Part shown: positions 1-64,000 of the stretch, in pieces | Position numbering within the stretch: the stretch's first letter is position 1 | Layout of the letters: the number at the start of each line of letters is the position of its first letter | Assembly (NCBI GenBank): GCA_003584005.1 | Contig: QXHL01000004.1 | Coordinates: 1 to 64,000, forward strand | Length of the DNA stretch: 64,000 nt | Origin: Alicyclobacillaceae bacterium I2511 | Lineage (GTDB): Bacteria; Bacillota; Bacilli; Alicyclobacillales; Alicyclobacillaceae | Direction of reading: 5' to 3' | Program-made: the position numbers and the translations under genes | The notes under the pieces: generated by a model | What the model saw: the letters and a program-made list of their open reading frames with translations, nothing else | What the model was told of the DNA's origin: nothing | Databases searched by the model: none

Positions 1-315
1 CGGTTGATGGCTCCCAACAGCCCGTCCCCTTTGGCCACTTCGGTCACCACGGTCTCAGCGAGTTTTACCCTATGCAGGCTCTACACGGTGACAATCGGAA
101 AATACCCAATTCTGCCATTCTTGCGGCTAGGTTTAGGTACAGGAATGTTGGGAGCCTATACCACTTATTCCACCTTTGCAGTGGATGTGTGGGCCCTACT
201 AGGGACAAAACACCCTCTCTGGCTAATTGTGGCTTACCTGATTGCCAGTGTAGGCGGAAGCCTGCTGGCAGCTATTCTTGGTTATTGGATTGCACACCAG
301 CAGGGGGTCAAGTGA
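1..315 (+). CDS. crcB: CrcB/Fluc fluoride channel subunit, 5' truncated by window edge
   Basis: C-terminal part of a CrcB (Fluc) membrane protein; the frame is open to base 1, so the true start lies outside the window. CrcB/Fluc proteins are small four-helix channels that export fluoride and work as dual-topology dimers. The hallmark GTGMLGAYTTYSTF segment of the third helix is present, followed by a last hydrophobic helix (VAYLIASVGGSLLAAILGYWIA) and a short basic end. The first about 35 visible residues (SPLATSVTTVSASF and around) look unlike the usual CrcB core, so this part is either divergent or a long loop. A second crcB follows 51 bases later on the same strand, as is common in Gram-positive bacteria where the two form a heterodimer. 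A fluoride riboswitch, if present, would be upstream and is not visible. Confidence 0.85.
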   Translation, partial: RLMAPNSPSPLATSVTTVSASFTLCRLYTVTIGKYPILPFLRLGLGTGMLGAYTTYSTFAVDVWALLGTKHPLWLIVAYLIASVGGSLLAAILGYWIAHQQGVK

Positions 316-366
316 GTAAAAGCAAGGACGAAAAGCCAATTAAGGCAGTGGATTGGGTGTGGAAAC

Positions 367-750
367 ATGGAGACATGGTTTGTGGGTATAGGCGGGGTAA
401 TGGGTGCCATTGCACGTTATTTATTGTCCAAGTGGATCAACGACAAGTTGCCCGGACATTTCCCCATGGCAACCCTGTTAGTCAATATCTCGGGTGCTTT
501 TGCACTAGGTTGGTTAACCCGGGCCAGCCAAAGTTGGCTCCCTGACATAGCCCGCCCCACCCTGCTTTTTTTGGGCACTGGAGTCCTTGGTGCTTACACT
601 ACATTCTCAACTTTTTCCTATGAATTCACGATGCTTCTAGAATCCGGACAATTACGCCAGGCGGTGACGTACCTATTTACTACCTTGGTAATCGGTCTGA
701 GCGCCGCCGCCCTTGGTCTCTTCGGCTGGCCAGAATTACGTTTGCAGTGA
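367..750 (+). CDS. crcB: CrcB/Fluc fluoride channel subunit, second copy
   Basis: Complete 127-residue CrcB family protein. Four hydrophobic helices can be traced: GIGGVMGAIARYLL at the start with the conserved G-A-x-x-R-Y, then ATLLVNISGAFALGWL with the conserved Asn-x-x-Gly of the pore, then FLGTGVLGAYTTFSTFSYE (the T-T-F-S-T-F box that lines the fluoride path), and a final helix ending at LGLFGW. The length is typical for the family. The ATG at 367 has only a weak ribosome binding site, so translation may be coupled to the upstream crcB copy, which ends 51 bases before. Together the two genes most likely make a heterodimeric fluoride exporter. Confidence 0.93.
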   Translation: METWFVGIGGVMGAIARYLLSKWINDKLPGHFPMATLLVNISGAFALGWLTRASQSWLPDIARPTLLFLGTGVLGAYTTFSTFSYEFTMLLESGQLRQAVTYLFTTLVIGLSAAALGLFGWPELRLQ

Positions 751-778
751 ATCTGACAAACAGCCCCACTACACACCC

Positions 779-808
779 CAAATAGACAGAACTTCTATTA
801 CCTATTTG
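779..808. terminator. Weak stem-loop between crcB and the convergent zinc-ribbon gene
   Basis: CAAATAG (779-785) can pair with CTATTTG (802-808) around a 16-base loop. It lies between two convergent genes, where a terminator is expected. The stem is short and AT-rich and no clear T-run follows, so support is weak. Confidence 0.3.
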
Positions 809-873
809 TAAAAAGGGGTTGTCCAAACCGCAAGTAACCTGTGAGCCCTTATCATGCCTGTGTGTAAAGAATT

Positions 874-1065
874 TTAAACAGCACTGCTTTCTACGCTCAC
901 AGCCTCAGCAACCTCATCCAACGCCACCAGCGATCCATCTTCCGCTACCTCGTAAATCCGAACATCTTCACCCGTTACATTGAACTCCATAAAACATCCC
1001 CAACAATAAAATTGATTTGCACCGATCTTGCCAAAGTCCCGCGAATTGCAGTGTGGACAACGCAT
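874..1065 (-). CDS. Small zinc-ribbon protein of unknown function
   Basis: 63 residues. It starts MRCPHCNSRDFGKIGANQFYC and continues with WGC, so two Cys-x2-Cys pairs about 16 residues apart form a likely zinc ribbon in the first 25 residues; the rest is acidic and ends EAVSVESSAV. The ATG at 1065 has a good ribosome binding site (AAAGGAGA, 7 bases away), which favours it over a longer GTG-started reading from 1143. Small proteins of this style occur in Alicyclobacillus- and Paenibacillus-like genomes but have no assigned job; a nucleic-acid or metal role is a guess. It is preceded by a strong promoter at 1266-1294 that gives an unusually long leader of about 190 bases. Confidence 0.75.
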   Translation of the reverse strand: MRCPHCNSRDFGKIGANQFYCWGCFMEFNVTGEDVRIYEVAEDGSLVALDEVAEAVSVESSAV

Positions 1066-1265
1066 GACTCCGTCTCCTTTGCATTGGTTGCACTGAATTT
1101 GTCTGCAACAGTTTGCCCGGAAATCCAAACATGTAAACAACACGAACTCCTATGAGTGCGGGTCAAAAGAAGCTTCGGAGTATCCGTCTTCCGTTCACTC
1201 GTTGTCCAGAACTCTGGAACCCTAACCTATGAAAAGTGAGGGCATCCAACACTATCCGACACATT

Positions 1266-1294
1266 ATTATAGACACAGTCTTGACCCTTGACAA
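1266..1294 (-). promoter_or_regulatory. Sigma-A-type promoter for the zinc-ribbon gene
   Basis: On the minus strand: TTGTCA (-35, 1289-1294), 17 bases, TATAAT (-10, 1266-1271). This is a near-consensus promoter. Transcription would begin near 1259 and run through about 190 bases of leader before the gene start at 1065. The stretch 1066-1401 otherwise shows no gene I would support. Confidence 0.75.
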
Positions 1295-1401
1295 TGAATT
1301 AATTGGTAAAAGTCTTCTGGAAAAGAAGATCTTTAGCGAGGAATGTGAAATTTTACTGACAAAGATGGAGTCCTGAATTCCCGACGTCTTATTCAAAAAC
1401 T

Positions 1402-1812
1402 TCAAATGTAATACATATAACTCCCGTCCTTATGCAGGCTCATGTCAGACAAGTCTTGAATGGTCACCGCTGATAGAACCTCCTGAATAACGTTGCGCAA
1501 ACGGCTCCAAAGCGGTTCAAAACCGTCCTCCATGTCCTCGTCAACAATGGTCACCGGGCCTTCAAGCAGTGACAATACCTGTTTTGCAGTCATCTCAGCA
1601 GGCGACTTGGCTAACACGTACCCCCCGTAAGCCCCACGGATGCTGCGCACCAGCCCTGCATTGCGCAATGGCGCGATGAGCTGTTCCAGGTAGTGTTCAG
1701 ACAGTCCTTGGCGTTCTGCCACAGACTTGAGTGAAATTGGATTCCCCACATCATGCTGGGCCAGATCCACCAAAAGCATGAGGCCATAGCGCCCTCGTGT
1801 CGAAATTTTCAC
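1402..1812 (-). CDS. cymR: Rrf2-family transcription regulator, CymR-like
   Basis: 136-residue winged-helix protein. It starts KISTRGRYGLMLLVDLAQ and carries the recognition region LSEHYLEQLIAPLRNAGLV followed by RSIRGAYGGYVLAKSP, which matches the CymR subgroup very closely, including the C-terminal SYMYYI. CymR is the master repressor of cysteine and sulfur uptake genes in Bacillus and Staphylococcus, acting with cysteine synthase CysK as co-repressor. There is no Cys cluster, so it is not an iron-sulfur Rrf2 such as IscR or NsrR. GTG at 1812 is chosen because it fits the family start and has GGGAG 8 bases upstream. It lies 15 bases after rarA on the same strand, so the two are probably co-transcribed. 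Confidence 0.88.
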   Translation of the reverse strand: MKISTRGRYGLMLLVDLAQHDVGNPISLKSVAERQGLSEHYLEQLIAPLRNAGLVRSIRGAYGGYVLAKSPAEMTAKQVLSLLEGPVTIVDEDMEDGFEPLWSRLRNVIQEVLSAVTIQDLSDMSLHKDGSYMYYI

Positions 1813-1826
1813 GCCTGCATCTCCCA

Positions 1827-3095
1827 TCAATCCTCAGGTTGATAATATTTTTTCGACGGCACCGCCTGCGGCCAGTAGTTCTGTTCCACCAGATGACCGG
1901 GATAGTCATGCGGGTACAGGTATCCCACCCCAGACCCCAGCTTTGCTGCCCCCCGATAGCCTGTGGAACGCAAGTGTGGCGGAACCCCCAGGAAAATCCC
2001 GGATTGTACATCTTCCAAAGCCTCGTTAATTGCACGGTAAACCGCATTCGACTTTGCGGCACAGGCCAAGTACGTGGTCACCTGCGCCAACACAATGCGA
2101 GCTTCTGGCATGCCCACTGTCGCCACAGCCTGATATCCTGCCACCGCCACTGAGAGTGCCTGTGCGTCTGCATTCCCCACATCTTCTGCCGCCAAAATCA
2201 TTAACCTACGACCAATAAACAGCGGGTCCTCCCCCGCCGTGAGCATTTTTGCCAACCACAACAATGCGGCATCTGCATCTGAACCCCGCACCGATTTAAT
2301 AAAAGCCGAAATGGTGTCATAGTGTTCATCCCCGCTGCGGTCATACAGCACCTGTCGTTGCGAAATGGATTCACGAGCTTGCTGTTCATCAATGACCACC
2401 CTGCCCAGCTCGTTTAAGGGACTGGTGAAAGCTGCAAGCTCCAGGGCATTCAAGGCTCTGCGGGCATCGCCACTCGCAAATTCCACCAATACCTGCTCTG
2501 CCGTCAAGGTGAGGTCTAAGCCCATTTCCCCCAATCCATGCGTTTCATCCGCAATGGCCCTACGCAATAAAATTCGAATATCTTCTGGACCTAAGGGCAG
2601 CAATCGAAACACATGGGAACGCGATACGAGCGCTGGGTTCACCTGAAAATATGGATTTTCTGTGGTGGCTCCAATCAGAGTGAGCAACCCTTGTTCCACA
2701 AAGGGTAACAGTGCATCTTGCTGACCCTTGTTGAAACGGTGAATTTCGTCAATAAATAGCACTGTTTTTCGACCGTGTAAGTCGCGCTCTTCTTTGGCTC
2801 GGTTGACAACCAGCCGAATCTCTGCAATCCCCGCCGAAACAGCGTTCAAAGTTTCAAAACGGGCCTTCGTTGTACGCGCAATCACTTCTGCAAGAGTGGT
2901 TTTCCCGCTGCCTGGGGGGCCAAACAAAATCAATGACACAAGTCTATCTGCCTGAATGGCCCGATGTAACAGGCTGTCTGAGGCGAGGATATGCTGTTGT
3001 CCAACCACATCAGAAAGTTTCTGTGGTCGCATACGGTAGGCCAAGGGAGCGGTTTTTTGCTGTTCTTGCTCTGCCGCAGCCGAAAACAAGTCCAC
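1827..3095 (-). CDS. rarA: Replication-associated recombination protein RarA (MgsA)
   Basis: 422-residue AAA+ ATPase of the RarA/MgsA/WRNIP1 family, which acts at stalled replication forks and binds single-stranded DNA-binding protein. Walker A GPPGSGKTTLAE is at about residue 59, Walker B VLFIDEIHRFNKGQQDALLP at about 113, and sensor GATTENPYFQVNPALVSR follows. The C-terminal tetramerisation region with NDAALLWLAKML-like helices and the terminal YLYPHDYPGHLVEQ segment is complete. The start is GTG at 3095 with GGGGTG upstream. Position next to aspS/hisS matches the Bacillus neighbourhood. Confidence 0.95.
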   Translation of the reverse strand: MDLFSAAAEQEQQKTAPLAYRMRPQKLSDVVGQQHILASDSLLHRAIQADRLVSLILFGPPGSGKTTLAEVIARTTKARFETLNAVSAGIAEIRLVVNRAKEERDLHGRKTVLFIDEIHRFNKGQQDALLPFVEQGLLTLIGATTENPYFQVNPALVSRSHVFRLLPLGPEDIRILLRRAIADETHGLGEMGLDLTLTAEQVLVEFASGDARRALNALELAAFTSPLNELGRVVIDEQQARESISQRQVLYDRSGDEHYDTISAFIKSVRGSDADAALLWLAKMLTAGEDPLFIGRRLMILAAEDVGNADAQALSVAVAGYQAVATVGMPEARIVLAQVTTYLACAAKSNAVYRAINEALEDVQSGIFLGVPPHLRSTGYRGAAKLGSGVGYLYPHDYPGHLVEQNYWPQAVPSKKYYQPED

Positions 3096-3185
3096 AATCG
3101 GTCACCCCGCTGATTTTATGGGTCTAATTCCGAAGTCTGACAGGCTATTCACTACTATCATACGACACCCAGTCAGATATGCGCA

Positions 3186-3216
3186 AAGTGGCGAACCGCA
3201 AAGCGGATCGCCACTT
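3186..3216 (-). terminator. Perfect-arm stem-loop after the 6S RNA candidate
   Basis: On the minus strand AAGTGGCGA, then CCGC, loop TTT, GCGG, then TCGCCACTT: a 13-pair stem with one symmetric T-T mismatch. It sits just downstream of the 6S RNA candidate and before rarA. It lacks a clear U-run, like several other stem-loops in this window, so termination here is inferred from position. Confidence 0.45.
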
Positions 3217-3235
3217 GAAAGATGTTTTCAATGAA

Positions 3236-3424
3236 AACCATCCCCGCACCTGCCGTGGAACCCTTCGTTTTGAACCTGCTCTCGCAGGTGGGTGTCCTGC
3301 TCAGCAGTTTACAACGTCCACAAGGAAAATCCTCACGGCATGTGTGCACCACCGAGACCTCGAACTCCCCGAAAAATGGTGTTGGCTCAAAACACCTAGG
3401 CTCACACCAACAGCGCAGGGATGC
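3236..3424 (-). ncRNA. ssrS: 6S RNA candidate (SsrS)
   Basis: The gene-free gap between aspS and rarA folds into a 6S-like rod. The closing stem pairs CATCCCTGCGC (3423-3413) with GTGCGGGGATG (3249-3239), 11 pairs including G-U. Inside it, CTGTTGGTGTGAGCC and GTTTTGAGCC on the 5' arm, and GGTTC, AAGGGTTCC and ACGGCAGG on the 3' arm, resemble the order of conserved segments in E. coli 6S RNA, and a central bubble is left open. The length (about 190) is right. From memory, the 6S-1 gene of B. subtilis lies beside aspS, which agrees. 6S RNA mimics an open promoter and sequesters sigma-A RNA polymerase in stationary phase. Exact ends are not known. Confidence 0.7.
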
Positions 3425-3480
3425 TTTTCTTTTTCCTAAATGCCACAAGGCCCATCGCCTTGTTGCTTGCTCTTATCGTA

Positions 3481-5328
3481 TCACCCTTGAGGGGTGGCCG
3501 CAAGGGTAACGTCTGGTCCCTTTCCCTCAGCCTGGGCCTTGACGTCATCCACTTGCAGGTGTAAAACGTGCAGTTGCTCCAGACTCACCGTGGCGGGTGC
3601 GTTTGTTAGCAGGTCTGTGCCACCGGATGTCTTCGGAAATGCAATACAATCTCGCAGCGACTTCCCTCCGCCCATCAGCATTACCAGACGGTCTAAACCA
3701 AAAGCGATACCCCCATGTGGAGGTGTCCCGTACTCAAAGGCATCCATCAGAAACCCGAATTGACGATATGCCTCCACAGTGCTGAATCCTAAGGCCTGAA
3801 ACATTCGTTCCTGAATGTCTCGCTGATAAATGCGCATACTCCCACCACCCAGTTCATAACCGTTGAGCACCAAGTCATAGGCTTGGGCCCGTACGGAACC
3901 CGGGTCAGACTCCAGCCGATCTAAGTCTTCCCACTTTGGCATGGTAAACGGGTGATGTTCTGCCACAAACCGACCCTGCTCTTCGTCATACGCCAACAGA
4001 GGAAAGTCTGTAACCCAGACAATCCGAAATTCATTCTCGTCAATCAACCCCAAGTCCCGTCCTAGACGGTTGCGTAGCGCACCTAAGGCCGGTAACACCG
4101 TGTGCGTCGCACCTGCGCCAATCAGCAACAAGTCCCTTTGACCCGCCCCTGCAGCCGCTGCCAAGTGGGCCAATTGTGTTTCTGAAAAAAATTTACCAAT
4201 GGAAGATTTAATTCCCGAATCCAGTATGGCCACCGTTGCCAAACCCTGTAATCCATAGGACTTCACGAAACTCACCAGGTCATCTGTCTGTCGGCGAGAC
4301 CAACTGGCACCACCGGCAACCACCAGTCCCTTAATGACACCCCCTTTGGACAGTGCTTCTTGGAAGACGCGGAAATTTGTTTGCATTTCCGCGACCACCG
4401 CCCCTAAATCTTGCAACTCCATACCAAAGCGCAGGTCTGGTTTGTCCGATCCATAGTGGTGCATGGCCTGCTCATAAGTCAGACGCAAAAAGGGCTGTGG
4501 CAATTTTACGCCCAAAACTTCCGCAAATGTTTTGGCCATCATTTGCTCCATCATTGCATGAAAATCAGGCAACGAAAGGAAAGATTGCTCAATATCCAAT
4601 TGCGTGAATTCTGGTTGACGATCCGCTCGTAGGTCTTCGTCGCGAAAACAGCGTGCAAACTGGTAATACCGTTCCATCCCTGAAACCATCAGCAGTTGTT
4701 TAAACAACTGCGGCGATTGCGGCAGAGCATAAAAGGCGCCAGCCTGTGTACGGCTGGGTACCAAGTAATCGCGAGCACCTTCTGGCGTGCTGCGCGTCAA
4801 CATGGGCGTCTCAATCTCAATAAAGTCCTGTTCATCCAAGAAATTACGCAGACTGCGAACCACCCGGTGGCGTAGCATCAACATCTGCTGCATTTGCGGT
4901 CTGCGCAAGTCCAAGTAGCGGTAACGCAAGCGGACCGACTCATCCACATCAATCCCGTCTTGAATATAGAAGGGGGGATTTTTGGCTACATTCAAAATTT
5001 CTAATTCGTCTACACGAACTTCAATTTCACCAGTGGCAAGCTTAGGGTTCACAGATTGCGGGTCACGGCGTACCACCGCACCAGCCACTGTGAGGACATA
5101 CTCGTTACGCAACGTCTCAGATTGTGCCATGACCTCGGAGGGAGTCCCCTTTGCGGGGTCAAACACCAGCTGCACAGTGCCACTTCTATCCCGCAGATCT
5201 ATGAAGACAATACCCCCCAAGTCTCGACGACGGGCCACCCACCCTGACAGCGTAACACGCGTCCCCGCTTCAACTTGGGATGTCTGCTCCACACGATGTG
5301 TGCGAAAGTGCATCTGTCCCTGGTTCAT
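3481..5328 (-). CDS. aspS: Aspartyl-tRNA synthetase
   Basis: 615-residue bacterial-type class II synthetase that charges tRNA-Asp. The N-terminal anticodon-binding OB fold (VTLSGWVARRRDLGGIVFIDLRDRSG) is followed by the catalytic core with motif 2 (FARCFRDEDLRADRQPEFTQLD), the bacterial GAD insertion around the middle, and motif 3 (GGIAFGLDRLVMLM) near the end. Start ATG at 5328 has GGAGGGG 7 bases upstream and overlaps the hisS stop as ATGA, so the two genes are translationally coupled. Downstream lies the 6S RNA candidate. Confidence 0.97.
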   Translation of the reverse strand: MNQGQMHFRTHRVEQTSQVEAGTRVTLSGWVARRRDLGGIVFIDLRDRSGTVQLVFDPAKGTPSEVMAQSETLRNEYVLTVAGAVVRRDPQSVNPKLATGEIEVRVDELEILNVAKNPPFYIQDGIDVDESVRLRYRYLDLRRPQMQQMLMLRHRVVRSLRNFLDEQDFIEIETPMLTRSTPEGARDYLVPSRTQAGAFYALPQSPQLFKQLLMVSGMERYYQFARCFRDEDLRADRQPEFTQLDIEQSFLSLPDFHAMMEQMMAKTFAEVLGVKLPQPFLRLTYEQAMHHYGSDKPDLRFGMELQDLGAVVAEMQTNFRVFQEALSKGGVIKGLVVAGGASWSRRQTDDLVSFVKSYGLQGLATVAILDSGIKSSIGKFFSETQLAHLAAAAGAGQRDLLLIGAGATHTVLPALGALRNRLGRDLGLIDENEFRIVWVTDFPLLAYDEEQGRFVAEHHPFTMPKWEDLDRLESDPGSVRAQAYDLVLNGYELGGGSMRIYQRDIQERMFQALGFSTVEAYRQFGFLMDAFEYGTPPHGGIAFGLDRLVMLMGGGKSLRDCIAFPKTSGGTDLLTNAPATVSLEQLHVLHLQVDDVKAQAEGKGPDVTLAATPQG

Positions 5329-6599
5329 TGCTTGTCCCCTCCGTTCTGTAAATAGCCCACCAGTGCAGCTCTGGGCAGTTCTAACTGTGACCCCGTACTC
5401 AGGTTTTTTAACCCCACAGTTTCGTTTGCCAATTCCCGTTCTCCCACAATCACTGTATAGGTGGCGCCCCGTCTATCTGCACTTTTTAATTGGGCTTTCA
5501 GTCCTCTGCCTAGATAATCCTTGTCGGCAGCAATTCCTGCTGCCCGCAGTTCCTGCAAAATTTCCATGCTGTACCCCTGTGCTAAAACATCCGCCACGGC
5601 CACAAAGACCTCCAAGCCAGCCCTTACAAAAGTTTCCCGTTGTTGTTCCAAAAGAATCATTAGCAATCTATCCAACCCCACGGCAAATCCGATTCCAGGC
5701 GTCTCTGGCCCCCCCGCCTCGGCCACAAGTCCATTGTATCGCCCACCGCCAGCAACAGAACTGTACCCCGGTAATACACACTCCCAAGCCGTGCGAGTAT
5801 AATAGTCCAATCCGCGTACCAGGTGCGAGTTGATTTCAAAGGAAATACCCGCTGTACGTAATAAGTTCTGCACTCCGGAAAAGTGGTTTTGGCAATCCTC
5901 ACACAAACTCTGTAAAATAGTAGGGGCCTCAGATGCCGCCAAAACTCTTTGACAACTCTCGTTCTTACAGTCAAAAATGCGCATGGGGTTTCGTTCCAAT
6001 CGCCGTTGACAGTCGGTACACAGCTGGTCCTTCAAAGGGGTCAGCTTGGCCAGCATCTGCGCCCGGTGTTGGGGTCGGCATACGGAACAGCCGACACTGT
6101 TCAGTTCCACCTTCACCCCCTGTAAACCAGCACGCGTGAGCATTTCTACATTTAATGCGATAACTTCTGCATCCACATCTGGACCGGGTGCGGCAAAAAC
6201 CTCACATCCAAATTGATGAAGCTGACGCAACCGACCCTTTTGTGGTTTTTCATAGCGAAACATAGGACCGATATAATACAATTTTACAACATCAGACAAA
6301 CCGTAAAGCTTGTTTTCCACAAACGCCCGCACCACACTTGCGGTCCCCTCCGGTCTCAGAGTGACACTCCGCCCGCCCCGGTCCTCAAAAGTGTACATTT
6401 CCTTTTCCACGATATCCGTTGTTTCCCCAACGCCCCTGGCAAACAGCTCCGTATGTTCAAAAATGGGAGTACGGATTTCTTGGTAGCCGTATAGCCGACA
6501 CAGTTCCCGCACTGTCCGCTCGATGTCTTGCCAACGGGCGGATTCTTGTGGCAAGATATCGGCAGTTCCTCGTGGCCTTTGCGTCAACAAATTTTTCAT
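5325..6599 (-). CDS. hisS: Histidyl-tRNA synthetase
   Basis: About 424 residues, class II synthetase. It begins LLTQRPRGTADILPQESARWQ, contains TLRPEGTASVVRAFVENKL (motif 1/2 region), MFRYEKPQKGRLRQLHQFGCE (motif 2), and the histidine-specific box LVRGLDYYTRTAWEC, then AVGLDRLLMIL (motif 3) and the C-terminal anticodon-binding domain. The start is uncertain: ATG at 6599 has GGGAGG only one base away, while TTG at 6590 has it at 10 bases, a better distance; both give essentially the same protein. First gene of the hisS-aspS operon, with promoter 6703-6731 and an attenuator-like hairpin at 6629-6665. Confidence 0.96.
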   Translation of the reverse strand: MKNLLTQRPRGTADILPQESARWQDIERTVRELCRLYGYQEIRTPIFEHTELFARGVGETTDIVEKEMYTFEDRGGRSVTLRPEGTASVVRAFVENKLYGLSDVVKLYYIGPMFRYEKPQKGRLRQLHQFGCEVFAAPGPDVDAEVIALNVEMLTRAGLQGVKVELNSVGCSVCRPQHRAQMLAKLTPLKDQLCTDCQRRLERNPMRIFDCKNESCQRVLAASEAPTILQSLCEDCQNHFSGVQNLLRTAGISFEINSHLVRGLDYYTRTAWECVLPGYSSVAGGGRYNGLVAEAGGPETPGIGFAVGLDRLLMILLEQQRETFVRAGLEVFVAVADVLAQGYSMEILQELRAAGIAADKDYLGRGLKAQLKSADRRGATYTVIVGERELANETVGLKNLSTGSQLELPRAALVGYLQNGGDKQ

Positions 6600-6628
6600 G
6601 CCTCCCTGCTGGAACACGCGCTGGCAAC

Positions 6629-6665
6629 AAAAAAGTTCCTCCGCCCTGCCGCAACGGACAGGAAC
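6629..6665 (-). promoter_or_regulatory. Attenuator-like terminator in the hisS leader
   Basis: On the minus strand GTTCC (6665-6661) and TCCG pair with CGGA and GGAAC (ending 6635), giving a 9-pair stem with a TG bulge, followed directly by TTTTTT (6634-6629). This is a textbook intrinsic terminator, placed about 30 bases before the hisS start and inside its transcript. The upstream segment GGGACACGGA can instead pair with the same 5' arm (TTCCTGTCC), so two exclusive folds are possible, as in attenuation. No T-box signature (AGGGTGG-ACCGCG) is present between promoter and gene. Confidence 0.6.
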
Positions 6666-6702
6666 GAAGGAATCTCCGTGTCCCAAATTACCTGTATTCT
6701 TG

Positions 6703-6731
6703 AGTATAGCTATTGCCAAAATTCCTGTCAA
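6703..6731 (-). promoter_or_regulatory. Sigma-A promoter of the hisS-aspS operon
   Basis: On the minus strand TTGACA (6731-6726), 17 bases, TATACT (6708-6703). Perfect -35 and near-consensus -10. Transcription should begin near 6696, about 97 bases before hisS. Confidence 0.8.
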
Positions 6732-6790
6732 ATCTGCTGTGGACCCCTTTGTCGGACGCCATGTGCCACAAATTAAAAATTTGAGCCCTT

Positions 6791-7087
6791 TTAATTGCGT
6801 CTTAAAACAGCCCGCAACTCCCTATCCATCAAGCCATCCGTGCCACCAGTGGAACCTGTCTGTGTGGGCCACGCCAGACTCTGCCATATCCCCTGTACGC
6901 CACCTCGCGGTGTCGGCACCTCATCTTGCAACCGCCACAGGACAAACGCATCAGACTCGCGATACCGCATCCAAAATGCCCCCTTCCACATCCGGGTGTA
7001 GACACTACCCTCCACCTTCCAGGATGCCCGGACAACCCCTCCTTCATCCACACGAGAGACTCCCCAACGAAGGCTCGATGTTCCCAC
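6791..7087 (-). CDS. Hypothetical protein directly behind selA, in frame with it across the UGA stop
   Basis: 98 residues from a GTG at 7087, no family recognised. The sequence is rich in Trp and alternates in a beta-strand pattern (VVRASWKVEGSVYTRMWKGA, then WMRYRESDAFVLWRLQDE); the last third is polar and ends LRAVLRRN. Codon usage looks like a real gene. The frame is the same as selA: only the selA UGA and five codons lie between. There is no good ribosome binding site at a normal distance (GGAG of the selA end is 18 bases away), so it may be translated by coupling, by reinitiation, or by UGA read-through. No matching function is claimed. Confidence 0.5.
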   Translation of the reverse strand: MGTSSLRWGVSRVDEGGVVRASWKVEGSVYTRMWKGAFWMRYRESDAFVLWRLQDEVPTPRGGVQGIWQSLAWPTQTGSTGGTDGLMDRELRAVLRRN

Positions 7088-7102
7088 TTTAGTTGAACGC
7101 GT

Positions 7103-8557
7103 TCACTCCTGCAGGGCCGTCGTTTTGGACTGGGCCCAATGACGCAGACTGTCCAACAACATTCCCTCTTGCCCTGGCAACAAAGTTCTAGGATCTGCGA
7201 CAACCGCATCATGCACAATACGTGCGATAATCGGTACAGGCGGTACCGTGCGCAGTTGATCAAAAAGTTCTTTGGCGGTCAGGTCCCGCGCCCGCATCTG
7301 CAAACAGCGAGTCGGCAAATCTGTCAAGGGCAACGCACCGCCGCCGATGCGTGATACCGCGTCCACCTGGTCAATTTTCAGTACACTTGAAAGAACCTCA
7401 TCTGTGGCAATTGCCTTTGCTAACCCAGCGACCTTTTCCGCCATCTCTTGGTATGAAGCGGTAATCATACGCACCACGGGCACCTCACGACGCGCCAACT
7501 CCGGATCTTCGTAAGCCGTTAATGTGGCCTCTAGGGCGGCTAGCGTCATTTTGTCCACCCGCAGGGCACGCATCCAGGGATGTCCGCGAAGCTTTGTCAC
7601 GAGGTCCTGCCGCCCCAGGATAATCCCTGCCTGGGCCCCCCCCAATAACTTGTCCCCACTGAAAGACAGCAAATCCACCCCTGCCTTAATGCTGCGCGCC
7701 ACCGTTGGCTCATCCCCCACACCCGCCGCCGGAAAATCAAATAATGCCCCGCTGCCAAGGTCCTCAAACAATGGAATCTGCCGTTGCCGAGCGAGTTCTA
7801 CCAAATCCGTCAGAGCTGGCTGATGGACAAAACCGACAATACGGTAATTGCTCGTGTGCACTTTTAAAATTAAACGCGTATTTTCGCCAAGGGCCTGCTG
7901 GTAATCCCGTAAGTGGGTCTTGTTGCTGGTCCCCACTTCCTTGAGGATGACTCCTGCCTGGGCCATGATGTCAGGGATTCGAAAAGACCCACCGATTTCC
8001 ACCAGCTGTCCTCTCGAAACCACTGCCTCACCACCCTGTGCCAGGGCTCGCAATGCCAGCAGCACAGCGGCCGCATTATTGTTCACCACAAGTGCCGACT
8101 GTGCCCCTGTCAACGCGCACAGCCGTTTCGCTACATGGTCATGACGGGAACCCCGCGTGCCCACATCTAAGTCATACTCCAGATTGCTGTACTGTGAAGC
8201 CACATTGTGCACCGCCTGCAACGCTCTAAAGGACAACGGAGCACGCCCCAAATTAGTATGAATCACCGTTCCGGTAAGGTTCAACACCGGACGCAGGTGA
8301 GAGCTGAGGTGTGCCTCCAATACCCGTTTAGCCCGTGCAAGAATGCTCGCAAACTGAGTCATCTGCGCCCACTCCAACTCGCTGGGCCCTGGGTCTTGAG
8401 CCCACAAATTGCGCAACTGTGTCAGGGCCTCAGCCAGGGACTGGCTGACCAGTGCCAGGGGAAAATCTGCAAAGGTAGCTAAAGTTTGCGGATTCTCAAG
8501 CAGACGTCCAACCGCAGGCAACGACCTTAAGGAAGCATTTTTATCGATGAAAATCAC
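7103..8557 (-). CDS. selA: L-seryl-tRNA(Sec) selenium transferase SelA
   Basis: About 484 residues. SelA is the decameric PLP enzyme that converts seryl-tRNA(Sec) to selenocysteyl-tRNA(Sec) using selenophosphate. Seen here: the N-terminal [16 protein letters not shown] domain that binds tRNA-Sec, [32 protein letters not shown], and the PLP-lysine box [16 protein letters not shown]. Start is uncertain: GTG at 8557 fits the family N-terminus; a GTG at 8596 would add 13 unmatched residues. Nothing else of the Sec pathway is adjacent; tRNA-Sec is at 50960-51056. The UGA stop lies in the palindrome TGAACGCGTTCA (7094-7105) and is followed in frame by a further open reading. Confidence 0.95.
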
Positions 8558-8617
8558 CCTCTGGCTTTCTTGTGTCGATGTACATGAATGTACCACAGTG
8601 CTACCATAAATGCGTTG

Positions 8618-8644
8618 TGCGCCTTTTCCTGGCGCATCTTTTTA
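8618..8644 (+). promoter_or_regulatory. Attenuator-like hairpin upstream of hemL
   Basis: TGCGCC (8618-8623), a 7-base loop, GGCGCA (8631-8636), then TCTTTTTAAATTT. On the plus strand this looks like a small intrinsic terminator placed about 40 bases before the hemL start. It could attenuate hemL or block transcription entering from the selA side. A nearby inverted repeat GTACAT-GA-ATGTAC (8580-8593) may be an operator. No convincing -35/-10 pair for hemL was found. Confidence 0.4.
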
Positions 8645-8676
8645 AATTTCAGCCAGTGTACAGGAGGTTGAACCCG

Positions 8677-9969
8677 TTGGAATTTTCTGAGTCAAAGCGG
8701 TGGTTTGAAAGATCGGAACAGGCGATTCTCGGGGGTGTCAACAGCCCGTCCCGCTCTTTTAAAGCGGTGGGGGGCGGCATCCCCATTGTCATGAAGCGAG
8801 CTTATGGAGCTTACTTTGAAGATGTTGATGGCAACACCTTTATCGACTACTTAGGGGCCTATGGCCCACTGGTGCTCGGACACGCTCATCCACATGTCAT
8901 GCAAGCCGTGCGCCAAGCCACGGAAGATGGAATTCTCTACGGCACGCCAACTCCCTGGGAGGTTGAATTTGCTGAAACCCTGCAGGAGGCAATTCCAGAC
9001 CTGGAGCGAGTCCGCTTTGTGAATTCCGGCACCGAGGCCGTGATGACCACCCTGCGTGTGGCGCGAGGTGCCACAGGTCGCAATAAGATTGTTAAATTCG
9101 CCGGTTGTTACCATGGTCACTCAGATGCCATGCTTGTAGCAGCAGGGTCTGGTCCATCTTCCATAGGGATTCCAGACAGTGCGGGCGTTACCCCAGCCAC
9201 TGCATCCGAAATCATCACCGTTCCATACAATGACGTGGAAGCTTTAGCCAGTACACTTGAACAACACCGCTTTGAAATTGCAGCAGTATTAGTGGAACCC
9301 ATTGTGGGCAACTTCGGGATTGTAGCCCCACAAACAGGGTTTCTTCAACAAGTCATCGACTTGTCACACGCAGCAGGTGCCTTGGTCATTTTTGATGAGG
9401 TGATAACAGCCTTCCGTTTTCATTACGGAACGGCTGCTCAGATGTATGACGTACACCCGGATTTGTATGCTTTGGGTAAAATCATCGGCGGTGGTTTGCC
9501 GATTGGGGCTTATGGTGGCAAGCAAGTGGTGATGGAACGAGTCGCACCCCTAGGCCCCGTTTATCAAGCGGGGACCATGGCGGGCAACCCGGCCTCCATG
9601 CGTGCTGGTCTGGCCTGTTTGGAAGTCTTGCGACAACCAGAAATTTATGAACGAATGAACAGTTTTGGACAACGCTTAGAAACGGGCCTCCACAATGCTG
9701 CACAGCGGGTAGGCGCACAGGTTACAATAAACCGCGTAGGTGGGGCACTGACCGTGTTTTTCGGGAGTCAACCCGTGGTGAATTATGAGCAAGCGGTGCG
9801 CACCAGTTCAGAAGAATTTGCGGCCCTGTTCCACGCCTTGCTGCGGCGAGGTATCTTCATTGCCCCTTCTAAGTATGAAGCGTGGTTTGTCTCTGCGGCC
9901 CACAGTGAGGGGGATATCACCAAAACCCTACAAATTGTGGATGCGACATTTGACGAATTATATCGCTGA
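8677..9969 (+). CDS. hemL: Glutamate-1-semialdehyde 2,1-aminomutase
   Basis: 430 residues, the length of Bacillus HemL. It converts glutamate-1-semialdehyde to 5-aminolevulinate, the C5-pathway precursor of haem. Markers: [15 protein letters not shown] near the start, [44 protein letters not shown] and the PLP-lysine box [18 protein letters not shown], then [13 protein letters not shown]. Start TTG at 8677 is chosen because AGGAGG lies 9 bases upstream and it gives the family length; the open frame upstream shows no homology. It is divergent from selA. The other haem genes of the window (hemE-hemH-hemY) are about 37 kb away. Confidence 0.96.
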
Positions 9970-10003
9970 GTACAGGAAAAACATCCCCTGTGAACATCAC
10001 TAA

Positions 10004-10045
10004 AACACGGGCCCGTGCCAGGGTTGCCTGGGACGGGCCCGTGTT
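10004..10045. terminator. Long bidirectional stem-loop between hemL and trxA
   Basis: AACACGGGCCCGT pairs with ACGGGCCCGTGTT (13 pairs) and inside it CCAGG pairs with CCTGG, giving an almost unbroken 18-pair hairpin between the two convergent genes. After the stem on the minus strand comes TTTTAG; on the plus strand there is no T-run. Confidence 0.8.
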
Positions 10046-10056
10046 CCGGAACCCCC

Positions 10057-10374
10057 TTAAATGACTTCGGACAGTTGGCTGAGCAAGTCAGCTTTAGAAC
10101 GAAAACCAATCATTTGCTTAACCACCTTGCCGCCTTTAAACACCAACAAGGTGGGAATGCTCATGATGCCAAACTGTTGCGTCGTGGCCGGATTTTTATC
10201 CACATCTAAACGGCCAATCTTTAATTTCCCCTGCAGTTCTCCAGACATTTCCTCCAAAACAGGTGCAATCATTTTGCAGGGACCACACCACACAGCCCAG
10301 AAATCCACCAAAACGGGGGTATCCGATTGTAAAAAGCTTGTAAAACTTTGGTCTGTCACTACTTGAGTTCCCAT
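10057..10374 (-). CDS. trxA: Thioredoxin
   Basis: 105 residues with the classic thioredoxin fold and active site FWAVWCGPCKMIAPVLEEM, followed by the cis-proline box GIMSIPTLLVFKGG. It reduces protein disulfides in the cytoplasm using thioredoxin reductase. ATG at 10374 has AAAGGAGG 6 bases upstream. The gene ends in a strong stem-loop at 10004-10045. The active site uses Cys, not Sec. Confidence 0.97.
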   Translation of the reverse strand: MGTQVVTDQSFTSFLQSDTPVLVDFWAVWCGPCKMIAPVLEEMSGELQGKLKIGRLDVDKNPATTQQFGIMSIPTLLVFKGGKVVKQMIGFRSKADLLSQLSEVI

Positions 10375-10427
10375 TTCCGTCCTCCTTTGCGCGGGTCAAT
10401 AGACCCAATCCGTATTTTAACACCCCT

Positions 10428-11522
10428 TCAGGCGTCACGCACGCGCAAATTCCAACGAAATACGAATACAACGGCAATCACGATGGCCAAAGTCAGCCCT
10501 GCGGCCCATTCATTTAGATCGTAACGACCTGCCAAGGCTTGCAAGGGTAACACCCAGTACAAAAGAGAGGCCCCAGCTAACAGCCCTGGAACCAAGCGAT
10601 GGCGCAACAGGAAAAAGGAGAGTAGAAGCGAACCCGCAGCTAAAGTCGCAGACCCGGTTAACAAGGCTGGTAAATCCAATCGCCAGGGGGTAAGCCAGAT
10701 GCCTAAGGCAGGCACCAACGTGCTTTGAAATACCATGGCCCCAGTTACATTCCCTAAAGCCAGAGCATCCTTGCCTTGACGAATCCAAACTACACTGTTG
10801 AGAGTCTCCGGTAGTTCTGTAGCCAAAGGAATTAATAAGGCTGAAAGCGCAAATGTCGGCATCCCCAATGACAAGGCCACCTGACTTACGCCTGAAGACA
10901 GCAACTGAGCCCCCGCAATAATGGCCAATAAGGACAATAACAACTGCAGGACTACCGACTGCCACGCTGGTTCTGATGCCTGCCACTGAAGATACAGGCA
11001 ATGCGGTAGCTCGCTAGAGGGACTGTTCAATTTTTCTCGTAGTGCAGTGACAACAAATACTAAATAAACACCCACCAAGAACCAAGGGGCCAAATCATGT
11101 AACCATGGCCAAGGGACAACCCCTGTGATAATTACAAAACTGAAAGTTAACAAAAAAAACATCATGTCTCGGTAAAATGCCTTTCCGCGAACCTGCAAAC
11201 GGTCCGCGCTATCCTGTGTAATGTGGCGGACCCACAAAGCCACGGCCATGATTAGCGAGCCAAGTGTCACCAGTAAAAAGGGAGCACCCAGAATGCCACC
11301 CATCCCGACTTCTTGTGATGCCTTGCTCCCAGATCCGAAAAGAATGGCTGTCACAGGCACGGCTGTTTCAGGCAACGCAGTTCCAAGTGCAGCCAGTACA
11401 CTTCCCACTGCACCGTCCCCAAGACCCAATTTTCTCCCCAGCCACTCTATGCCGTTTGTAAACAGTTCTGCACCAAATAAAATCATGGACAGGGCAAATA
11501 ACATCATCAGAACGACGCGCAC
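10428..11522 (-). CDS. Sodium/calcium exchanger family membrane protein
   Basis: 364 residues with about ten membrane helices. Two inverted alpha-repeats of the CaCA (Na/Ca antiporter) superfamily are visible: GSVLAALGTALPETAVPVTA in the first half and LIPLATELPETLNSVVWIRQG in the second, each with the conserved acidic residue in the ALPE/ELPE motif that binds the cation. Ions moved cannot be told from the sequence. Start GTG at 11522 with GGGGAGGG 7 bases upstream. It lies 53 bases before trxA on the same strand and may be co-transcribed. Confidence 0.88.
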   Translation of the reverse strand: MRVVLMMLFALSMILFGAELFTNGIEWLGRKLGLGDGAVGSVLAALGTALPETAVPVTAILFGSGSKASQEVGMGGILGAPFLLVTLGSLIMAVALWVRHITQDSADRLQVRGKAFYRDMMFFLLTFSFVIITGVVPWPWLHDLAPWFLVGVYLVFVVTALREKLNSPSSELPHCLYLQWQASEPAWQSVVLQLLLSLLAIIAGAQLLSSGVSQVALSLGMPTFALSALLIPLATELPETLNSVVWIRQGKDALALGNVTGAMVFQSTLVPALGIWLTPWRLDLPALLTGSATLAAGSLLLSFFLLRHRLVPGLLAGASLLYWVLPLQALAGRYDLNEWAAGLTLAIVIAVVFVFRWNLRVRDA

Positions 11523-11597
11523 CCTCGTCCCTCCCCGCTAGGTCGTCCCCAATCTGTACGCTTGTGCCCGTCCAAATATGCCCTTTCCAATCAACCA

Positions 11598-12287
11598 CTA
11601 TAAATTAGGGGAAGTTGGCACCGACGAGAGTTCTAATACGTCTGCCAGCAACTGATGCGCCAATTGACTTCCTTCCACATTGGCGTCAAGAAAGAGGGCA
11701 AACCACGACTCTTCCCGGCCAGTCAAAAACCAAATCATGCCCTGCACCCCAACAATTGAGGTTTCAATCACATGTGACAAACCTACTTCCTTTTGCAGTT
11801 TGGTCACAGACCTCCGATAGTCCCGTAAAACATCCACAAATTCATCCTCATAGACCTGATCCGAAGCCCCAAGAACCTCATCCTGAAAAACCATCCACCC
11901 AACTACATCGGAATTTCCCGTAAGTCGGTAAAAGCACTCCAGCCAGGATTCCCCTTCAAACAGTGGAACCGCAGGCTGAGATAAAATAAAGGGCAGAACA
12001 TTGCGTTTAAAAACCTTGCGATTCCCGTTTGCGTGTTCAGGAGGATGCCCCAATAAGACCTCGACACTGCCACCCTCCATAGACGCAGTCAAAACCCCGT
12101 TGGGTGCACTCAACGGCCCATTGGAGGCATTAGGCTCTGCCAGCAACGCCCTGTCAGAAAGTTCTCCATCCTTTACACGTGATTTTTTTTTACCCGGTGG
12201 TCTGCCGCGCAGCAAGTAAATATTGAGCCACACGAGGACCATAATGAGAATTAAGGCAATGGCCACAATTCCCACAAATGAACCCAT
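11598..12287 (-). CDS. Membrane-anchored hypothetical protein
   Basis: 229 residues. One N-terminal membrane helix (FVGIVAIALILIMVLVWLNI) is followed by a basic stretch RGRPPGKKKSR, so the rest is probably cytoplasmic. A low-complexity Ser/Asn/Pro linker (residues about 45-75) leads to a folded C-terminal region of about 130 residues with alternating helices and strands (SIVGVQGMIWFLTGREESWFALFLD). That pattern is faintly like a roadblock/LC7 domain, but I cannot confirm it. Start ATG at 12287 has GGAGGG 7 bases upstream. It lies between the ABC-exporter cluster and the Na/Ca exchanger on the same strand. Confidence 0.7.
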   Translation of the reverse strand: MGSFVGIVAIALILIMVLVWLNIYLLRGRPPGKKKSRVKDGELSDRALLAEPNASNGPLSAPNGVLTASMEGGSVEVLLGHPPEHANGNRKVFKRNVLPFILSQPAVPLFEGESWLECFYRLTGNSDVVGWMVFQDEVLGASDQVYEDEFVDVLRDYRRSVTKLQKEVGLSHVIETSIVGVQGMIWFLTGREESWFALFLDANVEGSQLAHQLLADVLELSSVPTSPNL

Positions 12288-12355
12288 GCAACTCCCTCCA
12301 CATCCCCAATTAGGCAATTTTTTAGGTGTTCACTTCGTGCATACCCGAAACCTTT

Positions 12356-13003
12356 TTAAAGGTTGTTGCGATGAATTCGAACGCTGGCATTCATGCCGGG
12401 TACAACGTACTTGCCATCCATTGTGTTTAAAGAAATCCGTACTGGCATCCGTTGTACCTCTTTCGTAAAGGTTCCTGAGCTGTCTGATGGAACTCCCAAA
12501 GATTCAGCAGCCGTTTCTGAACAAATGCTGTGCACAACCCCAGGAAAAGTGTTCCCCGGATAGGCGTCAATGTACACATCCACCCGCTGCCCCGGTTGTA
12601 CGTTGCGTATGGCTGTTTCTCGTATATTGGCGGTGATGTATTCGTTTTGAATATCCATGACTGCACCCAGTAATGTACCGGGGCCCACCACTTCATTCAC
12701 CACTGCGTCTGATTTTACCACCTGACCTTTAATAGGGCTGGTGATATTGAGAGTCTGTCCCGTGGCGAGTTGCTCCACCCCCAACACATCCCCAGCCTGT
12801 ACCGCAGTCCCTTGCTGTACACTCCACTTGGTCAACTTGCCAGCGGCTACAGCCGCAATATACTGCTGCTTTGCCTGAACTGAGGCATCGCTTACACTGA
12901 CATAATTGTTTTGATTGTAAAAGTACCATCCACCTCCGGCAATGGCCAGAAGAACCACAATGAATCCCACGAGGTTAATGAGAATGATTCGACTGACACG
13001 CAT
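12356..13003 (-). CDS. HlyD/EmrA-type membrane fusion protein
   Basis: 215 residues. N-terminal membrane helix (ILINLVGFIVVLLAIAGGGWYF) followed by VSVSDASVQAKQQYIAAVAAGKL, a biotinyl-lipoyl-like half motif, then LNITSPIKGQVVKSDAVVNEVV and a beta-barrel region ending VPGMNASVRI. This is the HlyD/EmrA periplasmic-adaptor family, here short and without the long coiled coil, as in Gram-positive exporters. Start ATG at 13003 follows AAGAGGAG. It lies 56 bases behind the ABC permease and probably belongs to the same export system. AACCTTTTTAAAGGTT at its 3' end is palindromic. Confidence 0.85.
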   Translation of the reverse strand: MRVSRIILINLVGFIVVLLAIAGGGWYFYNQNNYVSVSDASVQAKQQYIAAVAAGKLTKWSVQQGTAVQAGDVLGVEQLATGQTLNITSPIKGQVVKSDAVVNEVVGPGTLLGAVMDIQNEYITANIRETAIRNVQPGQRVDVYIDAYPGNTFPGVVHSICSETAAESLGVPSDSSGTFTKEVQRMPVRISLNTMDGKYVVPGMNASVRIHRNNL

Positions 13004-13059
13004 AAGACTCCTCTTCCCTTTTTTTATTTGGAGTGAACTCATTCAACCAATCCGACGAT

Positions 13060-13905
13060 TTACTCAAAGTCTTTTTCATCGCCATGCCTAAAACGAGCCG
13101 AGAAGGCATACGACTGCGGGCGCAAGCGCCCACTGCTGAGCACCCACAGAATCACGGTAATAGACCCGTAAAAGCCTAAAAACCACAGACTATCTCGAGC
13201 AAAATGGCCAGGTACAGCACCTGCTAGCCCAGCCTCAATCCACAAAGGATTAAGGCGCAACAAAAATTGTCCCCAATTGAGTAAAAAATAATCAATTGGA
13301 AACCGGGTCGCTGCATACTGCAAGCCATAGCCAAACAATCCCGTAATCAGAACCATCCAAGTCACTGTGGCATAGGACAATACCGTACTCCAGCCAGAAC
13401 GTAAAGCCAACGTCGACCAACATACACTCATTGCAGCCACCAAAACAATTGTTAACAATTGAAAACCAAATACTCCTACCAATTCTTGTGGAACAGCCGC
13501 ACCAAACAGAAAAACCAGACTGTAAAGCGGAAGGGTCACGACAACAAGTAACAACAATAAGGCACTGGAAGAAAGGACCTTTCCCATCAAAATGGTAAAA
13601 GGTGACAAAGGGGTCGTCAAGAGAACGCTCAGGGTTCGACGTTCCCTCTCACCGCTGACCGCTCCAGCAGCAAATGCAGGGGTTAGAAAAACGACAACGG
13701 CCATTTGCAACAAACCTAGGGTTACGAATACTTGCTCTCCCCGAGCAGGCAGCAACAGGGTGAGTTGACCCTGGACATTTTCATACAACAGTAAAAACGT
13801 CAGCAAAGCCATGCTAATAAAATACCCCATAATTACTAATGGCGCTCTGCGAGTGCGCATCCGCTGACGGAATTCTTTTAATAATAAGGGATTACCCCGC
13901 ATCAT
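13060..13905 (-). CDS. ABC transporter permease (ABC-2 type)
   Basis: 281 residues with six hydrophobic segments. It starts MMRGNPLLLKEFRQRMRTRRAP, an N-terminal amphipathic stretch typical of ABC-2 permeases, and contains the consensus AGAVSGERERRTLSVLLTTP (the E-x-E/T-L-x-x-L-L-x-T-P box) after the second helix. The two genes overlap by 14 bases with the ATPase gene (13892), so they are translationally coupled. The substrate is unknown; NatB/GldF-like relatives export small ions, lipids or peptides. Confidence 0.9.
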   Translation of the reverse strand: MMRGNPLLLKEFRQRMRTRRAPLVIMGYFISMALLTFLLLYENVQGQLTLLLPARGEQVFVTLGLLQMAVVVFLTPAFAAGAVSGERERRTLSVLLTTPLSPFTILMGKVLSSSALLLLLVVVTLPLYSLVFLFGAAVPQELVGVFGFQLLTIVLVAAMSVCWSTLALRSGWSTVLSYATVTWMVLITGLFGYGLQYAATRFPIDYFLLNWGQFLLRLNPLWIEAGLAGAVPGHFARDSLWFLGFYGSITVILWVLSSGRLRPQSYAFSARFRHGDEKDFE

Positions 13906-14836
13906 GTGGAAGGACTCCCCGTTCTGTGAGGCGTAGGAACAAGGACTCGATGTCTGTGGGCTGCTCCCCAAAATGTGTCACCGCAATGCCGGACTGAATC
14001 AGTCGTTTAAGTAGTTCTGCCTGTTCTTCTTCCAGGCCGGAAAATACCATCTCCACACCCTGGGGTCGCAGGGCGTATTCCAACACCTGTGGCACATTTG
14101 CCAACACTCTGTGCCACGACTCTGGTTCCGCCGCCGCCTGGATCCACAGTCGACGATATGCCCCCGTTTGGTCCAACAACGCATCCACCGCAGCCACCGC
14201 CGACAATTCTCCTCCTCGCATCATGCCAATCTCGTCCGAGACCTCACTTAACTCATTAAGAATGTGTGAGCTAATAATCATGGTTTTTCCTAACTCCCGT
14301 AGACGCCGCAACACCCGTCGCAGTTCAATGCGAGAGCGCGGGTCCAATCCGGATGCCGGTTCATCCAATATCAGTACCTGTGGATCATGCATTAAACAAC
14401 GCGCCAACTCTAGCCGCTGCTGCATTCCTCGGGACAACGCGTTGACATAAGTTTTTCGCTGATTTTGCAGGTTTACCCATTCCAGTAAATCCACGCTGCG
14501 CCGCCGTGCTAAAGCCCCTTTAATACCATAACACTCCGCATAAAAGTAAAGGTACTCCGTCACCGTCAAATCATCGTAAACGCCAAATGCATCCGGCATG
14601 TACCCAATCGACATGCGCACGTCATGGGGATGTTTGCAAACCTCAAAACCATTCACAAAGGCCCGACCAAAGGTAGGCACCGTCAGAGTGGCAAGCATCG
14701 ATAAGGTGGTCGTCTTCCCGGCTCCGTTTTCCCCAATCAAACCAAAAACAGTGCCCTGACGCACCGTTAAATTGAGCCGATTCACCGCCACCGTGCGGCC
14801 ATACTTCTTGGTCAAGTTTTGCGTTTGTATCATCAT
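13892..14836 (-). CDS. ABC transporter ATP-binding protein
   Basis: 314 residues. Walker A GLIGENGAGKTTTLSML at about residue 35, Q-loop region MPDAFGVYDDLTVTEYLYFY, signature LSRGMQQRLELARCLMHDP, Walker B VLILDEPASGLDPRSR, and switch histidine IISSHILNEL. This is the drug/lipid/Na export type (NatA, CcmA-like) with a C-terminal extension of about 90 residues. Start ATG at 14836 overlaps the stop of the upstream 674-residue gene, and its own end overlaps the permease start, so three genes are tightly coupled. Confidence 0.93.
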   Translation of the reverse strand: MMIQTQNLTKKYGRTVAVNRLNLTVRQGTVFGLIGENGAGKTTTLSMLATLTVPTFGRAFVNGFEVCKHPHDVRMSIGYMPDAFGVYDDLTVTEYLYFYAECYGIKGALARRRSVDLLEWVNLQNQRKTYVNALSRGMQQRLELARCLMHDPQVLILDEPASGLDPRSRIELRRVLRRLRELGKTMIISSHILNELSEVSDEIGMMRGGELSAVAAVDALLDQTGAYRRLWIQAAAEPESWHRVLANVPQVLEYALRPQGVEMVFSGLEEEQAELLKRLIQSGIAVTHFGEQPTDIESLFLRLTERGVLPHDAG

Positions 14837-16857
14837 GGCGAAAACATCCCTTGTACATTTGGATATAAAGCAACGCTGGCAAACTGGCGAACCAACACCC
14901 GCGTGTCGTCGACAGACAACTTTTGCCGAGTAATCACCGGACCTAAGGCGGGCGTGACACTGTCTGTCGTGGCCATTAAAATAGCTGTATTTGCCTGTTG
15001 AGAAAGTTGTAGCAATCCCTGTTGGGCTGCGTAATTCCCCAGAGTTCGCCCGACACCACGAGTAATATCGTGGTTATACGATCCATAGGCTCCCAGGTAA
15101 TCCCCGCTGGTTGTAGTCAAGGTGGTCAGTGGGAGAATGGAGGCGGTCTGACCTGGTGCAAGGTCCCCCAACAAGTACAGTTTCTTGTTCCATCCCACCG
15201 CCAGGCCCTGCAATGGATATGGTGTATCATTGCGTACATACCCGTGTAACCCAGACAATGTTGCCCACAACTCTGCGTCCAACTGGCCTTGTCCGCTGAC
15301 CGCTCCAACTGTAAACACATAGCGGACTGCCCACCGACCTAAATGGTAAAAGTAGGCTGTTCCCGTGGGGTCCATGGTCACCTGGGCTGTGCCTAAATTG
15401 GGCACACTCTCTGCTAAAGGCACTGTTAGCATTGCTGGCTGGCCTGCCCGAACTGCGGCAGAGCTGACTTTTGGTGAAGTGAAGCCCCGAATTCCGTAAG
15501 ATTCTGCAGTTCCATTGCCAACCAGATCCAGCACTCCGACCGCCTCTGTCAGCATGCCAGAAGGCCGCTCACTGATGCCAAACCAATAGATACCCCCGGT
15601 GGTGGCTAAACTGATGACAGGAAGCCAAATCCAGGCTGTTGCTTCCGTGTGTCGCCGGCGTAGCCAAAAAAACAGACCAGGACCAATCAATAAGAGATAC
15701 AGCAGAAATACACTGGCCCAAAAACGCAACGATGGCAATCGCAAGGGACTGAGAGAATCACTGGCAGAAGCCAACGATAAAGCCTGTCCTGTGCTGAATG
15801 TTGCAGGGAAAGCAGACTGTCCCCCCGCGTCTCCCCGCTGCAATACCGATGTCCATAATGCAGCGTTGCTTGACCAGGTAAGCAGCGGTGATTGAACGGG
15901 AGAAAAGGCGGTCTGTACCACCATGCCTCGGCCGCACATCAAAGCCGCCAACAGGGGATGTTGTGCTGTCCCCGCCCACAACACGCCTGCACTATCGACC
16001 CCACGCGCAGCAGCCGTAATTTTTCCCAAGGGGGTGGCCGAATCAGATACAAAAGAAGCCAAGCTCTGACCTGTGATGAAGGACTGCGGCCCAGACAAAA
16101 GAGGAAAACAGTTGCTCCAAACGGAATTTCCGGACTGTGCCCCTGTCACAATCAATAGGCCACCCAAATTTACCCAATTAATCAATGCCTGTTGCTGCGG
16201 ATGGGACAACTCATTCAATACATCCGGTGTCGCCGCGATGGCCGTCAAAGCGGTCAATAGATTCGCAGATGCGGGCATTTCGCCAGGGATAAGGCTTACC
16301 GGTAAAACCGGATTCCCACCAGGACCATCCGTGCTACCGGTGAGAAATTGGCCCGCCTGTGCCTGATGGGACAAGACCGCAACCAAAGCCACCTTGCCCA
16401 GAGCGGTCCCCGACAGTCGCAACGAAGTCACAATAACCCCTTGATATAAGCACTCCACGCTGGTATTCCCATCCATCAGACGCCCAGGAACGGCTAGGAC
16501 AGTGGTAGTTTGTCCATGTGCGGGCAACCTCACACTCCATAACAAGGTACCGTCCACCCGCCGCCCGTTACCCAGGGAGTCAGAAAGGGGAATTGCCAAT
16601 TGAACTTGTCGCGCAGGTCCTCCATTTTGCACCTGAACGCGCACAGGGACCCACTGGTTGCTGCTATAGAAACCGTTAAACCCAATCAAAGCGGAAATAT
16701 GAATGTCTTGTGCCGCCTGAACAGACGGCTGCTCTACCCAGGCAAAAACCCCACTGCTGTAAAGAACAGTGATGGTCAATGCCACTATTTTCATGAACCA
16801 TACTGGGACCCGCCCACTTGCCGAGCGGCCCATCCACTGTATCCTGTGGGTGCGCAA
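14833..16857 (-). CDS. Large exported membrane-anchored protein of the ABC-exporter cluster
   Basis: 674 residues, family not recognised. A signal-like segment near the start (FMKIVALTITVLYSSGVFA) is followed by about 350 residues of extracytoplasmic beta-rich sequence (ISALIGFNGFYSSNQWVPVRV, then LINWVNLGGLLIVTGAQSG, which resembles the glutamine-amidotransferase-like fold seen in GldG-type proteins). Two membrane helices follow at about 385-440 (FWASVFLLYLLLIGPGLFFWL and WIWLPVISLATTGGIYWFG), then another about 235 exported residues. Start is TTG at 16857 with GGGAGG 9 bases upstream. ATGA overlap with the ATPase gene shows it is part of the exporter operon, possibly as an extracytoplasmic partner. 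Confidence 0.8.
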   Translation of the reverse strand: MRTHRIQWMGRSASGRVPVWFMKIVALTITVLYSSGVFAWVEQPSVQAAQDIHISALIGFNGFYSSNQWVPVRVQVQNGGPARQVQLAIPLSDSLGNGRRVDGTLLWSVRLPAHGQTTTVLAVPGRLMDGNTSVECLYQGVIVTSLRLSGTALGKVALVAVLSHQAQAGQFLTGSTDGPGGNPVLPVSLIPGEMPASANLLTALTAIAATPDVLNELSHPQQQALINWVNLGGLLIVTGAQSGNSVWSNCFPLLSGPQSFITGQSLASFVSDSATPLGKITAAARGVDSAGVLWAGTAQHPLLAALMCGRGMVVQTAFSPVQSPLLTWSSNAALWTSVLQRGDAGGQSAFPATFSTGQALSLASASDSLSPLRLPSLRFWASVFLLYLLLIGPGLFFWLRRRHTEATAWIWLPVISLATTGGIYWFGISERPSGMLTEAVGVLDLVGNGTAESYGIRGFTSPKVSSAAVRAGQPAMLTVPLAESVPNLGTAQVTMDPTGTAYFYHLGRWAVRYVFTVGAVSGQGQLDAELWATLSGLHGYVRNDTPYPLQGLAVGWNKKLYLLGDLAPGQTASILPLTTLTTTSGDYLGAYGSYNHDITRGVGRTLGNYAAQQGLLQLSQQANTAILMATTDSVTPALGPVITRQKLSVDDTRVLVRQFASVALYPNVQGMFSP

Positions 16858-16994
16858 ACCTCTTACCCTCCCGAATCTACTCCGCGGGAAATCCTCGTTG
16901 TGGTTTCGCCGTTGATTGTAACGGTTCCTGCCTGTGCTGCCAAACTTGTACGATAAGAGGTTATCCGAAGCGGGGGGTCAAGGACGCACAAGTC

Positions 16995-17120
16995 ATGCCA
17001 AGTACGGAATGTTTTCGTCCTTCGGGGCAAATGCTTTGGTTTATTGAATACAAGGTTGTGAACAACCGCCAGGGCTGGTACATGGGCGAGTCATTTGATG
17101 AAAATCCGGCGGGTTCCTAG
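16995..17120 (+). CDS. Possible small protein, low support
   Basis: 41-residue open frame whose sequence (LWFIEYKVVNNRQGWYMGES, then FDENPAGS) looks protein-like and is the only plausible gene in the gap 16858-17116. The ribosome binding site is weak (AAGGA 10 bases upstream). Its end overlaps the 3' end of the convergent glycosyltransferase by four bases. No family recognised. Confidence 0.25.
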   Translation: MPSTECFRPSGQMLWFIEYKVVNNRQGWYMGESFDENPAGS

Positions 17121-18391
17121 GCAATCCAGCGGCCCATGTAAAACAAGCCACTGAGGTGAAACAGTGTCCCTACAAAAATCAACAATAACAGCCCCTTTAG
17201 CCAGCGAGAACGCAACCAAGCAGCCAAAAAAGCAAACGCCGGCAACAGCATCAGAGCAAAGCGTGGAAAACTGAGTAAATAATCGCGGGCGGACGGATCT
17301 GTGGAGGCAACAAAGGTAACCAATACCAAGTACAGCCACCAGGCCATCTGCGTCGCGGACAAACGAACGTATTTCCAGCCAACGAAAAGTCCCAAAATAG
17401 CAAACAAGAAACTGGCCGCTTCCAGGCTATAATACTGACTGTACCAGTGCCCCAGAGGTACCGTGAATAATTTGTGTATCGTCTGCTCAAAGCTCCACCA
17501 TGGCCACATAAAGTGCCGCTTCCAGTGGTGCTCCGCCGTCAAGAAGGCAAGAAAATGGTGGAAGCGCAACCGCAGCCAAACCAAGTACAGAAACACACCC
17601 AGTATGGGCCACACAACAGGAAGCACATGTCCACCGATGTCCTGCCACCACCCACCCCCTCAAACCCGCCAGCCATTTCCCTGCGCTCGCACTACTTCCA
17701 CCGCTAAAATACCCACCAGCAAAATGCCAGTGTTGCGTGTCAGGGCGGCCAGCAAAACGGCCATACTTGCAATACCAAACCGCCGCGTGCGGGAAAAATA
17801 GAATACAGCCGCTGACAAAGCAACAAACAAAGACTCTGAATAGACCGCAGCAAAGTAATAGGATGTCGGGAAGAACGCCAAAAGAGCCATTGCATAGTAG
17901 GCTGTTTTTCGCTCAAACACCTCTGCAACAGCCAATCCAAACCAGTCTAGCGCGACCACAAAAAATACTAGAGAAATTACTATGCCTGCTGCTTGATAGC
18001 TGATGCCGAAAACCAGATGAAACATATGCATCAGAGCTGGATATAGTGGCCAAAAGGCGGTCTGGAGTTTACGAGTATACCCCGTTTGGGCAATCTGAAT
18101 AAACCAAGAGGAATCCCAGTGAGCATAGCCACTAATCAGCAGCTGCCGCCATTCCAAAGGAAGGTGATGTTGTAAAGACTGGTGTACTGCCGCCAACAAC
18201 AGCAAAAGTCTCTGAACCACAACCAAACCCAAAGCCAGCCAGAACATTTGCCAAAGCGGGCCTGTCCAAAAACTCAGCCAGCCTTTTGCAGGGCTTGCTT
18301 CAATGGGATCTGCGCTTCCCACTGGCACCCGATTTTGGGCGGCCGATTGAACCGCCATGCTGCTATTTGAACCGATTGTAAAGTCCTGCAA
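17117..18391 (-). pseudogene. PIG-V-like (Mannosyl_trans2) membrane glycosyltransferase interrupted by one in-frame UGA
   Basis: A single frame of 423 sense codons with one TGA at 17660-17662. The first part (18391-17663) has YAHWDSSWFIQIAQTGYTR, with the W-D-x-x-W/Y-x-x-I-A-x-x-G-Y signature, and FFPTSYYFAAVYSESLFVAL, both typical of PIG-V-like mannosyltransferases; the second part (from a GTG at 17626) has RFHHFLAFLTAEHHWKRHF and DYLLSFPRFALMLLPAFAFL, the matching C-terminal half. Summed length fits the family. No frameshift is needed: after UGA the reading GGGWWQDIGGHV joins them. Either a nonsense mutation made a pseudogene, or the UGA is read through; this genome has selenocysteine machinery. 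If not, two separate ORFs would be made. Confidence 0.8.
17617..17662 (-). other. In-frame UGA with downstream SECIS-like hairpin
   Basis: After the UGA (17662-17660) come 15 G-rich bases, then CAGG-ACAT pairs with ATGT and CCTG around an 8-base loop CGGTGGAC that begins 24 bases after the UGA. Bacterial selenocysteine insertion elements sit in this distance range and have a G near the start of the apical loop. The G-tracts (GGG, GGGGG, GGG) on both sides of the UGA could also form a G-quadruplex. G-rich DNA folds easily, so this is suggestive only. Confidence 0.25.
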
Positions 18392-18453
18392 ACAGCGGCC
18401 TCCTCACATCATGAACTGAGCGAGTTTGTTACCCCAGCACGCTCACACTGCCA

Positions 18454-18765
18454 TCATGATAGAGGAGAAGATGGGGAGTAAGGTTCATTTTCTCGATTTG
18501 CCAACCACCCTGTCAACCAATTGGGTAATTCAGGGAATGAAACTGTCCGCTCAGATAGGGTATCAGGGTCATATACCAACGTCCTGACTGACTGAATGGT
18601 ATTTTTGTCCCCGTACAAAGTTCCAATCCCCTGGGTTGATTTGCTGACACTTCGGAACCCGGAAAGCCAGTTATTACCTATGCTTACACTGGACGCATTT
18701 TGCACCGTGCCGATGTGAATCGATCCAATAATAAAGGTTGGCGACAACATCGCCTCAATGCGCAC
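18454..18765 (-). CDS. GerP-like spore protein
   Basis: 103 residues. The core FIIGSIHIGTVQNASSVSIGNNW resembles the GerPA/GerPE/GerPF family, small spore proteins needed for nutrient passage through the spore coat; the following KSTQGIGTLYGDKNTIQSV is typical of the related group found near GerPC-like genes. Start GTG at 18765 has AGGAGG 7 bases upstream. It follows the GerPC-like gene by 22 bases on the same strand. The assignment to a specific Ger protein is not certain. Confidence 0.65.
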   Translation of the reverse strand: MRIEAMLSPTFIIGSIHIGTVQNASSVSIGNNWLSGFRSVSKSTQGIGTLYGDKNTIQSVRTLVYDPDTLSERTVSFPELPNWLTGWLANRENEPYSPSSPLS

Positions 18766-18787
18766 TCCCCCACCTCCTGCCTGCACC

Positions 18788-19249
18788 TTAGTCTACATCC
18801 CATCGCAGTCGCAAGCCACAGTCCGTATTTTGCAAAAAACCTCCATTTTTATGCACACGTGGTGGTTGAGAGTCCGCAGACTGACCTGGTTTGGGCTTTC
18901 CTTGACCTGGTTCATCCTTGCTTTGACTTTGTTTATCCTTGCTTTGACCTGGCTCAGCCTTGCTTTGACTTGGTTCGGCTTTCTCCTCTTTTTGAGACGA
19001 AATTGGCGTCGCAAAGTTATTGCCAATACTCAGGGTCCCACTAAGTTCTTTGATATCCAACTGACCCAAACGAAATGTGAGTTGTTCTAGAGTAGCCTTT
19101 TCCACTTGTAAATGTTCCACAGTAATATGGACCCGGTTACCCATGGTATCATCGTTCCATTGCGCCATCAGAACCAGCAATTGGTCCAGTTTCTCAACAA
19201 GATCACTAATTTCTTTGCTTTCTTTGTGCCACCCCCACGGCCACTTCAC
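18788..19249 (-). CDS. GerPC-like protein with charged low-complexity insert
   Basis: 153 residues from a GTG at 19249. The first 30 residues form a helix (ISDLVEKLDQLLVLMAQW), then VHITVEHLQVEKATLEQLTF and LDIKELSGTLSIGNNFATPI, a pattern seen in GerPC-like and related spore proteins. Residues about 85-125 are a Lys/Gln/Ser/Glu/Pro repeat in which SQSK-x-EPGQ- and GQSK-like units recur, encoded by a directly repeated CTTGCTTTGACTTGG-like DNA track on the plus strand. The function is inferred from the neighbouring GerP-like gene only. Confidence 0.6.
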   Translation of the reverse strand: MKWPWGWHKESKEISDLVEKLDQLLVLMAQWNDDTMGNRVHITVEHLQVEKATLEQLTFRLGQLDIKELSGTLSIGNNFATPISSQKEEKAEPSQSKAEPGQSKDKQSQSKDEPGQGKPKPGQSADSQPPRVHKNGGFLQNTDCGLRLRWDVD

Positions 19250-19332
19250 AATAACCCCACCAAACTAAGATAAAAGTCAACAAATTTCTGCACCGTCCAT
19301 CCCCGCCTCTGCCACACACTACACCCCAGCCT

Positions 19333-19354
19333 ATGAACGAGGAGGGTCGTTCAT
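19333..19354. other. Short perfect inverted repeat in the YheC-GerPC gap
   Basis: ATGAACGA (19333-19340), loop GGAGGG, TCGTTCAT (19347-19354). It lies in the gap 19250-19423, downstream of the GerPC-like gene start and after the YheC/D-like gene. No T-run follows, so it is a weak terminator or an operator for the GerP-like pair. Confidence 0.35.
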
Positions 19355-19423
19355 TCCAGACAGCGAAAGGCGCCACCTCTTTCATCACAGTCCAAGTGCA
19401 GTCAGTGGGTGTGGACCATCCTT

Positions 19424-20548
19424 TCATGCACGAGCACGAACCGTTGCCTTGCGAGCCAAATAGACGGAAAAACCCGCACTGTACAAAGCAGACTGTCGGC
19501 GCATTTCGTCTGTCAACAAAGACCGTGCAGGCTTGGGATTGGTCTCAATCATCCAGATCCCGCCATCTTCCGTAATCCCCATATCATAGCCCAGCAGTCC
19601 CGTCATGGGATAGCGTCTGCTGATGACCTGCGCAATTTGCAGTGCAGCCGTAGTCAATTCTTCTATAGGAATAGATTTACCTTCCCGAGCAGCCAGCACA
19701 AGACACTGTTCCAAGCTGAGACGCTCGCCACCTGCGACTAAATTTGTCACTACCCCATCCACAGCCGCTATTTTAGGAACGATTCCAACCCGATGCCATT
19801 GACCCTCCACACCCCGCTGCACAACTACGCGAAAATCCACTTTGCGCCCATTGAGGGTCAACAGTGGCAAACCCTGTTGCAACATGAAGTGCCCGTCATG
19901 TGTATCAAGCCATGTCTGTAACTGCGATTCTCCCACCACTCGACGCCAGCGATTGCCACTGCGAGCACGGTCTGTTGCCAAACGATACTGGCCTTTAGGC
20001 AGGGTTTCAATGCGTGTTACACCCATCCCACCGTATCCCCCAACAGGTTTCAGATAGGCTGTGCCCCACTTGCGAATGCGCCTAATACTGCCGATGCCAT
20101 GGGCCATCTTCACGGCAGGTGGAATGAAATGAGAAACCTCACTATTTGATAACCAGAGACTGGTCCGCCATTTATTTGGAAGTCCCGGGTTGAAAAGTGG
20201 GATTCCTCGGATGGCAGCTTGCTGCCGCAATTCATGAGCATATCCCTGAACAGCCAGGTGTACAAATACATTTTCATAAATTATATCGGGCAACCGCTGG
20301 CGGGCTTTTTGCCAATTCCCATACGGATGCCGCAAATCTGCAGGTGACCAGGCTTCGACGATATTCCGTGACCAACGAACATGCTCCGGATTGAACAAGA
20401 TTAGGGTTGCGCCCCACTGGGCTGCAAAGTGAGCCATACGGCAGTAATAAAGGGAAGGTCGGTCAATCATTCCACGTGCCTGAAGACGGCGACGGGGAAC
20501 AACAGTCGTGGCCACACCCAAGCAAATCCCGGAAATCCCCATCCTCAT
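19424..20548 (-). CDS. YheC/YheD-family spore coat-associated ATP-grasp protein
   Basis: About 374 residues. The ATP-grasp pattern is visible: KWGTAYLKPVGGYGGMGVTRIE (nucleotide loop), HFMLQQGLPLLTLNGRKVDFRVVVQRG (with the R-K-x-D-F-R box), and TGLLGYDMGITEDGGIWMIETNPKPAR (metal-binding E-x-N-x-K-P). YheC and YheD of B. subtilis are coat-associated and made during sporulation; the substrate is unknown. The start is uncertain: ATG at 20548 fits the family start MRMGISGICLG, and an in-frame ATG at 20590 would add 14 residues. Confidence 0.85.
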   Translation of the reverse strand: MRMGISGICLGVATTVVPRRRLQARGMIDRPSLYYCRMAHFAAQWGATLILFNPEHVRWSRNIVEAWSPADLRHPYGNWQKARQRLPDIIYENVFVHLAVQGYAHELRQQAAIRGIPLFNPGLPNKWRTSLWLSNSEVSHFIPPAVKMAHGIGSIRRIRKWGTAYLKPVGGYGGMGVTRIETLPKGQYRLATDRARSGNRWRRVVGESQLQTWLDTHDGHFMLQQGLPLLTLNGRKVDFRVVVQRGVEGQWHRVGIVPKIAAVDGVVTNLVAGGERLSLEQCLVLAAREGKSIPIEELTTAALQIAQVISRRYPMTGLLGYDMGITEDGGIWMIETNPKPARSLLTDEMRRQSALYSAGFSVYLARKATVRARA

Positions 20549-20657
20549 GTCACCCCATCCACTGACCTTGCACATTATATGACTGTGCACAGGTTTGGGC
20601 TGTACATTCGTCTAGAAATCGGACGTCAAACTTATGATTTCTAAAGGAGGCATCCTT

Positions 20658-21071
20658 GTGTGGCAGACTTTTTGCATGGGGAAAATTCACCGCGCCACAG
20701 TAACACAAGCGGACTTAAACTACGTGGGAAGTATCACCCTCGACCCATTGCTGATGGAGGCAGCACACATTCTCCCTTTGCAAATGGTTCAAATTACAAA
20801 TTTGGCCAACGGTATGCTTTGGCACACCTACGCCCTAGAGGGACAGCGCGGCAGTGGTGTCGTTTGCCTGAATGGTCCACCAGCGCGACATTTTCAACCT
20901 GGGGATTTAGTGATTATTCTCTCTACAGCACAGGTTTCTGACGTGGAATTACCCGACATTCGCACCCCTGTGGTCTTTGTCGATGCGCAAAACAAGATAA
21001 CCCAAGTACTGGTGCACACACTTGTCAGAGGCCATCTGGAAACCACCGAAGACACCCACCTTCAACCGTAA
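20658..21071 (+). CDS. panD: Aspartate 1-decarboxylase
   Basis: 137 residues. It makes beta-alanine for pantothenate and CoA. The proenzyme cleaves itself at Gly-Ser in LNYVGSITLD to form a pyruvoyl group; this site is present at about residue 24. The start region MGKIHRATVTQADLNYVGS is canonical. Start GTG at 20658 has AAAGGAGG 7 bases upstream and replaces an earlier ATG. The C-terminus is a little longer than usual. It ends at a strong terminator (21132-21169). No other pantothenate genes are adjacent. Confidence 0.96.
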   Translation: MWQTFCMGKIHRATVTQADLNYVGSITLDPLLMEAAHILPLQMVQITNLANGMLWHTYALEGQRGSGVVCLNGPPARHFQPGDLVIILSTAQVSDVELPDIRTPVVFVDAQNKITQVLVHTLVRGHLETTEDTHLQP

Positions 21072-21131
21072 CACTTCAGCCGTAACAAAAAACGTTCAGA
21101 AGTCCACCGTGGGGTCCCCGCTCACCTACCT

Positions 21132-21169
21132 ACAAAAGAGAGTCAATTTCAAAACGGACTCTCTTTTGT
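21132..21169. terminator. Bidirectional terminator between panD and queF
   Basis: ACAAAAGAGAGTC (21132-21144) pairs perfectly with GACTCTCTTTTGT (21157-21169), 13 pairs with a 12-base loop. T-rich sequence flanks it on both strands (TTTTGTTTAAAAATTTT), so it can end both panD and queF. Confidence 0.9.
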
Positions 21170-21176
21170 TTAAAAA

Positions 21177-21217
21177 TTTTACAGTTCAATAGCAAAATCT
21201 TTTACAGTTCAGTAGCA
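21177..21217. repeat. Direct repeat duplicating the queF 3' end
   Basis: Two 18-base copies, TTTTACAGTTCAATAGCA (21177) and TTTTACAGTTCAGTAGCA (21200), differ at one base. The second covers the queF stop and last codons; the first lies just outside the gene, so the end of queF has been duplicated. Confidence 0.8.
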
Positions 21218-21594
21218 GCGTTTGCTAACGTTTCTGAATCATCTGCATGGTAGGTCACCGTAACCTTGGTGTGAATTCCCCCACGGATGGTAAAATCACC
21301 GATGACTTTTACGTAACGCGGCTTTGCTGTCCTAACAAAGTCCTCTAAAATAATGTTTGTCACGTCTTCGTGAAAGTGTCCCTCGTTGCGAAAAGACCAC
21401 AGGTACTGCTTCAAGGACTTAAGTTCAACGAGGTGCAAGCCGGGCTGATATACAATTGTAAGTGTAGCAAAATCAGGCTGTCCAGTCATCGGACAAAGGG
21501 TAGTAAACTCGGACGAGCTCATCTCCACATCGTACACCCGGTGTGCATGTGGATTAGGTACAACGAGGAGTTCTCTGGATGGCTGACTAGGCAT
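21202..21594 (-). CDS. queF: NADPH-dependent 7-cyano-7-deazaguanine reductase
   Basis: 130 residues, the short unimodular QueF type. It reduces preQ0 to preQ1 in queuosine biosynthesis. Catalytic Cys in FTTLCPMTGQPDFATLTI, the QueF motif LKSLKQYLWSFRNEGHFHED (E and LKS-K-x-Y binding NADPH), and TIRGGIHTKVTVTY are all present. ATG has AAGGAGG 7 bases upstream. Promoter at 21644-21672. Its 3' end is duplicated (21177-21217). Confidence 0.96.
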   Translation of the reverse strand: MPSQPSRELLVVPNPHAHRVYDVEMSSSEFTTLCPMTGQPDFATLTIVYQPGLHLVELKSLKQYLWSFRNEGHFHEDVTNIILEDFVRTAKPRYVKVIGDFTIRGGIHTKVTVTYHADDSETLANAATEL

Positions 21595-21643
21595 CTCGAC
21601 ACCTCCTTGACAGGATAGATGTTGTCTGGAAGAACCTCTGGCG

Positions 21644-21672
21644 ATTATAAAATTATCAGCATCTTAGGTCAA
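21644..21672 (-). promoter_or_regulatory. Sigma-A promoter of queF
   Basis: Minus strand TTGACC (21672-21667), 17 bases, TATAAT (21649-21644). A short leader of about 45 bases follows. It contains AGAGGTTC but not the rest of a preQ1 riboswitch. Confidence 0.8.
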
Positions 21673-21716
21673 GACAACTAGGAGAAACCGTTAATTTATA
21701 GTGGGAGGAATAACGC

Positions 21717-23153
21717 TTGGACTTACCCTCAGAATTCAACCAACAGATGCAGTTTTATTTGGGATCCGAATGGCCTGCCCTAGCTTTAGCCTTAGCAGAT
21801 AAGCCCTGGCGCGGAATACGGCTGCACCGTTGGAACACCCAAAGTCCCACATCAAAAGAATTTTTCCCGTTGAACGCAACATTCCTCCCCGTGCCAGAAG
21901 CCTATCAGCCGCTCTTCACCGCCCCTGTTCCCTGGAGCACAGATGGTTACTATGTGCCCACAGAAAGCAAAATTGGGAAAACAATTTATCACGAGGCGGG
22001 GGCATTCTATCTCCAAGAACCTTCCGCAATGGCTGCCGTTACAGCTTTGAATCCACAACCAGGGGAAAGAATTCTTGACTTATGTGCAGCCCCCGGTGGA
22101 AAAACAACAGCCATTAGCAAACAAATGCAAGGACAAGGCGAACTCGTGGCCAACGAGATCCATCCCAAGCGGGTGCTGACACTGGCGGAAAACTTAGAAC
22201 GAACCGGGGTAACCGCCGTTGTGACAAACGAAACACCTGCAAACCTGGCCGCCTGCTGGCCGGAAAGTTTTGATGCCGTGTTGGTGGACGCTCCTTGCTC
22301 CGGCGAGGGAATGTTTCGCAAAGACCCGAGAGCCATTCAGGAGTGGCATTCTGGGCTTTTGCAAACCAACAGCCACCGACAAAGAGAAATACTTCACGAG
22401 GCCATTAAAATGGTCCGACCAGGCGGGAGAGTAGTGTATTGTACCTGCACCCTTAACCCGGTCGAAAATGAACAGGTTGTAGCATGGGGGATTACTCATT
22501 TACCCATATCCTTAGAAGTGCTGCCCGTGTGGCCGGGCTGGCACAGCGGCCGCCCTGAGTGGGCTGGAGATGTCCCGGAATTGGCCCATACACGCCGTTT
22601 GTGGCCCCATACAGGCCGGGGTGAAGGCCACTTTGTTGCCCTGCTCCGCAAGCAGGGTTCTGCAACCCCTTCCCTGTCCCAAGACGTGCCTTTAAACAAA
22701 CGAAAGGCCCCCAAACACTTGTACCACAGCCCGGCTATTCCTAAAGGCTGGCAGGAAGCGTTGCTGGACTGGCTGGTAGAAAATCCACCAGAAAACTGGC
22801 TACATCCCATCATCCAGGGAAACCTATGGTTTGCTTTAGCTACTCGTTTGCCCCTGACCGGACTGCGCGTCCTGCGTCCCGGTTTGGCTTTGGCCACCTA
22901 TGAACACGGCCGTTTCTATCCCCATCACAGCCTAGCTCGTGCCATTCCACCCGGACTGGCACGTCGCCCAGTGGATATTTCTCCTGCTGCAGCCGCAGCC
23001 TATATGTCTGGTGAACCCCTGTCAGCCAGCCAGCCAGTGGGATGGCAGTGGTTGCACGTCCATGGGTTGCCTGTGGGATGGGGGAAATCCAGTGAAAGCC
23101 GTGTGAACAACGCCTATCCAAAGGGCCTTCGCAAACATGGACTGCTGTGGTAA
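21717..23153 (+). CDS. 16S rRNA (cytosine-C5) methyltransferase, RsmF/RsmB type
   Basis: 478 residues. N-terminal domain, then a SAM-dependent Rossmann core with ILDLCAAPGGKTTAISKQM (motif I), FDAVLVDAPCSGEGMFRKDP (motif IV, Cys of P-C-S-G), and VVYCTCTLNPVENEQVV (motif VI, catalytic Cys in T-C-T). A C-terminal PUA-like region (residues about 300-478) resembles RsmF (YebU/NOL1/NOP2/Sun family). The start is TTG at 21717 with GGGAGG 8 bases upstream. Whether the target base is C1407 (RsmF) or another cytosine cannot be told from the sequence. Confidence 0.9.
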   Translation: MDLPSEFNQQMQFYLGSEWPALALALADKPWRGIRLHRWNTQSPTSKEFFPLNATFLPVPEAYQPLFTAPVPWSTDGYYVPTESKIGKTIYHEAGAFYLQEPSAMAAVTALNPQPGERILDLCAAPGGKTTAISKQMQGQGELVANEIHPKRVLTLAENLERTGVTAVVTNETPANLAACWPESFDAVLVDAPCSGEGMFRKDPRAIQEWHSGLLQTNSHRQREILHEAIKMVRPGGRVVYCTCTLNPVENEQVVAWGITHLPISLEVLPVWPGWHSGRPEWAGDVPELAHTRRLWPHTGRGEGHFVALLRKQGSATPSLSQDVPLNKRKAPKHLYHSPAIPKGWQEALLDWLVENPPENWLHPIIQGNLWFALATRLPLTGLRVLRPGLALATYEHGRFYPHHSLARAIPPGLARRPVDISPAAAAAYMSGEPLSASQPVGWQWLHVHGLPVGWGKSSESRVNNAYPKGLRKHGLLW

Positions 23154-23188
23154 AAGGCATCAACAAATGCACATATTTAATATAAGTA

Positions 23189-23229
23189 TTGACAATATCA
23201 ATACGTTCATGAATAATGTTTATATGAAC
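23189..23229 (+). promoter_or_regulatory. Promoter with overlapping inverted repeats before the DUF2089 operon
   Basis: TTGACA (23189-23194), 17 bases, AATAAT (23212-23217). An imperfect palindrome TATTGACAATATCAATA covers the -35, and GTTCAT (23205-23210) is repeated inverted as ATGAAC (23224-23229) around the -10. Both look like operators; the DUF2089 protein itself has a helix-turn-helix region and is the natural candidate binder. Confidence 0.65.
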
Positions 23230-23310
23230 ATCAGCTCACCCACAATCAAGATCAGATCTTCAATCACGCCAAGATTCATTTTACTCTGAACCGAAAAGGA
23301 GGGATGCTCT

Positions 23311-23700
23311 GTGTCCCTGAATCCACCCTTAAGTTGCCCGGCTTGTGCCGAGCCAATGGATATCACGGAACTCACCTGTTCACACTGTCAGACACGGGTA
23401 CAAGGTCGCTTTGCAACGCCGGGGTTATATCGACTTAATTCGGATCAAATGCAGTTTGTTGAAGTGTTCTTACGTTGCCGGGGAAATATTCGCGAGGTTG
23501 AGAAAGATCTGAAAATTTCTTATCCAACCGTTCGCTCCCGACTGGACCAAGTCATTATGGCAATGGGTTACCCGGCCCCACAACGGGGGAGCGAAGAGGA
23601 ACAAGAGGCTACCACAGAAGTATTAGATGCCCTGTCTGCAGGAGAATTGTCTTTTGAACAGGCTTTGGAACGATTGAAAGGAGAGCGTGGAAAAAAATGA
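23311..23700 (+). CDS. DUF2089 zinc-ribbon and HTH protein
   Basis: 129 residues. Two Cys-x2-Cys pairs, CPAC (about 9-12) and CSHC (about 23-26), form a zinc ribbon; a helix-turn-helix follows in VFLRCRGNIREVEKDLKISYPTVRSRLDQVI. This is the DUF2089 family. The DNA-binding region and the repeats in front of the operon suggest a transcription regulator controlling itself; this is inference. GTG start has GGAGGG 7 bases upstream. It overlaps the next gene by 4 bases (ATGA), so they are coupled. Confidence 0.85.
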   Translation: MSLNPPLSCPACAEPMDITELTCSHCQTRVQGRFATPGLYRLNSDQMQFVEVFLRCRGNIREVEKDLKISYPTVRSRLDQVIMAMGYPAPQRGSEEEQEATTEVLDALSAGELSFEQALERLKGERGKK

Positions 23701-24668
23701 AAGAACGCATGAAAATTTTAGAGTTGTTGAGCGAGGGGAAAATTACCCCTGAACAGGCGGAGTCCCTATTGAGCACAGTGGAAAATAAGGAGGAATCAAA
23801 AAATCGCTGGGGAATTGAAAAAGTCTCCAATCTAGACTTGAAGTCTTTAGGCTCACAAGTTTCAGCAGCCGTCAGTCAATCCATTGGTGAAGTTCGACGA
23901 GTTGTAGAACAACAATTCGATAACCTGCCCTTTTGGACCTCGACAGTGTCTGTGACACACGAGGTAGCCCTGCCCTTAGAAATCCGCCATGTGTCGTTAG
24001 AAACAGTGAACGGCGCTGTGCAAATTATGAGTTGGGACGAACCGTATGTAAAAGTACTCGTCCGGGCACAGGTGCGAACGGACAGTTTGGCTGAAGGACG
24101 CAACGCCCTGCTTCGCGCCGTGCAGACAAACGTGATGGATACACGTTATGAACTGGCGATTGTCGCAGGGAAACGCAGTCAGGAAAATTCACCTCAGCTA
24201 ATCGTCGCACACTTGGATATTTGGCTACCCAGGGACATGGAAGAAGTCTTTTGTCGCACACACAACGGCCGGGTGTTAGCGGAGTCTATAAAATTAACTT
24301 CGTCGTTGCAAGCAGAAACGGCCAATGGTAGCATTCATGCCTTTAATGTGGGGGCAAATCGGATTCAACTGAGTTCAGAAAACGGACGGGTTGAATTAAG
24401 GGGCCTAGACCCAGCCACCAGTTCCGTATACCTACAAAGTAAAAACGGCAGTTTGCTTATAAATGGAATTCCCTCACAAGTTGCCTGTAGTGGGACGGCT
24501 AAAACCAGTTTTGGTCGAGTGGACATTGACGAGAGTCAATTTGAACTTACGGCCGAAGAGGAAACCCGTAGAAATGTTGTACATTTTCAAAGGAATCTAG
24601 AAAATCATGAAGGCGAAATCCGATTTCAACTTGAAACTCGCAACGGCAGCATTCACCTCCACGCTTAA
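23697..24668 (+). CDS. SHOCT-like/DUF4097 family protein (YvlB-like)
   Basis: 323 residues. The first 30 residues (KERMKILELLSEGKITPEQAESLL) form a SHOCT-like helical hairpin; from about 95 on there is a repetitive beta-sheet domain with N-G repeats (ETVNGAVQIMSW, then ETANGSIHAFNV, SSENGRVELRGL, QSKNGSLLINGI, ETRNGSIHLHA), characteristic of DUF4097 and of YvlB/LiaG cell-envelope stress proteins. No membrane helix. It is translationally coupled to the DUF2089 gene. The role is unknown, although members of both families often occur in envelope-stress operons. Confidence 0.85.
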   Translation: MKERMKILELLSEGKITPEQAESLLSTVENKEESKNRWGIEKVSNLDLKSLGSQVSAAVSQSIGEVRRVVEQQFDNLPFWTSTVSVTHEVALPLEIRHVSLETVNGAVQIMSWDEPYVKVLVRAQVRTDSLAEGRNALLRAVQTNVMDTRYELAIVAGKRSQENSPQLIVAHLDIWLPRDMEEVFCRTHNGRVLAESIKLTSSLQAETANGSIHAFNVGANRIQLSSENGRVELRGLDPATSSVYLQSKNGSLLINGIPSQVACSGTAKTSFGRVDIDESQFELTAEEETRRNVVHFQRNLENHEGEIRFQLETRNGSIHLHA

Positions 24669-24718
24669 AACACCCTTTTGTAGGGGAAGCGCGATTCCCG
24701 TTTAAAGACCCCACACAT

Positions 24719-24761
24719 CCGGATGCGAGAAATCCCCCCACCCGCATCCGGGCATTTTTTT
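24719..24761 (+). terminator. Rho-independent terminator of the DUF2089/DUF4097 operon
   Basis: CCGGATGCG (24719-24727) pairs perfectly with CGCATCCGG (24743-24751), followed by a run of seven T (24755-24761). Confidence 0.92.
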
Positions 24762-24775
24762 ATCCACAATATTTA

Positions 24776-25933
24776 TCACCAGTTTCCCGGGCTCTGTAAA
24801 AATCCTACTAGGCGTTCCAGTTCTTCCTCCGTATTGTAAAATCCCGTAGAAACTCGGACCATGTTGTGGGCTGCCAATAATTTCATTTGTATACCGCGCT
24901 GTCGCGCTGCCTCCACAACCCGGGCCGCACTGAAACCAGTCACCTGAAAACTGACAAGCCCAACTCGCGCATCTCGCGGAGTCACCACGCGTACATGTGG
25001 CAAATCTAACAAGCGATCCAAAAGACTCCCTGAAAGGCCCTTCGTACGCGTAAAAATATACTCCCAGCCAGTCTGAATGCGCAGATATTTGAGACTTTCT
25101 TGCCAGCCCACCCACACCGCCATATTGGCAGTAGAATATTCAAAGCGATTCGATCGCTCCGAGGGCAAGTAAAAACCGTCACTTGTCCAGTCCATTTGAT
25201 GCCGTAAGGAAGCGGTACCGACAAACGTAGGCTCTACCATGGATACCAACTCCTGTCGCACGTACAAGGCCCCCGTGCCCTCTGGACCGCAGAGCCACTT
25301 GTGTCCAGGAAAGGTATAGAAATCTGCATTCAGTTCGCGCAGCCCCAAATCTTCAGCCCCCGCGCCTTGTGAGCCATCAAGCAGGACAAGAATGCCCCGC
25401 CCGTGTGCCCACTGAATAATTTTTTCCACCGGCAAACGATGGCCTGTCAAATAAGAAACCTGGGAACAAACCAGGAGCCGCGTTCGAGAGGTTACCGCAG
25501 CCTCCAACGCCTCCATCATAATGTCCAGTTGTGAACTGATTTGCACCCGCCGAACCACCACCCCACGGCGTTGTTTTTGCACAAAAACAGGCAACAAAAA
25601 TTCCGGGTGTTGATTGTCAGTGACTAAAATTTCGTCTCCCTGTACCAAAGCTAAGCCCCACAAAACTGCGTTAGCGCCCTGCGCCGTACTATCTGTCAAC
25701 GCCCAACTATTCGCATCCACGTGGAACAGTGATGTCAGTTGTTCACGGATGTCCCGCTGAACCTCTGCCAACTTGGAGCACACGAACTCCCTGCCTTCCG
25801 TGCACTGTTGGGCCATGGTTTCCTTCATCTGCTCCGCCGCAGCTACAGGTAAAGCGCCAAAACTGCCCGTATTCAGATAAGTCACTTGCCGCAATGCCGG
25901 AAAATCCCGCCGTAGGTTGTCCACTAGCGCCAC
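24776..25933 (-). CDS. Class V aminotransferase, cysteine-desulfurase-like
   Basis: About 385 residues, PLP-dependent fold type I. Recognisable are YLNTGSFGALPVAA near the start, ALTDSTAQGANAVLWGL (PLP phosphate site), LLDGSQGAGAEDLGLRELNADFYTFPGHKWLCGPEGTG with the PLP lysine in GHKW, and a C-terminal domain ending ERLVGFLQSPGNW. Members of this branch include cysteine desulfurases, selenocysteine lyases and isopenicillin N epimerases; the exact substrate cannot be assigned. Start GTG at 25933 is chosen because GGGGGG lies 7 bases upstream and it fits the family. Confidence 0.8.
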   Translation of the reverse strand: MALVDNLRRDFPALRQVTYLNTGSFGALPVAAAEQMKETMAQQCTEGREFVCSKLAEVQRDIREQLTSLFHVDANSWALTDSTAQGANAVLWGLALVQGDEILVTDNQHPEFLLPVFVQKQRRGVVVRRVQISSQLDIMMEALEAAVTSRTRLLVCSQVSYLTGHRLPVEKIIQWAHGRGILVLLDGSQGAGAEDLGLRELNADFYTFPGHKWLCGPEGTGALYVRQELVSMVEPTFVGTASLRHQMDWTSDGFYLPSERSNRFEYSTANMAVWVGWQESLKYLRIQTGWEYIFTRTKGLSGSLLDRLLDLPHVRVVTPRDARVGLVSFQVTGFSAARVVEAARQRGIQMKLLAAHNMVRVSTGFYNTEEELERLVGFLQSPGNW

Positions 25934-26043
25934 CTTGTCGCCCCCCAGATCTTCCTTCCGTCCTCCCATACGGGACAGCCCACAGGAGTTCCACACATGT
26001 GACTGGTACCCCCGTCCAGACTGTGCGTGTACTGAGGTATGTT

Positions 26044-26808
26044 TCAAATCCCCTCGTCGCGAGCTCGAATTTCGTATCCCCCGGTCACTTCTGTAACAGT
26101 GCCGTTGATATACTGGCTATTTTCATCACACAAAAAGACAATCACCCGTGCCACATCCTCGCCCACCGACGTCTCCCGGAACGCCCCTTGAGGAACCGCA
26201 TAAACCTCATCAATTCGCTGCATTTTGTGAGATCCGCGAATATCCCCAGGGCACACCATATTGGCCGTTAACCCATTTTCGCGTTCTTCACGGGCAATCG
26301 AGCGAGTCATCTGTGCAAGGGCTGACTTCGCAGCCCCATAAGCCGCCCGATGACGCCAACCTGCCGCCTGGCCTGCCCCTTCATACCCCATCGTAATGAT
26401 GCGGCCAAACTTCTGCCGCCTCATGTCCTGGGCAATCGCATGGTAAAGCCAAAAAAAATTATTCAAGTTACCATTCATCATGCGACTCCACATCTCTTCA
26501 CTGTACTCTGCCAAAGGCACACGTTCAAATACAAACGGGCCAAAGTTGTGTACCAGTGCATCAATTCGCATAAACTGCTGCCGACAACCCGCAACTGCTT
26601 GCAATACCTGTGCCCTATTGAGCAAGTCCACCCGCTGGCCGAGGGCAACGCGTCCCTTTTTTGCCGCATAGTCTGCAAGTTCATGTGCTAACACTGCACT
26701 TGACAGGTATGTAAAACACACGTTCCAACCTGCGTCAATGAGTAGACGAACCGTGATATTCCCCAAGCCTTTTGCCCCGCTGGTGACAAAGGCGACACGT
26801 CCCTCCAT
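26044..26808 (-). CDS. Short-chain dehydrogenase/reductase
   Basis: 254 residues. Rossmann motif FVTSGAKGLGNITVRLLIDAG (T-G-x3-G-x-G-like), VHNFGPFVFERVPLAEYSEE in the NNAG position (altered to HNFGP), and the active-site YGAAKSALAQMTRSIARE with Y-x3-K; the catalytic Ser region is replaced by GYEGAG. The NFGP variant is seen in enoyl-ACP reductase-like SDRs as well as in KR-type enzymes, so substrate is open. Start ATG at 26808 has GGGGG 7 bases upstream. It lies 110 bases upstream of the class V aminotransferase gene on the same strand. Confidence 0.85.
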   Translation of the reverse strand: MEGRVAFVTSGAKGLGNITVRLLIDAGWNVCFTYLSSAVLAHELADYAAKKGRVALGQRVDLLNRAQVLQAVAGCRQQFMRIDALVHNFGPFVFERVPLAEYSEEMWSRMMNGNLNNFFWLYHAIAQDMRRQKFGRIITMGYEGAGQAAGWRHRAAYGAAKSALAQMTRSIAREERENGLTANMVCPGDIRGSHKMQRIDEVYAVPQGAFRETSVGEDVARVIVFLCDENSQYINGTVTEVTGGYEIRARDEGI

Positions 26809-26858
26809 GGATAGGCCCCCACTTGTCAAATTTTTTCGATAGATCCGGTCTATTCCTC

Positions 26859-26887
26859 TTGTATCCGAATGATTCCTATTTTATGAT
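26859..26887 (+). promoter_or_regulatory. Sigma-A-like promoter
   Basis: TTGTAT (26859-26864), 17 bases, TATGAT (26882-26887). A start near 26894 would give a leader of about 50 bases before the hypothetical gene at 26943. Confidence 0.6.
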
Positions 26888-26942
26888 GCAAGTAGGACGA
26901 AGGTACACCATATCTTAATGATATACTATGGAGGTGACATGA

Positions 26943-27299
26943 ATGTCGTTTCGACATGACCAAAGGTTAGGAATTGAATTGCCAGACCTCACCACCCCTT
27001 ACGACGAACTCTCACACACTCAGCAAGAGGAGTTGATTGCTTACTGGGAAGGTGTGAAGGCCCACATTCCAGATCAAATCATGAAATTTGAAAGAGACAT
27101 TGAGGGCCTCCTGCAAGTGGTTCACCATGAAGAAGACTGGGACATCATCGCAGCACATTTCGCAGATATTTCTGACTTAGCCAGTCGAATTAACGAGTTA
27201 AACATGTGGCGGCGGGTCGACCCATCCCTCACCGCCAGCACTGCAGACATTCCTGCCCACCTAGAACACGCAAATGAACACCGCGATCGAGAAAAGTAG
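26943..27299 (+). CDS. Hypothetical protein
   Basis: 118 residues, family not recognised. Mostly helical and acidic (YDELSHTQQEELIAYWEGVK, then KFERDIEGLLQVVHHEEDWD, ISDLASRINELNMWRRVDPS), so it may be a small helical-bundle protein; there is no membrane helix or metal motif. ATG has GGAGG 8 bases upstream and a promoter at 26859-26887. It is a single transcript between the SDR gene (divergent) and the cyclophilin gene (convergent). Confidence 0.7.
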   Translation: MSFRHDQRLGIELPDLTTPYDELSHTQQEELIAYWEGVKAHIPDQIMKFERDIEGLLQVVHHEEDWDIIAAHFADISDLASRINELNMWRRVDPSLTASTADIPAHLEHANEHRDREK

Positions 27300-27339
27300 G
27301 CCTGCTTTTCCTTAAACTTAAAAATCAATCGTTTCCCAA

Positions 27340-27882
27340 TCAGTTTTCCTGTTCCTGAATGAGAACTGAAGTCATTTTCACAGTCTGTAAGGGTGTGCTA
27401 TTCTCTCCGGACGTTCCAGGGCCAACCGGAGTTGATGCAATTTTCAGAACCGTATCCATGCCTTGACTCACCCTGCCAAAAACCGAATAATTAGGTTGGC
27501 GGTTTAAGAAATCGGATTGATTCCCTGTGCAAATGAAAAATTGCGATCCATTCGTGTTTGGCCCGGCGTTGGCCATTGCAACCACGCCGGGTGCATAGGG
27601 CACCACTGGCGGTAACTCGTCCGCAAAACGGTATCCCGGTCCACCCATCCCCGTTCCTGTAGGGTCTCCCGTCTGCACCATGAAATCCCTGATAATGCGG
27701 TGAAACACAACCCCGTCATAGAACCCCTCGCGAGCCAGAAAAACAAAGTTATTTACAGTCTGCGGAGCTGTTTCAGCGAATAACTCCAAAACGAAGTTTC
27801 CTAAAGTTGTTTGTACTTCCGCCACATACTTGTGCCCAGTTTGCAATTTCATTGCGGGCGATTGTCCGTACTGTTGCGCCAA
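27340..27882 (-). CDS. Cyclophilin-type peptidyl-prolyl cis-trans isomerase
   Basis: 180 residues, cytoplasmic; no signal peptide. Cyclophilin hallmarks are present: FVFLAREGFYDGVVFHRIIRDFMVQTGD (catalytic F-H-R-I/V, and F-M-x-Q-x-G-D), GTGMGGPGYRFADEL, MANAGPNTNGSQFFI and PNYSVFGRVSQGMD. It speeds prolyl bond rotation in protein folding. TTG at 27882 is chosen because GGAGG lies 8 bases upstream; an upstream reading adds about 29 residues without similarity. Confidence 0.92.
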   Translation of the reverse strand: MAQQYGQSPAMKLQTGHKYVAEVQTTLGNFVLELFAETAPQTVNNFVFLAREGFYDGVVFHRIIRDFMVQTGDPTGTGMGGPGYRFADELPPVVPYAPGVVAMANAGPNTNGSQFFICTGNQSDFLNRQPNYSVFGRVSQGMDTVLKIASTPVGPGTSGENSTPLQTVKMTSVLIQEQEN

Positions 27883-28017
27883 GGTAGCCACCTCCACTGA
27901 ATTTCCCAAAATTAAAATTTTGCCTCCACTACTGTTGAAATGGTAACACAGCACCCTAAAGACTGCCACTTTGTCCGGCGCGGTTATCCCTGTTCAAAGC
28001 AAAGAGGGAACAAGTAT

Positions 28018-28047
28018 TTGGCAGCCCATCCCTCAATGGGATACAAT
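28018..28047 (+). promoter_or_regulatory. Promoter of moeA
   Basis: TTGGCA (28018-28023), 18 bases, TACAAT (28042-28047). The leader of about 80 bases holds a small hairpin around GGCAGTGCC-TTCC-GGCA. It is too short for a molybdenum-cofactor riboswitch. Confidence 0.6.
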
Positions 28048-28136
28048 AAAAGCTATCTGTCGATACCGTCTTTGGCAGTGCCTTCCGGCATCGTCGGATG
28101 AGTTATTTTTATGCATTTTAAGGGAGCGATGAAGCG

Positions 28137-29363
28137 ATGCAGACCTCAGTGAGCCTCGATGAAGCCATGCGATTGTGCAGAACTCTCGCTCACTCCACCG
28201 CTACAGAACAAATTTCAGTGGACCACAGCCAAGGACGAATTTTAGCCACACCTGTGACAGCACGCTGCAATGTACCGCCCTTTCGACGGGCTATGATGGA
28301 CGGCTTTGCACTTTCCACGGACGACTTGGAAGCCCCAGGGGATATACTGGAAGTGGTTGGCACTACACCTGCTGGAGATCCCCCTGCACCAGCCATTCAC
28401 TCAAGGCAGTGTGTGCGCGTGATGACCGGAGCAGCTGTTCCTGATGGATGTGACGCTGTCGCTCGCTTCGAATGGTGTGACCTTGTCCACCCCCAGCATG
28501 TGAAAATTCTTCGATCCGTTGCTCGAGGGGAATCGGTACAAGAAACTGGTGAAGATGGCCACCAAGGACAAGTCCTACTCAACGCGAATACGCGTATCCG
28601 GGGACAAGATAGGGCAGTATTACAAACCTTTGGAGTTCCCCAAGTGGAGGTTTTTCAACCAACCCGAGTTGGACTTTTGGTAACTGGGTCCGAATTAATC
28701 AGAGATTTGAGCGTTCCCTTGGCCCCAGGCCAGATCTATGGTTCCAATGACATTTTGCTTGCCGCAAGCCTGCAAGAAGACGGTGTCCGGCTGAGTTGGG
28801 TTCACTATGTATCAGACGACCCCCAGGCCATTGGCGAAGAAATTACCCTTGCCACACAGAACTGTGACTTTCTTTTGACCACAGGGGGCGTGTCTAAAGG
28901 AGATTTGGACTACCTCATGCGGGTATTAACTGACATGGGCGGCCAGATCCACTTGAATCATGTCTGGATGCGTCCCGGGTCTCCCTTTATTGGGGCCACA
29001 ATAGGAGACCTAACGGTATTTTCCATGTCCGGCAATCCTGCCGCATGCTACGCCCAGTTTGAAACCCTCGTCCGACCTGTGCTTCGAGCGTCCATGGGTT
29101 GGCACAGTGAGCCGTTTCCGATAACCGCCTACTTAAGTCATGAAGTGGACTTAAAGCCTATTAAACACACTCGCGTTGTGCGAGGGACTGTCTTCGTACA
29201 GCAGGGACAACTTTACGTAGACACTCGTTTGGCGCAGAGTTCCAGTGTGGTCTCCAGCTTTACTCAGACCAATTGTTTAGTTCGCTTGAATCAGTCCCAT
29301 CTTACCGCAGGTAGCCTTGTGCCCATACAACTTTTACAAAATTCTCTGGATAACAATGTGTAA
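28137..29363 (+). CDS. moeA: Molybdopterin molybdenumtransferase MoeA
   Basis: 408 residues. MoeA inserts molybdate into adenylated molybdopterin. Visible: FRRAMMDGFALSTDDLE (N-terminal), VRVMTGAAVPDGCDAVARFE, VGLLVTGSELI, TTGGVSKGDLDYLMRVL (MoCF/MoaB-like domain active site), MRPGSPFIGATIGDLTVFSMSGNPAACYAQFE and a C-terminal domain IV. Start ATG with AGGGAG upstream; promoter at 28018-28047. No other Moco genes are adjacent; with selA and tRNA-Sec it hints at a molybdenum selenoenzyme elsewhere, such as formate dehydrogenase. Confidence 0.96.
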   Translation: MQTSVSLDEAMRLCRTLAHSTATEQISVDHSQGRILATPVTARCNVPPFRRAMMDGFALSTDDLEAPGDILEVVGTTPAGDPPAPAIHSRQCVRVMTGAAVPDGCDAVARFEWCDLVHPQHVKILRSVARGESVQETGEDGHQGQVLLNANTRIRGQDRAVLQTFGVPQVEVFQPTRVGLLVTGSELIRDLSVPLAPGQIYGSNDILLAASLQEDGVRLSWVHYVSDDPQAIGEEITLATQNCDFLLTTGGVSKGDLDYLMRVLTDMGGQIHLNHVWMRPGSPFIGATIGDLTVFSMSGNPAACYAQFETLVRPVLRASMGWHSEPFPITAYLSHEVDLKPIKHTRVVRGTVFVQQGQLYVDTRLAQSSSVVSSFTQTNCLVRLNQSHLTAGSLVPIQLLQNSLDNNV

Positions 29364-29377
29364 GGAGTGACCGTGAA

Positions 29378-29905
29378 TTGAATTCAATGAATGTGGAAAC
29401 ACAGTCTCTTTCAGAAACAGGGGTCGCACTCGACGGGAACAATGAAAGTCCCCCCGAACAGGGCCCGGAGGACAAGGAGAAGTCTGCAGCAACGCGTATG
29501 AAACTAGAAGATGATGTACGTAAGTTCTTGCAAAACAAGGAAATTGCTAAAGAGAGAAACGAGGAAAATAAACTGCTTTTGGAGGAAATCGAATCCCTAT
29601 TTCAAGATTTTGACGGTGACGAACTGACTATTTCTTTAACCAACGGGGACCTTGCCGTTCTGATGCCGAAGTTCCGTGAGCGAGAAGTTTTGGACCGCGA
29701 GGCCCTTGCTGGCGAATTGCAAGTGGCCAAGGATGAACTCAAAACTCCGTTCGACTTTTCCATGTTTACGGCCCAAGGAAAGCTGACTCCGGCAATGATT
29801 AGTAAACATACGGCGGTAGAAAGGGAAATTAAACTCTCTATTGGCAGACGTAAGCCGACTACTCGACGTCGACGAAAAAACAGTGGAATTTCAAACCAAG
29901 AATAG
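29378..29905 (+). CDS. Hypothetical charged protein behind moeA
   Basis: 175 residues, no family recognised. The N-terminal half is acidic and helical (KEKSAATRMKLEDDVRKFLQ, then EENKLLLEEIESLFQDFDGD), a strand-like middle follows (ELTISLTNGDLAVLMPKF), and the C-terminus is strongly basic with GRRKPTTRRRRKNS. The basic tail suggests nucleic-acid binding. Start TTG at 29378 has GGAG 10 bases upstream, 14 bases after moeA, so it is likely co-transcribed. The end is close to a very long stem-loop (29971-30024). Confidence 0.65.
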   Translation: MNSMNVETQSLSETGVALDGNNESPPEQGPEDKEKSAATRMKLEDDVRKFLQNKEIAKERNEENKLLLEEIESLFQDFDGDELTISLTNGDLAVLMPKFREREVLDREALAGELQVAKDELKTPFDFSMFTAQGKLTPAMISKHTAVEREIKLSIGRRKPTTRRRRKNSGISNQE

Positions 29906-29970
29906 TTTTTTTATAATGCAGGACAAGCCTTTTCACCCAAACTATTGGGTGGATGGGGATTCCCCTGTGC

Positions 29971-30024
29971 ACAACCATACAGACCCACCACACAGTGTAG
30001 CGTGTGGTGGGTCTGTATGGTTGT
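29971..30024. terminator. 23-pair perfect stem-loop between convergent genes
   Basis: 29971-29993 (ACAACCATACAGACC then CACCACAC) is perfectly complementary to 30002-30024, with loop AGTGTAGC. It lies between the hypothetical gene and pckA, which converge. No T-run follows on either strand, so it would terminate by stem strength alone, or act as an RNA-end protector. Confidence 0.75.
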
Positions 30025-30041
30025 ATGAGGATACTTCTTAT

Positions 30042-31550
30042 TTATTCAAGGACTTTGTTCAAGGACGCGACAGTGGCCCCTAAGGCAATAAGTTTGTCTG
30101 CAAAGGCCTGAGCCAATTGCTGATGTCGGTGTTGATATACCTGCCCATCAGCAAATGAAGTGGCAGGTCGCAAGAATGGGTCTGGAATCCCTGGGACATG
30201 CTCAGGTACGGTGATGAACAGTTCCTCATCCCGATAGCTCGGTAAGGTTTCCAATACTCCTGATAGAGCTAAGTGAACCAATTGACGTGTGATGGTCAAG
30301 GGAATGCGAGCAATTTCGCCATAGCCGCCCCCTACCCAACCCGTGTTCAACAGGTAAACCGGAACCTTATAGCGCTCTAGACGTTCCATCAACATGTCCG
30401 CATATTGGACAGGACGTTCCGTTAAAAAGGGGCTGCCAAAGCATGCGGAAAAAGTGGCTTCCGGTTCAACAATGCCCCGCTCCGTTCCTGCCACCTTACT
30501 TGTGTAGCCTAGGAGATAGTGTCGGCGTGCATCTTCTGGTGAAAGCCGGGCCACCGCAGGTAATACTCCTGTGGCATCCGCAGACAAGAACACAATGGCC
30601 GTAGGATGCCCCCCATGTCCCTCAGGAACTCGGTTGCGAATAAACTTCAGGGGATATGCAGCCCGGGTATTTTCCGTCAAGGTGCGGTCTTCAAACAGCG
30701 GGTTGCGTAACCCGTCATAACCCACATTTTCGAGGACAGTACCAAACCGGATGGCATTATAAATATCCGGCTCTTTCTTTACCGACAAGTCGATGCACTT
30801 TGCATAGCAACCATTTTCCATGTTAAATACGCCCTTATCCGACCAGCCGTGTTCATCGTCACCAATCAGACGTCGGACTGGGTCCGCAGATAGCGTTGTT
30901 TTTCCGGTTCCTGATAATCCAAAAAATAGGGAAACATCCCCTTGTTCCCCCATCGACGCAGAACAGTGCATCGGTAGCACACGCTGTTCAGTTAAATGGT
31001 GGTGCATCAGTGAAAAAATTGATTTTTTGATTTCGCCCGCATACTGGGTCCCCCCAATTAAGGCAATTCGTCGCCCCGTGTGCAGAACAATAAAAGTACC
31101 ACTACGGGTGCCATCGCGATCCGGGGAAGCCATCAACGTAGGTGCTACATAGACCGTATAGGCGGGTACTTCTCCTTCCTTGCCCGCTAGAAATAACCGT
31201 TGGACAAATAGATTATGCCAAGCATATTCCGTATAAAAGCGGACAGGTACGCGATATTCTGGATGTTGATTCACCGCCCCGTCAAATAAAAAAGAACCCT
31301 TTTCCTCCAAGTGTTGGCGCACGCGTACCAACAACTGCTCAAACTGTTGTTCTGAAAGCCACTGATGCATAGAGTGGGGGAGAGGACAATCTGGGAAATC
31401 CACAAAATACTTATCGTGTGGAGAACGACCTGTAAACTTGCCAGTTTGCGCATCAATCGATCCATTGGCAAGTAATACCGCTTCTTGCCGACGAATTGCC
31501 GCTTCCACCAGTTCCACTGGCAACTTTTTCATTGCATTTTTAAGTATCAC
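30042..31550 (-). CDS. pckA: Phosphoenolpyruvate carboxykinase (ATP)
   Basis: 502 residues. It converts oxaloacetate and ATP to PEP, the first step of gluconeogenesis. Seen: GKFTGRSPHDKYFV (substrate loop), CSASMGEQGDVSLFFGLSGTGKTTLSADP (kinase-1a P-loop), LIGDDEHGWSDKGVFNMENGCYAKCIDL (kinase 2 and metal site), and NTGWVGGGYGEIARIPLTITR (C-terminal ATP site). It is about 25 residues shorter at the N-terminus than typical, so the start is GTG at 31550, with GAGGTG upstream. A CcpN-like operator lies at 31596-31606. Confidence 0.95.
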   Translation of the reverse strand: MILKNAMKKLPVELVEAAIRRQEAVLLANGSIDAQTGKFTGRSPHDKYFVDFPDCPLPHSMHQWLSEQQFEQLLVRVRQHLEEKGSFLFDGAVNQHPEYRVPVRFYTEYAWHNLFVQRLFLAGKEGEVPAYTVYVAPTLMASPDRDGTRSGTFIVLHTGRRIALIGGTQYAGEIKKSIFSLMHHHLTEQRVLPMHCSASMGEQGDVSLFFGLSGTGKTTLSADPVRRLIGDDEHGWSDKGVFNMENGCYAKCIDLSVKKEPDIYNAIRFGTVLENVGYDGLRNPLFEDRTLTENTRAAYPLKFIRNRVPEGHGGHPTAIVFLSADATGVLPAVARLSPEDARRHYLLGYTSKVAGTERGIVEPEATFSACFGSPFLTERPVQYADMLMERLERYKVPVYLLNTGWVGGGYGEIARIPLTITRQLVHLALSGVLETLPSYRDEELFITVPEHVPGIPDPFLRPATSFADGQVYQHRHQQLAQAFADKLIALGATVASLNKVLE

Positions 31551-31595
31551 ATACTCACCTCATTATCCATCATATATGGCCTGTTCAGAGTATAT

Positions 31596-31606
31596 TATGA
31601 CATACT
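31596..31606. promoter_or_regulatory. CcpN-like operator upstream of pckA
   Basis: TATGACATACT matches, at every position, the CcpN operator pattern I recall for B. subtilis gluconeogenic genes (T-R-T-G-H-Y-A-T-A-Y-W). It overlaps the presumed pckA -10 region (CATAAT/TATAGT on the minus strand), about 50 bases before the gene. CcpN represses pckA and gapB when glycolysis runs. Confidence 0.5.
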
Positions 31607-31720
31607 ATATAAGGATAATACCAGCTGTTTGTAGAATCTAGAGACTGATTTTCTAATTGAGGTCCCAAATCGCACAATTATTCTCATCGGTACAATTAAA
31701 CTGAGCAAAGACAACATCTG

Positions 31721-31729
31721 TGATATGAT
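31721..31729 (+). promoter_or_regulatory. Extended -10 promoter of the DUF309-galU genes
   Basis: TG-A-TATGAT, an extended -10, with no good -35. It would start transcription near 31736, just upstream of the DUF309 gene at 31754. Confidence 0.45.
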
Positions 31730-31753
31730 GTGTGCAGGGGGGAGGCCAAGGCC

Positions 31754-32206
31754 GTGGAACCACGCTTGCTGTCTTTTCTGTATGCCTTCAATGTACAAAA
31801 AGATTATTTCGAGTGCCACGAATATGGGGAATCTTTGTGGCTGGACAGCGGTCGCCCCGTGGTTCTCAAGGGACTCATTCAGGCCGCAGTTTGTTTGTAT
31901 CACCTGTATAATGGGAACGTGCGTGGAGGTTGGCGTATGTGGCAAGCGGGTCGCCAATATTTAATGGACGCGGGATCTATTTATGAGGGCATCGACATGG
32001 AAAATTTACGTCAACAAATTGACAAAGTGTTTCAACATGTCCCTGCAGAGTGGAGATTTGAAACAAAGTCCCCCCAACAGGTACAGGCGCTGAATCTACC
32101 CCAGGTTAAAATTCAAGGAACTCAGCCAGATTTCGAGCTAAAAGTCCAACAAGGAAAACCCATATGTTCGAATAACCCTTATACAGAACAATCTGAAGAA
32201 AACTAA
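31754..32206 (+). CDS. DUF309 domain protein
   Basis: 150 residues. The DUF309 signature is a helical repeat with F-H/C-E-x-W/Y: here YFECHEYGESLWL, then AAVCLYHLYNGNVRGGWRMW. Family function is unknown; some members bind DNA or are stress-related, which I do not claim here. Start GTG at 31754 has GGGGAGG 8 bases upstream; the frame continues open a little farther upstream. galU follows after 18 bases, so they may be co-transcribed. Confidence 0.8.
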   Translation: MEPRLLSFLYAFNVQKDYFECHEYGESLWLDSGRPVVLKGLIQAAVCLYHLYNGNVRGGWRMWQAGRQYLMDAGSIYEGIDMENLRQQIDKVFQHVPAEWRFETKSPQQVQALNLPQVKIQGTQPDFELKVQQGKPICSNNPYTEQSEEN

Positions 32207-32224
32207 AAATAGGGTGTAGAGCCA

Positions 32225-33142
32225 ATGATTATTAGAAAAGCAGTTATCCCTGCGGCCGGGTTTGGAACCCGAATGCTGCCAGCAACAAAAGCTGTTCCCA
32301 AAGAAATGTTGCCCATTCTCAATAAACCGTGCATTCAATACATCGTTGAAGAGGCTGTATATGCAGGCATTGAAGAAATATTGATTATCACTGGAAGAGG
32401 GAAAAAAGCGATTGAAGACCATTTTGACCGCTCACCCGAACTGGAACTTCACTTGCAACAAAATCGTAAAGAACACATGTTAACCGAGGTCAAAGCCATT
32501 TCTGACCTTGTAAACATTCATTATGTGCGGCAAAAGAGTCCCCTGGGGCTTGGACACGCGATTGCTCTCGCCCGTTCCTTCGTAGCCGATGAGCCATTCG
32601 CAGTGCTACTCGGTGACGACGTCATTCAATCTGCAATATCGGTGACTCAACAAATGGTGTGTCAGTACAAAGAAGAGATGGGCATCCTTGTAGGAGTGCA
32701 AAATGTTCCAGCAAATGATGTCTCTAAGTATGGCATTGTTAGGTTTGACAACCATAATTTCACCCAGGATTTGACGGAAAAGCCGTTTCTCGTACAGGGA
32801 ATCACCGAAAAACCTAAACTAACTGATGCGCCTTCCACGCTTGCTGTATTGGGTCGATATATTCTTACACCCGCAGTATTTGACGTCTTGGATCAGACAT
32901 CTCCAGGCCATGGCGGCGAAGTTCAACTGACAGACGCCATTGACCAGTTTGCCCGCGCCCAACAGTTATTCGCCTTTCAGTTTTCTGGAGTACGGCATGA
33001 TATCGGCAATTTAGAAGGCTGGCTACAAGCCAACCTAGCCTACGCTCTGGGAATCCCCAGTTTGCGCAAAGTAATGCTCAACCAATTCAGTCAAGACCCG
33101 GAATTTATGCGCACACTGCTAGAAATCTACGCCATCCATTGA
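32225..33142 (+). CDS. galU: UTP-glucose-1-phosphate uridylyltransferase
   Basis: 305 residues, GalU/GtaB. It makes UDP-glucose for glycolipid and teichoic acid modification. Motifs: AVIPAAGFGTRMLPATKAVPKEMLPI (nucleotide loop), KPCIQYIVEEAVYAGIEEIL, VLLGDDVI, KYGIVRF, GGEVQLTDAI and GVRHDIGNLEGW. The stop codon is within a 20-base repeat that is duplicated after the gene (33137-33187). Confidence 0.95.
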   Translation: MIIRKAVIPAAGFGTRMLPATKAVPKEMLPILNKPCIQYIVEEAVYAGIEEILIITGRGKKAIEDHFDRSPELELHLQQNRKEHMLTEVKAISDLVNIHYVRQKSPLGLGHAIALARSFVADEPFAVLLGDDVIQSAISVTQQMVCQYKEEMGILVGVQNVPANDVSKYGIVRFDNHNFTQDLTEKPFLVQGITEKPKLTDAPSTLAVLGRYILTPAVFDVLDQTSPGHGGEVQLTDAIDQFARAQQLFAFQFSGVRHDIGNLEGWLQANLAYALGIPSLRKVMLNQFSQDPEFMRTLLEIYAIH

Positions 33143-33187
33143 AATCGCCTCATTGAAATACGAGATACTTCATTGAAATACGAGATA
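33137..33187. repeat. Tandem repeat at the galU 3' end
   Basis: CATTGAAATACGAGATA(CTT) occurs at 33151 and 33171, period 20; a third partial copy CATTGAAAT at 33137 contains the galU stop. As at queF, a gene's end has been locally duplicated. Confidence 0.8.
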
Positions 33188-33196
33188 ACCCTTCAC

Positions 33197-33802
33197 TTAG
33201 AAATATTGCGATGTTTGATCCGTTGAATCGCCCTTATGAAGTCCGCGCAATAGGACCGTCGCCAGACGGTCTGCTACCTCCTCAGCTGTTAAGGTCCCCT
33301 CAGGATTAAACCACTGGTACAACCAGTTGGCCACTGATAAAGTAACCGTGCGGGCGTAACGTAGGTGTTCAGCATGGAATTCTCCTCTAGCTACACCTTC
33401 CTGCAAGATTTGACCCCACATTTGTTCATATGCATCGTGTTTTGCGTCAATTAGACTTCTCCGATCCGGACTTAGAGCTTGCCACTCGTGCCATAACACC
33501 CGTGCCGCATGGATATCTTCCGACACCACCAAGATATGTGCTGCTAAGGCCTGGCGAAATCTATCCGTCGAACTCCCCGGAGTCTTCATTACCACGTCCA
33601 ACCGCGACAAAAAACGGTCTGCCACCCTGTCTGCAATCTCATATAACAAATCTTCTTTACTGCGAATGTGGGTATACAGACTCCCTGATAACAGCCCACA
33701 CTGGTCCGCAATATTACGAATCGTGGTCGCATGATAACCCCGTTCACTAAATAATTCACATGCAGACTGGAGAATCAAATCTCTACGATTCCTATCTACC
33801 AC
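33197..33802 (-). CDS. TetR/AcrR-family transcription regulator
   Basis: 201 residues. N-terminal helix-turn-helix: ILQSACELFSERGYHATTIRNIADQCGLLSGSLYTHIRSKEDLLYEI, the classic TetR box (I-x-x-A-G-x-x-x-G-S-L/Y-x-x-x-K-x-x-L). The C-terminal ligand domain is of the KstR2/FadR-like type (TDRFRQALAAHILVVSED), which often senses acyl-CoA, but the ligand is unknown. GTG at 33802 with GGGGGA upstream. It lies convergent with galU and upstream of the addA end; no obvious target gene is beside it. Confidence 0.88.
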   Translation of the reverse strand: MVDRNRRDLILQSACELFSERGYHATTIRNIADQCGLLSGSLYTHIRSKEDLLYEIADRVADRFLSRLDVVMKTPGSSTDRFRQALAAHILVVSEDIHAARVLWHEWQALSPDRRSLIDAKHDAYEQMWGQILQEGVARGEFHAEHLRYARTVTLSVANWLYQWFNPEGTLTAEEVADRLATVLLRGLHKGDSTDQTSQYF

Positions 33803-33903
33803 ATTGGTTCCCCCTTACGTCCGTCCCGTTCAACCTCAAAAAACGTATTTGCACAGGTTTGGGCCATGTTTTAATCTAGGTGTTACGCGCTTTAGTCCGA
33901 GTA

Positions 33904-36900
33904 TTAATTGAAAAGAATGTCTCGCCCGCCAGGAACCGATTGCATCCGTACCGCTTGACAAGGCTCCGAGAAATACAGCCACGCCTCCACCGATTTCCCG
34001 GACGTTTCTATGGCCTGCTGAACAGCCTCCAAGTACACACCCACCTGCCCGGCATACTCCTGTGCGGTCTGGTCCACATCGTCCCTGCCAATTCGGTCTG
34101 TCTTATAATCAATTAACAGCCAACCCTCTGGCAATTCTGCCAAACAGTCAATGACACCCTGCACTGTAACAAAATTGTTTTTTTCCATAGCAATCTTTTC
34201 GTCGTCACCCTGAAAAATATCAATTCGATGAAAGAAAGGCAACTCCCTCCATATCCTAGTTGCACCGCGCAATCGCTGCCCCAAAGATGAGCGGGAAAAT
34301 TCTACTACTTGTACCACCACATCATCTTGCAAATCGACATCTTTCAAAACTCCCCTATGTAAAAGGTTGGCAACGGTTTTTTGAACCGCATCTGCGTCCG
34401 CCGCTGTGGCTAATTCTACGTGCTGCATGAGGGTATGAAAAGCAGTTCCCCGCTCACGCCCTGAAGATTGACCCTTTCGCGCAAAAGAAGGTTCCTCCAA
34501 CAAGTGCTCTGCTGCAGTGGGATTATGAAATCCCCCACCCCTTTCTTGAAAAGTCTTTATCTGATTTACCCCCGGTTGGACAACTGCACCCTTTGCCAGT
34601 TTACCCGTCCACAACCGCCTCAGGTCCGTGGCAGACAACTTTGCTGGTGGCAAAGCAGTGGTAACCGATTCGAAAACTTGAAAAGTGGTTTTCATATCCG
34701 CTGCAACCGTTTCGTTCTGTCTATTTGATTTTCTTCCAACCTCATTTTCAAGATTGAAACCCGCAGAATCTTCGGACCCAGTGCAACGTCTGGTGGCCGC
34801 TTGCAAGCTGTCGCGGAAACGTATTAGGTCCGCACCTTTTCCTAATAATTCGCGTTTTACTCGCCCCCACTGCACCGTCGTGTCCACTTTCGGCAAAGTA
34901 ACCCCTGAGGCATGATTCCAGACTGTCACCGCAAACCCATTCGCATCGTCAGGGACCAACACTGCCGTTTCAAAAGAGGTTAGGGCCGGCCCCATTTCAT
35001 CCTCGTTCGCTCCAGATGTACCCACATCTTCTGTCAGCTTCAACAACCCCCTACCTGCCGGGTGTTCCAATAATACAGCTAGTAACCAGTCTAAATAACT
35101 TTTTGCCTCCAAAAGATAGGGCTCGGGCAAAACAATGTCCTGTCGTTGTAGCACTTTTTGCGCTTTCACAACATGTTCTGTCAATCCCCGGGCAGACCCA
35201 ACAATAATCAACCGTTCTCTGGCCCGCGTCATGGCCACGTACAAGATGCGGGCCTCCTCCGCCAAAAACTCCCTCCATTCCGCATCCTCCACCACCACAG
35301 ATGGCAAGGTGGGCCAGTGCTGGTCTGTCTCGAGATGTGACCGCATGGGACCAAACCCGAGTTCCCGATGAATGGGAAAAAGCCGACTCAAAGGATCCTG
35401 ATAAAACGTTTTTCCCGTGTCCAACACAAACACAACGGGAAATTCCAACCCTTTACTTTGGTGAATTGTCATCACCCGCACCACATCCTCGTGCTCCCCT
35501 AAAGTCCGCGCCTCACCCACATCCGCCGCCTCTGCCAAAACCTTGTTTGCATGCCGAACAAAGCCATAGACTCCGTCCACCGAACGGGTGTCGAACTCTC
35601 GAGCACGTTGCAACAGCAGTTGAATATTGGCAACTCGCACCCGTCCCCCCCGCATCCCAGATACATAATACAAAAATTTTGTCTCATCCAAAATGACTCG
35701 CAATACACCGGCAGCTGGCAAAGCCCTTGCCAAGGACCGCCAATTTTGCAATCGCCGCATAAACCATTTTGTTTTGTGGACCAAGGTGTTCCCCCATAGG
35801 TCTTCGGTAGGACCCGTTTCATTCGCCACAGCATGTGCTTGAAGAGATGGCATTTCTTTCCATTCCTCTGGTCTATAATTGTCGGCCACCGCAGTCACAC
35901 AAGAGTAAAAGTTGCCCTTTTTGGCCATGCGAATGCGGGCCAACTCATCATCCGTAAACCCCGCCAAAGGAGACCTCATCCAGGCAACCAAGGATAGCTC
36001 CCGTTGAGGATTGTCTAAAGTGGACAGAACATTCAACAACCATTGAATCTCCAGAGCGCCGTAGAAGCCGCTGGATGCGGCGCCGTACGCCGGAATGCCA
36101 AAACTCTGCAACACCTCTAAAACTGGGCTCACACGACCCTTGGCAGAACGCAGTAAGACTACAATGTCGCGATATTTCAACGCTCGGTACAGCCTTTGGT
36201 CTTTGTCCCAAACCTGGTGTGGCTGTGTATCTGGTGCCTGGCCAATTAATTGAAGGATGCGTTGTGACAATACTGCGGCTTCTTTTTTGATGGTTGAAAG
36301 GTCCTGGACGGACAGTTCTAGGTCTTCCGTTTCGAATTTTGACCGCCTAAAGAGCTCTATCTTTTCCATTTCCGTCTCCTGCACAAGAGACATTGCACCG
36401 CTTTTCTGGAAATTTGGATCTGATGTTTCTTCTGCTTTATCCCAAACGTTCTCGTTATCCATTCTTTCAATGAAGTGAAATTCCACCGGCCCTGCCAACG
36501 ATAACCCTGGTTCAGAAAGCTCTGGATAATTTGCACGAGCCCGCATGGCTGCCGCTGTATCATAAGTCAATCCCCCGACAGATTCCGCAAACACTCGTTG
36601 GAAAATGTAATTGACAGCCCACACAACCTGGGTGCGACTCCTATAGTTATCTTGCAAATCAATCACCGCGTATCGAGGCGCTTCGCCCATTATGGCTGCA
36701 TCACTTCCAGCAATTGTGGCCCCCTCTTTGCAGTCCTCACCATTCAATCGTCGCCCCACACGGTAGCGTTGTAAAAAAAGTCCCGGTTCTGCCATGCGAA
36801 AACGATAAATACTTTGCTTTACATCGCCAACGCAAAACACGTTTCCCGCGGGTTTTGTCATGTGACCCATCAATGCGTCTTGCAGGGGACTTGTATCCTG

Positions 36901-38115
36901 ATACTCATCTACATAAATTTCCTGATAGAAAGAGCGCAGCCTCTCTGCTTCCCCAATCTGTGGATTTTCCAATGCATATAAGGCAAAGTGTTCCAGGTCA
37001 TTAAAATCAAGCATCCCCATTTGACGCTTACGATTTGCATAGGCGTTCTGGAAATCCCGCACCAGCTGGTGCACAGCGGCCACGACAGGTGCCAGGGCAA
37101 CGACATCCCCCTGCAATTGCGCGGGGCCTCGAGAAACCAATGCCCACACTTCCTTTAAAGCGTCTAGGCCATGCTGACGTAAAAATTTGACCCGTTCTTT
37201 GTCTGGTTGTTCTTTGGCACGAGGAGATTTAAGAGCAAATATTTGCTGCAATAATCTAGTTATTTCTGGAATATCTAACGAAATATACATTTTTGTTGAT
37301 ATCTGAGTTGTGATGTCATAGGTCTCCTGTAGTACCTTAACATAGCTGTGCAGTGACTCTGCACTTCGGGCCAAGGTCAGCGCACCTAAAAAATCGGTGG
37401 TTGCACTTTCCAGGTGTTGTCGAATCCAAGACATCAAGCCTGGTATCCAGGGAAGTTGCTCAAAACTCAAATTTACTGCTGAAACGAAAGGTTGTAATCC
37501 CTTGGTCAGCCAACCCTGCGGGTCTGGCTGGCTACGGGCAAATTCATCGAGACGAAACACTAATGCAGCCAAACGTTCACTGTCCCCGTCCGCCAATTGT
37601 CCCATGGCTTCGGCAAGCTGCTCTCCACCGGGCCCGGCCAAGCAACGTTCCACCGTGTCTCGATAGACCTCAGCCCGCAACAAAATGCCGTCCTCCTCGG
37701 CAAGTAAAGCAAACCCTGGATCTAGTTCAAGCGTCAAAAAATTGCGGCGGACTATTTGCATGCAGAAACTGTGTAATGTGGATATTTGCGCTTGATCCAA
37801 GCGGCTCAATTGGTGTAATACTTTGTGCATCAACACCCCATTGCCATCCCGTAGTGCAATCTCTCTGACTTGCTCCAAACGTGCTCCTACCCGTTCCCGC
37901 ATTTCTGCGGCAGCGGTCTGTGTAAAAGTCACAACCAATAATCGATCTAACTCTATCGCTGATTCTCCCAAAACGGATTGAACCACTCGCTCCACCAATA
38001 CCGAGGTCTTCCCAGAACCAGCCCCTGCCGCCACTAGAACACTTTGACCCTGTACGGAAATGGCCGCCTGTTGGTCCACAGACCAGTGGCGTTCTCTATC
38101 ACTTGCTTGCATCAT
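33904..38115 (-). CDS. addA: ATP-dependent helicase/nuclease subunit A
   Basis: 1403 residues, longer than the B. subtilis protein (about 1230). UvrD/RecB-like helicase that with AddB resects double-strand breaks and responds to Chi. N-terminal QQAAISVQGQSVLVAAGAGSGKTSVLVERV (motif I), VVTFTQTAAAEMRERV (motif Ia), EIYVDEYQDTSPLQ (II), GDVKQSIYRFR (III), VRVMTIHQSKGLEFPVVFV (V), and LYVAMTRARERLII (VI). The C-terminal nuclease domain has VQGVIDCLAELPEGWLLIDYKTDRI. ATG at 38115 overlaps the addB end by 17 bases with GGAGG upstream. The extra length is spread in the linker regions between the helicase motifs. Confidence 0.96.
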   Translation of the reverse strand: MMQASDRERHWSVDQQAAISVQGQSVLVAAGAGSGKTSVLVERVVQSVLGESAIELDRLLVVTFTQTAAAEMRERVGARLEQVREIALRDGNGVLMHKVLHQLSRLDQAQISTLHSFCMQIVRRNFLTLELDPGFALLAEEDGILLRAEVYRDTVERCLAGPGGEQLAEAMGQLADGDSERLAALVFRLDEFARSQPDPQGWLTKGLQPFVSAVNLSFEQLPWIPGLMSWIRQHLESATTDFLGALTLARSAESLHSYVKVLQETYDITTQISTKMYISLDIPEITRLLQQIFALKSPRAKEQPDKERVKFLRQHGLDALKEVWALVSRGPAQLQGDVVALAPVVAAVHQLVRDFQNAYANRKRQMGMLDFNDLEHFALYALENPQIGEAERLRSFYQEIYVDEYQDTSPLQDALMGHMTKPAGNVFCVGDVKQSIYRFRMAEPGLFLQRYRVGRRLNGEDCKEGATIAGSDAAIMGEAPRYAVIDLQDNYRSRTQVVWAVNYIFQRVFAESVGGLTYDTAAAMRARANYPELSEPGLSLAGPVEFHFIERMDNENVWDKAEETSDPNFQKSGAMSLVQETEMEKIELFRRSKFETEDLELSVQDLSTIKKEAAVLSQRILQLIGQAPDTQPHQVWDKDQRLYRALKYRDIVVLLRSAKGRVSPVLEVLQSFGIPAYGAASSGFYGALEIQWLLNVLSTLDNPQRELSLVAWMRSPLAGFTDDELARIRMAKKGNFYSCVTAVADNYRPEEWKEMPSLQAHAVANETGPTEDLWGNTLVHKTKWFMRRLQNWRSLARALPAAGVLRVILDETKFLYYVSGMRGGRVRVANIQLLLQRAREFDTRSVDGVYGFVRHANKVLAEAADVGEARTLGEHEDVVRVMTIHQSKGLEFPVVFVLDTGKTFYQDPLSRLFPIHRELGFGPMRSHLETDQHWPTLPSVVVEDAEWREFLAEEARILYVAMTRARERLIIVGSARGLTEHVVKAQKVLQRQDIVLPEPYLLEAKSYLDWLLAVLLEHPAGRGLLKLTEDVGTSGANEDEMGPALTSFETAVLVPDDANGFAVTVWNHASGVTLPKVDTTVQWGRVKRELLGKGADLIRFRDSLQAATRRCTGSEDSAGFNLENEVGRKSNRQNETVAADMKTTFQVFESVTTALPPAKLSATDLRRLWTGKLAKGAVVQPGVNQIKTFQERGGGFHNPTAAEHLLEEPSFARKGQSSGRERGTAFHTLMQHVELATAADADAVQKTVANLLHRGVLKDVDLQDDVVVQVVEFSRSSLGQRLRGATRIWRELPFFHRIDIFQGDDEKIAMEKNNFVTVQGVIDCLAELPEGWLLIDYKTDRIGRDDVDQTAQEYAGQVGVYLEAVQQAIETSGKSVEAWLYFSEPCQAVRMQSVPGGRDILFN

Positions 38116-41100
38116 GTGCTCCAGCCTCCTGTTTGAATGACTTATTTGATTGAAGAGCAACCGCGTATCTTAAAACTTCTTCTTTGGACAGGGGACGCAA
38201 TCTTTGCACTGGGGTCTTGTCCCAGCGCTGGTCAATTTGACAAATGGCCGCAAAGTTGCAAAAACGACAAGCGTAGTCCGTATTGCTTAACACATAAGGT
38301 GCTACGGTAATCTGTCCATTTTTTAAACTTTGTGCGAGGTCCACTACCTTTTTGCGCGCCATCGCCAGTAACCCTTGCCACTGGTTGGAGTTAAGAACCG
38401 GAGCTGTCGAAGCAAAATTTCCATCCTTCTTATAAATTTTCGGGAACAATCCATCCTCACCCGAGCTTAGCCGTCCATCCATGGCTTCTAACCAACGTTC
38501 TTCGCCCAGCAGCCAACCCCTCACTCGCATAGACCGCAAGGATTGCTCATACGCCACATTGACTGCCAGGGGTTGTGGAACAAACTGATTTTTGCGAACC
38601 AGGGGAAAGTACAACATCCCCACGGGCTGTGCACGCTGCCCAAATAAGCGCTCTGCGAAATCTATCACGGCTCCCATGTACACCGGTAATTGTAGCCGTA
38701 AGCCGTAGTACACCCGATACAATTCCAAATCCGTTCTACTACTCTTATAATCCAAGATCCGAAAGGCAAGATCTCCTTCACGGCGCACCCAGTCAACCCT
38801 GTCCATACGACCGCGTATCACTACCTGTGTTCCATCCTCTAAAAAAATCTCCCACCCTGGCAATTCATTAGGATTATCCATGCCAAAAGACACCTCTAAC
38901 GCAGCCGGGATGAAATCTCCGTAACGGGCATGACGGGCCAAGACTACCGCTGCTCTTTGCAGTATTTCGCTGGCAGCAAAGATAACCTGTTGCCTGGTAT
39001 GCAACCGCAGCCAAGGGGAAGCTTGGGGCTGCCTTAAAACTTCAGCAAAAACTCCCGACATCAACTGGGCCGCCTCATTATCTGTAATGGTTTTCCATCT
39101 GTCGGAATCTTGTTTTTGCAGTTCTACAAATTCGCGCAATGTCTCGTGTATCAGGCTCCCCCTGCCACTGGCAGTGACATCCGGAACGGCCTCTTCCCGA
39201 ATCCGCAGGCCAAACTGGACAAAGTGACGGAATGGGCAAGCCGCGAACGTTTCCAGTTGATGCACATTCAGTTTCAATGGGTCTCCATATATACTTTTTA
39301 TCACTTCATTTGACAAAACCCCCGCTCTTCTTTGATGATGACCTAATCCCTCCAGGGTGTGTTGTAATAGAGGATGGTAGTGTGGGTGTTGTAGAAACCA
39401 GTCGAGTACCGGAACAACCCATGTAGGAAAGGGAACCCCTTCCGCAAAGTGACGCAGTACGTCCGACCATCGCAAAAGTGCAGCAGCCGGAGTCCAGTGT
39501 CTAGGTTCCGGTAAACCTTTATCGCCTGTCCACAACAAATCCAGACCTTGTTCTGCCATCACCGGATTAAAAAGGTTGCGTACTTGTTGAACCACTGCCG
39601 CTGGACGGCTGGCTTTACCATTTGCATCTGCCAGTGGATAGGTGAGATACAAGCGTTGTTCGGCTCGTGTCAGCGCAGTATAAACTCGTAAACGTTCCAT
39701 CCACTGCAGGTCTGCACTGAGATATCCTAAATCTCTGCCAAACAAACGGGCAAACTGTGTTCTCTCTTCATCTGTGAGTAATCCGGTAGGCCGAATTCGG
39801 CGGGGCAGAACTCCGTCTACCAATCCAACAACAAAGACTCCCCTACGGTGTAAGGCTCCAGCCCGTTCTATCTCGGTCACCAGAACCTCGTCTATTCCTG
39901 CAGGAACAGTGGTCAATGTCTGTTGCACCAAGTCATTGCGCATCGCCTCAACAAGTGCAGCCCTAGGCAAGACGATGTCAGGCACTGTCTCCGCCAAGTC
40001 GTTCAAAATCCCCACTAACCGCTGCCATGCCTGTTCATGTAGGCCAGCCGCCAATGGATTGTCTACCGCGCCATCATTTACAATCCACCCTGCAACCACT
40101 CTCCTTGCGCCGACACTCTCTAGTAAATTCCATATGGCTTGAGAAAATTGACGGGGGGACACGTCCCCCCGTGGCAAGTCCTCCCACAGGGGTAAGAGAA
40201 AGCCCATCAATTTCCACCGTAGGCCCTCTGCTCTGCCATCCTCCATTTCTGCCAACGCTTCATTTCTGAGTGCCCCGCCACGTTTGGAAAACTGCCAAGG
40301 TTCCCGGCTGCGCCACGGCTTTATGCCAGAAATTTCCCAACGTCTCAAATAGGTTTCTAGCCAATCCGCTTCTTCACGGGTTAATGTGCAAAAATCAGAT
40401 TTCAGCAGTCTTACGGCTGATTCATCGGACATCTCTTCCTCCAAGCAAGTCAGTGCAGCAAGCAAAAACCGGGACAGGGGATGTACGGCCAAGGGTGGAT
40501 AGTCTTCTATGAATGCAGGTACCTCATGCCCATCAAAGGCGTCTCGCAAGAACCCCCCGTATTCACTGAGACTAGGAGTAAGAACTGCAATATCCCCCGG
40601 ATGCCAACTTTCATCTCGAATTAAATGAGCGATTTCGCGGGCAACACCCTCCACCTCGATACGCGGATTTTGCGCAGCTACAAGGGCCAATCCTGCCTGC
40701 CATGGCATCACAGAATTGCTGGAACGAGAAAACAAGTGTTGTTCCAGCCAGGCAATTGATGTGTTAAAAGCAGCATTGTTTTTCTCCATCAGCGATATTT
40801 CCGATAGGGCAATTTCCATAAGTCGACAGCCAGTTTGAATTCTATGAACCATTTCTACGGTCTGTAAAGCGTATACTTCAGCCATTTTATCTGGGCTGGT
40901 CATCCAACGAGTCAGCCGTGAAGTATCCTTGACATCAGAGGTATGCACGCTAGCCGTTGCTGTGGATTCTACAAACCACGCGGGGTCCGCTGACACGGCC
41001 ACCACCGTTTCGCTGGCAACCTCTGCAAGGCTGAGCAGGAAAGACAGTTCTTGCGGCGAAAGGTCTGGAAATCCGTCCAGATAAATCGTTGCGTGTTGCA

Positions 41101-41722
41101 ACTGGGACCATTGTCTGACAAAAGGAGCCAGACGAGCCAGTAGCGTATTGGGATCATATAAGTTTCGTTGCGTAAGCTCTGATTGATAGTTCACAAAAAG
41201 TAACGACAAGTCATGCAGCTTTCCTAGTAGAGAGTGGCCAGACACAGCATCAGACGGAATGTCCAATTCGTCAACAACGGTTGCTGCCGACCATAGAGCC
41301 GCAGATAATTGCTGAGGTTCTATCAGGTAATCTGACATTTCACCAAAAACACGTAAAACGGCATCTAGAAAGGACAAACTCGGATGAACGCGATACAATA
41401 GCTGCAGTTTTTCCCCTATCTGGTCCAATACACTTCCCAATAACAACCGTTGGCCTGTCGTATTCACAGCGGTTCCTGGAATAACCTGCAGTTCTTCGTT
41501 CATTCGGTAGGCCAAGCGACGCAAAGTGAGGACTTCCGCACGCAAAGAGGTTTTTGACCGACTTAACAGCAGGCGTTCCGTTTCGTAAGAGGCATTGCCT
41601 GGAACCAGCCAATAAATTTTTGTTCCCAGCGGTGTCTGACGCAATTGATCCGCTATTTTATTTGCAATCCAAGTGGATTTTCCAGATTTAGCACGTCCCA
41701 TCACCAGCGTCACCCGAGCCAA
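38099..41722 (-). CDS. addB: ATP-dependent helicase/nuclease subunit B
   Basis: About 1207 residues. Partner of AddA, with an inactive helicase and an active nuclease that carries a 4Fe-4S cluster. Walker A GRAKSGKSTWIANKIADQL is near the start. The iron-sulfur cysteines are visible: the first in LETFAACPFRHFVQFGL, the other three in DYACRFCNFAAIC near the C-terminus. The nuclease box ILDYKSSRTDLELYRVYYGLRLQLPVY is present. Start is TTG at 41722 (AGGAG about 8 bases upstream); an ATG at 41740 has no ribosome binding site. Confidence 0.95.
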   Translation of the reverse strand: MARVTLVMGRAKSGKSTWIANKIADQLRQTPLGTKIYWLVPGNASYETERLLLSRSKTSLRAEVLTLRRLAYRMNEELQVIPGTAVNTTGQRLLLGSVLDQIGEKLQLLYRVHPSLSFLDAVLRVFGEMSDYLIEPQQLSAALWSAATVVDELDIPSDAVSGHSLLGKLHDLSLLFVNYQSELTQRNLYDPNTLLARLAPFVRQWSQLQHATIYLDGFPDLSPQELSFLLSLAEVASETVVAVSADPAWFVESTATASVHTSDVKDTSRLTRWMTSPDKMAEVYALQTVEMVHRIQTGCRLMEIALSEISLMEKNNAAFNTSIAWLEQHLFSRSSNSVMPWQAGLALVAAQNPRIEVEGVAREIAHLIRDESWHPGDIAVLTPSLSEYGGFLRDAFDGHEVPAFIEDYPPLAVHPLSRFLLAALTCLEEEMSDESAVRLLKSDFCTLTREEADWLETYLRRWEISGIKPWRSREPWQFSKRGGALRNEALAEMEDGRAEGLRWKLMGFLLPLWEDLPRGDVSPRQFSQAIWNLLESVGARRVVAGWIVNDGAVDNPLAAGLHEQAWQRLVGILNDLAETVPDIVLPRAALVEAMRNDLVQQTLTTVPAGIDEVLVTEIERAGALHRRGVFVVGLVDGVLPRRIRPTGLLTDEERTQFARLFGRDLGYLSADLQWMERLRVYTALTRAEQRLYLTYPLADANGKASRPAAVVQQVRNLFNPVMAEQGLDLLWTGDKGLPEPRHWTPAAALLRWSDVLRHFAEGVPFPTWVVPVLDWFLQHPHYHPLLQHTLEGLGHHQRRAGVLSNEVIKSIYGDPLKLNVHQLETFAACPFRHFVQFGLRIREEAVPDVTASGRGSLIHETLREFVELQKQDSDRWKTITDNEAAQLMSGVFAEVLRQPQASPWLRLHTRQQVIFAASEILQRAAVVLARHARYGDFIPAALEVSFGMDNPNELPGWEIFLEDGTQVVIRGRMDRVDWVRREGDLAFRILDYKSSRTDLELYRVYYGLRLQLPVYMGAVIDFAERLFGQRAQPVGMLYFPLVRKNQFVPQPLAVNVAYEQSLRSMRVRGWLLGEERWLEAMDGRLSSGEDGLFPKIYKKDGNFASTAPVLNSNQWQGLLAMARKKVVDLAQSLKNGQITVAPYVLSNTDYACRFCNFAAICQIDQRWDKTPVQRLRPLSKEEVLRYAVALQSNKSFKQEAGAHDASK

Positions 41723-41840
41723 CCAGTTGTCTCCTCCCATGTGAAAAACCCGTAGTTATTCCCAGAATACCAAACAGGCGTTCCCCAGTCCAATCTGAAC
41801 CTTTCAATTTCAACAGGTCCTTTTTTTTGTGTGTCTGACA

Positions 41841-41891
41841 GGCACTAGCAACTGCCCCATTGCATAAGTCAATGGGAGCCGTATCAAGCGG
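41841..41891 (+). promoter_or_regulatory. Three short hairpins in the leader of the MFS transporter gene
   Basis: GGCA-8-TGCC (41841-41856), CCCATTG-7-CAATGGG (41856-41876) and CCG-7-CGG (41879-41891) stand in a row just before the ribosome binding site of the MFS gene. TGTCTGACA at 41832 is palindromic and could be an operator. I recognise no known riboswitch. Confidence 0.35.
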
Positions 41892-41915
41892 TGTGTTGAA
41901 TTGGAGGGGACAATC

Positions 41916-43142
41916 ATGAAGTTGCAAAATAGCACTCCAAGTAGTTTTACGATGGAACACCCTCCGTCGGCCGGGCGGCTAATCACCGTGTCCGGGTTTG
42001 GGCTTCTATTTGACTCTATGGATGTAGGACTGTTAGGTTTTGTATTAGTTGCATTGGCCAAGCAATGGCATCTTCATCCTGAAACCTCCGGGTTATTGGC
42101 TAGCTTAGGCTTTGTCGGTATGGCCGTGGGTTCTGCTTTAGCGGGTCAATTAGCCGACCGATTCGGGCGCAAAAGCATATTCATGTGGACACTGTTAATT
42201 TACAGCATTGCCACCGGGTTAACAGCCTTCGCTTGGGGTGTTGGAATTTTCTTAGTACTGCGTTTTTTTGTCGGATTTGGGTTAGGCGGCGAACTCCCGG
42301 TTGCCACCACCTACGTTTTGGAATCTTCTCCCGATGCTGTGCGGGGACGCAGAGTGGTGCTCCTAGAAATGTTTTATGCGTTTGGTTCTTTAGCGGCAGC
42401 ACTTATCTCCCGCCTAGTCATTCCCGCGTTAGGATGGCGGATTGTGTTTCTAATTGGAGCCTTACCCGCATTGTATGTACTCGTCCTACGCAGAAGTTTA
42501 CCGGAGTCGCCACAATTCCTTAAATTACGGCAACGGGCCTCCATGTGGAAATCCTTCCGTACACTTTGGTCCAAAGGCATTGCACGCAGTTCAGTGGTCA
42601 CTTGGATGTTGTGGTTTGTCATGAATTTTGTATTTTACGGCATGGTCCTGTGGCTCCCATCCATGTTATCCCTGCGAGGCTACTCATTGGTCAATAGCCT
42701 AGGATATGTGCTCATCATGGACTTGGCCCAGATTCCAGGGTATCTCACTGCAGCCTGGCTTGTGGAAAAATGGGGTCGCAAGCGTACACTCGTCCCCGCT
42801 ATGGCACTGACCGCATTGGCAGCCTTAGGTTTTGGTTATGCGCCGAGTACCCTGTGGTTAATTGTCTTCGGACTGCTCCTGAACTACTTTATCATGGCTG
42901 CTTGGCCAGGAACCTACGTGTTTACAGTCGAACAGTTTCCCATCCAAGCCCGTGCTTCAGGCATGGGCTGGGCGGCCGGATTTGGCCGCATTGGCTCCAT
43001 TTTGGCCCCCTTGGTCGTGGGTTGGATGCTCGTCCATCAGCTTGGCTTTACGCAAGTGTTTGTGCTGTTCTTCCTCGTCATGATTGTGGGACTTTTGATT
43101 GTGTGGAGCGCTGGAAAAGAAACAAAGCAACAGGCAGTCTAA
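41916..43142 (+). CDS. MFS transporter, sugar/aromatic-acid porter type (NiaP-like)
   Basis: 408 residues, 12 membrane helices. Loop 2-3 motif GQLADRFGRKSIFMW and the second-half copy WLVEKWGRKRTLVP are intact, and the first helix has FGLLFDSMDVGLLGFV, in which D-x-x-D/M-D is characteristic of the niacin/benzoate NiaP-PcaK branch. The substrate could be nicotinate or an aromatic acid, but I cannot tell. ATG at 41916 has GGAGGGG 6 bases upstream. The gene is convergent with dusB and ends at a perfect 17-pair stem-loop. Confidence 0.85.
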   Translation: MKLQNSTPSSFTMEHPPSAGRLITVSGFGLLFDSMDVGLLGFVLVALAKQWHLHPETSGLLASLGFVGMAVGSALAGQLADRFGRKSIFMWTLLIYSIATGLTAFAWGVGIFLVLRFFVGFGLGGELPVATTYVLESSPDAVRGRRVVLLEMFYAFGSLAAALISRLVIPALGWRIVFLIGALPALYVLVLRRSLPESPQFLKLRQRASMWKSFRTLWSKGIARSSVVTWMLWFVMNFVFYGMVLWLPSMLSLRGYSLVNSLGYVLIMDLAQIPGYLTAAWLVEKWGRKRTLVPAMALTALAALGFGYAPSTLWLIVFGLLLNYFIMAAWPGTYVFTVEQFPIQARASGMGWAAGFGRIGSILAPLVVGWMLVHQLGFTQVFVLFFLVMIVGLLIVWSAGKETKQQAV

Positions 43143-43185
43143 TGAGTAGTAGACTGCCCACACACAGGAAAATCCAGACAAAACT

Positions 43186-43223
43186 CCAGGCACACGGTGG
43201 GGTTCACCCCACCGTGTGCCTGG
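43186..43223. terminator. 17-pair perfect stem-loop with tetraloop, overlapping the dusB stop
   Basis: 43186-43202 is perfectly complementary to 43207-43223 with loop TTCA. The dusB stop TGA lies in the loop, and the stem codes for the last dusB residues. Between convergent genes; no T-run. Confidence 0.75.
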
Positions 43224-44193
43224 TTAATTCGTCCAGATACTTTAGCAAGGATGCTTCCATCTCCACAGAAGTTTGTGCCTGGTTGACGTTCTCTCGAAAA
43301 GCGGTTGAGCCAGCCAATCCTTTGGTGTACCAACCCATGTGCTTGCGCATTTCTCGTACGCCTATCCATTCCCCCTTATACTCTATCAGCGCAGATAAAT
43401 GGGTCAACGCCATAGAAATTCTCTCCTGTGCTAGGGGCGGTGGTAATTCCTGTCCCTGAACCAGGTAATGGCGTACCTCTCGAAAGACCCAGGGATTTCC
43501 CAAAGCGCCTCTACCAATCATAATCCCATCACAACCCGTCTCCCGCAACATGCGAGCGGCATCCGCCCCGGTCCGGACATCCCCATTACCAATGACCGGG
43601 ATAGACACCGCTTGTTTTACACGGCGAATAATGTCCCAATCCGCCCGCCCCGAGTACAACTGTTTGACTGTTCTCCCATGCACAGCCACCGCTTGTGCCC
43701 CCGCTTGTTCCAAAGCCTTGGCTAAGTCCACCGCATTCACATGCTGGTCATCCCACCCCATGCGAATTTTCACCATGACGGGTTTATCGACACGCCGTAC
43801 AACAGCGGCTACCACTGCTGCCGCTTGTGAAATATCTGTCGCTAGCCCTCCTCCGGATCCATTCTTATAGATTTTTGGTACCGGACACCCCATATTGATG
43901 TCAATCACATCTGCTTTTGTTTGCGCAACTATTTCCGCTGCAATTGCCATCGACTCAGGATGGTGACCCACCAATTGTAGACTCATCGGGTGTTCATCTG
44001 GCAACACCGTCAGCATCTCGCGACTTTTGCTGTTTCCGTAAGCAAGTCCCTTGTCACTAACCATTTCTGCACAGACCATAGCTGCACCTAGGTGTCTTAC
44101 AATTCTGCGATAGGGAGGATTGCTCACACCAGCCATGGGTGCCAAAATCAGAGGATGTTCTAAGGTAACACCGCCAATTGTAAGCACCAACAT
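43204..44193 (-). CDS. dusB: tRNA-dihydrouridine synthase DusB
   Basis: 329 residues. FMN enzyme that reduces uridines in tRNA. Visible: LILAPMAGVSNPPYRRI (FMN), DVIDINMGCPVPKIYKNGSGG with the catalytic Cys, VMVKIRMGW, AVAVHGRTVKQLYSGRADW, VIGNGDVRTGADAARML and GIMIGRGALGNPWVF. The C-terminal helical domain is intact. The last residues (TRHTVG) are encoded within the stem of the transcription-terminator-like palindrome. Confidence 0.95.
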   Translation of the reverse strand: MLVLTIGGVTLEHPLILAPMAGVSNPPYRRIVRHLGAAMVCAEMVSDKGLAYGNSKSREMLTVLPDEHPMSLQLVGHHPESMAIAAEIVAQTKADVIDINMGCPVPKIYKNGSGGGLATDISQAAAVVAAVVRRVDKPVMVKIRMGWDDQHVNAVDLAKALEQAGAQAVAVHGRTVKQLYSGRADWDIIRRVKQAVSIPVIGNGDVRTGADAARMLRETGCDGIMIGRGALGNPWVFREVRHYLVQGQELPPPLAQERISMALTHLSALIEYKGEWIGVREMRKHMGWYTKGLAGSTAFRENVNQAQTSVEMEASLLKYLDELTRHTVG

Positions 44194-44277
44194 TCTCCTT
44201 TGTGGAAATTCCTAATTTATTTATTACTGATGGGGTCCATAGACTGCCATAAAGTAACCCAGAATGTTCTGCTGGGA

Positions 44278-44517
44278 TTACATAATTGGCCGTGATTCCA
44301 CCAACCCTGCAGTTAGAAACAAGTCTAACAACCACCAAGCACCCACCAACAACACTAAAAATTGTCCAAACCACAACGAAAACCCAATTCCTCCTACCAA
44401 TGCACCGCAAAACATGGCCATGCCCGTCGCCAAATGCCCACTGTACATCCGATGAACTCCCACATAGCCGAAGAAAAACCATAACACATACGCCAGCGCC
44501 ACGGACTTCTCTCGCAT
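44278..44517 (-). CDS. TM2 domain membrane protein
   Basis: 79 residues with two to three membrane helices. The TM2 signature (LAYVLWFFFGYVGVHRMYSG, with G-x-x-G-x-H-R/x-F/Y-Y-x-G) at the start identifies the family, and the second helix ends LLVGAWWLLDLFLTAG (W-x-x-D). Function is unknown. ATG at 44517 has GGAGGG 7 bases upstream. Confidence 0.85.
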   Translation of the reverse strand: MREKSVALAYVLWFFFGYVGVHRMYSGHLATGMAMFCGALVGGIGFSLWFGQFLVLLVGAWWLLDLFLTAGLVESRPIM

Positions 44518-44648
44518 CGAGATCCCTCCAAGACCCAAACTTTACTGGCTACACTCCACTGGGCCTATGCTACCCTATGCCCAGTCTGGTCGTCCCCATG
44601 TAAAAGTGTCCGCTAGCACACCTTTGCCGCCGCCGGAATCTCAGCCAA

Positions 44649-45542
44649 TCAGCGCAATTGGATGTCAACATGTCGCTGCGAATAATTCAACAAACGAGTA
44701 GTTTCTCGATACATGGCACTCCGTCTCGGGGCACCTAACACGACAGAGATGCGCACATCTGTGCCCTGCTTTACTGCCATTGCAAGACAGTACATGGCTT
44801 TCGATGTATAACCAGTTTTGCCGCCAATAACTGTACCAAACCCGGTCTGACGCATGTAAATCAGGCGATTCCCGTTGCGAATGATGTGACCTGCAACCGT
44901 ATACTGTTGCGTTTGCATAGCCGCGACAATGCGCGGGTAGCGAATCGCTTCGGCCAGAATAATTGCAACATCCCTCGCCGTAGTTTGGTGATTATCGTCA
45001 TGTAACCCGTTGGGTGTCACAAAGTGTGTGTGGGTACAGCCGAGAAGTCCGGCTTTTAGGTTCATCATTCGAGCAAATCCCGCTTGCGAACCACCTACCG
45101 TTTCAGCCACCGCATATGCCACGTCATTGGCACTTTTCATGAGCACCGCATGTAACGCATCTTCAGCTGTGATTTCCGTGTTTGCTGGCAGACCAAGGCG
45201 TACCCTGGCTTGGCGAGCCGCCGCCTGACTGATATACACCGGATGCCCCGGGTCCAAATGGGTGACTAAAAGAATAGCCGTCATCAACTTGGTTGTACTT
45301 GCAGGATACAGCGGCAGATCCACATTTTTCCCATAAATTATCTGATTACTGTGCCCGTCCATAACAATTGCAGCCTTGGCGTTGATGGCTACTCGACTCT
45401 CTTTCGCAGAAGCAACCATTCCCAAACTAAATTGTGATAAATATCCAGAGTCCGGTGGTTTCCCTAACCCTGGCGCGAGTGTCGCCAACAGGCTCAAGCA
45501 AACGGCGCACACCGTTTTGCTGATGGGTTTCAATATGCTCAC
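44649..45542 (-). CDS. D-alanyl-D-alanine carboxypeptidase (DacF/DacA type)
   Basis: 297 residues. A signal peptide (TVCAVCLSLLATLAPGLG) is followed by the penicillin-binding fold with the three active-site boxes: S-x-x-K in LYPASTTKLMTAILL, S-x-N in LMKSANDVAYAVAET, and K-T-G in IGGKTGYTSKAMYCLA. It trims the D-Ala-D-Ala of peptidoglycan peptides; which PBP5-type paralogue is unclear and it may be sporulation-related. It lacks the C-terminal extension of full PBP5. GTG at 45542 with AAGGAG 10 bases upstream. Confidence 0.9.
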   Translation of the reverse strand: MSILKPISKTVCAVCLSLLATLAPGLGKPPDSGYLSQFSLGMVASAKESRVAINAKAAIVMDGHSNQIIYGKNVDLPLYPASTTKLMTAILLVTHLDPGHPVYISQAAARQARVRLGLPANTEITAEDALHAVLMKSANDVAYAVAETVGGSQAGFARMMNLKAGLLGCTHTHFVTPNGLHDDNHQTTARDVAIILAEAIRYPRIVAAMQTQQYTVAGHIIRNGNRLIYMRQTGFGTVIGGKTGYTSKAMYCLAMAVKQGTDVRISVVLGAPRRSAMYRETTRLLNYSQRHVDIQLR

Positions 45543-45667
45543 AGTGCCAACACTCCTTCACGTCTCAGGTTTTAACGTGACCGGAGTCGGCATCATTTAT
45601 GTGCACTGGCAGGGAATTTCTAGAGACCCATACTTTTCTGATATGTGCCCACACATCGGGGGCCCAC

Positions 45668-46339
45668 TCAAACTGTCGATAGCACCAACACCACAACTCG
45701 CTGTGCCACATGTTCATCCAAGGCATATACATGATCCTCAACCTGAACAGAAATTCCCGCCTCGTATGGACTCTTATTATTCAACAAGGTAAGAATAGCA
45801 CCGGGTACAAATCCTGTTTGATGCAAAAAGCGGAGCAAGTTCAAGTCCTCTTCTGCAGATTCTGCAATTCTCACAACTTGCACGCGGGCAGGCGGAGAAA
45901 TGGCAGACAGGTGTAATCCAGCCTGTTGAGCCGCACCCGATCCGGGAATCACATTGCCATGGGGACAGGTGATTGGATAGCCCAGGTGTTCTACCAGACG
46001 CTGTTCCACCAAAGGCGAAATAACATGTTCCAAACGACCCGCTTCCAGGTGGGCCGATGCCCAGTCCAGTCCAAGGTCATCTGTCAGCCAACGCTCGACC
46101 AGCCGGTGGCGGCGAACCAGTGTCTCTGCCCGGCGAAATCCCTGATCTGTGAGTGTAAGCCCTTTACCTTCACCGGTAGACACCAGACCTGCGCTCGTTA
46201 AACGCTGAACGGTCTGCGTCACTGTTGGACGAGCCACGTCCAGGTAATCTGCCAACACGGAGGGCAGTACCGTTTCCCCTTCCGCGCCTAAAACATAAAT
46301 TGCTTGCAAGTATTGTTCCATTCCGTGGGTTTTTGGCAT
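45668..46339 (-). CDS. DtxR/MntR-family metal-dependent regulator
   Basis: 223 residues. The N-terminal winged helix (QYLQAIYVLGAEGETVLPSVLADYLDVARPTVTQTVQRL) and dimerisation domain (GLVSTGEGKGLTLTDQGFRRAETLVRRHRLVERWL, EAGRLEHVIS, EQRLVEHLGYP, TCPHGNVIPG) are those of DtxR/IdeR/MntR. A C-terminal SH3-like FeoA segment completes the IdeR type. It probably senses iron or manganese; the ligand residues C-P-H-G and the H-V/H-x4-E pair suggest the metal site. ATG follows GGGGAGGG. Extended -10 promoter at 46367-46375. Confidence 0.88.
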   Translation of the reverse strand: MPKTHGMEQYLQAIYVLGAEGETVLPSVLADYLDVARPTVTQTVQRLTSAGLVSTGEGKGLTLTDQGFRRAETLVRRHRLVERWLTDDLGLDWASAHLEAGRLEHVISPLVEQRLVEHLGYPITCPHGNVIPGSGAAQQAGLHLSAISPPARVQVVRIAESAEEDLNLLRFLHQTGFVPGAILTLLNNKSPYEAGISVQVEDHVYALDEHVAQRVVVLVLSTV

Positions 46340-46366
46340 TTACGGCCCTCCCCGTTGTTTCCCTTC

Positions 46367-46375
46367 ATTATATCA
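46367..46375 (-). promoter_or_regulatory. Extended -10 promoter of the DtxR-family gene
   Basis: On the minus strand TGA-TATAAT (46375-46367): a perfect -10 with upstream TG. It lies in the T-rich tail of the brxA terminator, so the two share DNA. The gene starts about 28 bases downstream. Confidence 0.6.
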
Positions 46376-46384
46376 AAAAGAAAG

Positions 46385-46404
46385 CCGGAACCGATGGGTT
46401 CCGG
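46385..46404 (-). terminator. Terminator of brxA
   Basis: On the minus strand CCGGAACC (46404-46397), loop CATC, GGTTCCGG (46392-46385), then CTTTCTTTTTG. Eight perfect pairs with a T-rich tail. Confidence 0.85.
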
Positions 46405-46472
46405 TGAGTATGGGGGATTTCATACCTCCATTAACTTTCATGTGCAAAACATTTCAAGGTTTTAAAAGACAG

Positions 46473-46904
46473 TTACACGCAGTACTGATCAAACATAGAC
46501 TTCAGCCGTGTGGCGACATCTTCCACATAGGCCCCCTCAATGTCGCTGCGGTGAAGTTGATCTACCAGTGCACCGTCTTTAAATAGAAATATGGACGGAG
46601 AGGACGGGGGCATTGAAACAAAGTACTCTCTAGCTCGTGCTGTGGCCACTTTATCCTGTCCAGCAAATACGGTCAGCAAACGCTCAGGCTTGTTCACGTG
46701 CTTAAGTGCCGCAGCCACAGCAGGTCTAGCGATACCACCAGCACAACCACAAACGGAATTCACCACTACCAACGCAGTGCCCACCTTCGCTTGCAGTGCC
46801 ACATCCACAGCGTCGGAGGTGCGCAATTCATGAAAACCAATTTGTGTCAGCTCATCTCTCATAGGTTGCACCATCATTTGATAAAAGTCTAATTCTAGAC
46901 TCAT
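46473..46904 (-). CDS. Bacilliredoxin BrxA/BrxB (YphP/YqiW family)
   Basis: 143 residues. It removes bacillithiol from mixed disulfides, and belongs to the UPF0403/DUF1094 family. The active site is CGC in VVVNSVCGCAGGIARPAV, followed by QDKVATARAREYFVSMPPSSPSIFLFKDG. Presence implies the cell uses bacillithiol. Promoter 46967-46996 and an inverted repeat GAGTT-GTT-AACTC in the leader. Terminated at 46385-46404. Confidence 0.93.
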   Translation of the reverse strand: MSLELDFYQMMVQPMRDELTQIGFHELRTSDAVDVALQAKVGTALVVVNSVCGCAGGIARPAVAAALKHVNKPERLLTVFAGQDKVATARAREYFVSMPPSSPSIFLFKDGALVDQLHRSDIEGAYVEDVATRLKSMFDQYCV

Positions 46905-46966
46905 AATTTATCCTCCCGGCAGCCAATAATAGGCTCTAGTGTATTGACTATTGAGTTGTTAACTCT

Positions 46967-46996
46967 ATTATACCGTCCCAAAATGTCAAGTGACAA
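46967..46996 (-). promoter_or_regulatory. Promoter of brxA
   Basis: On the minus strand TTGTCA (46996-46991), 18 bases, TATAAT (46972-46967). GAGTT-GTT-AACTC just downstream of the start is a possible operator. Confidence 0.7.
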
Positions 46997-47047
46997 TTTT
47001 GTATCAATTAATTTTTCAGCCTCATTGTTCACAAATAGGCCTATGGG

Positions 47048-47076
47048 TTGCAACCTTTCCAATAGGCAGGTATAAC
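47048..47076 (+). promoter_or_regulatory. Promoter of the hemE-hemH-hemY operon
   Basis: TTGCAA (47048-47053), 17 bases, TATAAC (47071-47076). The -35 lies in the palindrome GGTTGCAACC and ATAGGCCTAT lies just upstream. The leader would be about 210 bases long. Confidence 0.6.
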
Positions 47077-47202
47077 TTGAAGAGAACATCTTGTCGAAAG
47101 GGCGCGGTCAGGACTTATTCACCCCCCTACACTAAGGACCCGTTCCATTCGCCATTTACCGCAACTTATTTATATATGAACAAAGCACGAACAAACTGCT
47201 GT

Positions 47203-47229
47203 TGCAAATTTGCATGGGCAGTTAACTGC
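47203..47229 (+). promoter_or_regulatory. Two 12-base perfect palindromes in the hemE leader
   Basis: TGCAAATTTGCA (47203-47214) and GCAGTTAACTGC (47218-47229), spaced 3 bases, about 65 bases before hemE. Two unrelated palindromes in a leader suggest DNA operators or an RNA hairpin pair; no regulator is known to me for them. Confidence 0.5.
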
Positions 47230-47291
47230 TCCAAAAATAAAATTGCTCATGACTGTAGGAGCGCCAACTTTCGTTAAAAGGGGGTTTTTTT

Positions 47292-48386
47292 ATGACAAAT
47301 CCGAGTTTTTCCTCCACACCTACGGACCAGTACTCGCGTTTTCTAGCAGCTTGTCGACGAGAACCTGTCGACGCAATTCCTGTCTGGTATATGCGCCAAG
47401 CTGGCCGATATCAACCAGAATATCGAAAAATCAGGGAAAAGTACTCCCTCCTCGAAATTTGTCGCACACCGGAGTTGTGCGTCCAAATTAGCCAATTGCC
47501 TGTGACACAATTAGGTGTGGACGCCGCTATACTCTTTTCCGATATCATGGTTCCTTTGAGTGCTATGGGAGTTGAACTTGATATACAGGAAAATGTAGGG
47601 CCGTTGATTGCACATCCCCTACGTTCTGATGCAGATGTGCAGACTTTGCACGCTTTTGAGACTGTGGAAAGCCTTCCTTACGTCTTAGACAGTATTCGAC
47701 AACTCAAACATTCTTTGTCTGTACCGTTGATTGGCTTTGCCGGAGGTCCCTACACCCTAGCCAGTTATCTTATTGAAGGACAGGCTTCTCGAAGTTATTT
47801 GCACACCAAACAAATGATGTGGAATCGACCCGACTTATGGCAAACCCTGATGGATAAACTAGGTGCTGCCATCAGCCACTTTCTGCGGGCACAAATTCAA
47901 GCGGGTGCAGCCGCAGTGCAGATATTTGACAGTTGGGTGGGTAGCTTGTCACCAGAAGACTTCCAGACATATGTCCTGCCCACCATGAAACGAGTGTTTC
48001 ATCTGTTACAGGATACAGGCGTCCCCATTATTTACTTCGGTGTCAATACTGGGGACCTGTTACCAGCCTTTGCCGAAAGTGGTGCCTCCGTGATTGGCGT
48101 CGATTGGCGCACCCCTCTGCAAGAGGCACGGCGCCGCATTGGGCCCAATCAAGCCATCCAAGGGAACCTGGACCCGGCCATGTTATTAGCTCCATGGTCC
48201 GTACTTTCTAGCCGGGCGGAAGATATTGTGACCCAAGGCGTCCAACAGCCCGGATTTATTTTTAATTTAGGCCATGGCGTTGTCCACCATCACCCACCCG
48301 TCAGTGTCGATGTTTTACGTCGCTTGACACAGCACATCCACGAATACAGCCACCAGTGTCTTGTAGAAAGGGGAAATCTGGTGTGA
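47292..48386 (+). CDS. hemE: Uroporphyrinogen decarboxylase
   Basis: 364 residues. It decarboxylates uroporphyrinogen III to coproporphyrinogen III. Signature boxes are the N-terminal IPVWYMRQAGRYQPEYR, the substrate region GFAGGPYTLASYLIEG, VQIFDSWVGSL, and GNLDPAMLL then FNLGHGVVHHHPP. First gene of a three-gene operon: hemH starts inside its stop region (GTG-TGA). An AAAGGGGG ribosome binding site is followed by seven T just before the ATG. Confidence 0.97.
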   Translation: MTNPSFSSTPTDQYSRFLAACRREPVDAIPVWYMRQAGRYQPEYRKIREKYSLLEICRTPELCVQISQLPVTQLGVDAAILFSDIMVPLSAMGVELDIQENVGPLIAHPLRSDADVQTLHAFETVESLPYVLDSIRQLKHSLSVPLIGFAGGPYTLASYLIEGQASRSYLHTKQMMWNRPDLWQTLMDKLGAAISHFLRAQIQAGAAAVQIFDSWVGSLSPEDFQTYVLPTMKRVFHLLQDTGVPIIYFGVNTGDLLPAFAESGASVIGVDWRTPLQEARRRIGPNQAIQGNLDPAMLLAPWSVLSSRAEDIVTQGVQQPGFIFNLGHGVVHHHPPVSVDVLRRLTQHIHEYSHQCLVERGNLV

Positions 48387-49315
48387 CGACGGCCTTAACC
48401 GGGGTTCTGCTGATGGCCTATGGAACACCCCGTAGTCTCGATGAGGTGGGTGAATTCTATACACACATTCGCCATGGACATTCCCCTGACCCCCAGTTAT
48501 TAGAACAATTAATGCACCGTTATCAGACCATTGGGGGGGTCTCCCCACTCCATCGAATTACCCAGGCACAAGCAAAGGGATTGCAAACCACTCTTGATAC
48601 TTTATACCCTGGCACTTATCGTGTGTACTTGGGCCTGAAACACGCTGAACCTTTCATCGTTGAGAGCGCCTCACGGATGGTGCAGGATGGAATTCATCGC
48701 GCAGTATCCCTAGTCCTTGCACCCCATTACTCCGCCATGAGCGTCGGGGATTATCAGCGCGCGGCCAACACTATTAAGGGATGCGAATGGTTACATGTAA
48801 ACAACTGGCATCTACAGCCCCAGTACTTACATGCCTTGGAGCAACGCATTCAACAGACGTTAAAAAAGTTCATCCATCCACAGTCAGTTACCGTCCTCTT
48901 TACAGCCCACAGTCTGCCAAAGAAAATTCGATTTACGGGCGACCCCTACGAACAGCAACTGCAAGAGACCAATGCAGCCCTGGCTTCAAGGCTCCATTTG
49001 GAAGGGGTACACTTTGCCTGGCAAAGTGCAGGCCGTACTCAAGATGAGTGGTTGGGCCCAGATATTCTAAGTTTTTTAAGAGAATTGCACCAAAAGAAAA
49101 AAGATCAAGTGGTAATTTGTCCAGTAGGATTTGTTTCGGATCACTTAGAAATTCTGTATGATCTCGATGTTGAGGCTCAAAACTTGGCTGATAGCCTCGG
49201 CATGACCTTGCATAGAACTCCGTCCCTAAACGATGATCCGGAGTTTTTACTTGGACTTGCGCGAGTTGTGGAACAACGTTCGCAAATGAGCAGAGAAAAG
49301 CTGGTGAGAGAATGA
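48383..49315 (+). CDS. hemH: Coproporphyrin III ferrochelatase
   Basis: 310 residues, the Gram-positive CpfC type that inserts iron into coproporphyrin III. Seen: GVLLMAYGTPRSLDEVGEFYTHIRHG at the start (the conserved L-x-M-A-Y-G), PHYSAMSVGDY with the histidine that binds the metal, FTAHSLPKKI and the C-terminal region VVICPVGFVSDHLEILYDLD (iron-binding His and Glu). The start GTG at 48383 overlaps the hemE stop; hemY begins 4 bases before the hemH end (ATGA). Confidence 0.95.
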   Translation: MTTALTGVLLMAYGTPRSLDEVGEFYTHIRHGHSPDPQLLEQLMHRYQTIGGVSPLHRITQAQAKGLQTTLDTLYPGTYRVYLGLKHAEPFIVESASRMVQDGIHRAVSLVLAPHYSAMSVGDYQRAANTIKGCEWLHVNNWHLQPQYLHALEQRIQQTLKKFIHPQSVTVLFTAHSLPKKIRFTGDPYEQQLQETNAALASRLHLEGVHFAWQSAGRTQDEWLGPDILSFLRELHQKKKDQVVICPVGFVSDHLEILYDLDVEAQNLADSLGMTLHRTPSLNDDPEFLLGLARVVEQRSQMSREKLVRE

Positions 49316-50796
49316 GTGCCAGAAACACAGATTCAAACACCGCCTCTGAATTGTGCGTAGTCATCATTGGGGGAGGAATTACTGGTTTATCCGCAGCAAT
49401 GCGCCTTCATCGTGCTCTGGGACAAAGAACATCGCCCAGACTTCATTGCACAGTAATCGAACAGGATGCTCAATTGGGTGGGAAAATAAAAACCTACCGA
49501 GACAATGGTCTTGTCATGGAGGCCGGTCCTGACTCCCTATTGGCACGCAAAACAGCTGGAATTGACTTGGTACGTAGTTTAGGTCTGGAAGGAGATCTGG
49601 TGGATAGTAATCCACGTGCCCGTAAGACCTATATTGTGCACAAAGGTCACTTAGAATCCATGCCTTTGGGGACCAACATGGGTGTTCCGGCTTTTTTCGG
49701 ATCTATGTGGAAAACTAAGCTGATTTCTCCGCTGGGTAAAGCCAGAGCCCTCTTAGACATGTTCATTCCCAAAAGTGGTATTGAAGGAGATCAGTCCCTG
49801 GGTGTTTTTTTGCGCCGCCGCCTCGGTAATGAGGTCGTAGACCAGCTGATTGAACCCCTAGCCGCTGGAATTTATGCGGCACGAATTGATGACTTGAGTC
49901 TCCAGGCCACCTACCCTGTGTTTGCAGACTTAGAAAGAAAACAAGGGAGTCTAATGCGGGGCTCGCGGCAACTCTTGGATGCAGCTGCACCGATGTCGGG
50001 TGCATCCGCCAAAAAATCAGGGCGGAGCGCATTCTTAACCCTACGCACCGGTTTACAGGCCTTAATCGAACGGCTGTATGACGAACTGCACGAATGGGCC
50101 GAACTACGCACCCAGACTAAGGTGACAGAAGTCGTTCGTGATGCTCAAGGAGGTTACGCCGTAGCCATTGAGGGGCCTGGTAATCCTGAAGTTCTTCACG
50201 CCGACGCCGTCATTGTGACCGTCCCCGCCTTTGTCGCCAGTGAATTGCTGTCCGGCTTATCTGCCAAAGCAGCCAATTTATGCGCCATTCGCTATGCCTC
50301 CACAGCGACCGTTTTTCTCGGTTATGAACCTGGCACAGTGAACGTCGATTTAGATGCCTCTGGTTTCCTTGTCCCACGCAGTGAACACATGGGCATTACC
50401 GCCAGCACATGGGTATCCAGCAAGTGGCCACACACTGCCAAGGATGGGCGAGTCCTCATCCGCTGCTACGTGGGACGAAGTGGACAGCAAGAATCTTTGC
50501 AATTAGAAAACGATGCCATCACAGCGATGGTACAGGACGAACTGCGCAAGGTTTTGAACATCTCGGCACAACCCTGGTTCGTCAAAATTACCCGTTGGCC
50601 ACAATCCATGCCCAATTACCCCGTTGGACACACAGACCTCGTCAGCGATGTGGAACTTGCACTGCAAAATGAGGCCCCCGGAGTGTTCATTGCCGGTGCC
50701 GGCTATCACGGATTGGGAATTCCCGACTGTATTGCTAATGCCAATGGTGCAGCTGAAAAAGTATTGCAACACTTGCATCTAAATGCAGACTCTTAA
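49312..50796 (+). CDS. hemY: Coproporphyrinogen III oxidase (HemY/CgoX)
   Basis: 494 residues. FAD enzyme that oxidises coproporphyrinogen III to coproporphyrin III in the Gram-positive haem pathway. FAD loop VVIIGGGITGLSAAMRLHRA and VIEQDAQLGGKIKTYRDNGLVMEAGPDSLLARK, then the MPLGTNMGVPAFF segment, and the C-terminal FAD box VFIAGAGYHGLGIPDCIANANGAAEKVL are present. It is overlapped with hemH by ATGA. The operon ends at a strong terminator. Confidence 0.96.
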   Translation: MSARNTDSNTASELCVVIIGGGITGLSAAMRLHRALGQRTSPRLHCTVIEQDAQLGGKIKTYRDNGLVMEAGPDSLLARKTAGIDLVRSLGLEGDLVDSNPRARKTYIVHKGHLESMPLGTNMGVPAFFGSMWKTKLISPLGKARALLDMFIPKSGIEGDQSLGVFLRRRLGNEVVDQLIEPLAAGIYAARIDDLSLQATYPVFADLERKQGSLMRGSRQLLDAAAPMSGASAKKSGRSAFLTLRTGLQALIERLYDELHEWAELRTQTKVTEVVRDAQGGYAVAIEGPGNPEVLHADAVIVTVPAFVASELLSGLSAKAANLCAIRYASTATVFLGYEPGTVNVDLDASGFLVPRSEHMGITASTWVSSKWPHTAKDGRVLIRCYVGRSGQQESLQLENDAITAMVQDELRKVLNISAQPWFVKITRWPQSMPNYPVGHTDLVSDVELALQNEAPGVFIAGAGYHGLGIPDCIANANGAAEKVLQHLHLNADS

Positions 50797-50810
50797 CAGA
50801 CAGTCGCAAC

Positions 50811-50858
50811 AAACGGCAGATGTGCTTGCTTGCAATACCCCACCTTCTGCCGTTTTTT
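50811..50858 (+). terminator. Rho-independent terminator of the hem operon
   Basis: AAACGGCAGA (50811-50820) pairs with TCTGCCGTTT (50846-50855), followed by a T-run to 50858. Confidence 0.9.
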
Positions 50859-50882
50859 ATTTACTACCATCTTTTCTCCTTC

Positions 50883-50911
50883 TTGATCCGCAGATACCAA
50901 CCCCTTATACT
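50883..50911 (+). promoter_or_regulatory. Promoter of the tRNA-Sec gene
   Basis: TTGATC (50883-50888), 17 bases, TATACT (50906-50911). Transcription would start near 50918, about 42 bases before the tRNA. The Nudix gene may be co-transcribed. Confidence 0.65.
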
Positions 50912-50959
50912 TAGAGACCTGCAGAACTAACCCTCTGCAAGCGTACACGAAATCCCCAT

Positions 50960-51056
50960 GGGAGCGGATGGGGTGCTGGTGCCCCTCCCGGTCTTCAAAA
51001 CCGAGTGGGCGACACGGGTTGTCGCCGGTGGGTTCGATTCCCACACGCTCCCGCCA
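50960..51056 (+). tRNA. selC: tRNA-Sec (anticodon TCA)
   Basis: 97 bases including an encoded CCA. Acceptor arm GGGAGCG pairs with CGCTCCC, with an additional base pair position giving the 8-pair bacterial form; D-arm GGGG-tgctggtg-CCCC; anticodon arm CGGT-CTTCAAA-ACCG with anticodon TCA, which reads UGA; a long variable arm (GGGCGAC with GTCGCC) and T-arm GTGGG-TTCGATT-CCCAC. This is the selenocysteine tRNA, the partner of SelA at 7103-8557. It lies between hemY and a Nudix gene. Confidence 0.95.
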
Positions 51057-51116
51057 AGGTTTTCACAACTTTAAAAGGATCCTGATTGCCGAGGCAGCTA
51101 ATTTCGGAGGTCTAAT

Positions 51117-51587
51117 ATGGCAGATTATGTTCAATATGTGCGCAATATGGTAGGCAATTCAAAAATTATCATGGTTGTTGCGGGGGCACTGGTGTTTGAC
51201 AACAGCCACAGAATATTGCTTCATCAACGCAGCGACAATGGCTTATGGAGTTTACCTGGAGGCTTCATGGAATTAGGTGAAAGCGTCCAGGACACCGCGC
51301 GGAGAGAGGTACGCGAAGAAACTGGGTTAATGATTGGACAGTTGTCCTTGTTTGGAATTTATTCTGGTCCAATGCGCGAGACAACATTACCCAATGGACA
51401 CCAAGTTGCCCATGTTGCAATCTTCTTCACTTGCCATGATTATACAGGAACACTCCTCACAAAGGCAAAAGAATCACGACAAATCCGCTTTTTCCCACTT
51501 ACAGCACTACCGCAGTCCTTGTATCCTGCACAATTACACGTGATTCATGACCTGCTGTCTAACAGGGAAATCCCCATCCTTGATTAA
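51117..51587 (+). CDS. Nudix hydrolase
   Basis: 156 residues. The Nudix box G-x5-E-x7-R-E-U-x-E-E-x-G-U is present: GGFMELGESVQDTARREVRE followed by ETGL. The region before it, MVVAGALVFDNSHRILLHQR and WSLPGGF, is typical of general nucleoside-diphosphate hydrolases and of YjhB-type enzymes. The substrate is unknown. ATG has GGAGG 6 bases upstream; transcription is probably from the tRNA-Sec promoter or an unseen one. Confidence 0.9.
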   Translation: MADYVQYVRNMVGNSKIIMVVAGALVFDNSHRILLHQRSDNGLWSLPGGFMELGESVQDTARREVREETGLMIGQLSLFGIYSGPMRETTLPNGHQVAHVAIFFTCHDYTGTLLTKAKESRQIRFFPLTALPQSLYPAQLHVIHDLLSNREIPILD

Positions 51588-51949
51588 TTAGAGCCAGTTT
51601 CCCGCTACATTGCCCCACATGTGTATTTTGGACTATCAATACGTGTCTAAGTCTAAAACAACCATGGCAAACGGCCACCCCCAGAGATGAAAATAGTCCA
51701 AGAGTCAGAATCAGATATTTTCGTATAAAATCAAGACAATCTCTAAATTTTCTTGTATACTAATAGACATAGTAGTGGGAATATTATGTGCTCACTACTT
51801 GTATTTCAAAAGAAATTTTTAAATCTCCTTTGGCCCATTGTAATCTTGTCCTAAGCAAAAGTTGAACTCGTACCCCAGTCACAGTTCAATCACAGGTTGT
51901 AAATACATGCACCACTATTAGACATTACGACAAACGAGAGGTGAATACC
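51588..51949 (+). promoter_or_regulatory. Intergenic stretch with a likely promoter and inverted repeat before the DUF2892 gene
   Basis: About 360 bases without a gene. AAGACA (51733-51738), 17 bases, TATACT (51756-51761) is a plausible promoter. AGTAGTG (51771-51777) and CACTACT (51793-51799) form an inverted repeat at its start site, so it may be an operator or the first hairpin of a 180-base leader to the DUF2892 gene. Confidence 0.45.
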
Positions 51950-52156
51950 GTGACTAAATGGAAAAACGAAGGTCCCTTAGACCGAGGCATCCGCATTGTG
52001 CTCGGAATCATCTTTATAATTGCTGGAATTGTGGCAAATGGTGGCTGGGCTGTTCTGTTTTATATTATTGGAATCATCGCCCTGTTTACAGGACTAACCG
52101 GTGTTTGTCTGCTCTACAAATTATTAGGGATGGATACTCGTAAAAAAAGTCACTAG
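51950..52156 (+). CDS. DUF2892 (YgaP-like membrane) protein
   Basis: 68 residues with two membrane helices. GPLDRGIRIVLGIIFIIAGI then WAVLFYIIGIIALFTGLTGVCLLYKLLG gives the DUF2892 signature, in which the second helix ends with the conserved G-x-C-x-x-Y-x-L-L-G-x-x-T. Homologous segments are fused to rhodanese domains in YgaP; this one is alone. GTG at 51950 has GAGAGG upstream; the first GTG at 51941 would add three residues. Confidence 0.85.
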   Translation: MTKWKNEGPLDRGIRIVLGIIFIIAGIVANGGWAVLFYIIGIIALFTGLTGVCLLYKLLGMDTRKKSH

Positions 52157-52172
52157 CCTTTTCCCCACTTTT

Positions 52173-52210
52173 ATCGTACAAAGGCCCTGTTCCAAGGACC
52201 TTTGTACGAT
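52173..52210. terminator. 12-pair stem-loop between convergent genes
   Basis: ATCGTACAAAGG (52173-52184) is complementary to CCTTTGTACGAT (52199-52210), loop 14 bases. It lies between the DUF2892 gene and the DUF1003 gene. Only weak T-enrichment follows. Confidence 0.7.
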
Positions 52211-52214
52211 GTTA

Positions 52215-52772
52215 TCAATCTCCATTGTTGGGCTGAACTTGATTTGGCCCTGCAAGAACAGCCAAGGCGTTCCGTATTTCGGCTAATTCCGCCTCAATTC
52301 TGTGCAAATGTCCTTGCATATCATCTACCTCTTGCTCCGCTTTGTAATTAATAGCGAAATCAATGATAGATTCATGCTTGTCTCGGGACGCTTGTCGATT
52401 TTGGCTCATCAAAATAACCGGCGCCTGAAAAGCAGCAACAAAAGATAGAATTAAGTTCAACAGAATGAATGGAGGTTTGTCAAAATGGGGAGTAAATGAT
52501 ACAACATTCCACGTCATCCATAAAAATAGAAATACAGAAAAAATAGAAATAAACGCCCAACTACCCCCAAATGCAGCAATCCTGTCTGCCAGTCGGTCAG
52601 ACCAGCGCGTTTCCCGTATGTAAGTGTCGTTCAGACGGTCTACAATTCTCGATTCGTAATTATCCACAATGGCATCTACCCGCTGAATGTCGTCCTTTTG
52701 CATTTTGATGTCAAATCCCTGAAATAAAGAGGCCCCGTCCGCACCGTTTTTGGAAGAAGCGCCGGATTTCAT
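52215..52772 (-). CDS. DUF1003 membrane protein
   Basis: 185 residues. DUF1003 is a two-helix membrane domain: WSDRLADRIAAFGGSWAFIS, then FLFLWMTWNVV and FDKPPFILLNLILSFVAAFQAPVILMSQNRQASRD. Before it lies an amphipathic segment and a C-terminal coiled-coil (MQGHLHRIEAELAEIRNALA). Function is unknown. ATG at 52772 has GGGGG 6 bases upstream. It lies 54 bases downstream of recQ on the same strand. Confidence 0.9.
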   Translation of the reverse strand: MKSGASSKNGADGASLFQGFDIKMQKDDIQRVDAIVDNYESRIVDRLNDTYIRETRWSDRLADRIAAFGGSWAFISIFSVFLFLWMTWNVVSFTPHFDKPPFILLNLILSFVAAFQAPVILMSQNRQASRDKHESIIDFAINYKAEQEVDDMQGHLHRIEAELAEIRNALAVLAGPNQVQPNNGD

Positions 52773-52826
52773 TGTATAACCCCCTTTTTTAAATCTCGTT
52801 TGCAACAACTGGCAGCCGCAAAAAAT

Positions 52827-54650
52827 TCATTCATCTTCCCGCAGAACAGCCAAAAAGGCTGCCCCATACCTTTCAAGTTTCACCACACCCACCCCTTTAA
52901 TTGAAAGCATTTCATCTAAAGTTGCAGGATGTGTCGCGACCAGTTCACGCAGGGTACTGTCAGGAAAAATAACATAGGGTGGAACCCCATCTCGGTCTGA
53001 AATCTGTTTGCGTAAGACACGCAACCTTTCAAACAAAGGACCGTCTACTGACCGTGCCTGTTGAGTCTGCACCACTTTTTGAAATACCTGAATTTCTCCT
53101 CTTAGCACCCCGATGGCTGACGGCTGCAAATGCAGCACCGGATACTCCCCATTACTCAATTGTAAATAGCCATCTGCCAATAGAGTTTGAATGTACCCAA
53201 CAATTTCTTTCTGCGGTCTCGCCTTCATCAGCCCATAAGTGGGTAAGCGATGAAATCCCGACGCGAGTACTCGTTTTTCATGAGACCCTTTGAGAATTGC
53301 TGCAATCACAGTCACCCCATAGCGCTCCCGCACGCGGTACACACAGGAAAGGATTTGTTGAGCCATCACCGTAATGTCCTTTAAATCAAAATTTCCGCGA
53401 CAGTTACTGCAGGAATTACAAGGGTCCGTAAGTTCCTCGCCAAAATAATGGAGAATATACTCTTTTAAACACCGGGTTGTACGACAGTAACCCACCATCG
53501 CCTGAAGTTTTTGGTACTCGTGCGCTTGCCAGTCTGGAGATGCTTGAGATTGATCAATGAGAAATTTCTGAATTCGAATGTCTTGTCCGTCAAACAATAA
53601 GATGCACTCAGCAGCATCGCCGTCCCGCCCAGCACGCCCAGCTTCCTGATAATAGGACTCGAGATTTTTTGGCATGTTGTAATGAATCACAAAGCGCACG
53701 TTGGATTTATCAATTCCCATACCAAACGCGTTAGTGGCTACCATCACTTGCAAATCATCATACTGAAATCGTTCCTGGGTCTCGTTTCTGTCTTCATCCG
53801 GCATTCCCGCATGGTAACGGCCTACAGCATACCCTTGCTGACTTAGCAGTTGTTGCAATCGATCTACCTCTTTACGGGTAGCGGCAAAAATAATTCCAGA
53901 CTGCCTAGAGTGATCCTTAAGAAATTGCATGACAAAATTTGTTTTGTCCTGTTCCAGTATGACAGAAAAATTCAGATTTTCCCGATTAAATCCCGTAATC
54001 ACTGTTTCGGGTTCACAGAGTGAGAGTTGCTCAGAAATATCTCGAACCACTTCCGGAGTGGCTGTGGCTGTAAATGCTGCAACCACAGGACGAACATCCA
54101 ATTGCCGTAGAAACGGTGAAATGGCCCGATAACTGGGTCGAAAATCATGCCCCCACTGTGACACACAGTGCGCCTCATCCACAGCTACCATTGCCAGTGA
54201 AGCCACCCTCATAGAAGCAACAAAGGCTTCTGATTCGAGTCGTTCTGGGGCAACGTAGAGCAATCGATACCGCCCCTGCGTGGCCTCCTGCAAACGTTGG
54301 CGCGTCTGTGCTTCAGTGAGTGAACTGTTAATAAATGTTGCTTCAATACCTAAATTGTTAAGCATTGAGACCTGGTCTTTCATGAGGGAAATTAGAGGAG
54401 AAACCACTAAACTCAGGGACTCTTGCATCAATGCAGGTATTTGATAACAAATGGATTTTCCACCACCAGTAGGCATAATCCCCACTGTATCACGTTTATC
54501 CACAATACTGCTAATAATTCTTTTTTGGCCAGGTCGAAACTGTTCATACCCGTAATAGTGTTTTAGCAATGCAAGTGCCTGCTGCAACTTCAAGTCCCCG
54601 TCAGCCACTACAGATTCACGCTCCGATTTGTCGTTAACAAGCTTGGACAC
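52827..54650 (-). CDS. recQ: ATP-dependent DNA helicase RecQ
   Basis: 607 residues. RecQ-family helicase. Motif I MPTGGGKSICYQIP, motif II AVDEAHCVSQWGHDFRPSY (DEAH variant), motif V/VI VMVATNAFGMGIDKSNVRFVIHYNMPKNLESYYQEAGRAGRDG, then the zinc-binding RQC domain with YCRTTRCLKEYILHYFGE and CNSCSNC, and a C-terminal HRDC domain (FERLRVLRKQISDRDGVPPYVIFPDSTL). Full-length E. coli-like organisation. Start GTG at 54650. Confidence 0.96.
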   Translation of the reverse strand: MSKLVNDKSERESVVADGDLKLQQALALLKHYYGYEQFRPGQKRIISSIVDKRDTVGIMPTGGGKSICYQIPALMQESLSLVVSPLISLMKDQVSMLNNLGIEATFINSSLTEAQTRQRLQEATQGRYRLLYVAPERLESEAFVASMRVASLAMVAVDEAHCVSQWGHDFRPSYRAISPFLRQLDVRPVVAAFTATATPEVVRDISEQLSLCEPETVITGFNRENLNFSVILEQDKTNFVMQFLKDHSRQSGIIFAATRKEVDRLQQLLSQQGYAVGRYHAGMPDEDRNETQERFQYDDLQVMVATNAFGMGIDKSNVRFVIHYNMPKNLESYYQEAGRAGRDGDAAECILLFDGQDIRIQKFLIDQSQASPDWQAHEYQKLQAMVGYCRTTRCLKEYILHYFGEELTDPCNSCSNCRGNFDLKDITVMAQQILSCVYRVRERYGVTVIAAILKGSHEKRVLASGFHRLPTYGLMKARPQKEIVGYIQTLLADGYLQLSNGEYPVLHLQPSAIGVLRGEIQVFQKVVQTQQARSVDGPLFERLRVLRKQISDRDGVPPYVIFPDSTLRELVATHPATLDEMLSIKGVGVVKLERYGAAFLAVLREDE

Positions 54651-54827
54651 CCAGATTCAATATTCAGGTGTACCGGGCTAAACAAAGTGACACTTTTTGG
54701 GGGAGACACCCCCCAGCCGCACTAGCAGATACCTAGACGGCTGAGCGATGGATTGTCTGATTCCTTGGCACCCACTGGAGTTGAGGAGTCCGTCGACTGC
54801 AACCTTTCAGTACAAGTTAGGCTGGCC

Positions 54828-56279
54828 TCAGTACGCCTTTGCGAACCAGACACTGTGCTGTGCAGGTTTACCACACACTACACAGGTGTCTAGATGCTCT
54901 GGGGGATTAAAGGGAATGTTGCGGCTGGTGGCCCCACACTCCTGTTTAACGGCTGTTTCACAGGCGTCGTCGCCACACCACCCCGCAAGTACAAATCCCC
55001 GTTTTGTATTGAGAGTCTCCACCAACTCGGATAAGCTGTGGACCACATGGGAGTTCTCTTTTTGAAATTGTTTTGCCTGCACAAACATGTTCTTTTGAAT
55101 TTCATCGAGCAGATCCGACAATCGTGACTGTAATTGTGCTTCTGGCACAAACTCCTTGTCGCCAGTGTCTCGCCGAACCAGAACTACCTGACTTTTCTCC
55201 ATGTCACGGGGTCCCACTTCCAAACGCACGGGTACACCCCGCATTTCATACTCATTGAATTTCCACCCCGGACTGAAATCCTCTCTTGCATCCATATTCA
55301 CGCGTACCCCTGCCTGGCGTACCTGTGAGAGCAGATTTGTCGCATGGGTTAGCACCCGTTCCCGGTCCTTTTGTGGACCAATAGGCACAATCACCACCTG
55401 GATTGGGGCAATTCGAGGCGGTAAGGCCAGCCCTCTGTCATCCCCATGGACCATTATCAAAGCCCCTAAAATACGGGTACTCAGGCCCCACGAAGTGGTG
55501 TACACATGTTTTAAGACGTTGTCCCGGTCTAAGAAGGTGATTTCAAAACCCTTGGCAAAATTCTGACCCATGTAGTGTGAGGTGGCTGCTTGCAATGCCT
55601 TGCCGTCTTTCATCATAGCCTCCAAAGAAAAGGTACAGACAGCCCCAGCAAACTTTTCTGATGGAGTCTTCTCCCCCTGGTATACAGGAATAGCCAGGAC
55701 AGTCTCCACAAATTCGGTGTACACGTCCAACATGCGACGCTGTTCCTCTTCTGCCTCTTTTGCCGTCGCGTGTGCGGTGTGTCCCTCCTGCCATAAAAAT
55801 TCACTGGTCCGCAAAAACGGCAGGGTTCGCTTTTCCCAGCGAACCACGTTCGCCCACTGATTAATCAACACGGGGAGATCCCGATAAGATTGAATCCACT
55901 GGGCATACATATGACCAATAATGGTTTCACTGGTAGGACGAATGGCCAATCGTTCCTCCAGCTTTTCGTCACCCACTTCTGTCACCCAAGGAAGTTCCGG
56001 ATTAAAACCTTCCACATGTTCTTTTTCCTTCTGAAAAAAACTTTCCGGAATAAACAATGGAAAATAAGCATTGCGGTGACCCGTTTCTTTAAAGCGACGG
56101 TCCAACTCTCGCTGGCAGGCTTCCCACAATTCGTATCCGTCTGGTTTAAAAACGATACACCCACGCACAGGGGCGTAGTCCATCAAGTCCGCCTTTCTTA
56201 TTACATCAATGTACCAACGAGAAAAGTCCTCACTCTGAGGGGTTATTTCTTTCACAAACTCTTTGTTCTGATTCGCCAT
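54828..56279 (-). CDS. proS: Prolyl-tRNA synthetase, type 3 (archaeal/eukaryotic-like)
   Basis: 483 residues, class II. It lacks the bacterial editing insertion; NQWANVVRWEKRTLPFLRTSEFLWQEGHTAH is the motif 2 region, and SWGLSTRILGALIMVHGDDRGLALPPRIAP is motif 3, both in the archaeal form. The C-terminal zinc-binding domain (GWCGDDACETAVKQECGATS, then CVVCGKP) is complete. ATG has GAGAGGAA upstream. The proline-alanine editing function must come from elsewhere in the genome, such as a free YbaK/ProX domain. Confidence 0.96.
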   Translation of the reverse strand: MANQNKEFVKEITPQSEDFSRWYIDVIRKADLMDYAPVRGCIVFKPDGYELWEACQRELDRRFKETGHRNAYFPLFIPESFFQKEKEHVEGFNPELPWVTEVGDEKLEERLAIRPTSETIIGHMYAQWIQSYRDLPVLINQWANVVRWEKRTLPFLRTSEFLWQEGHTAHATAKEAEEEQRRMLDVYTEFVETVLAIPVYQGEKTPSEKFAGAVCTFSLEAMMKDGKALQAATSHYMGQNFAKGFEITFLDRDNVLKHVYTTSWGLSTRILGALIMVHGDDRGLALPPRIAPIQVVIVPIGPQKDRERVLTHATNLLSQVRQAGVRVNMDAREDFSPGWKFNEYEMRGVPVRLEVGPRDMEKSQVVLVRRDTGDKEFVPEAQLQSRLSDLLDEIQKNMFVQAKQFQKENSHVVHSLSELVETLNTKRGFVLAGWCGDDACETAVKQECGATSRNIPFNPPEHLDTCVVCGKPAQHSVWFAKAY

Positions 56280-56485
56280 GCCACGCCGTTCCTCTCTTCA
56301 TCCATGCTATTCCAAGACACTGGAACGAAACCATGTCCCTATTGTACATGGAATTACGTACAGTTTCGAACTGCAATGTATGCTAAACCCTAATGACCCC
56401 TAACTTACATGCGAATGGTAAAATAGGAGAACCTGAGTTAGAGAGCGTCCTTGAAATTATACGCTAAATTAAAGGGGGTTCCGCG

Positions 56486-57340
56486 ATGTACTTGAATCAT
56501 CTCTGGATATCGTTAAACACCCTGTGGGCAGGGGTAAAGAGTTTTATTCAATTTGTGCTACAGCGCAACATTGCCATGCTGGCCTCAGTCCTTGCATTTT
56601 TTGCTTTTTCCTCCATGATCCCGTTGCTACTATTGATAATTTACGTCGCTTCCTTCTTAATTCCAGCGGCTCCGCTGAAAGAATTTATGGATCAATTGTT
56701 GCAATCCTACATGCCCACCTTCCCCACTTCTCCAGACGCACAAGCCATCAATGTGGCCCGTCTCGCTACTGTTGGATCCCAGGTTGGAGTCATAGGCGTC
56801 CTTGGTGTCTTGTGGACTACCGTGGGAGGATTTGTCTCACTACAACAAACTTTCGACATCATTGCCAATACCAGCAATCGCAGATCCTTCATTATTCAGT
56901 ATCTTGTCGGATTTGCAATGCTAGGTCTACTCCTCCTTCTTACCATATCTGCCACAGTACTTACCATGATTTCACCGGACTTTGTAAACAGAGTGCTCGG
57001 CTTTCAGGAACACGTTCAATTGGGGTTCCTCACACATGAATTCTCCCTACTCACATTTGCTTTGCTGCTATTCTTTACCTGCTATTTTTCTTACCGCTTT
57101 CTCACATCCAGTCCTTTACCGCCAAGATCCGCCTTTTTGGGTGCCCTATTGGCTACAGCTGGGATTTACCTCTCGCGATTGGCCTTCGTACTGTACACCG
57201 CACATTTGGGACGCTATGTACTGGTGTACGGCACGCTTACCTTTATCACCCTTTTAGCCTTTTGGATTTACATTGTAAGCATTATCTTACTACTGGGAAT
57301 GGCCGTAGCCGTAAAAATCCGTCCATATAGGCCAACATGA
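56486..57340 (+). CDS. YihY/BrkB-family membrane protein
   Basis: 284 residues with six membrane helices. It starts with the typical FVLQRNIAMLASVLAFFAFSSMIPLLLLI box, and contains LGVLWTTVGGFVSLQQTFDIIAN, SSPLPPRSAFLGALLATAGIYLSRLAFVLYTAHLGRYVLVYGTLTF and LLAFWIYIVSIILLLGMAVAV, the C-terminal YihY signature. Misnamed ribonuclease BN in old annotations; the transport or structural role is unknown. ATG with AAGGGGG upstream. Confidence 0.92.
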   Translation: MYLNHLWISLNTLWAGVKSFIQFVLQRNIAMLASVLAFFAFSSMIPLLLLIIYVASFLIPAAPLKEFMDQLLQSYMPTFPTSPDAQAINVARLATVGSQVGVIGVLGVLWTTVGGFVSLQQTFDIIANTSNRRSFIIQYLVGFAMLGLLLLLTISATVLTMISPDFVNRVLGFQEHVQLGFLTHEFSLLTFALLLFFTCYFSYRFLTSSPLPPRSAFLGALLATAGIYLSRLAFVLYTAHLGRYVLVYGTLTFITLLAFWIYIVSIILLLGMAVAVKIRPYRPT

Positions 57341-57547
57341 TGGAACAAATCATCAGTGCCTCAAAAGATTCACGAAAAAATATCAAAAAAGCAGCCAGCA
57401 TTAAATATCCTACCTTTAAACACTACTAAATTAGTCAACTATTAACTCAAATTTTATAATCTAAACAATTTAAAATAAATAGTCATATTATTTTGATTTT
57501 TTATGACCATCGATCCTTCCGTGATTGTAATTATTTCAAGCTACCTA
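57341..57547. other. AT-rich gap between convergent genes
   Basis: About 200 bases, very AT-rich (for example TTTAAAATAAATAGTC and ATTTTATAATC), between yihY and the hypothetical gene on the minus strand. I see no gene and no clear terminator; the base content differs from the surrounding DNA. Confidence 0.5.
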
Positions 57548-58120
57548 CTAATTGTGAGCATCTGTCTCTTCAACAGCCTGAAACTCGTAATCTTCTAGGT
57601 CATCCTGCAGTGGCAAAAGCAGCACCATGTACTTGTCTGCACTGGGTCCCAACTGGTCCCGTAAAGACTGTGCAAGTTCCATTCCGGCCTCATGATTATT
57701 GGTACGAAAAACAAGCAGATGCAAGTCTTCCATCCGGTGCTCGGTAAAACTCTCTCCCATCACATGTAGACGATTTCCTTCCACTTTGGAAATACGTAAA
57801 CGGCTCCCCTGTCGGCGAGTCATCAATACAAAATCCACTTCCACTTCAGCTAAATCCCTGCCCTCTTGCAAAGACATTTGAAGTTTTCGGGCAGATACCG
57901 GAATGGACTCAAATTTCGCTTTTAAATCTCGCCATAATCTATGTGCTTGTTCCCGATTAAGGCGTACCTGTCCTGCGGACTCCGTTCCCCAGGAAATGAA
58001 CCCTGTGTGCATCTCTAACACCAGCGAATGAGTCGTTGCCAATGGCGAGATGTTCGGAACGTGTCGAATCATCCATTGTAGTGCCTCTTCCCGCGTAACA
58101 GAATGCATTAATTCCGCCAT
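57548..58120 (-). CDS. Hypothetical protein
   Basis: 190 residues, no family recognised, no membrane helix. N-terminal helical (REEALQWMIRHVPNISPLATTH), then strand-rich region GQVRLNREQAHRLWRDLKAK, VEVDFVLMTRRQGSRLRISKV, a patch of LHLLVFRTNNHEAGMELAQS, and an acidic end (LQDDLEDYEFQAVEETDAHN). ATG has AGGGAG 9 bases upstream. It stands alone between a 200-base AT-rich gap and the long gene-free stretch 58121-58680. Confidence 0.7.
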   Translation of the reverse strand: MAELMHSVTREEALQWMIRHVPNISPLATTHSLVLEMHTGFISWGTESAGQVRLNREQAHRLWRDLKAKFESIPVSARKLQMSLQEGRDLAEVEVDFVLMTRRQGSRLRISKVEGNRLHVMGESFTEHRMEDLHLLVFRTNNHEAGMELAQSLRDQLGPSADKYMVLLLPLQDDLEDYEFQAVEETDAHN

Positions 58121-58680
58121 TCCAGACAGCTCCCTTATGGTGTATCAGGTCTGTGAGCCGGCGGCAAGATGTAAAAATATTCCTATTTCCTGCTGTAAAA
58201 TCCGCGTCGGCCGCGATTGAAAGCGCATTCTCTGAATACACCGCAGAAATTTTCATGACATTGAACTCGTTCCACTAAAAACAAAGATACAGTAACTTCT
58301 GCATCAGATACGTCCTGCATTCCAAAATAAGTATAGCTAAAGGTGCCCATGATTTCCCTGTTGACGTTCTGCCAACCCGCACATTTTTATGACACCATCA
58401 TCCCGGTATCGACATCATTTAGTTTAAATGCAACCAAGGAAATATTAGCAATTCTCGCTCAATACTCTTGGTTCATCGCGCCAGAGCGGGGATTATCTAA
58501 TTTTAACGAAATTCGTCTGACTCTTACCCCACGGCGATTAATTCCGTGATATGATAACAGGCAAATAGAATATATCCAATAGTTCCGAGATGCCTCACAA
58601 TATTTAAATGTCTGTTTAGCACAGGCGGCAGATGTGCAAACTAAATAAATGTGGATTCGGATTTTTGCTTTTCCTCAATT
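58121..58680. other. Gene-free region, 560 bases
   Basis: No open frame that I would accept: a 68-codon reading at 58343-58549 shows no protein-like pattern and no ribosome binding site. It is AT-rich. It may be a decayed gene, a long regulatory region for the small gene at 58728, or hold an sRNA. The right end carries a perfect cre site. Confidence 0.4.
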
Positions 58681-58694
58681 TGAAAGCGTTATCA
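58681..58694 (+). promoter_or_regulatory. Perfect cre (CcpA) operator
   Basis: TGAAAGCGTTATCA matches the catabolite-responsive element consensus TGWAANCGNTNWCA at every fixed position. It lies at the presumed -35 (TTGAAA at 58680-58685; -10 TAGAAT near 58705), 34 bases upstream of the small gene at 58728. Position over the promoter implies repression by CcpA with P-Ser-HPr when glucose is plentiful. Confidence 0.7.
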
Positions 58695-58727
58695 AATACT
58701 TTATTAGAATAAGGGAGGCTGAATACG

Positions 58728-58928
58728 ATGGTTGAAGTGAAAGAGCAAATTCGTACCCAGGTTGCTTCCGTTGAAATCGGTGCCAGGCAGTGGGTTTGCC
58801 CATTAGACGACGTAGAAGAATACCGTCAAGCCCTTTTGGATTGGGGTTATGCCGCACAAGTGGACCTTACTTGGGAAGATGACAACGGGAGTTGGGCCCG
58901 CATTGTCGCCATTTGGCCGGCAATGTGA
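58728..58928 (+). CDS. Small hypothetical protein, probably CcpA-repressed
   Basis: 66 residues, no family recognised. Soluble and acidic: VEVKEQIRTQVASVEIGARQ, then CPLDDVEEYRQALLDWGYAA and DLTWEDDNGSWARIVAIWPA. ATG has AAGGGAGG upstream at a good distance. It is preceded by a cre site at its promoter and followed by a strong terminator, so it is a one-gene unit that is regulated by carbon source. Its role is not known. Confidence 0.7.
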   Translation: MVEVKEQIRTQVASVEIGARQWVCPLDDVEEYRQALLDWGYAAQVDLTWEDDNGSWARIVAIWPAM

Positions 58929-58970
58929 AATTGAATTTAGAATTTCCGCACACCGCCTGTGTCGTGGATT

Positions 58971-59006
58971 GGGACCCGGCCTATTGCAAAGCCGGGTCCC
59001 CTTTTC
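58971..59006 (+). terminator. Terminator after the small hypothetical gene
   Basis: GGGACCCGGC (58971-58980), 10-base loop, GCCGGGTCCC (58991-59000), then CTTTTC. Perfect 10-pair stem with a short T-run. Confidence 0.85.
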
Positions 59007-59070
59007 GGACTCGCCTTTTAAGAGGTTGTCCGGAAAGGGGTCAGACCCCTTTTCGGACTCGCATTTTAAG
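58998..59070. repeat. Direct repeats and palindrome with GGGGTCAGACCCC core
   Basis: CCCCTTTTCGGACTCGC followed by TTTTAAG occurs twice (58998-59022 and 59046-59070), one mismatch. Between them GTCCGGAAAGGGGTC (59029-59043) and GACCCCTTTTCGGAC (59045-59059) form a 15-pair palindrome with a G-U pair. This structure recalls REP-like elements. The end of the minus-strand gene at 59066 overlaps the repeat. Confidence 0.7.
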
Positions 59071-60040
59071 GCTTGGGGCCGCTACGAATAACCTGAATGA
59101 GTTGTGAAGTGGTCATGTGTGTGTGAAACACGTAAGTTCCTGGGTGCACATCCTTGTCTGCTCCCGTATTTTTCAGTTGCATATCAAACCAAACTGCACT
59201 GGGCACAAGGTGATGTGCGGCAAGAAACAGGGACATATCATGTAACGACATCCCCATTTGTAACTGAAAACTCAGCGCCTGTGGGACTTGTGCGAGGAAC
59301 TTTGTCCCAGCCTTAGTTGTTCCTGAACTTCCTTTACTGTTCGTCACACTAGAGGAGGGAGTCTGCACTACGGGGTTAACGCTGGCGGTAGGTCCCGTTA
59401 TCTGCGCCAACGTCTTTGGAAGCGCCGTTGCCAGGCTGACGGGTTCCAACACATACCCATGTTGCTGCGCCCATTGACTGGCCGTAATACGATTTAGATT
59501 TGTTCCCCGGGGTGCGACAGCAAATCCCACCCATCCAGCAATCAAAACGGCAGCCACGGCACTCGACCAGGCCAACCAAGAATGGCGGTACCAAGGAAAT
59601 TGGTGTACCGACGTAATTCCCTGAAAGGTCCAAGTATCCCGCTGATAACGCAACCGCCAGTCTACGAATGATTGGCGCAACCGCGACCTCACCAGAAAAA
59701 TCATCGGACCTTCCGGCAAGGGTTCAACGGCAAGCACATGACCCTGCAGAACCGATTGCCACATCCGTGCGTAATCAGCGTCGTTTTCACCCAATCCTTT
59801 TGGATGCTCTAATAAATATAGCCGAACTTGTTGAATAAACTCAGTGCGTTCTAAAGGACGACAACCCAATTGTAGTGTCGCACGAGCAAAAGATTGGTGT
59901 ACCACAGAACTAAGCAAAGGGGAATGTACATGCTCGAACGAACTTAGATGCGTTTGTAGAGCCAAATCTTCCACCCTTTCTGAGATTCCTGCCCCTTGTA
60001 GCAAGGTTCCAAGGAACTCGGACAGCCTATAGTATACCAC
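59066..60040 (-). CDS. Membrane protein with an MltG-like (YceG) N-terminal subdomain at its C-terminus
   Basis: 324 residues. A cytoplasmic-like 150-residue part is followed by a membrane helix (LAWSSAVAAVLIAGWVGFAVA, about residues 155-176), a Ser/Thr-rich linker (SSSVTNSKGSSGTTKAG) and a C-terminal domain QLQMGMSLHDMSLFLAAHHLVP, then PGTYVFHTHMTTSQLIQVIR, which resembles the LysM-like subdomain of endolytic transglycosylase MltG (I-x-x-G-x-x...L-x-x-x-G-x-Y). The catalytic domain of MltG is missing. The start is weak: GTG at 60040 without a good ribosome binding site. Possibly a cell-wall regulator; unverified. Confidence 0.65.
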   Translation of the reverse strand: MVYYRLSEFLGTLLQGAGISERVEDLALQTHLSSFEHVHSPLLSSVVHQSFARATLQLGCRPLERTEFIQQVRLYLLEHPKGLGENDADYARMWQSVLQGHVLAVEPLPEGPMIFLVRSRLRQSFVDWRLRYQRDTWTFQGITSVHQFPWYRHSWLAWSSAVAAVLIAGWVGFAVAPRGTNLNRITASQWAQQHGYVLEPVSLATALPKTLAQITGPTASVNPVVQTPSSSVTNSKGSSGTTKAGTKFLAQVPQALSFQLQMGMSLHDMSLFLAAHHLVPSAVWFDMQLKNTGADKDVHPGTYVFHTHMTTSQLIQVIRSGPKP

Positions 60041-60179
60041 GTTGCAGTGTACACCCGTGAAGGGGTATGCCTGACATCTATGTAAAAAGTCCCCGCGAAG
60101 GGAACCCCATAAAAGAGTTAAGCGCCCATTACCAACAATCTATTGGCTTTCATTCAGAGCGAATTACATACCCTATGGG

Positions 60180-61073
60180 TTACACATCTGTTACCATTTG
60201 TGTGCTCAGCCGCAGACGCCATAATCCATCAGACACCTCATCCAGCGCCCGCTTGTTCAGTAAAGAATCCACATAGTCCTCTGGCAAGACCGTAAAACCA
60301 CCATGCAGTCCACACAGGCCTCCAGCTACTGCCGCCACAGTATCCGCATCATAACCCGCATTGGCAGCCGCCTGAATAACCGCGGAGAACGAGTCTAGGG
60401 TCAAAAGCCAGTGCAAAGCCCAACTCAAAGTGTTTACCACATAGCCGTCTGGGGACCTCTCAGGTGGATGTTGCTGCACAGACGCGTACCTCGTTCCAGC
60501 AATCACTGCAAGAATTGCCGGGTGCAAAGCCTCCCCGTGCAGCACCCGATGGGCGATGCGATTATATATAACACAAGCCTCTGCAGCTTGGTCATCATAA
60601 TGAGTCATTTTTGATTGACTCCAGGTAATTTTTTCTATGGTTTGTAAGTCGTCATAGGCCAATGCAACTGGTAAACAACGCATTAGTGACCCATTGCCTG
60701 CACTCTGCCCGTTCTGATTTTGGTGCACCTGTTGTGCAGCTGCAAACCAATCCCCTTGGTAGGTGTGAAATACGGCTTCAATCGTGAGCCCCACAGATTT
60801 CGGTTTAGATTGATGCCACTCTAAAAAATGCTCACCAATATGTGGAATTGGATTTTGTGGGTCATCCAGTATTCCCCGCGCCACGGCAAGCGCCATAGCC
60901 GTATCATCCGTAGTTTCCCCCTTTTGCCATACCCCTGACGAACTCATCTCAGTCAAATATCCATACCGCCCCCTGATGTTCTCCGGAGTCAAAAACTCTG
61001 TGGCAGCTCCCAAAGCATCACCAATGGCAAAGCCATAAATTGCCCCTTTAATGTGATGATACAGGTTCAGCAT
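60180..61073 (-). CDS. ADP-ribosylglycohydrolase family protein
   Basis: 297 residues. Binuclear Mg/Mn family (DraG/ARH). Seen: GFAIGDALGAATEF near the start, GETTDDTAMALAVARG (metal-binding T-D-D-T), QNGQSAGNGSLMRCLPVAL, and ANAGYDADTVAAVAGGLCGLHGG (D-A-D-T metal site) at the end. It removes ADP-ribose from protein or nucleic acid; in a free-standing form the target is unknown. No NAD-dependent ADP-ribosyltransferase gene is beside it. Confidence 0.93.
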   Translation of the reverse strand: MLNLYHHIKGAIYGFAIGDALGAATEFLTPENIRGRYGYLTEMSSSGVWQKGETTDDTAMALAVARGILDDPQNPIPHIGEHFLEWHQSKPKSVGLTIEAVFHTYQGDWFAAAQQVHQNQNGQSAGNGSLMRCLPVALAYDDLQTIEKITWSQSKMTHYDDQAAEACVIYNRIAHRVLHGEALHPAILAVIAGTRYASVQQHPPERSPDGYVVNTLSWALHWLLTLDSFSAVIQAAANAGYDADTVAAVAGGLCGLHGGFTVLPEDYVDSLLNKRALDEVSDGLWRLRLSTQMVTDV

Positions 61074-61153
61074 GGATGTGACCCCCCAAAAGTGGATTTA
61101 TCCAAATCCAACGATTACCTTGGCATGTCTAATGTGAGTATACCCCAATACAC

Positions 61154-61187
61154 CGCTGTATGGGTGACAAGTGTCACCCATACAGCG
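61154..61187. terminator. 15-pair perfect stem-loop
   Basis: CGCTGTATGGGTGAC (61154-61168) pairs with GTCACCCATACAGCG (61173-61187), loop AAGT. It lies between the flavin reductase gene's end and the ADP-ribosylglycohydrolase start, so it would end the former. No T-run. Confidence 0.7.
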
Positions 61188-61237
61188 AGAAAATTCGTAC
61201 CGTAGCCGCTTCCTTTTTACCCCTTTGGCTAAGGTCG

Positions 61238-61714
61238 TTACCCTCCGTAAAACAATCCAGTTTCTTTTAGTGTCATGGGATTCCCTGTACGATGAAGCCC
61301 AGCGTCCACCACTTCACCCACAAATAGTACATGGTCTCCCCGTTCATTCACGTCCACAACTCTACACTCAAACCAAGACAAGGCATCCTTTAGGATGGGG
61401 CTGCCCGTATTCTGTGTGTAAAATTCCACCTCACCAAATTTATTACCTACTCGCGACACTGGTTTAAAAAAGGAAAAGGCCAAATCCTTTTGTCCTGTTT
61501 CCAGCACACTCACTGAAAACACCCCACTGTCACGAATACCGTCACAGGATGTGGTCCCCTTTTTTGCGGCAATTGCCACAAGTGGCGGAGTAAAAGAGAT
61601 CTGGGTCACCCAGTTTCCCGTAAACGCATTAACATCATCGCCCACTTTTGTACCAATCACGTACAAGCCGTAAGAAATCCCACGCAAAGCACCTTTTTTC
61701 GACTTATCATCCAT
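61238..61714 (-). CDS. Flavin reductase-like FMN-binding protein
   Basis: 158 residues. The FMN-binding split-barrel of the flavin reductase family is seen in LYVIGTKVGDDVNAFTGNWVTQISFTPPLVAIAAKKGTTS (N-terminal FMN region), FSVSVLETGQKDLAFSFF, and VLFVGEVVDAGL. Such proteins supply reduced FMN to monooxygenases or reduce quinones and dyes; no partner is adjacent. ATG with AAAGGTGGG upstream. A palindrome ATGATATCAT lies at 61731-61740 upstream. Confidence 0.9.
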   Translation of the reverse strand: MDDKSKKGALRGISYGLYVIGTKVGDDVNAFTGNWVTQISFTPPLVAIAAKKGTTSCDGIRDSGVFSVSVLETGQKDLAFSFFKPVSRVGNKFGEVEFYTQNTGSPILKDALSWFECRVVDVNERGDHVLFVGEVVDAGLHRTGNPMTLKETGLFYGG

Positions 61715-61857
61715 AAAATGCCCACCTTTTCATGATATCATAGTTCCCACACAAGGAACCTAAGTTCTATCCTAGCGGAATTTCGTCACAAATTGAACAA
61801 TTTTTATTTCTTAACTGGTAACTACATTTTGCACTGCGGCATCCAATGGGGTCTAAA

Positions 61858-62499
61858 TTAGGAGCCCTCTGATTCACGAAAGTAAGGATTCACGAGCTTT
61901 TGCTCAGCCACTGTACTCTCTAACCCATGCCCAGGGTAAATTTTTAATCTATTAGGGAGTGTTAACAACCGTTGCAAAGAACTTCTCATGTCCTGCAAGT
62001 TGGACAAAGGCAAATCTGTCCGGCCAATCGTCCCGGCGAAAAGAGTGTCTCCAGTAAAAGCTACCTCATTTCCCACCAGGCTAATGCTGCCTGGGGAGTG
62101 GCCCGGAGTATGCCAAATGGTAAAATCGTGGGTACCCACAGACACCAAATCGCCATCCTCCCAATACACATCAGGCAATTGCAGTGCCTCAATACGGCGC
62201 CCCAACCAAGTTTGCGCAGACGCCTGTAACTGCTCCCATAAAGGTAAATCTGCTTTGTGCAAATAAGCAGGTACCCCCAAGCTCTGGCGCAGCACATCCA
62301 CCCCCATGATATGATCCAGGTGACCATGGGTCAACCAGAGGGCCCGTACTGTTAAACTGTGTCGAGTCACGAAATCCAACACACGAGTGACATCTGTGTC
62401 CCCGGGATCAACAATCACTGCTTCGCGAATGTTCCCAGTCTCCCATAAAACATAACAGTTGGAGGCCAGTGGGCCCAAGACAAAGGGCATTATTTCCAT
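61858..62499 (-). CDS. MBL-fold metallo-hydrolase (glyoxalase II-like)
   Basis: 213 residues. Metal-binding motif ALWLTHGHLDHIMGVDVL (H-x-H-x-D-H), IWHTPGHSPGSISLVG (third His), FTGDTLFAGTIGRTDL (bridging Asp) and IYPGHGLESTVAEQK (last His). This YqgX/YcbL-like branch usually acts as a hydroxyacylglutathione- or bacillithiol-type thioesterase; the substrate is not clear. ATG with GGAGG 8 bases upstream. It follows dtd by 46 bases on the same strand. Confidence 0.93.
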   Translation of the reverse strand: MEIMPFVLGPLASNCYVLWETGNIREAVIVDPGDTDVTRVLDFVTRHSLTVRALWLTHGHLDHIMGVDVLRQSLGVPAYLHKADLPLWEQLQASAQTWLGRRIEALQLPDVYWEDGDLVSVGTHDFTIWHTPGHSPGSISLVGNEVAFTGDTLFAGTIGRTDLPLSNLQDMRSSLQRLLTLPNRLKIYPGHGLESTVAEQKLVNPYFRESEGS

Positions 62500-62545
62500 T
62501 CACAGTTCCTCCGAATCCTACTAATTTATACGTTTCAGACAACCT

Positions 62546-62995
62546 TTAACACTGTCTCTCCGAATCCAAAATGAGCGTCACTGGCCCATCGTTGACTAGT
62601 CGGACATCCATCATTGCCCCAAAAACCCCTGTCTCCACTGTCAGATCGTGCTTTCGCAGATTGGAATTCAATTCATCAAACCATTGTCGGGCCTGCTTTT
62701 GGTCCGCTGCTTTGCTGAAGCTAGGCCTCCTGCCATGACGGACATCTCCGTACAAAGTGAACTGGGATACGGACAAAACGGACCCGCCTAGTTCAAGGAT
62801 ATCTCGGTTCATTTTCCCTTGTGCGTCTTCAAATATTCGCAAATGTACAATCTTTTGCACGATGTAGTTAAGGTCCACTGTCTGATCACCGACGGCAATT
62901 CCCACCAATAAAAGTAGGCCGTTTCCAATGGATCCTACCGTTTGCCCGGCCACCTGGACAGAGGCTTCACGCACTCGCTGCACCACAACCCTCAT
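62546..62995 (-). CDS. dtd: D-aminoacyl-tRNA deacylase
   Basis: 149 residues. It removes D-amino acids from tRNA. Start MRVVVQRVREASVQVAGQ, the S-Q-F-T-L-Y-G-D motif (SVSQFTLYGDVRHGRRPSF) and the G-P motif (NDGPVTLILDS) are intact. Operonic with relA upstream and the MBL hydrolase downstream; the relA-dtd order is widely conserved in Bacillota. Confidence 0.95.
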   Translation of the reverse strand: MRVVVQRVREASVQVAGQTVGSIGNGLLLLVGIAVGDQTVDLNYIVQKIVHLRIFEDAQGKMNRDILELGGSVLSVSQFTLYGDVRHGRRPSFSKAADQKQARQWFDELNSNLRKHDLTVETGVFGAMMDVRLVNDGPVTLILDSERQC

Positions 62996-63048
62996 GATTT
63001 GCGATGTCCTCCTAGTCTTAAACGCCCAGATTCCCCTAAACCATACAT

Positions 63049-64000
63049 TTACTGAATCACCCGGCGCACTGTACGAATATCCTTTAACCTTTTAATTCGC
63101 TCCACGACGCCGCGTAAATGGTCAATGTTGCGAATACGCAGAGTCAAATTCACGTGGGCAATGCGTTGGCTGTCAGCCCGTGCGCTAACGGCCGTGATAT
63201 TTGTCTTTGTTTCATTGATGGCATTCATGACTTCATTGACGAGCCCAGTTCTATCCAGACCCAGCACCTCTAAGTCCACAGAATAGAACATATCCGGTGT
63301 GCTTGCCCACTCCACTGCAATCACATGTTGTGCATCCACAAGCAGATCTGCTGCATTGGGACAGTCTGCTCGATGCACAGATACGCCATGACCGCGCGTG
63401 ATGAAACCAATAATTTCATCCCCAGGAACTGGATTGCAGCAGTGCGCTAAGCGAATCAAGATATTGTCAATCCCGAGCACTCGCACCCCTTGGGGGCTGG
63501 CTTTCCCTTGCGGTTTGCTCTCTATCACCGGCGGTGCAACCTCTACAGGACCGTGATCTCGACGGTACTTTTCAATCAGTCTCCCAATGACTTGCGCCGC
63601 GCTAAGCCCGCCATAACCGATGGCTGCATACATTTCGGAGTCCTTTGCAAAATTTAGTTTTTGCAGCACATCTGCGAGGTAGCTGGAATTGAGCAAGTCT
63701 GTCAAAGCATACTTTTGACGGACAATTTCTTTTTCTAACGTTTCTCTCCCACGAGCTACATTTTCTTCACGGTTTTCTCGTTTAAACCACTGACGAATTT
63801 TTCCTTTTGCTTGCGAAGATTGGACAATTTTTAACCAATCTCGACTTGGACCATAGCTCTGTTTAGAGGTCAACACTTCCACGATGTCGCCGGTACGCAT
63901 ACGGTAATCCAGGGGTACTATTTTGCCATTGACTTTAGCACCAACGCAGTGATTGCCAATGTCTGTATGGATGCGGTAGGCGAAATCGATGGGGACACTG
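63049..64000 (-). CDS. relA: RelA/SpoT-type (p)ppGpp synthetase/hydrolase, C-terminal part
   Basis: The C-terminal about 317 residues; the 5' part lies beyond the window. The visible part begins in the TGS domain (SVPIDFAYRIHTDIGNHCVG, then VPLDYRMRTGDIVEVLTSKQ), continues through the helical and zinc-finger-like region (GIDNILIRLAHCCNPVPGDEIIGFITRGHGVSVHRADCPN), and ends with the ACT/RRM domain (LEVLGLDRTGLVNEVMNAINETKTN). RelA/Rel is the main stringent-response enzyme. The catalytic hydrolase and synthetase domains are not in the window. Confidence 0.94.
   Translation of the reverse strand, partial: SVPIDFAYRIHTDIGNHCVGAKVNGKIVPLDYRMRTGDIVEVLTSKQSYGPSRDWLKIVQSSQAKGKIRQWFKRENREENVARGRETLEKEIVRQKYALTDLLNSSYLADVLQKLNFAKDSEMYAAIGYGGLSAAQVIGRLIEKYRRDHGPVEVAPPVIESKPQGKASPQGVRVLGIDNILIRLAHCCNPVPGDEIIGFITRGHGVSVHRADCPNAADLLVDAQHVIAVEWASTPDMFYSVDLEVLGLDRTGLVNEVMNAINETKTNITAVSARADSQRIAHVNLTLRIRNIDHLRGVVERIKRLKDIRTVRRVIQ

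Follow-up and report, generated by a model that had tools for sequence, protein, structure and literature searches.

An in-frame UGA at a conserved tryptophan position of a PIG-V-like glycosyltransferase gene in a selenocysteine-decoding Alicyclobacillaceae genome

The DNA analysed in this work (the window) comprises 64,000 nucleotides of one contig of Alicyclobacillaceae bacterium I2511. Its minus strand carries a gene for a membrane glycosyltransferase whose reading frame, from 18391 to 17117, is interrupted solely by a TGA at 17660-17662. Inspection of the sequence and of its open reading frames thus bore out a preliminary description of this DNA, in which a single in-frame UGA had been noted in a PIG-V-like gene. 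One genome of the same genus, hereafter called the sister, was used for comparison. The gene and the features next to it are the following:

17117-18391, minus strand: PIG-V-like (Pfam Mannosyl_trans2) multi-pass membrane glycosyltransferase gene with one in-frame UGA; 424 codons, then TAG
18399-18405, minus strand: strong Shine-Dalgarno sequence GAGGAGG, 7 nt 5' of the TTG start codon (from the sequence)
17663-18391, minus strand: region encoding the product expected if the UGA terminates, 243 aa, with the N-terminal HWDSSWF kept and the conserved C-terminal DYLxSxPRxxLMLxP missing (from the alignment)
17660-17662, minus strand: premature UGA at codon 244, where the syntenic orthologue of the sister has TGG (Trp) and each of the 18 closest relatives an aromatic residue
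17645-17659, minus strand: G-rich run GGGGGTGGGTGGTGG directly 3' of the UGA, an error-prone type of sequence; identity to the sister falls locally
17117-17659, minus strand: downstream half, free of further stops and conserved to the same degree as the upstream half (dN/dS about 0.08 versus 0.07)
16965-17096, plus strand: moaA remnant (residues 188-231 only) adjoining the interrupted gene; moaA is complete at this place in the sister

The start codon of the glycosyltransferase gene is a TTG (18391-18389, minus strand), and the Shine-Dalgarno sequence 7 nt before it makes a start at 18391 credible. The N-terminal part of the product matched Pfam model PF04188 (Mannosyl_trans2, PIG-V) with an E value of 5e-10 and 37-40 bits, the curated cut-off being 22.4. 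No Pfam model was matched by the C-terminal half alone, yet this half could be aligned to full-length homologues over its entire length, the motif DYLLSFPRFALMLLP included. Since one protein of the same genus, 75% identical, matches both halves over their full length, the arrangement of the halves is not due to chance. Judged from these matches, the product is a GT-C-type membrane glycosyltransferase related to PIG-V, with a putative mannosyltransferase activity that would use a lipid-linked donor. With the UGA at codon 244 the gene has no intact full-length reading frame.

Gene order is conserved between the sister and about 49 kb of the window, the glycosyltransferase gene included. A scan of GTDB contigs gave one locus only. 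It lies on a contig of 51,121 bases from a metagenome-assembled Bacillota genome, which was taken to be the same sister. The sister's orthologue is intact, is 75% identical over residues 2-424 and has TGG (Trp) as codon 244. Alignment to it revealed neither a second stop nor a net frameshift in the glycosyltransferase gene, in agreement with the previous observation that no frameshift separates the two halves. Across the 18 closest relatives, codon 244 specifies Trp (TGG, 15 cases), Tyr (TAT, two cases) or Phe (TTT, one case), and more distant paralogues have other residues at this position. Cys occupies it in none of the 27 aligned homologues, and no internal stop was present in other homologues among the matches listed in 59 genomes of the order. 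With intact relatives and a stop unique to this copy, the gene has the pattern of a single-stop pseudogene. Position 244 lies in a loop preceding a WW motif, and in the alignment of homologues the loop after this position is variable throughout the family.

Relative to the sister, dN/dS was about 0.07 before the stop and about 0.08 after it, with a synonymous distance near saturation and a sister too remote for a recent event to be resolved; the measured selection therefore reflects mainly the period before the stop. A simple pseudogene had been expected to show TGG without UGA in relatives as well as loss of selection downstream. Only the former was found; the absence of the latter is compatible with a recent stop or an error but does nothing to restore the selenocysteine reading. 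At sites conserved in outgroups, the window lineage has one change before the UGA (F to V at the adjacent residue 243) and two after it, the sister having none. Within the block shared with the sister, to which this count applies, about 40 genes contain no convincing in-gene stop apart from codon 244; the other stops in these alignments are located before starts or in chance frames. Equally strong past purifying selection on both halves, together with no other lesion, indicates that the stop is either recent or an error in the G-rich stretch. Since the downstream half has not decayed, some room is left for a sequence error or for residual readthrough.

The sister has a complete moaA, with radical SAM and Mob_synth_C domains, between the glycosyltransferase orthologue and the next gene. 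The window retains only about 130 nt of it, just downstream of the glycosyltransferase gene, and two complete copies of moaA lie at other places of the genome (G000:C176 and C161). This spot has thus been subject to gene loss, which is compatible with, but no proof of, a recent pseudogene alongside. The window also contains a 6S RNA (Rfam RF00013, 94.9 bits) at 3237-3424 on the minus strand.

The genome uses the standard code. Across 40 shared genes, Trp positions of the sister correspond to 241 TGG codons in the window and to one TGA, namely codon 244. The same count gave one TAG, most likely the one at 18795, which stops a chance frame overlapping with the neighbouring gene. The sole tRNA-Trp found has the anticodon CCA and a 5-bp anticodon stem; it gave no match in a Bacillus-like pattern search and was recovered by an Rfam tRNA search followed by ARAGORN. 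Neither a tRNA-Trp(UCA) nor a tRNA-Trp with a 4-bp stem was found, and RF2 (prfB) is present in the genome. A reading of UGA as Trp was rejected because of the codon counts, the normal tRNA-Trp(CCA) and the retention of RF2.

With regard to selenium, the genome is a true selenocysteine decoder. SelA and tRNA-Sec, from which the ability to decode UGA had been deduced before, were confirmed, and SelB and a Sec-type formate dehydrogenase are encoded as well. The relevant features of the window are:

7106-8641, minus strand: selA (selenocysteine synthase; stop-to-stop coordinates of the open reading frame), part of the Sec machinery
50960-51056, plus strand: tRNA-Sec, part of the Sec machinery
17618-17660, minus strand: hairpin proposed as SECIS; imperfect pairing, no more stable than shuffles

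Within its open reading frame, SelA spans 7142-8530. The tRNA-Sec gene is situated between protoporphyrinogen-oxidase-like and Nudix-like genes, about 42 kb from selA. A positive control was available in the gene for the formate dehydrogenase alpha subunit (L044, G000:C207:5348-7213), in which the Sec-type UGA stands in the context DSCNRT-U-HAPSV, with a perfectly paired 7-bp SECIS-like hairpin (GGTCGTC-GGTCT-GACGACC, loop GGUCU) after it. In contrast, the best fold of the RNA 3' of the glycosyltransferase UGA is interrupted, and its z scores against shuffled sequence (+0.99 and +0.28) place the hairpin of the preliminary description at chance level. No Cys or redox motif was seen near this UGA in the alignment of homologues; published work describes redox-active Cys positions as the origin of new selenoproteins (PMC1794560). 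Selenocysteine at 17660-17662 was rejected because the orthologues have TGG or a codon for another aromatic residue, and never Cys, at the position of the UGA, and because the hairpin is no better than chance. Insertion via SelB and a SECIS element has the complete machinery of the genome in its favour, but the chance that it takes place at this codon is negligible. The idea of an undescribed selenoprotein did not survive the finding of TGG in the orthologues.

The in-frame UGA is a real observation, but one of an ordinary kind, and no new selenium-containing protein is involved. A nonsense mutation or an assembly error had been offered as the simpler explanation, and both TGG in orthologues and Cys in 0/27 homologues speak for it. 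We favour a recent nonsense mutation from Trp codon to stop in the glycosyltransferase gene, with a probability of roughly 0.6. The conserved TGG at position 244 would have become TGA, and termination there would leave a 243-residue fragment lacking the C-terminal membrane half. Such a fragment would very probably be inactive, and the gene would be a recently formed pseudogene, or else an allele without function carried by the strain or population that was sequenced. We infer that the base is real, that translation terminates at it and that function has been lost.

It is possible, at odds well short of even, that the UGA is an artefact of base calling or assembly in the G-rich stretch and that the organism has an intact gene. 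The codon directly adjoins the G-rich run, and the block that begins with it is the least sister-like of the gene (43% identity over 51 nt compared with 76% overall), with changes clustered in the 17 codons following the UGA. The C-terminal half shows no damage, the genome is a draft assembly of 232 contigs, and gapped alignment permits a compensating pair of one-base shifts at this place. Such a compensated pair would lie just 3' of the UGA, where the loop is variable. The low similarity may stem from the variability of this loop, from a change of several neighbouring bases or from poor sequence within the G-rich run. However, low identity after the UGA is to be expected given that the loop varies in the whole family, and no further suspicious stop was seen in about 40 shared genes. 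In 17600-17662 (minus strand), the gapped alignment contains an 8-base match to the sister, TGGACATG, shifted by one base.

A stop that is real but leaky appears unlikely. Here a near-cognate tRNA-Trp would read UGA inefficiently, and the little full-length enzyme formed would be kept by selection; even less likely is that the UGA acts as a leaky switch, with a small amount of full-length glycosyltransferase made by tRNA-Trp misreading and retained by selection. Near-cognate misreading of UGA would restore Trp, which is precisely the residue replaced, and the downstream half appears to be selected. In-frame stops in otherwise selected bacterial genes have moreover been reported to be widespread (PMC7918605). 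Against readthrough, the stop is conserved in no relative, most of the measured selection may predate it given the near-saturated synonymous distance, and the anticodon stem of the tRNA-Trp has the usual 5 bp, whereas forms associated with the reading of UGA have 4 bp there (PMC13092985). If true, readthrough would provide one more case of residual expression across a nonsense codon. A two-piece gene, in which the first half stops at the UGA and translation of the second starts anew from GTG 17626, 12 codons downstream, was rejected as very improbable. Its only support is the 169-aa open reading frame that begins at this GTG soon after the stop; no convincing Shine-Dalgarno sequence precedes the GTG, the split form occurs in no relative, and no functional split at this loop is known in the PIG-V-like family.

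The case cautions that a Sec-decoding genome does not make every in-frame UGA a selenocysteine codon. The residue found at the same position in relatives (Trp versus Cys), together with a positive control from the same genome, allows such cases to be settled quickly. With bacterial selenoproteins such as the formate dehydrogenase alpha subunit, the glycosyltransferase gene has in common an in-frame UGA and a Sec-decoding genome; it differs from them in that its homologues have Trp, not Cys or Sec, and in having no above-chance SECIS and no redox site. The gene resembles single-stop pseudogenes and the bacterial in-frame stops described previously (PMC7918605) in that one nonsense substitution affects a conserved gene with low downstream dN/dS. 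Unlike the stops of that study, the one described here is common to no relative, so that conservation does not suggest readthrough. With PIG-V-like membrane glycosyltransferases (PF04188, GT-C superfamily) the gene shares the N-terminal HWD and the C-terminal DYLxSxPRxxLMLxP motifs as well as a match above the curated cut-off, but it alone has a UGA stop in place of one conserved Trp codon.
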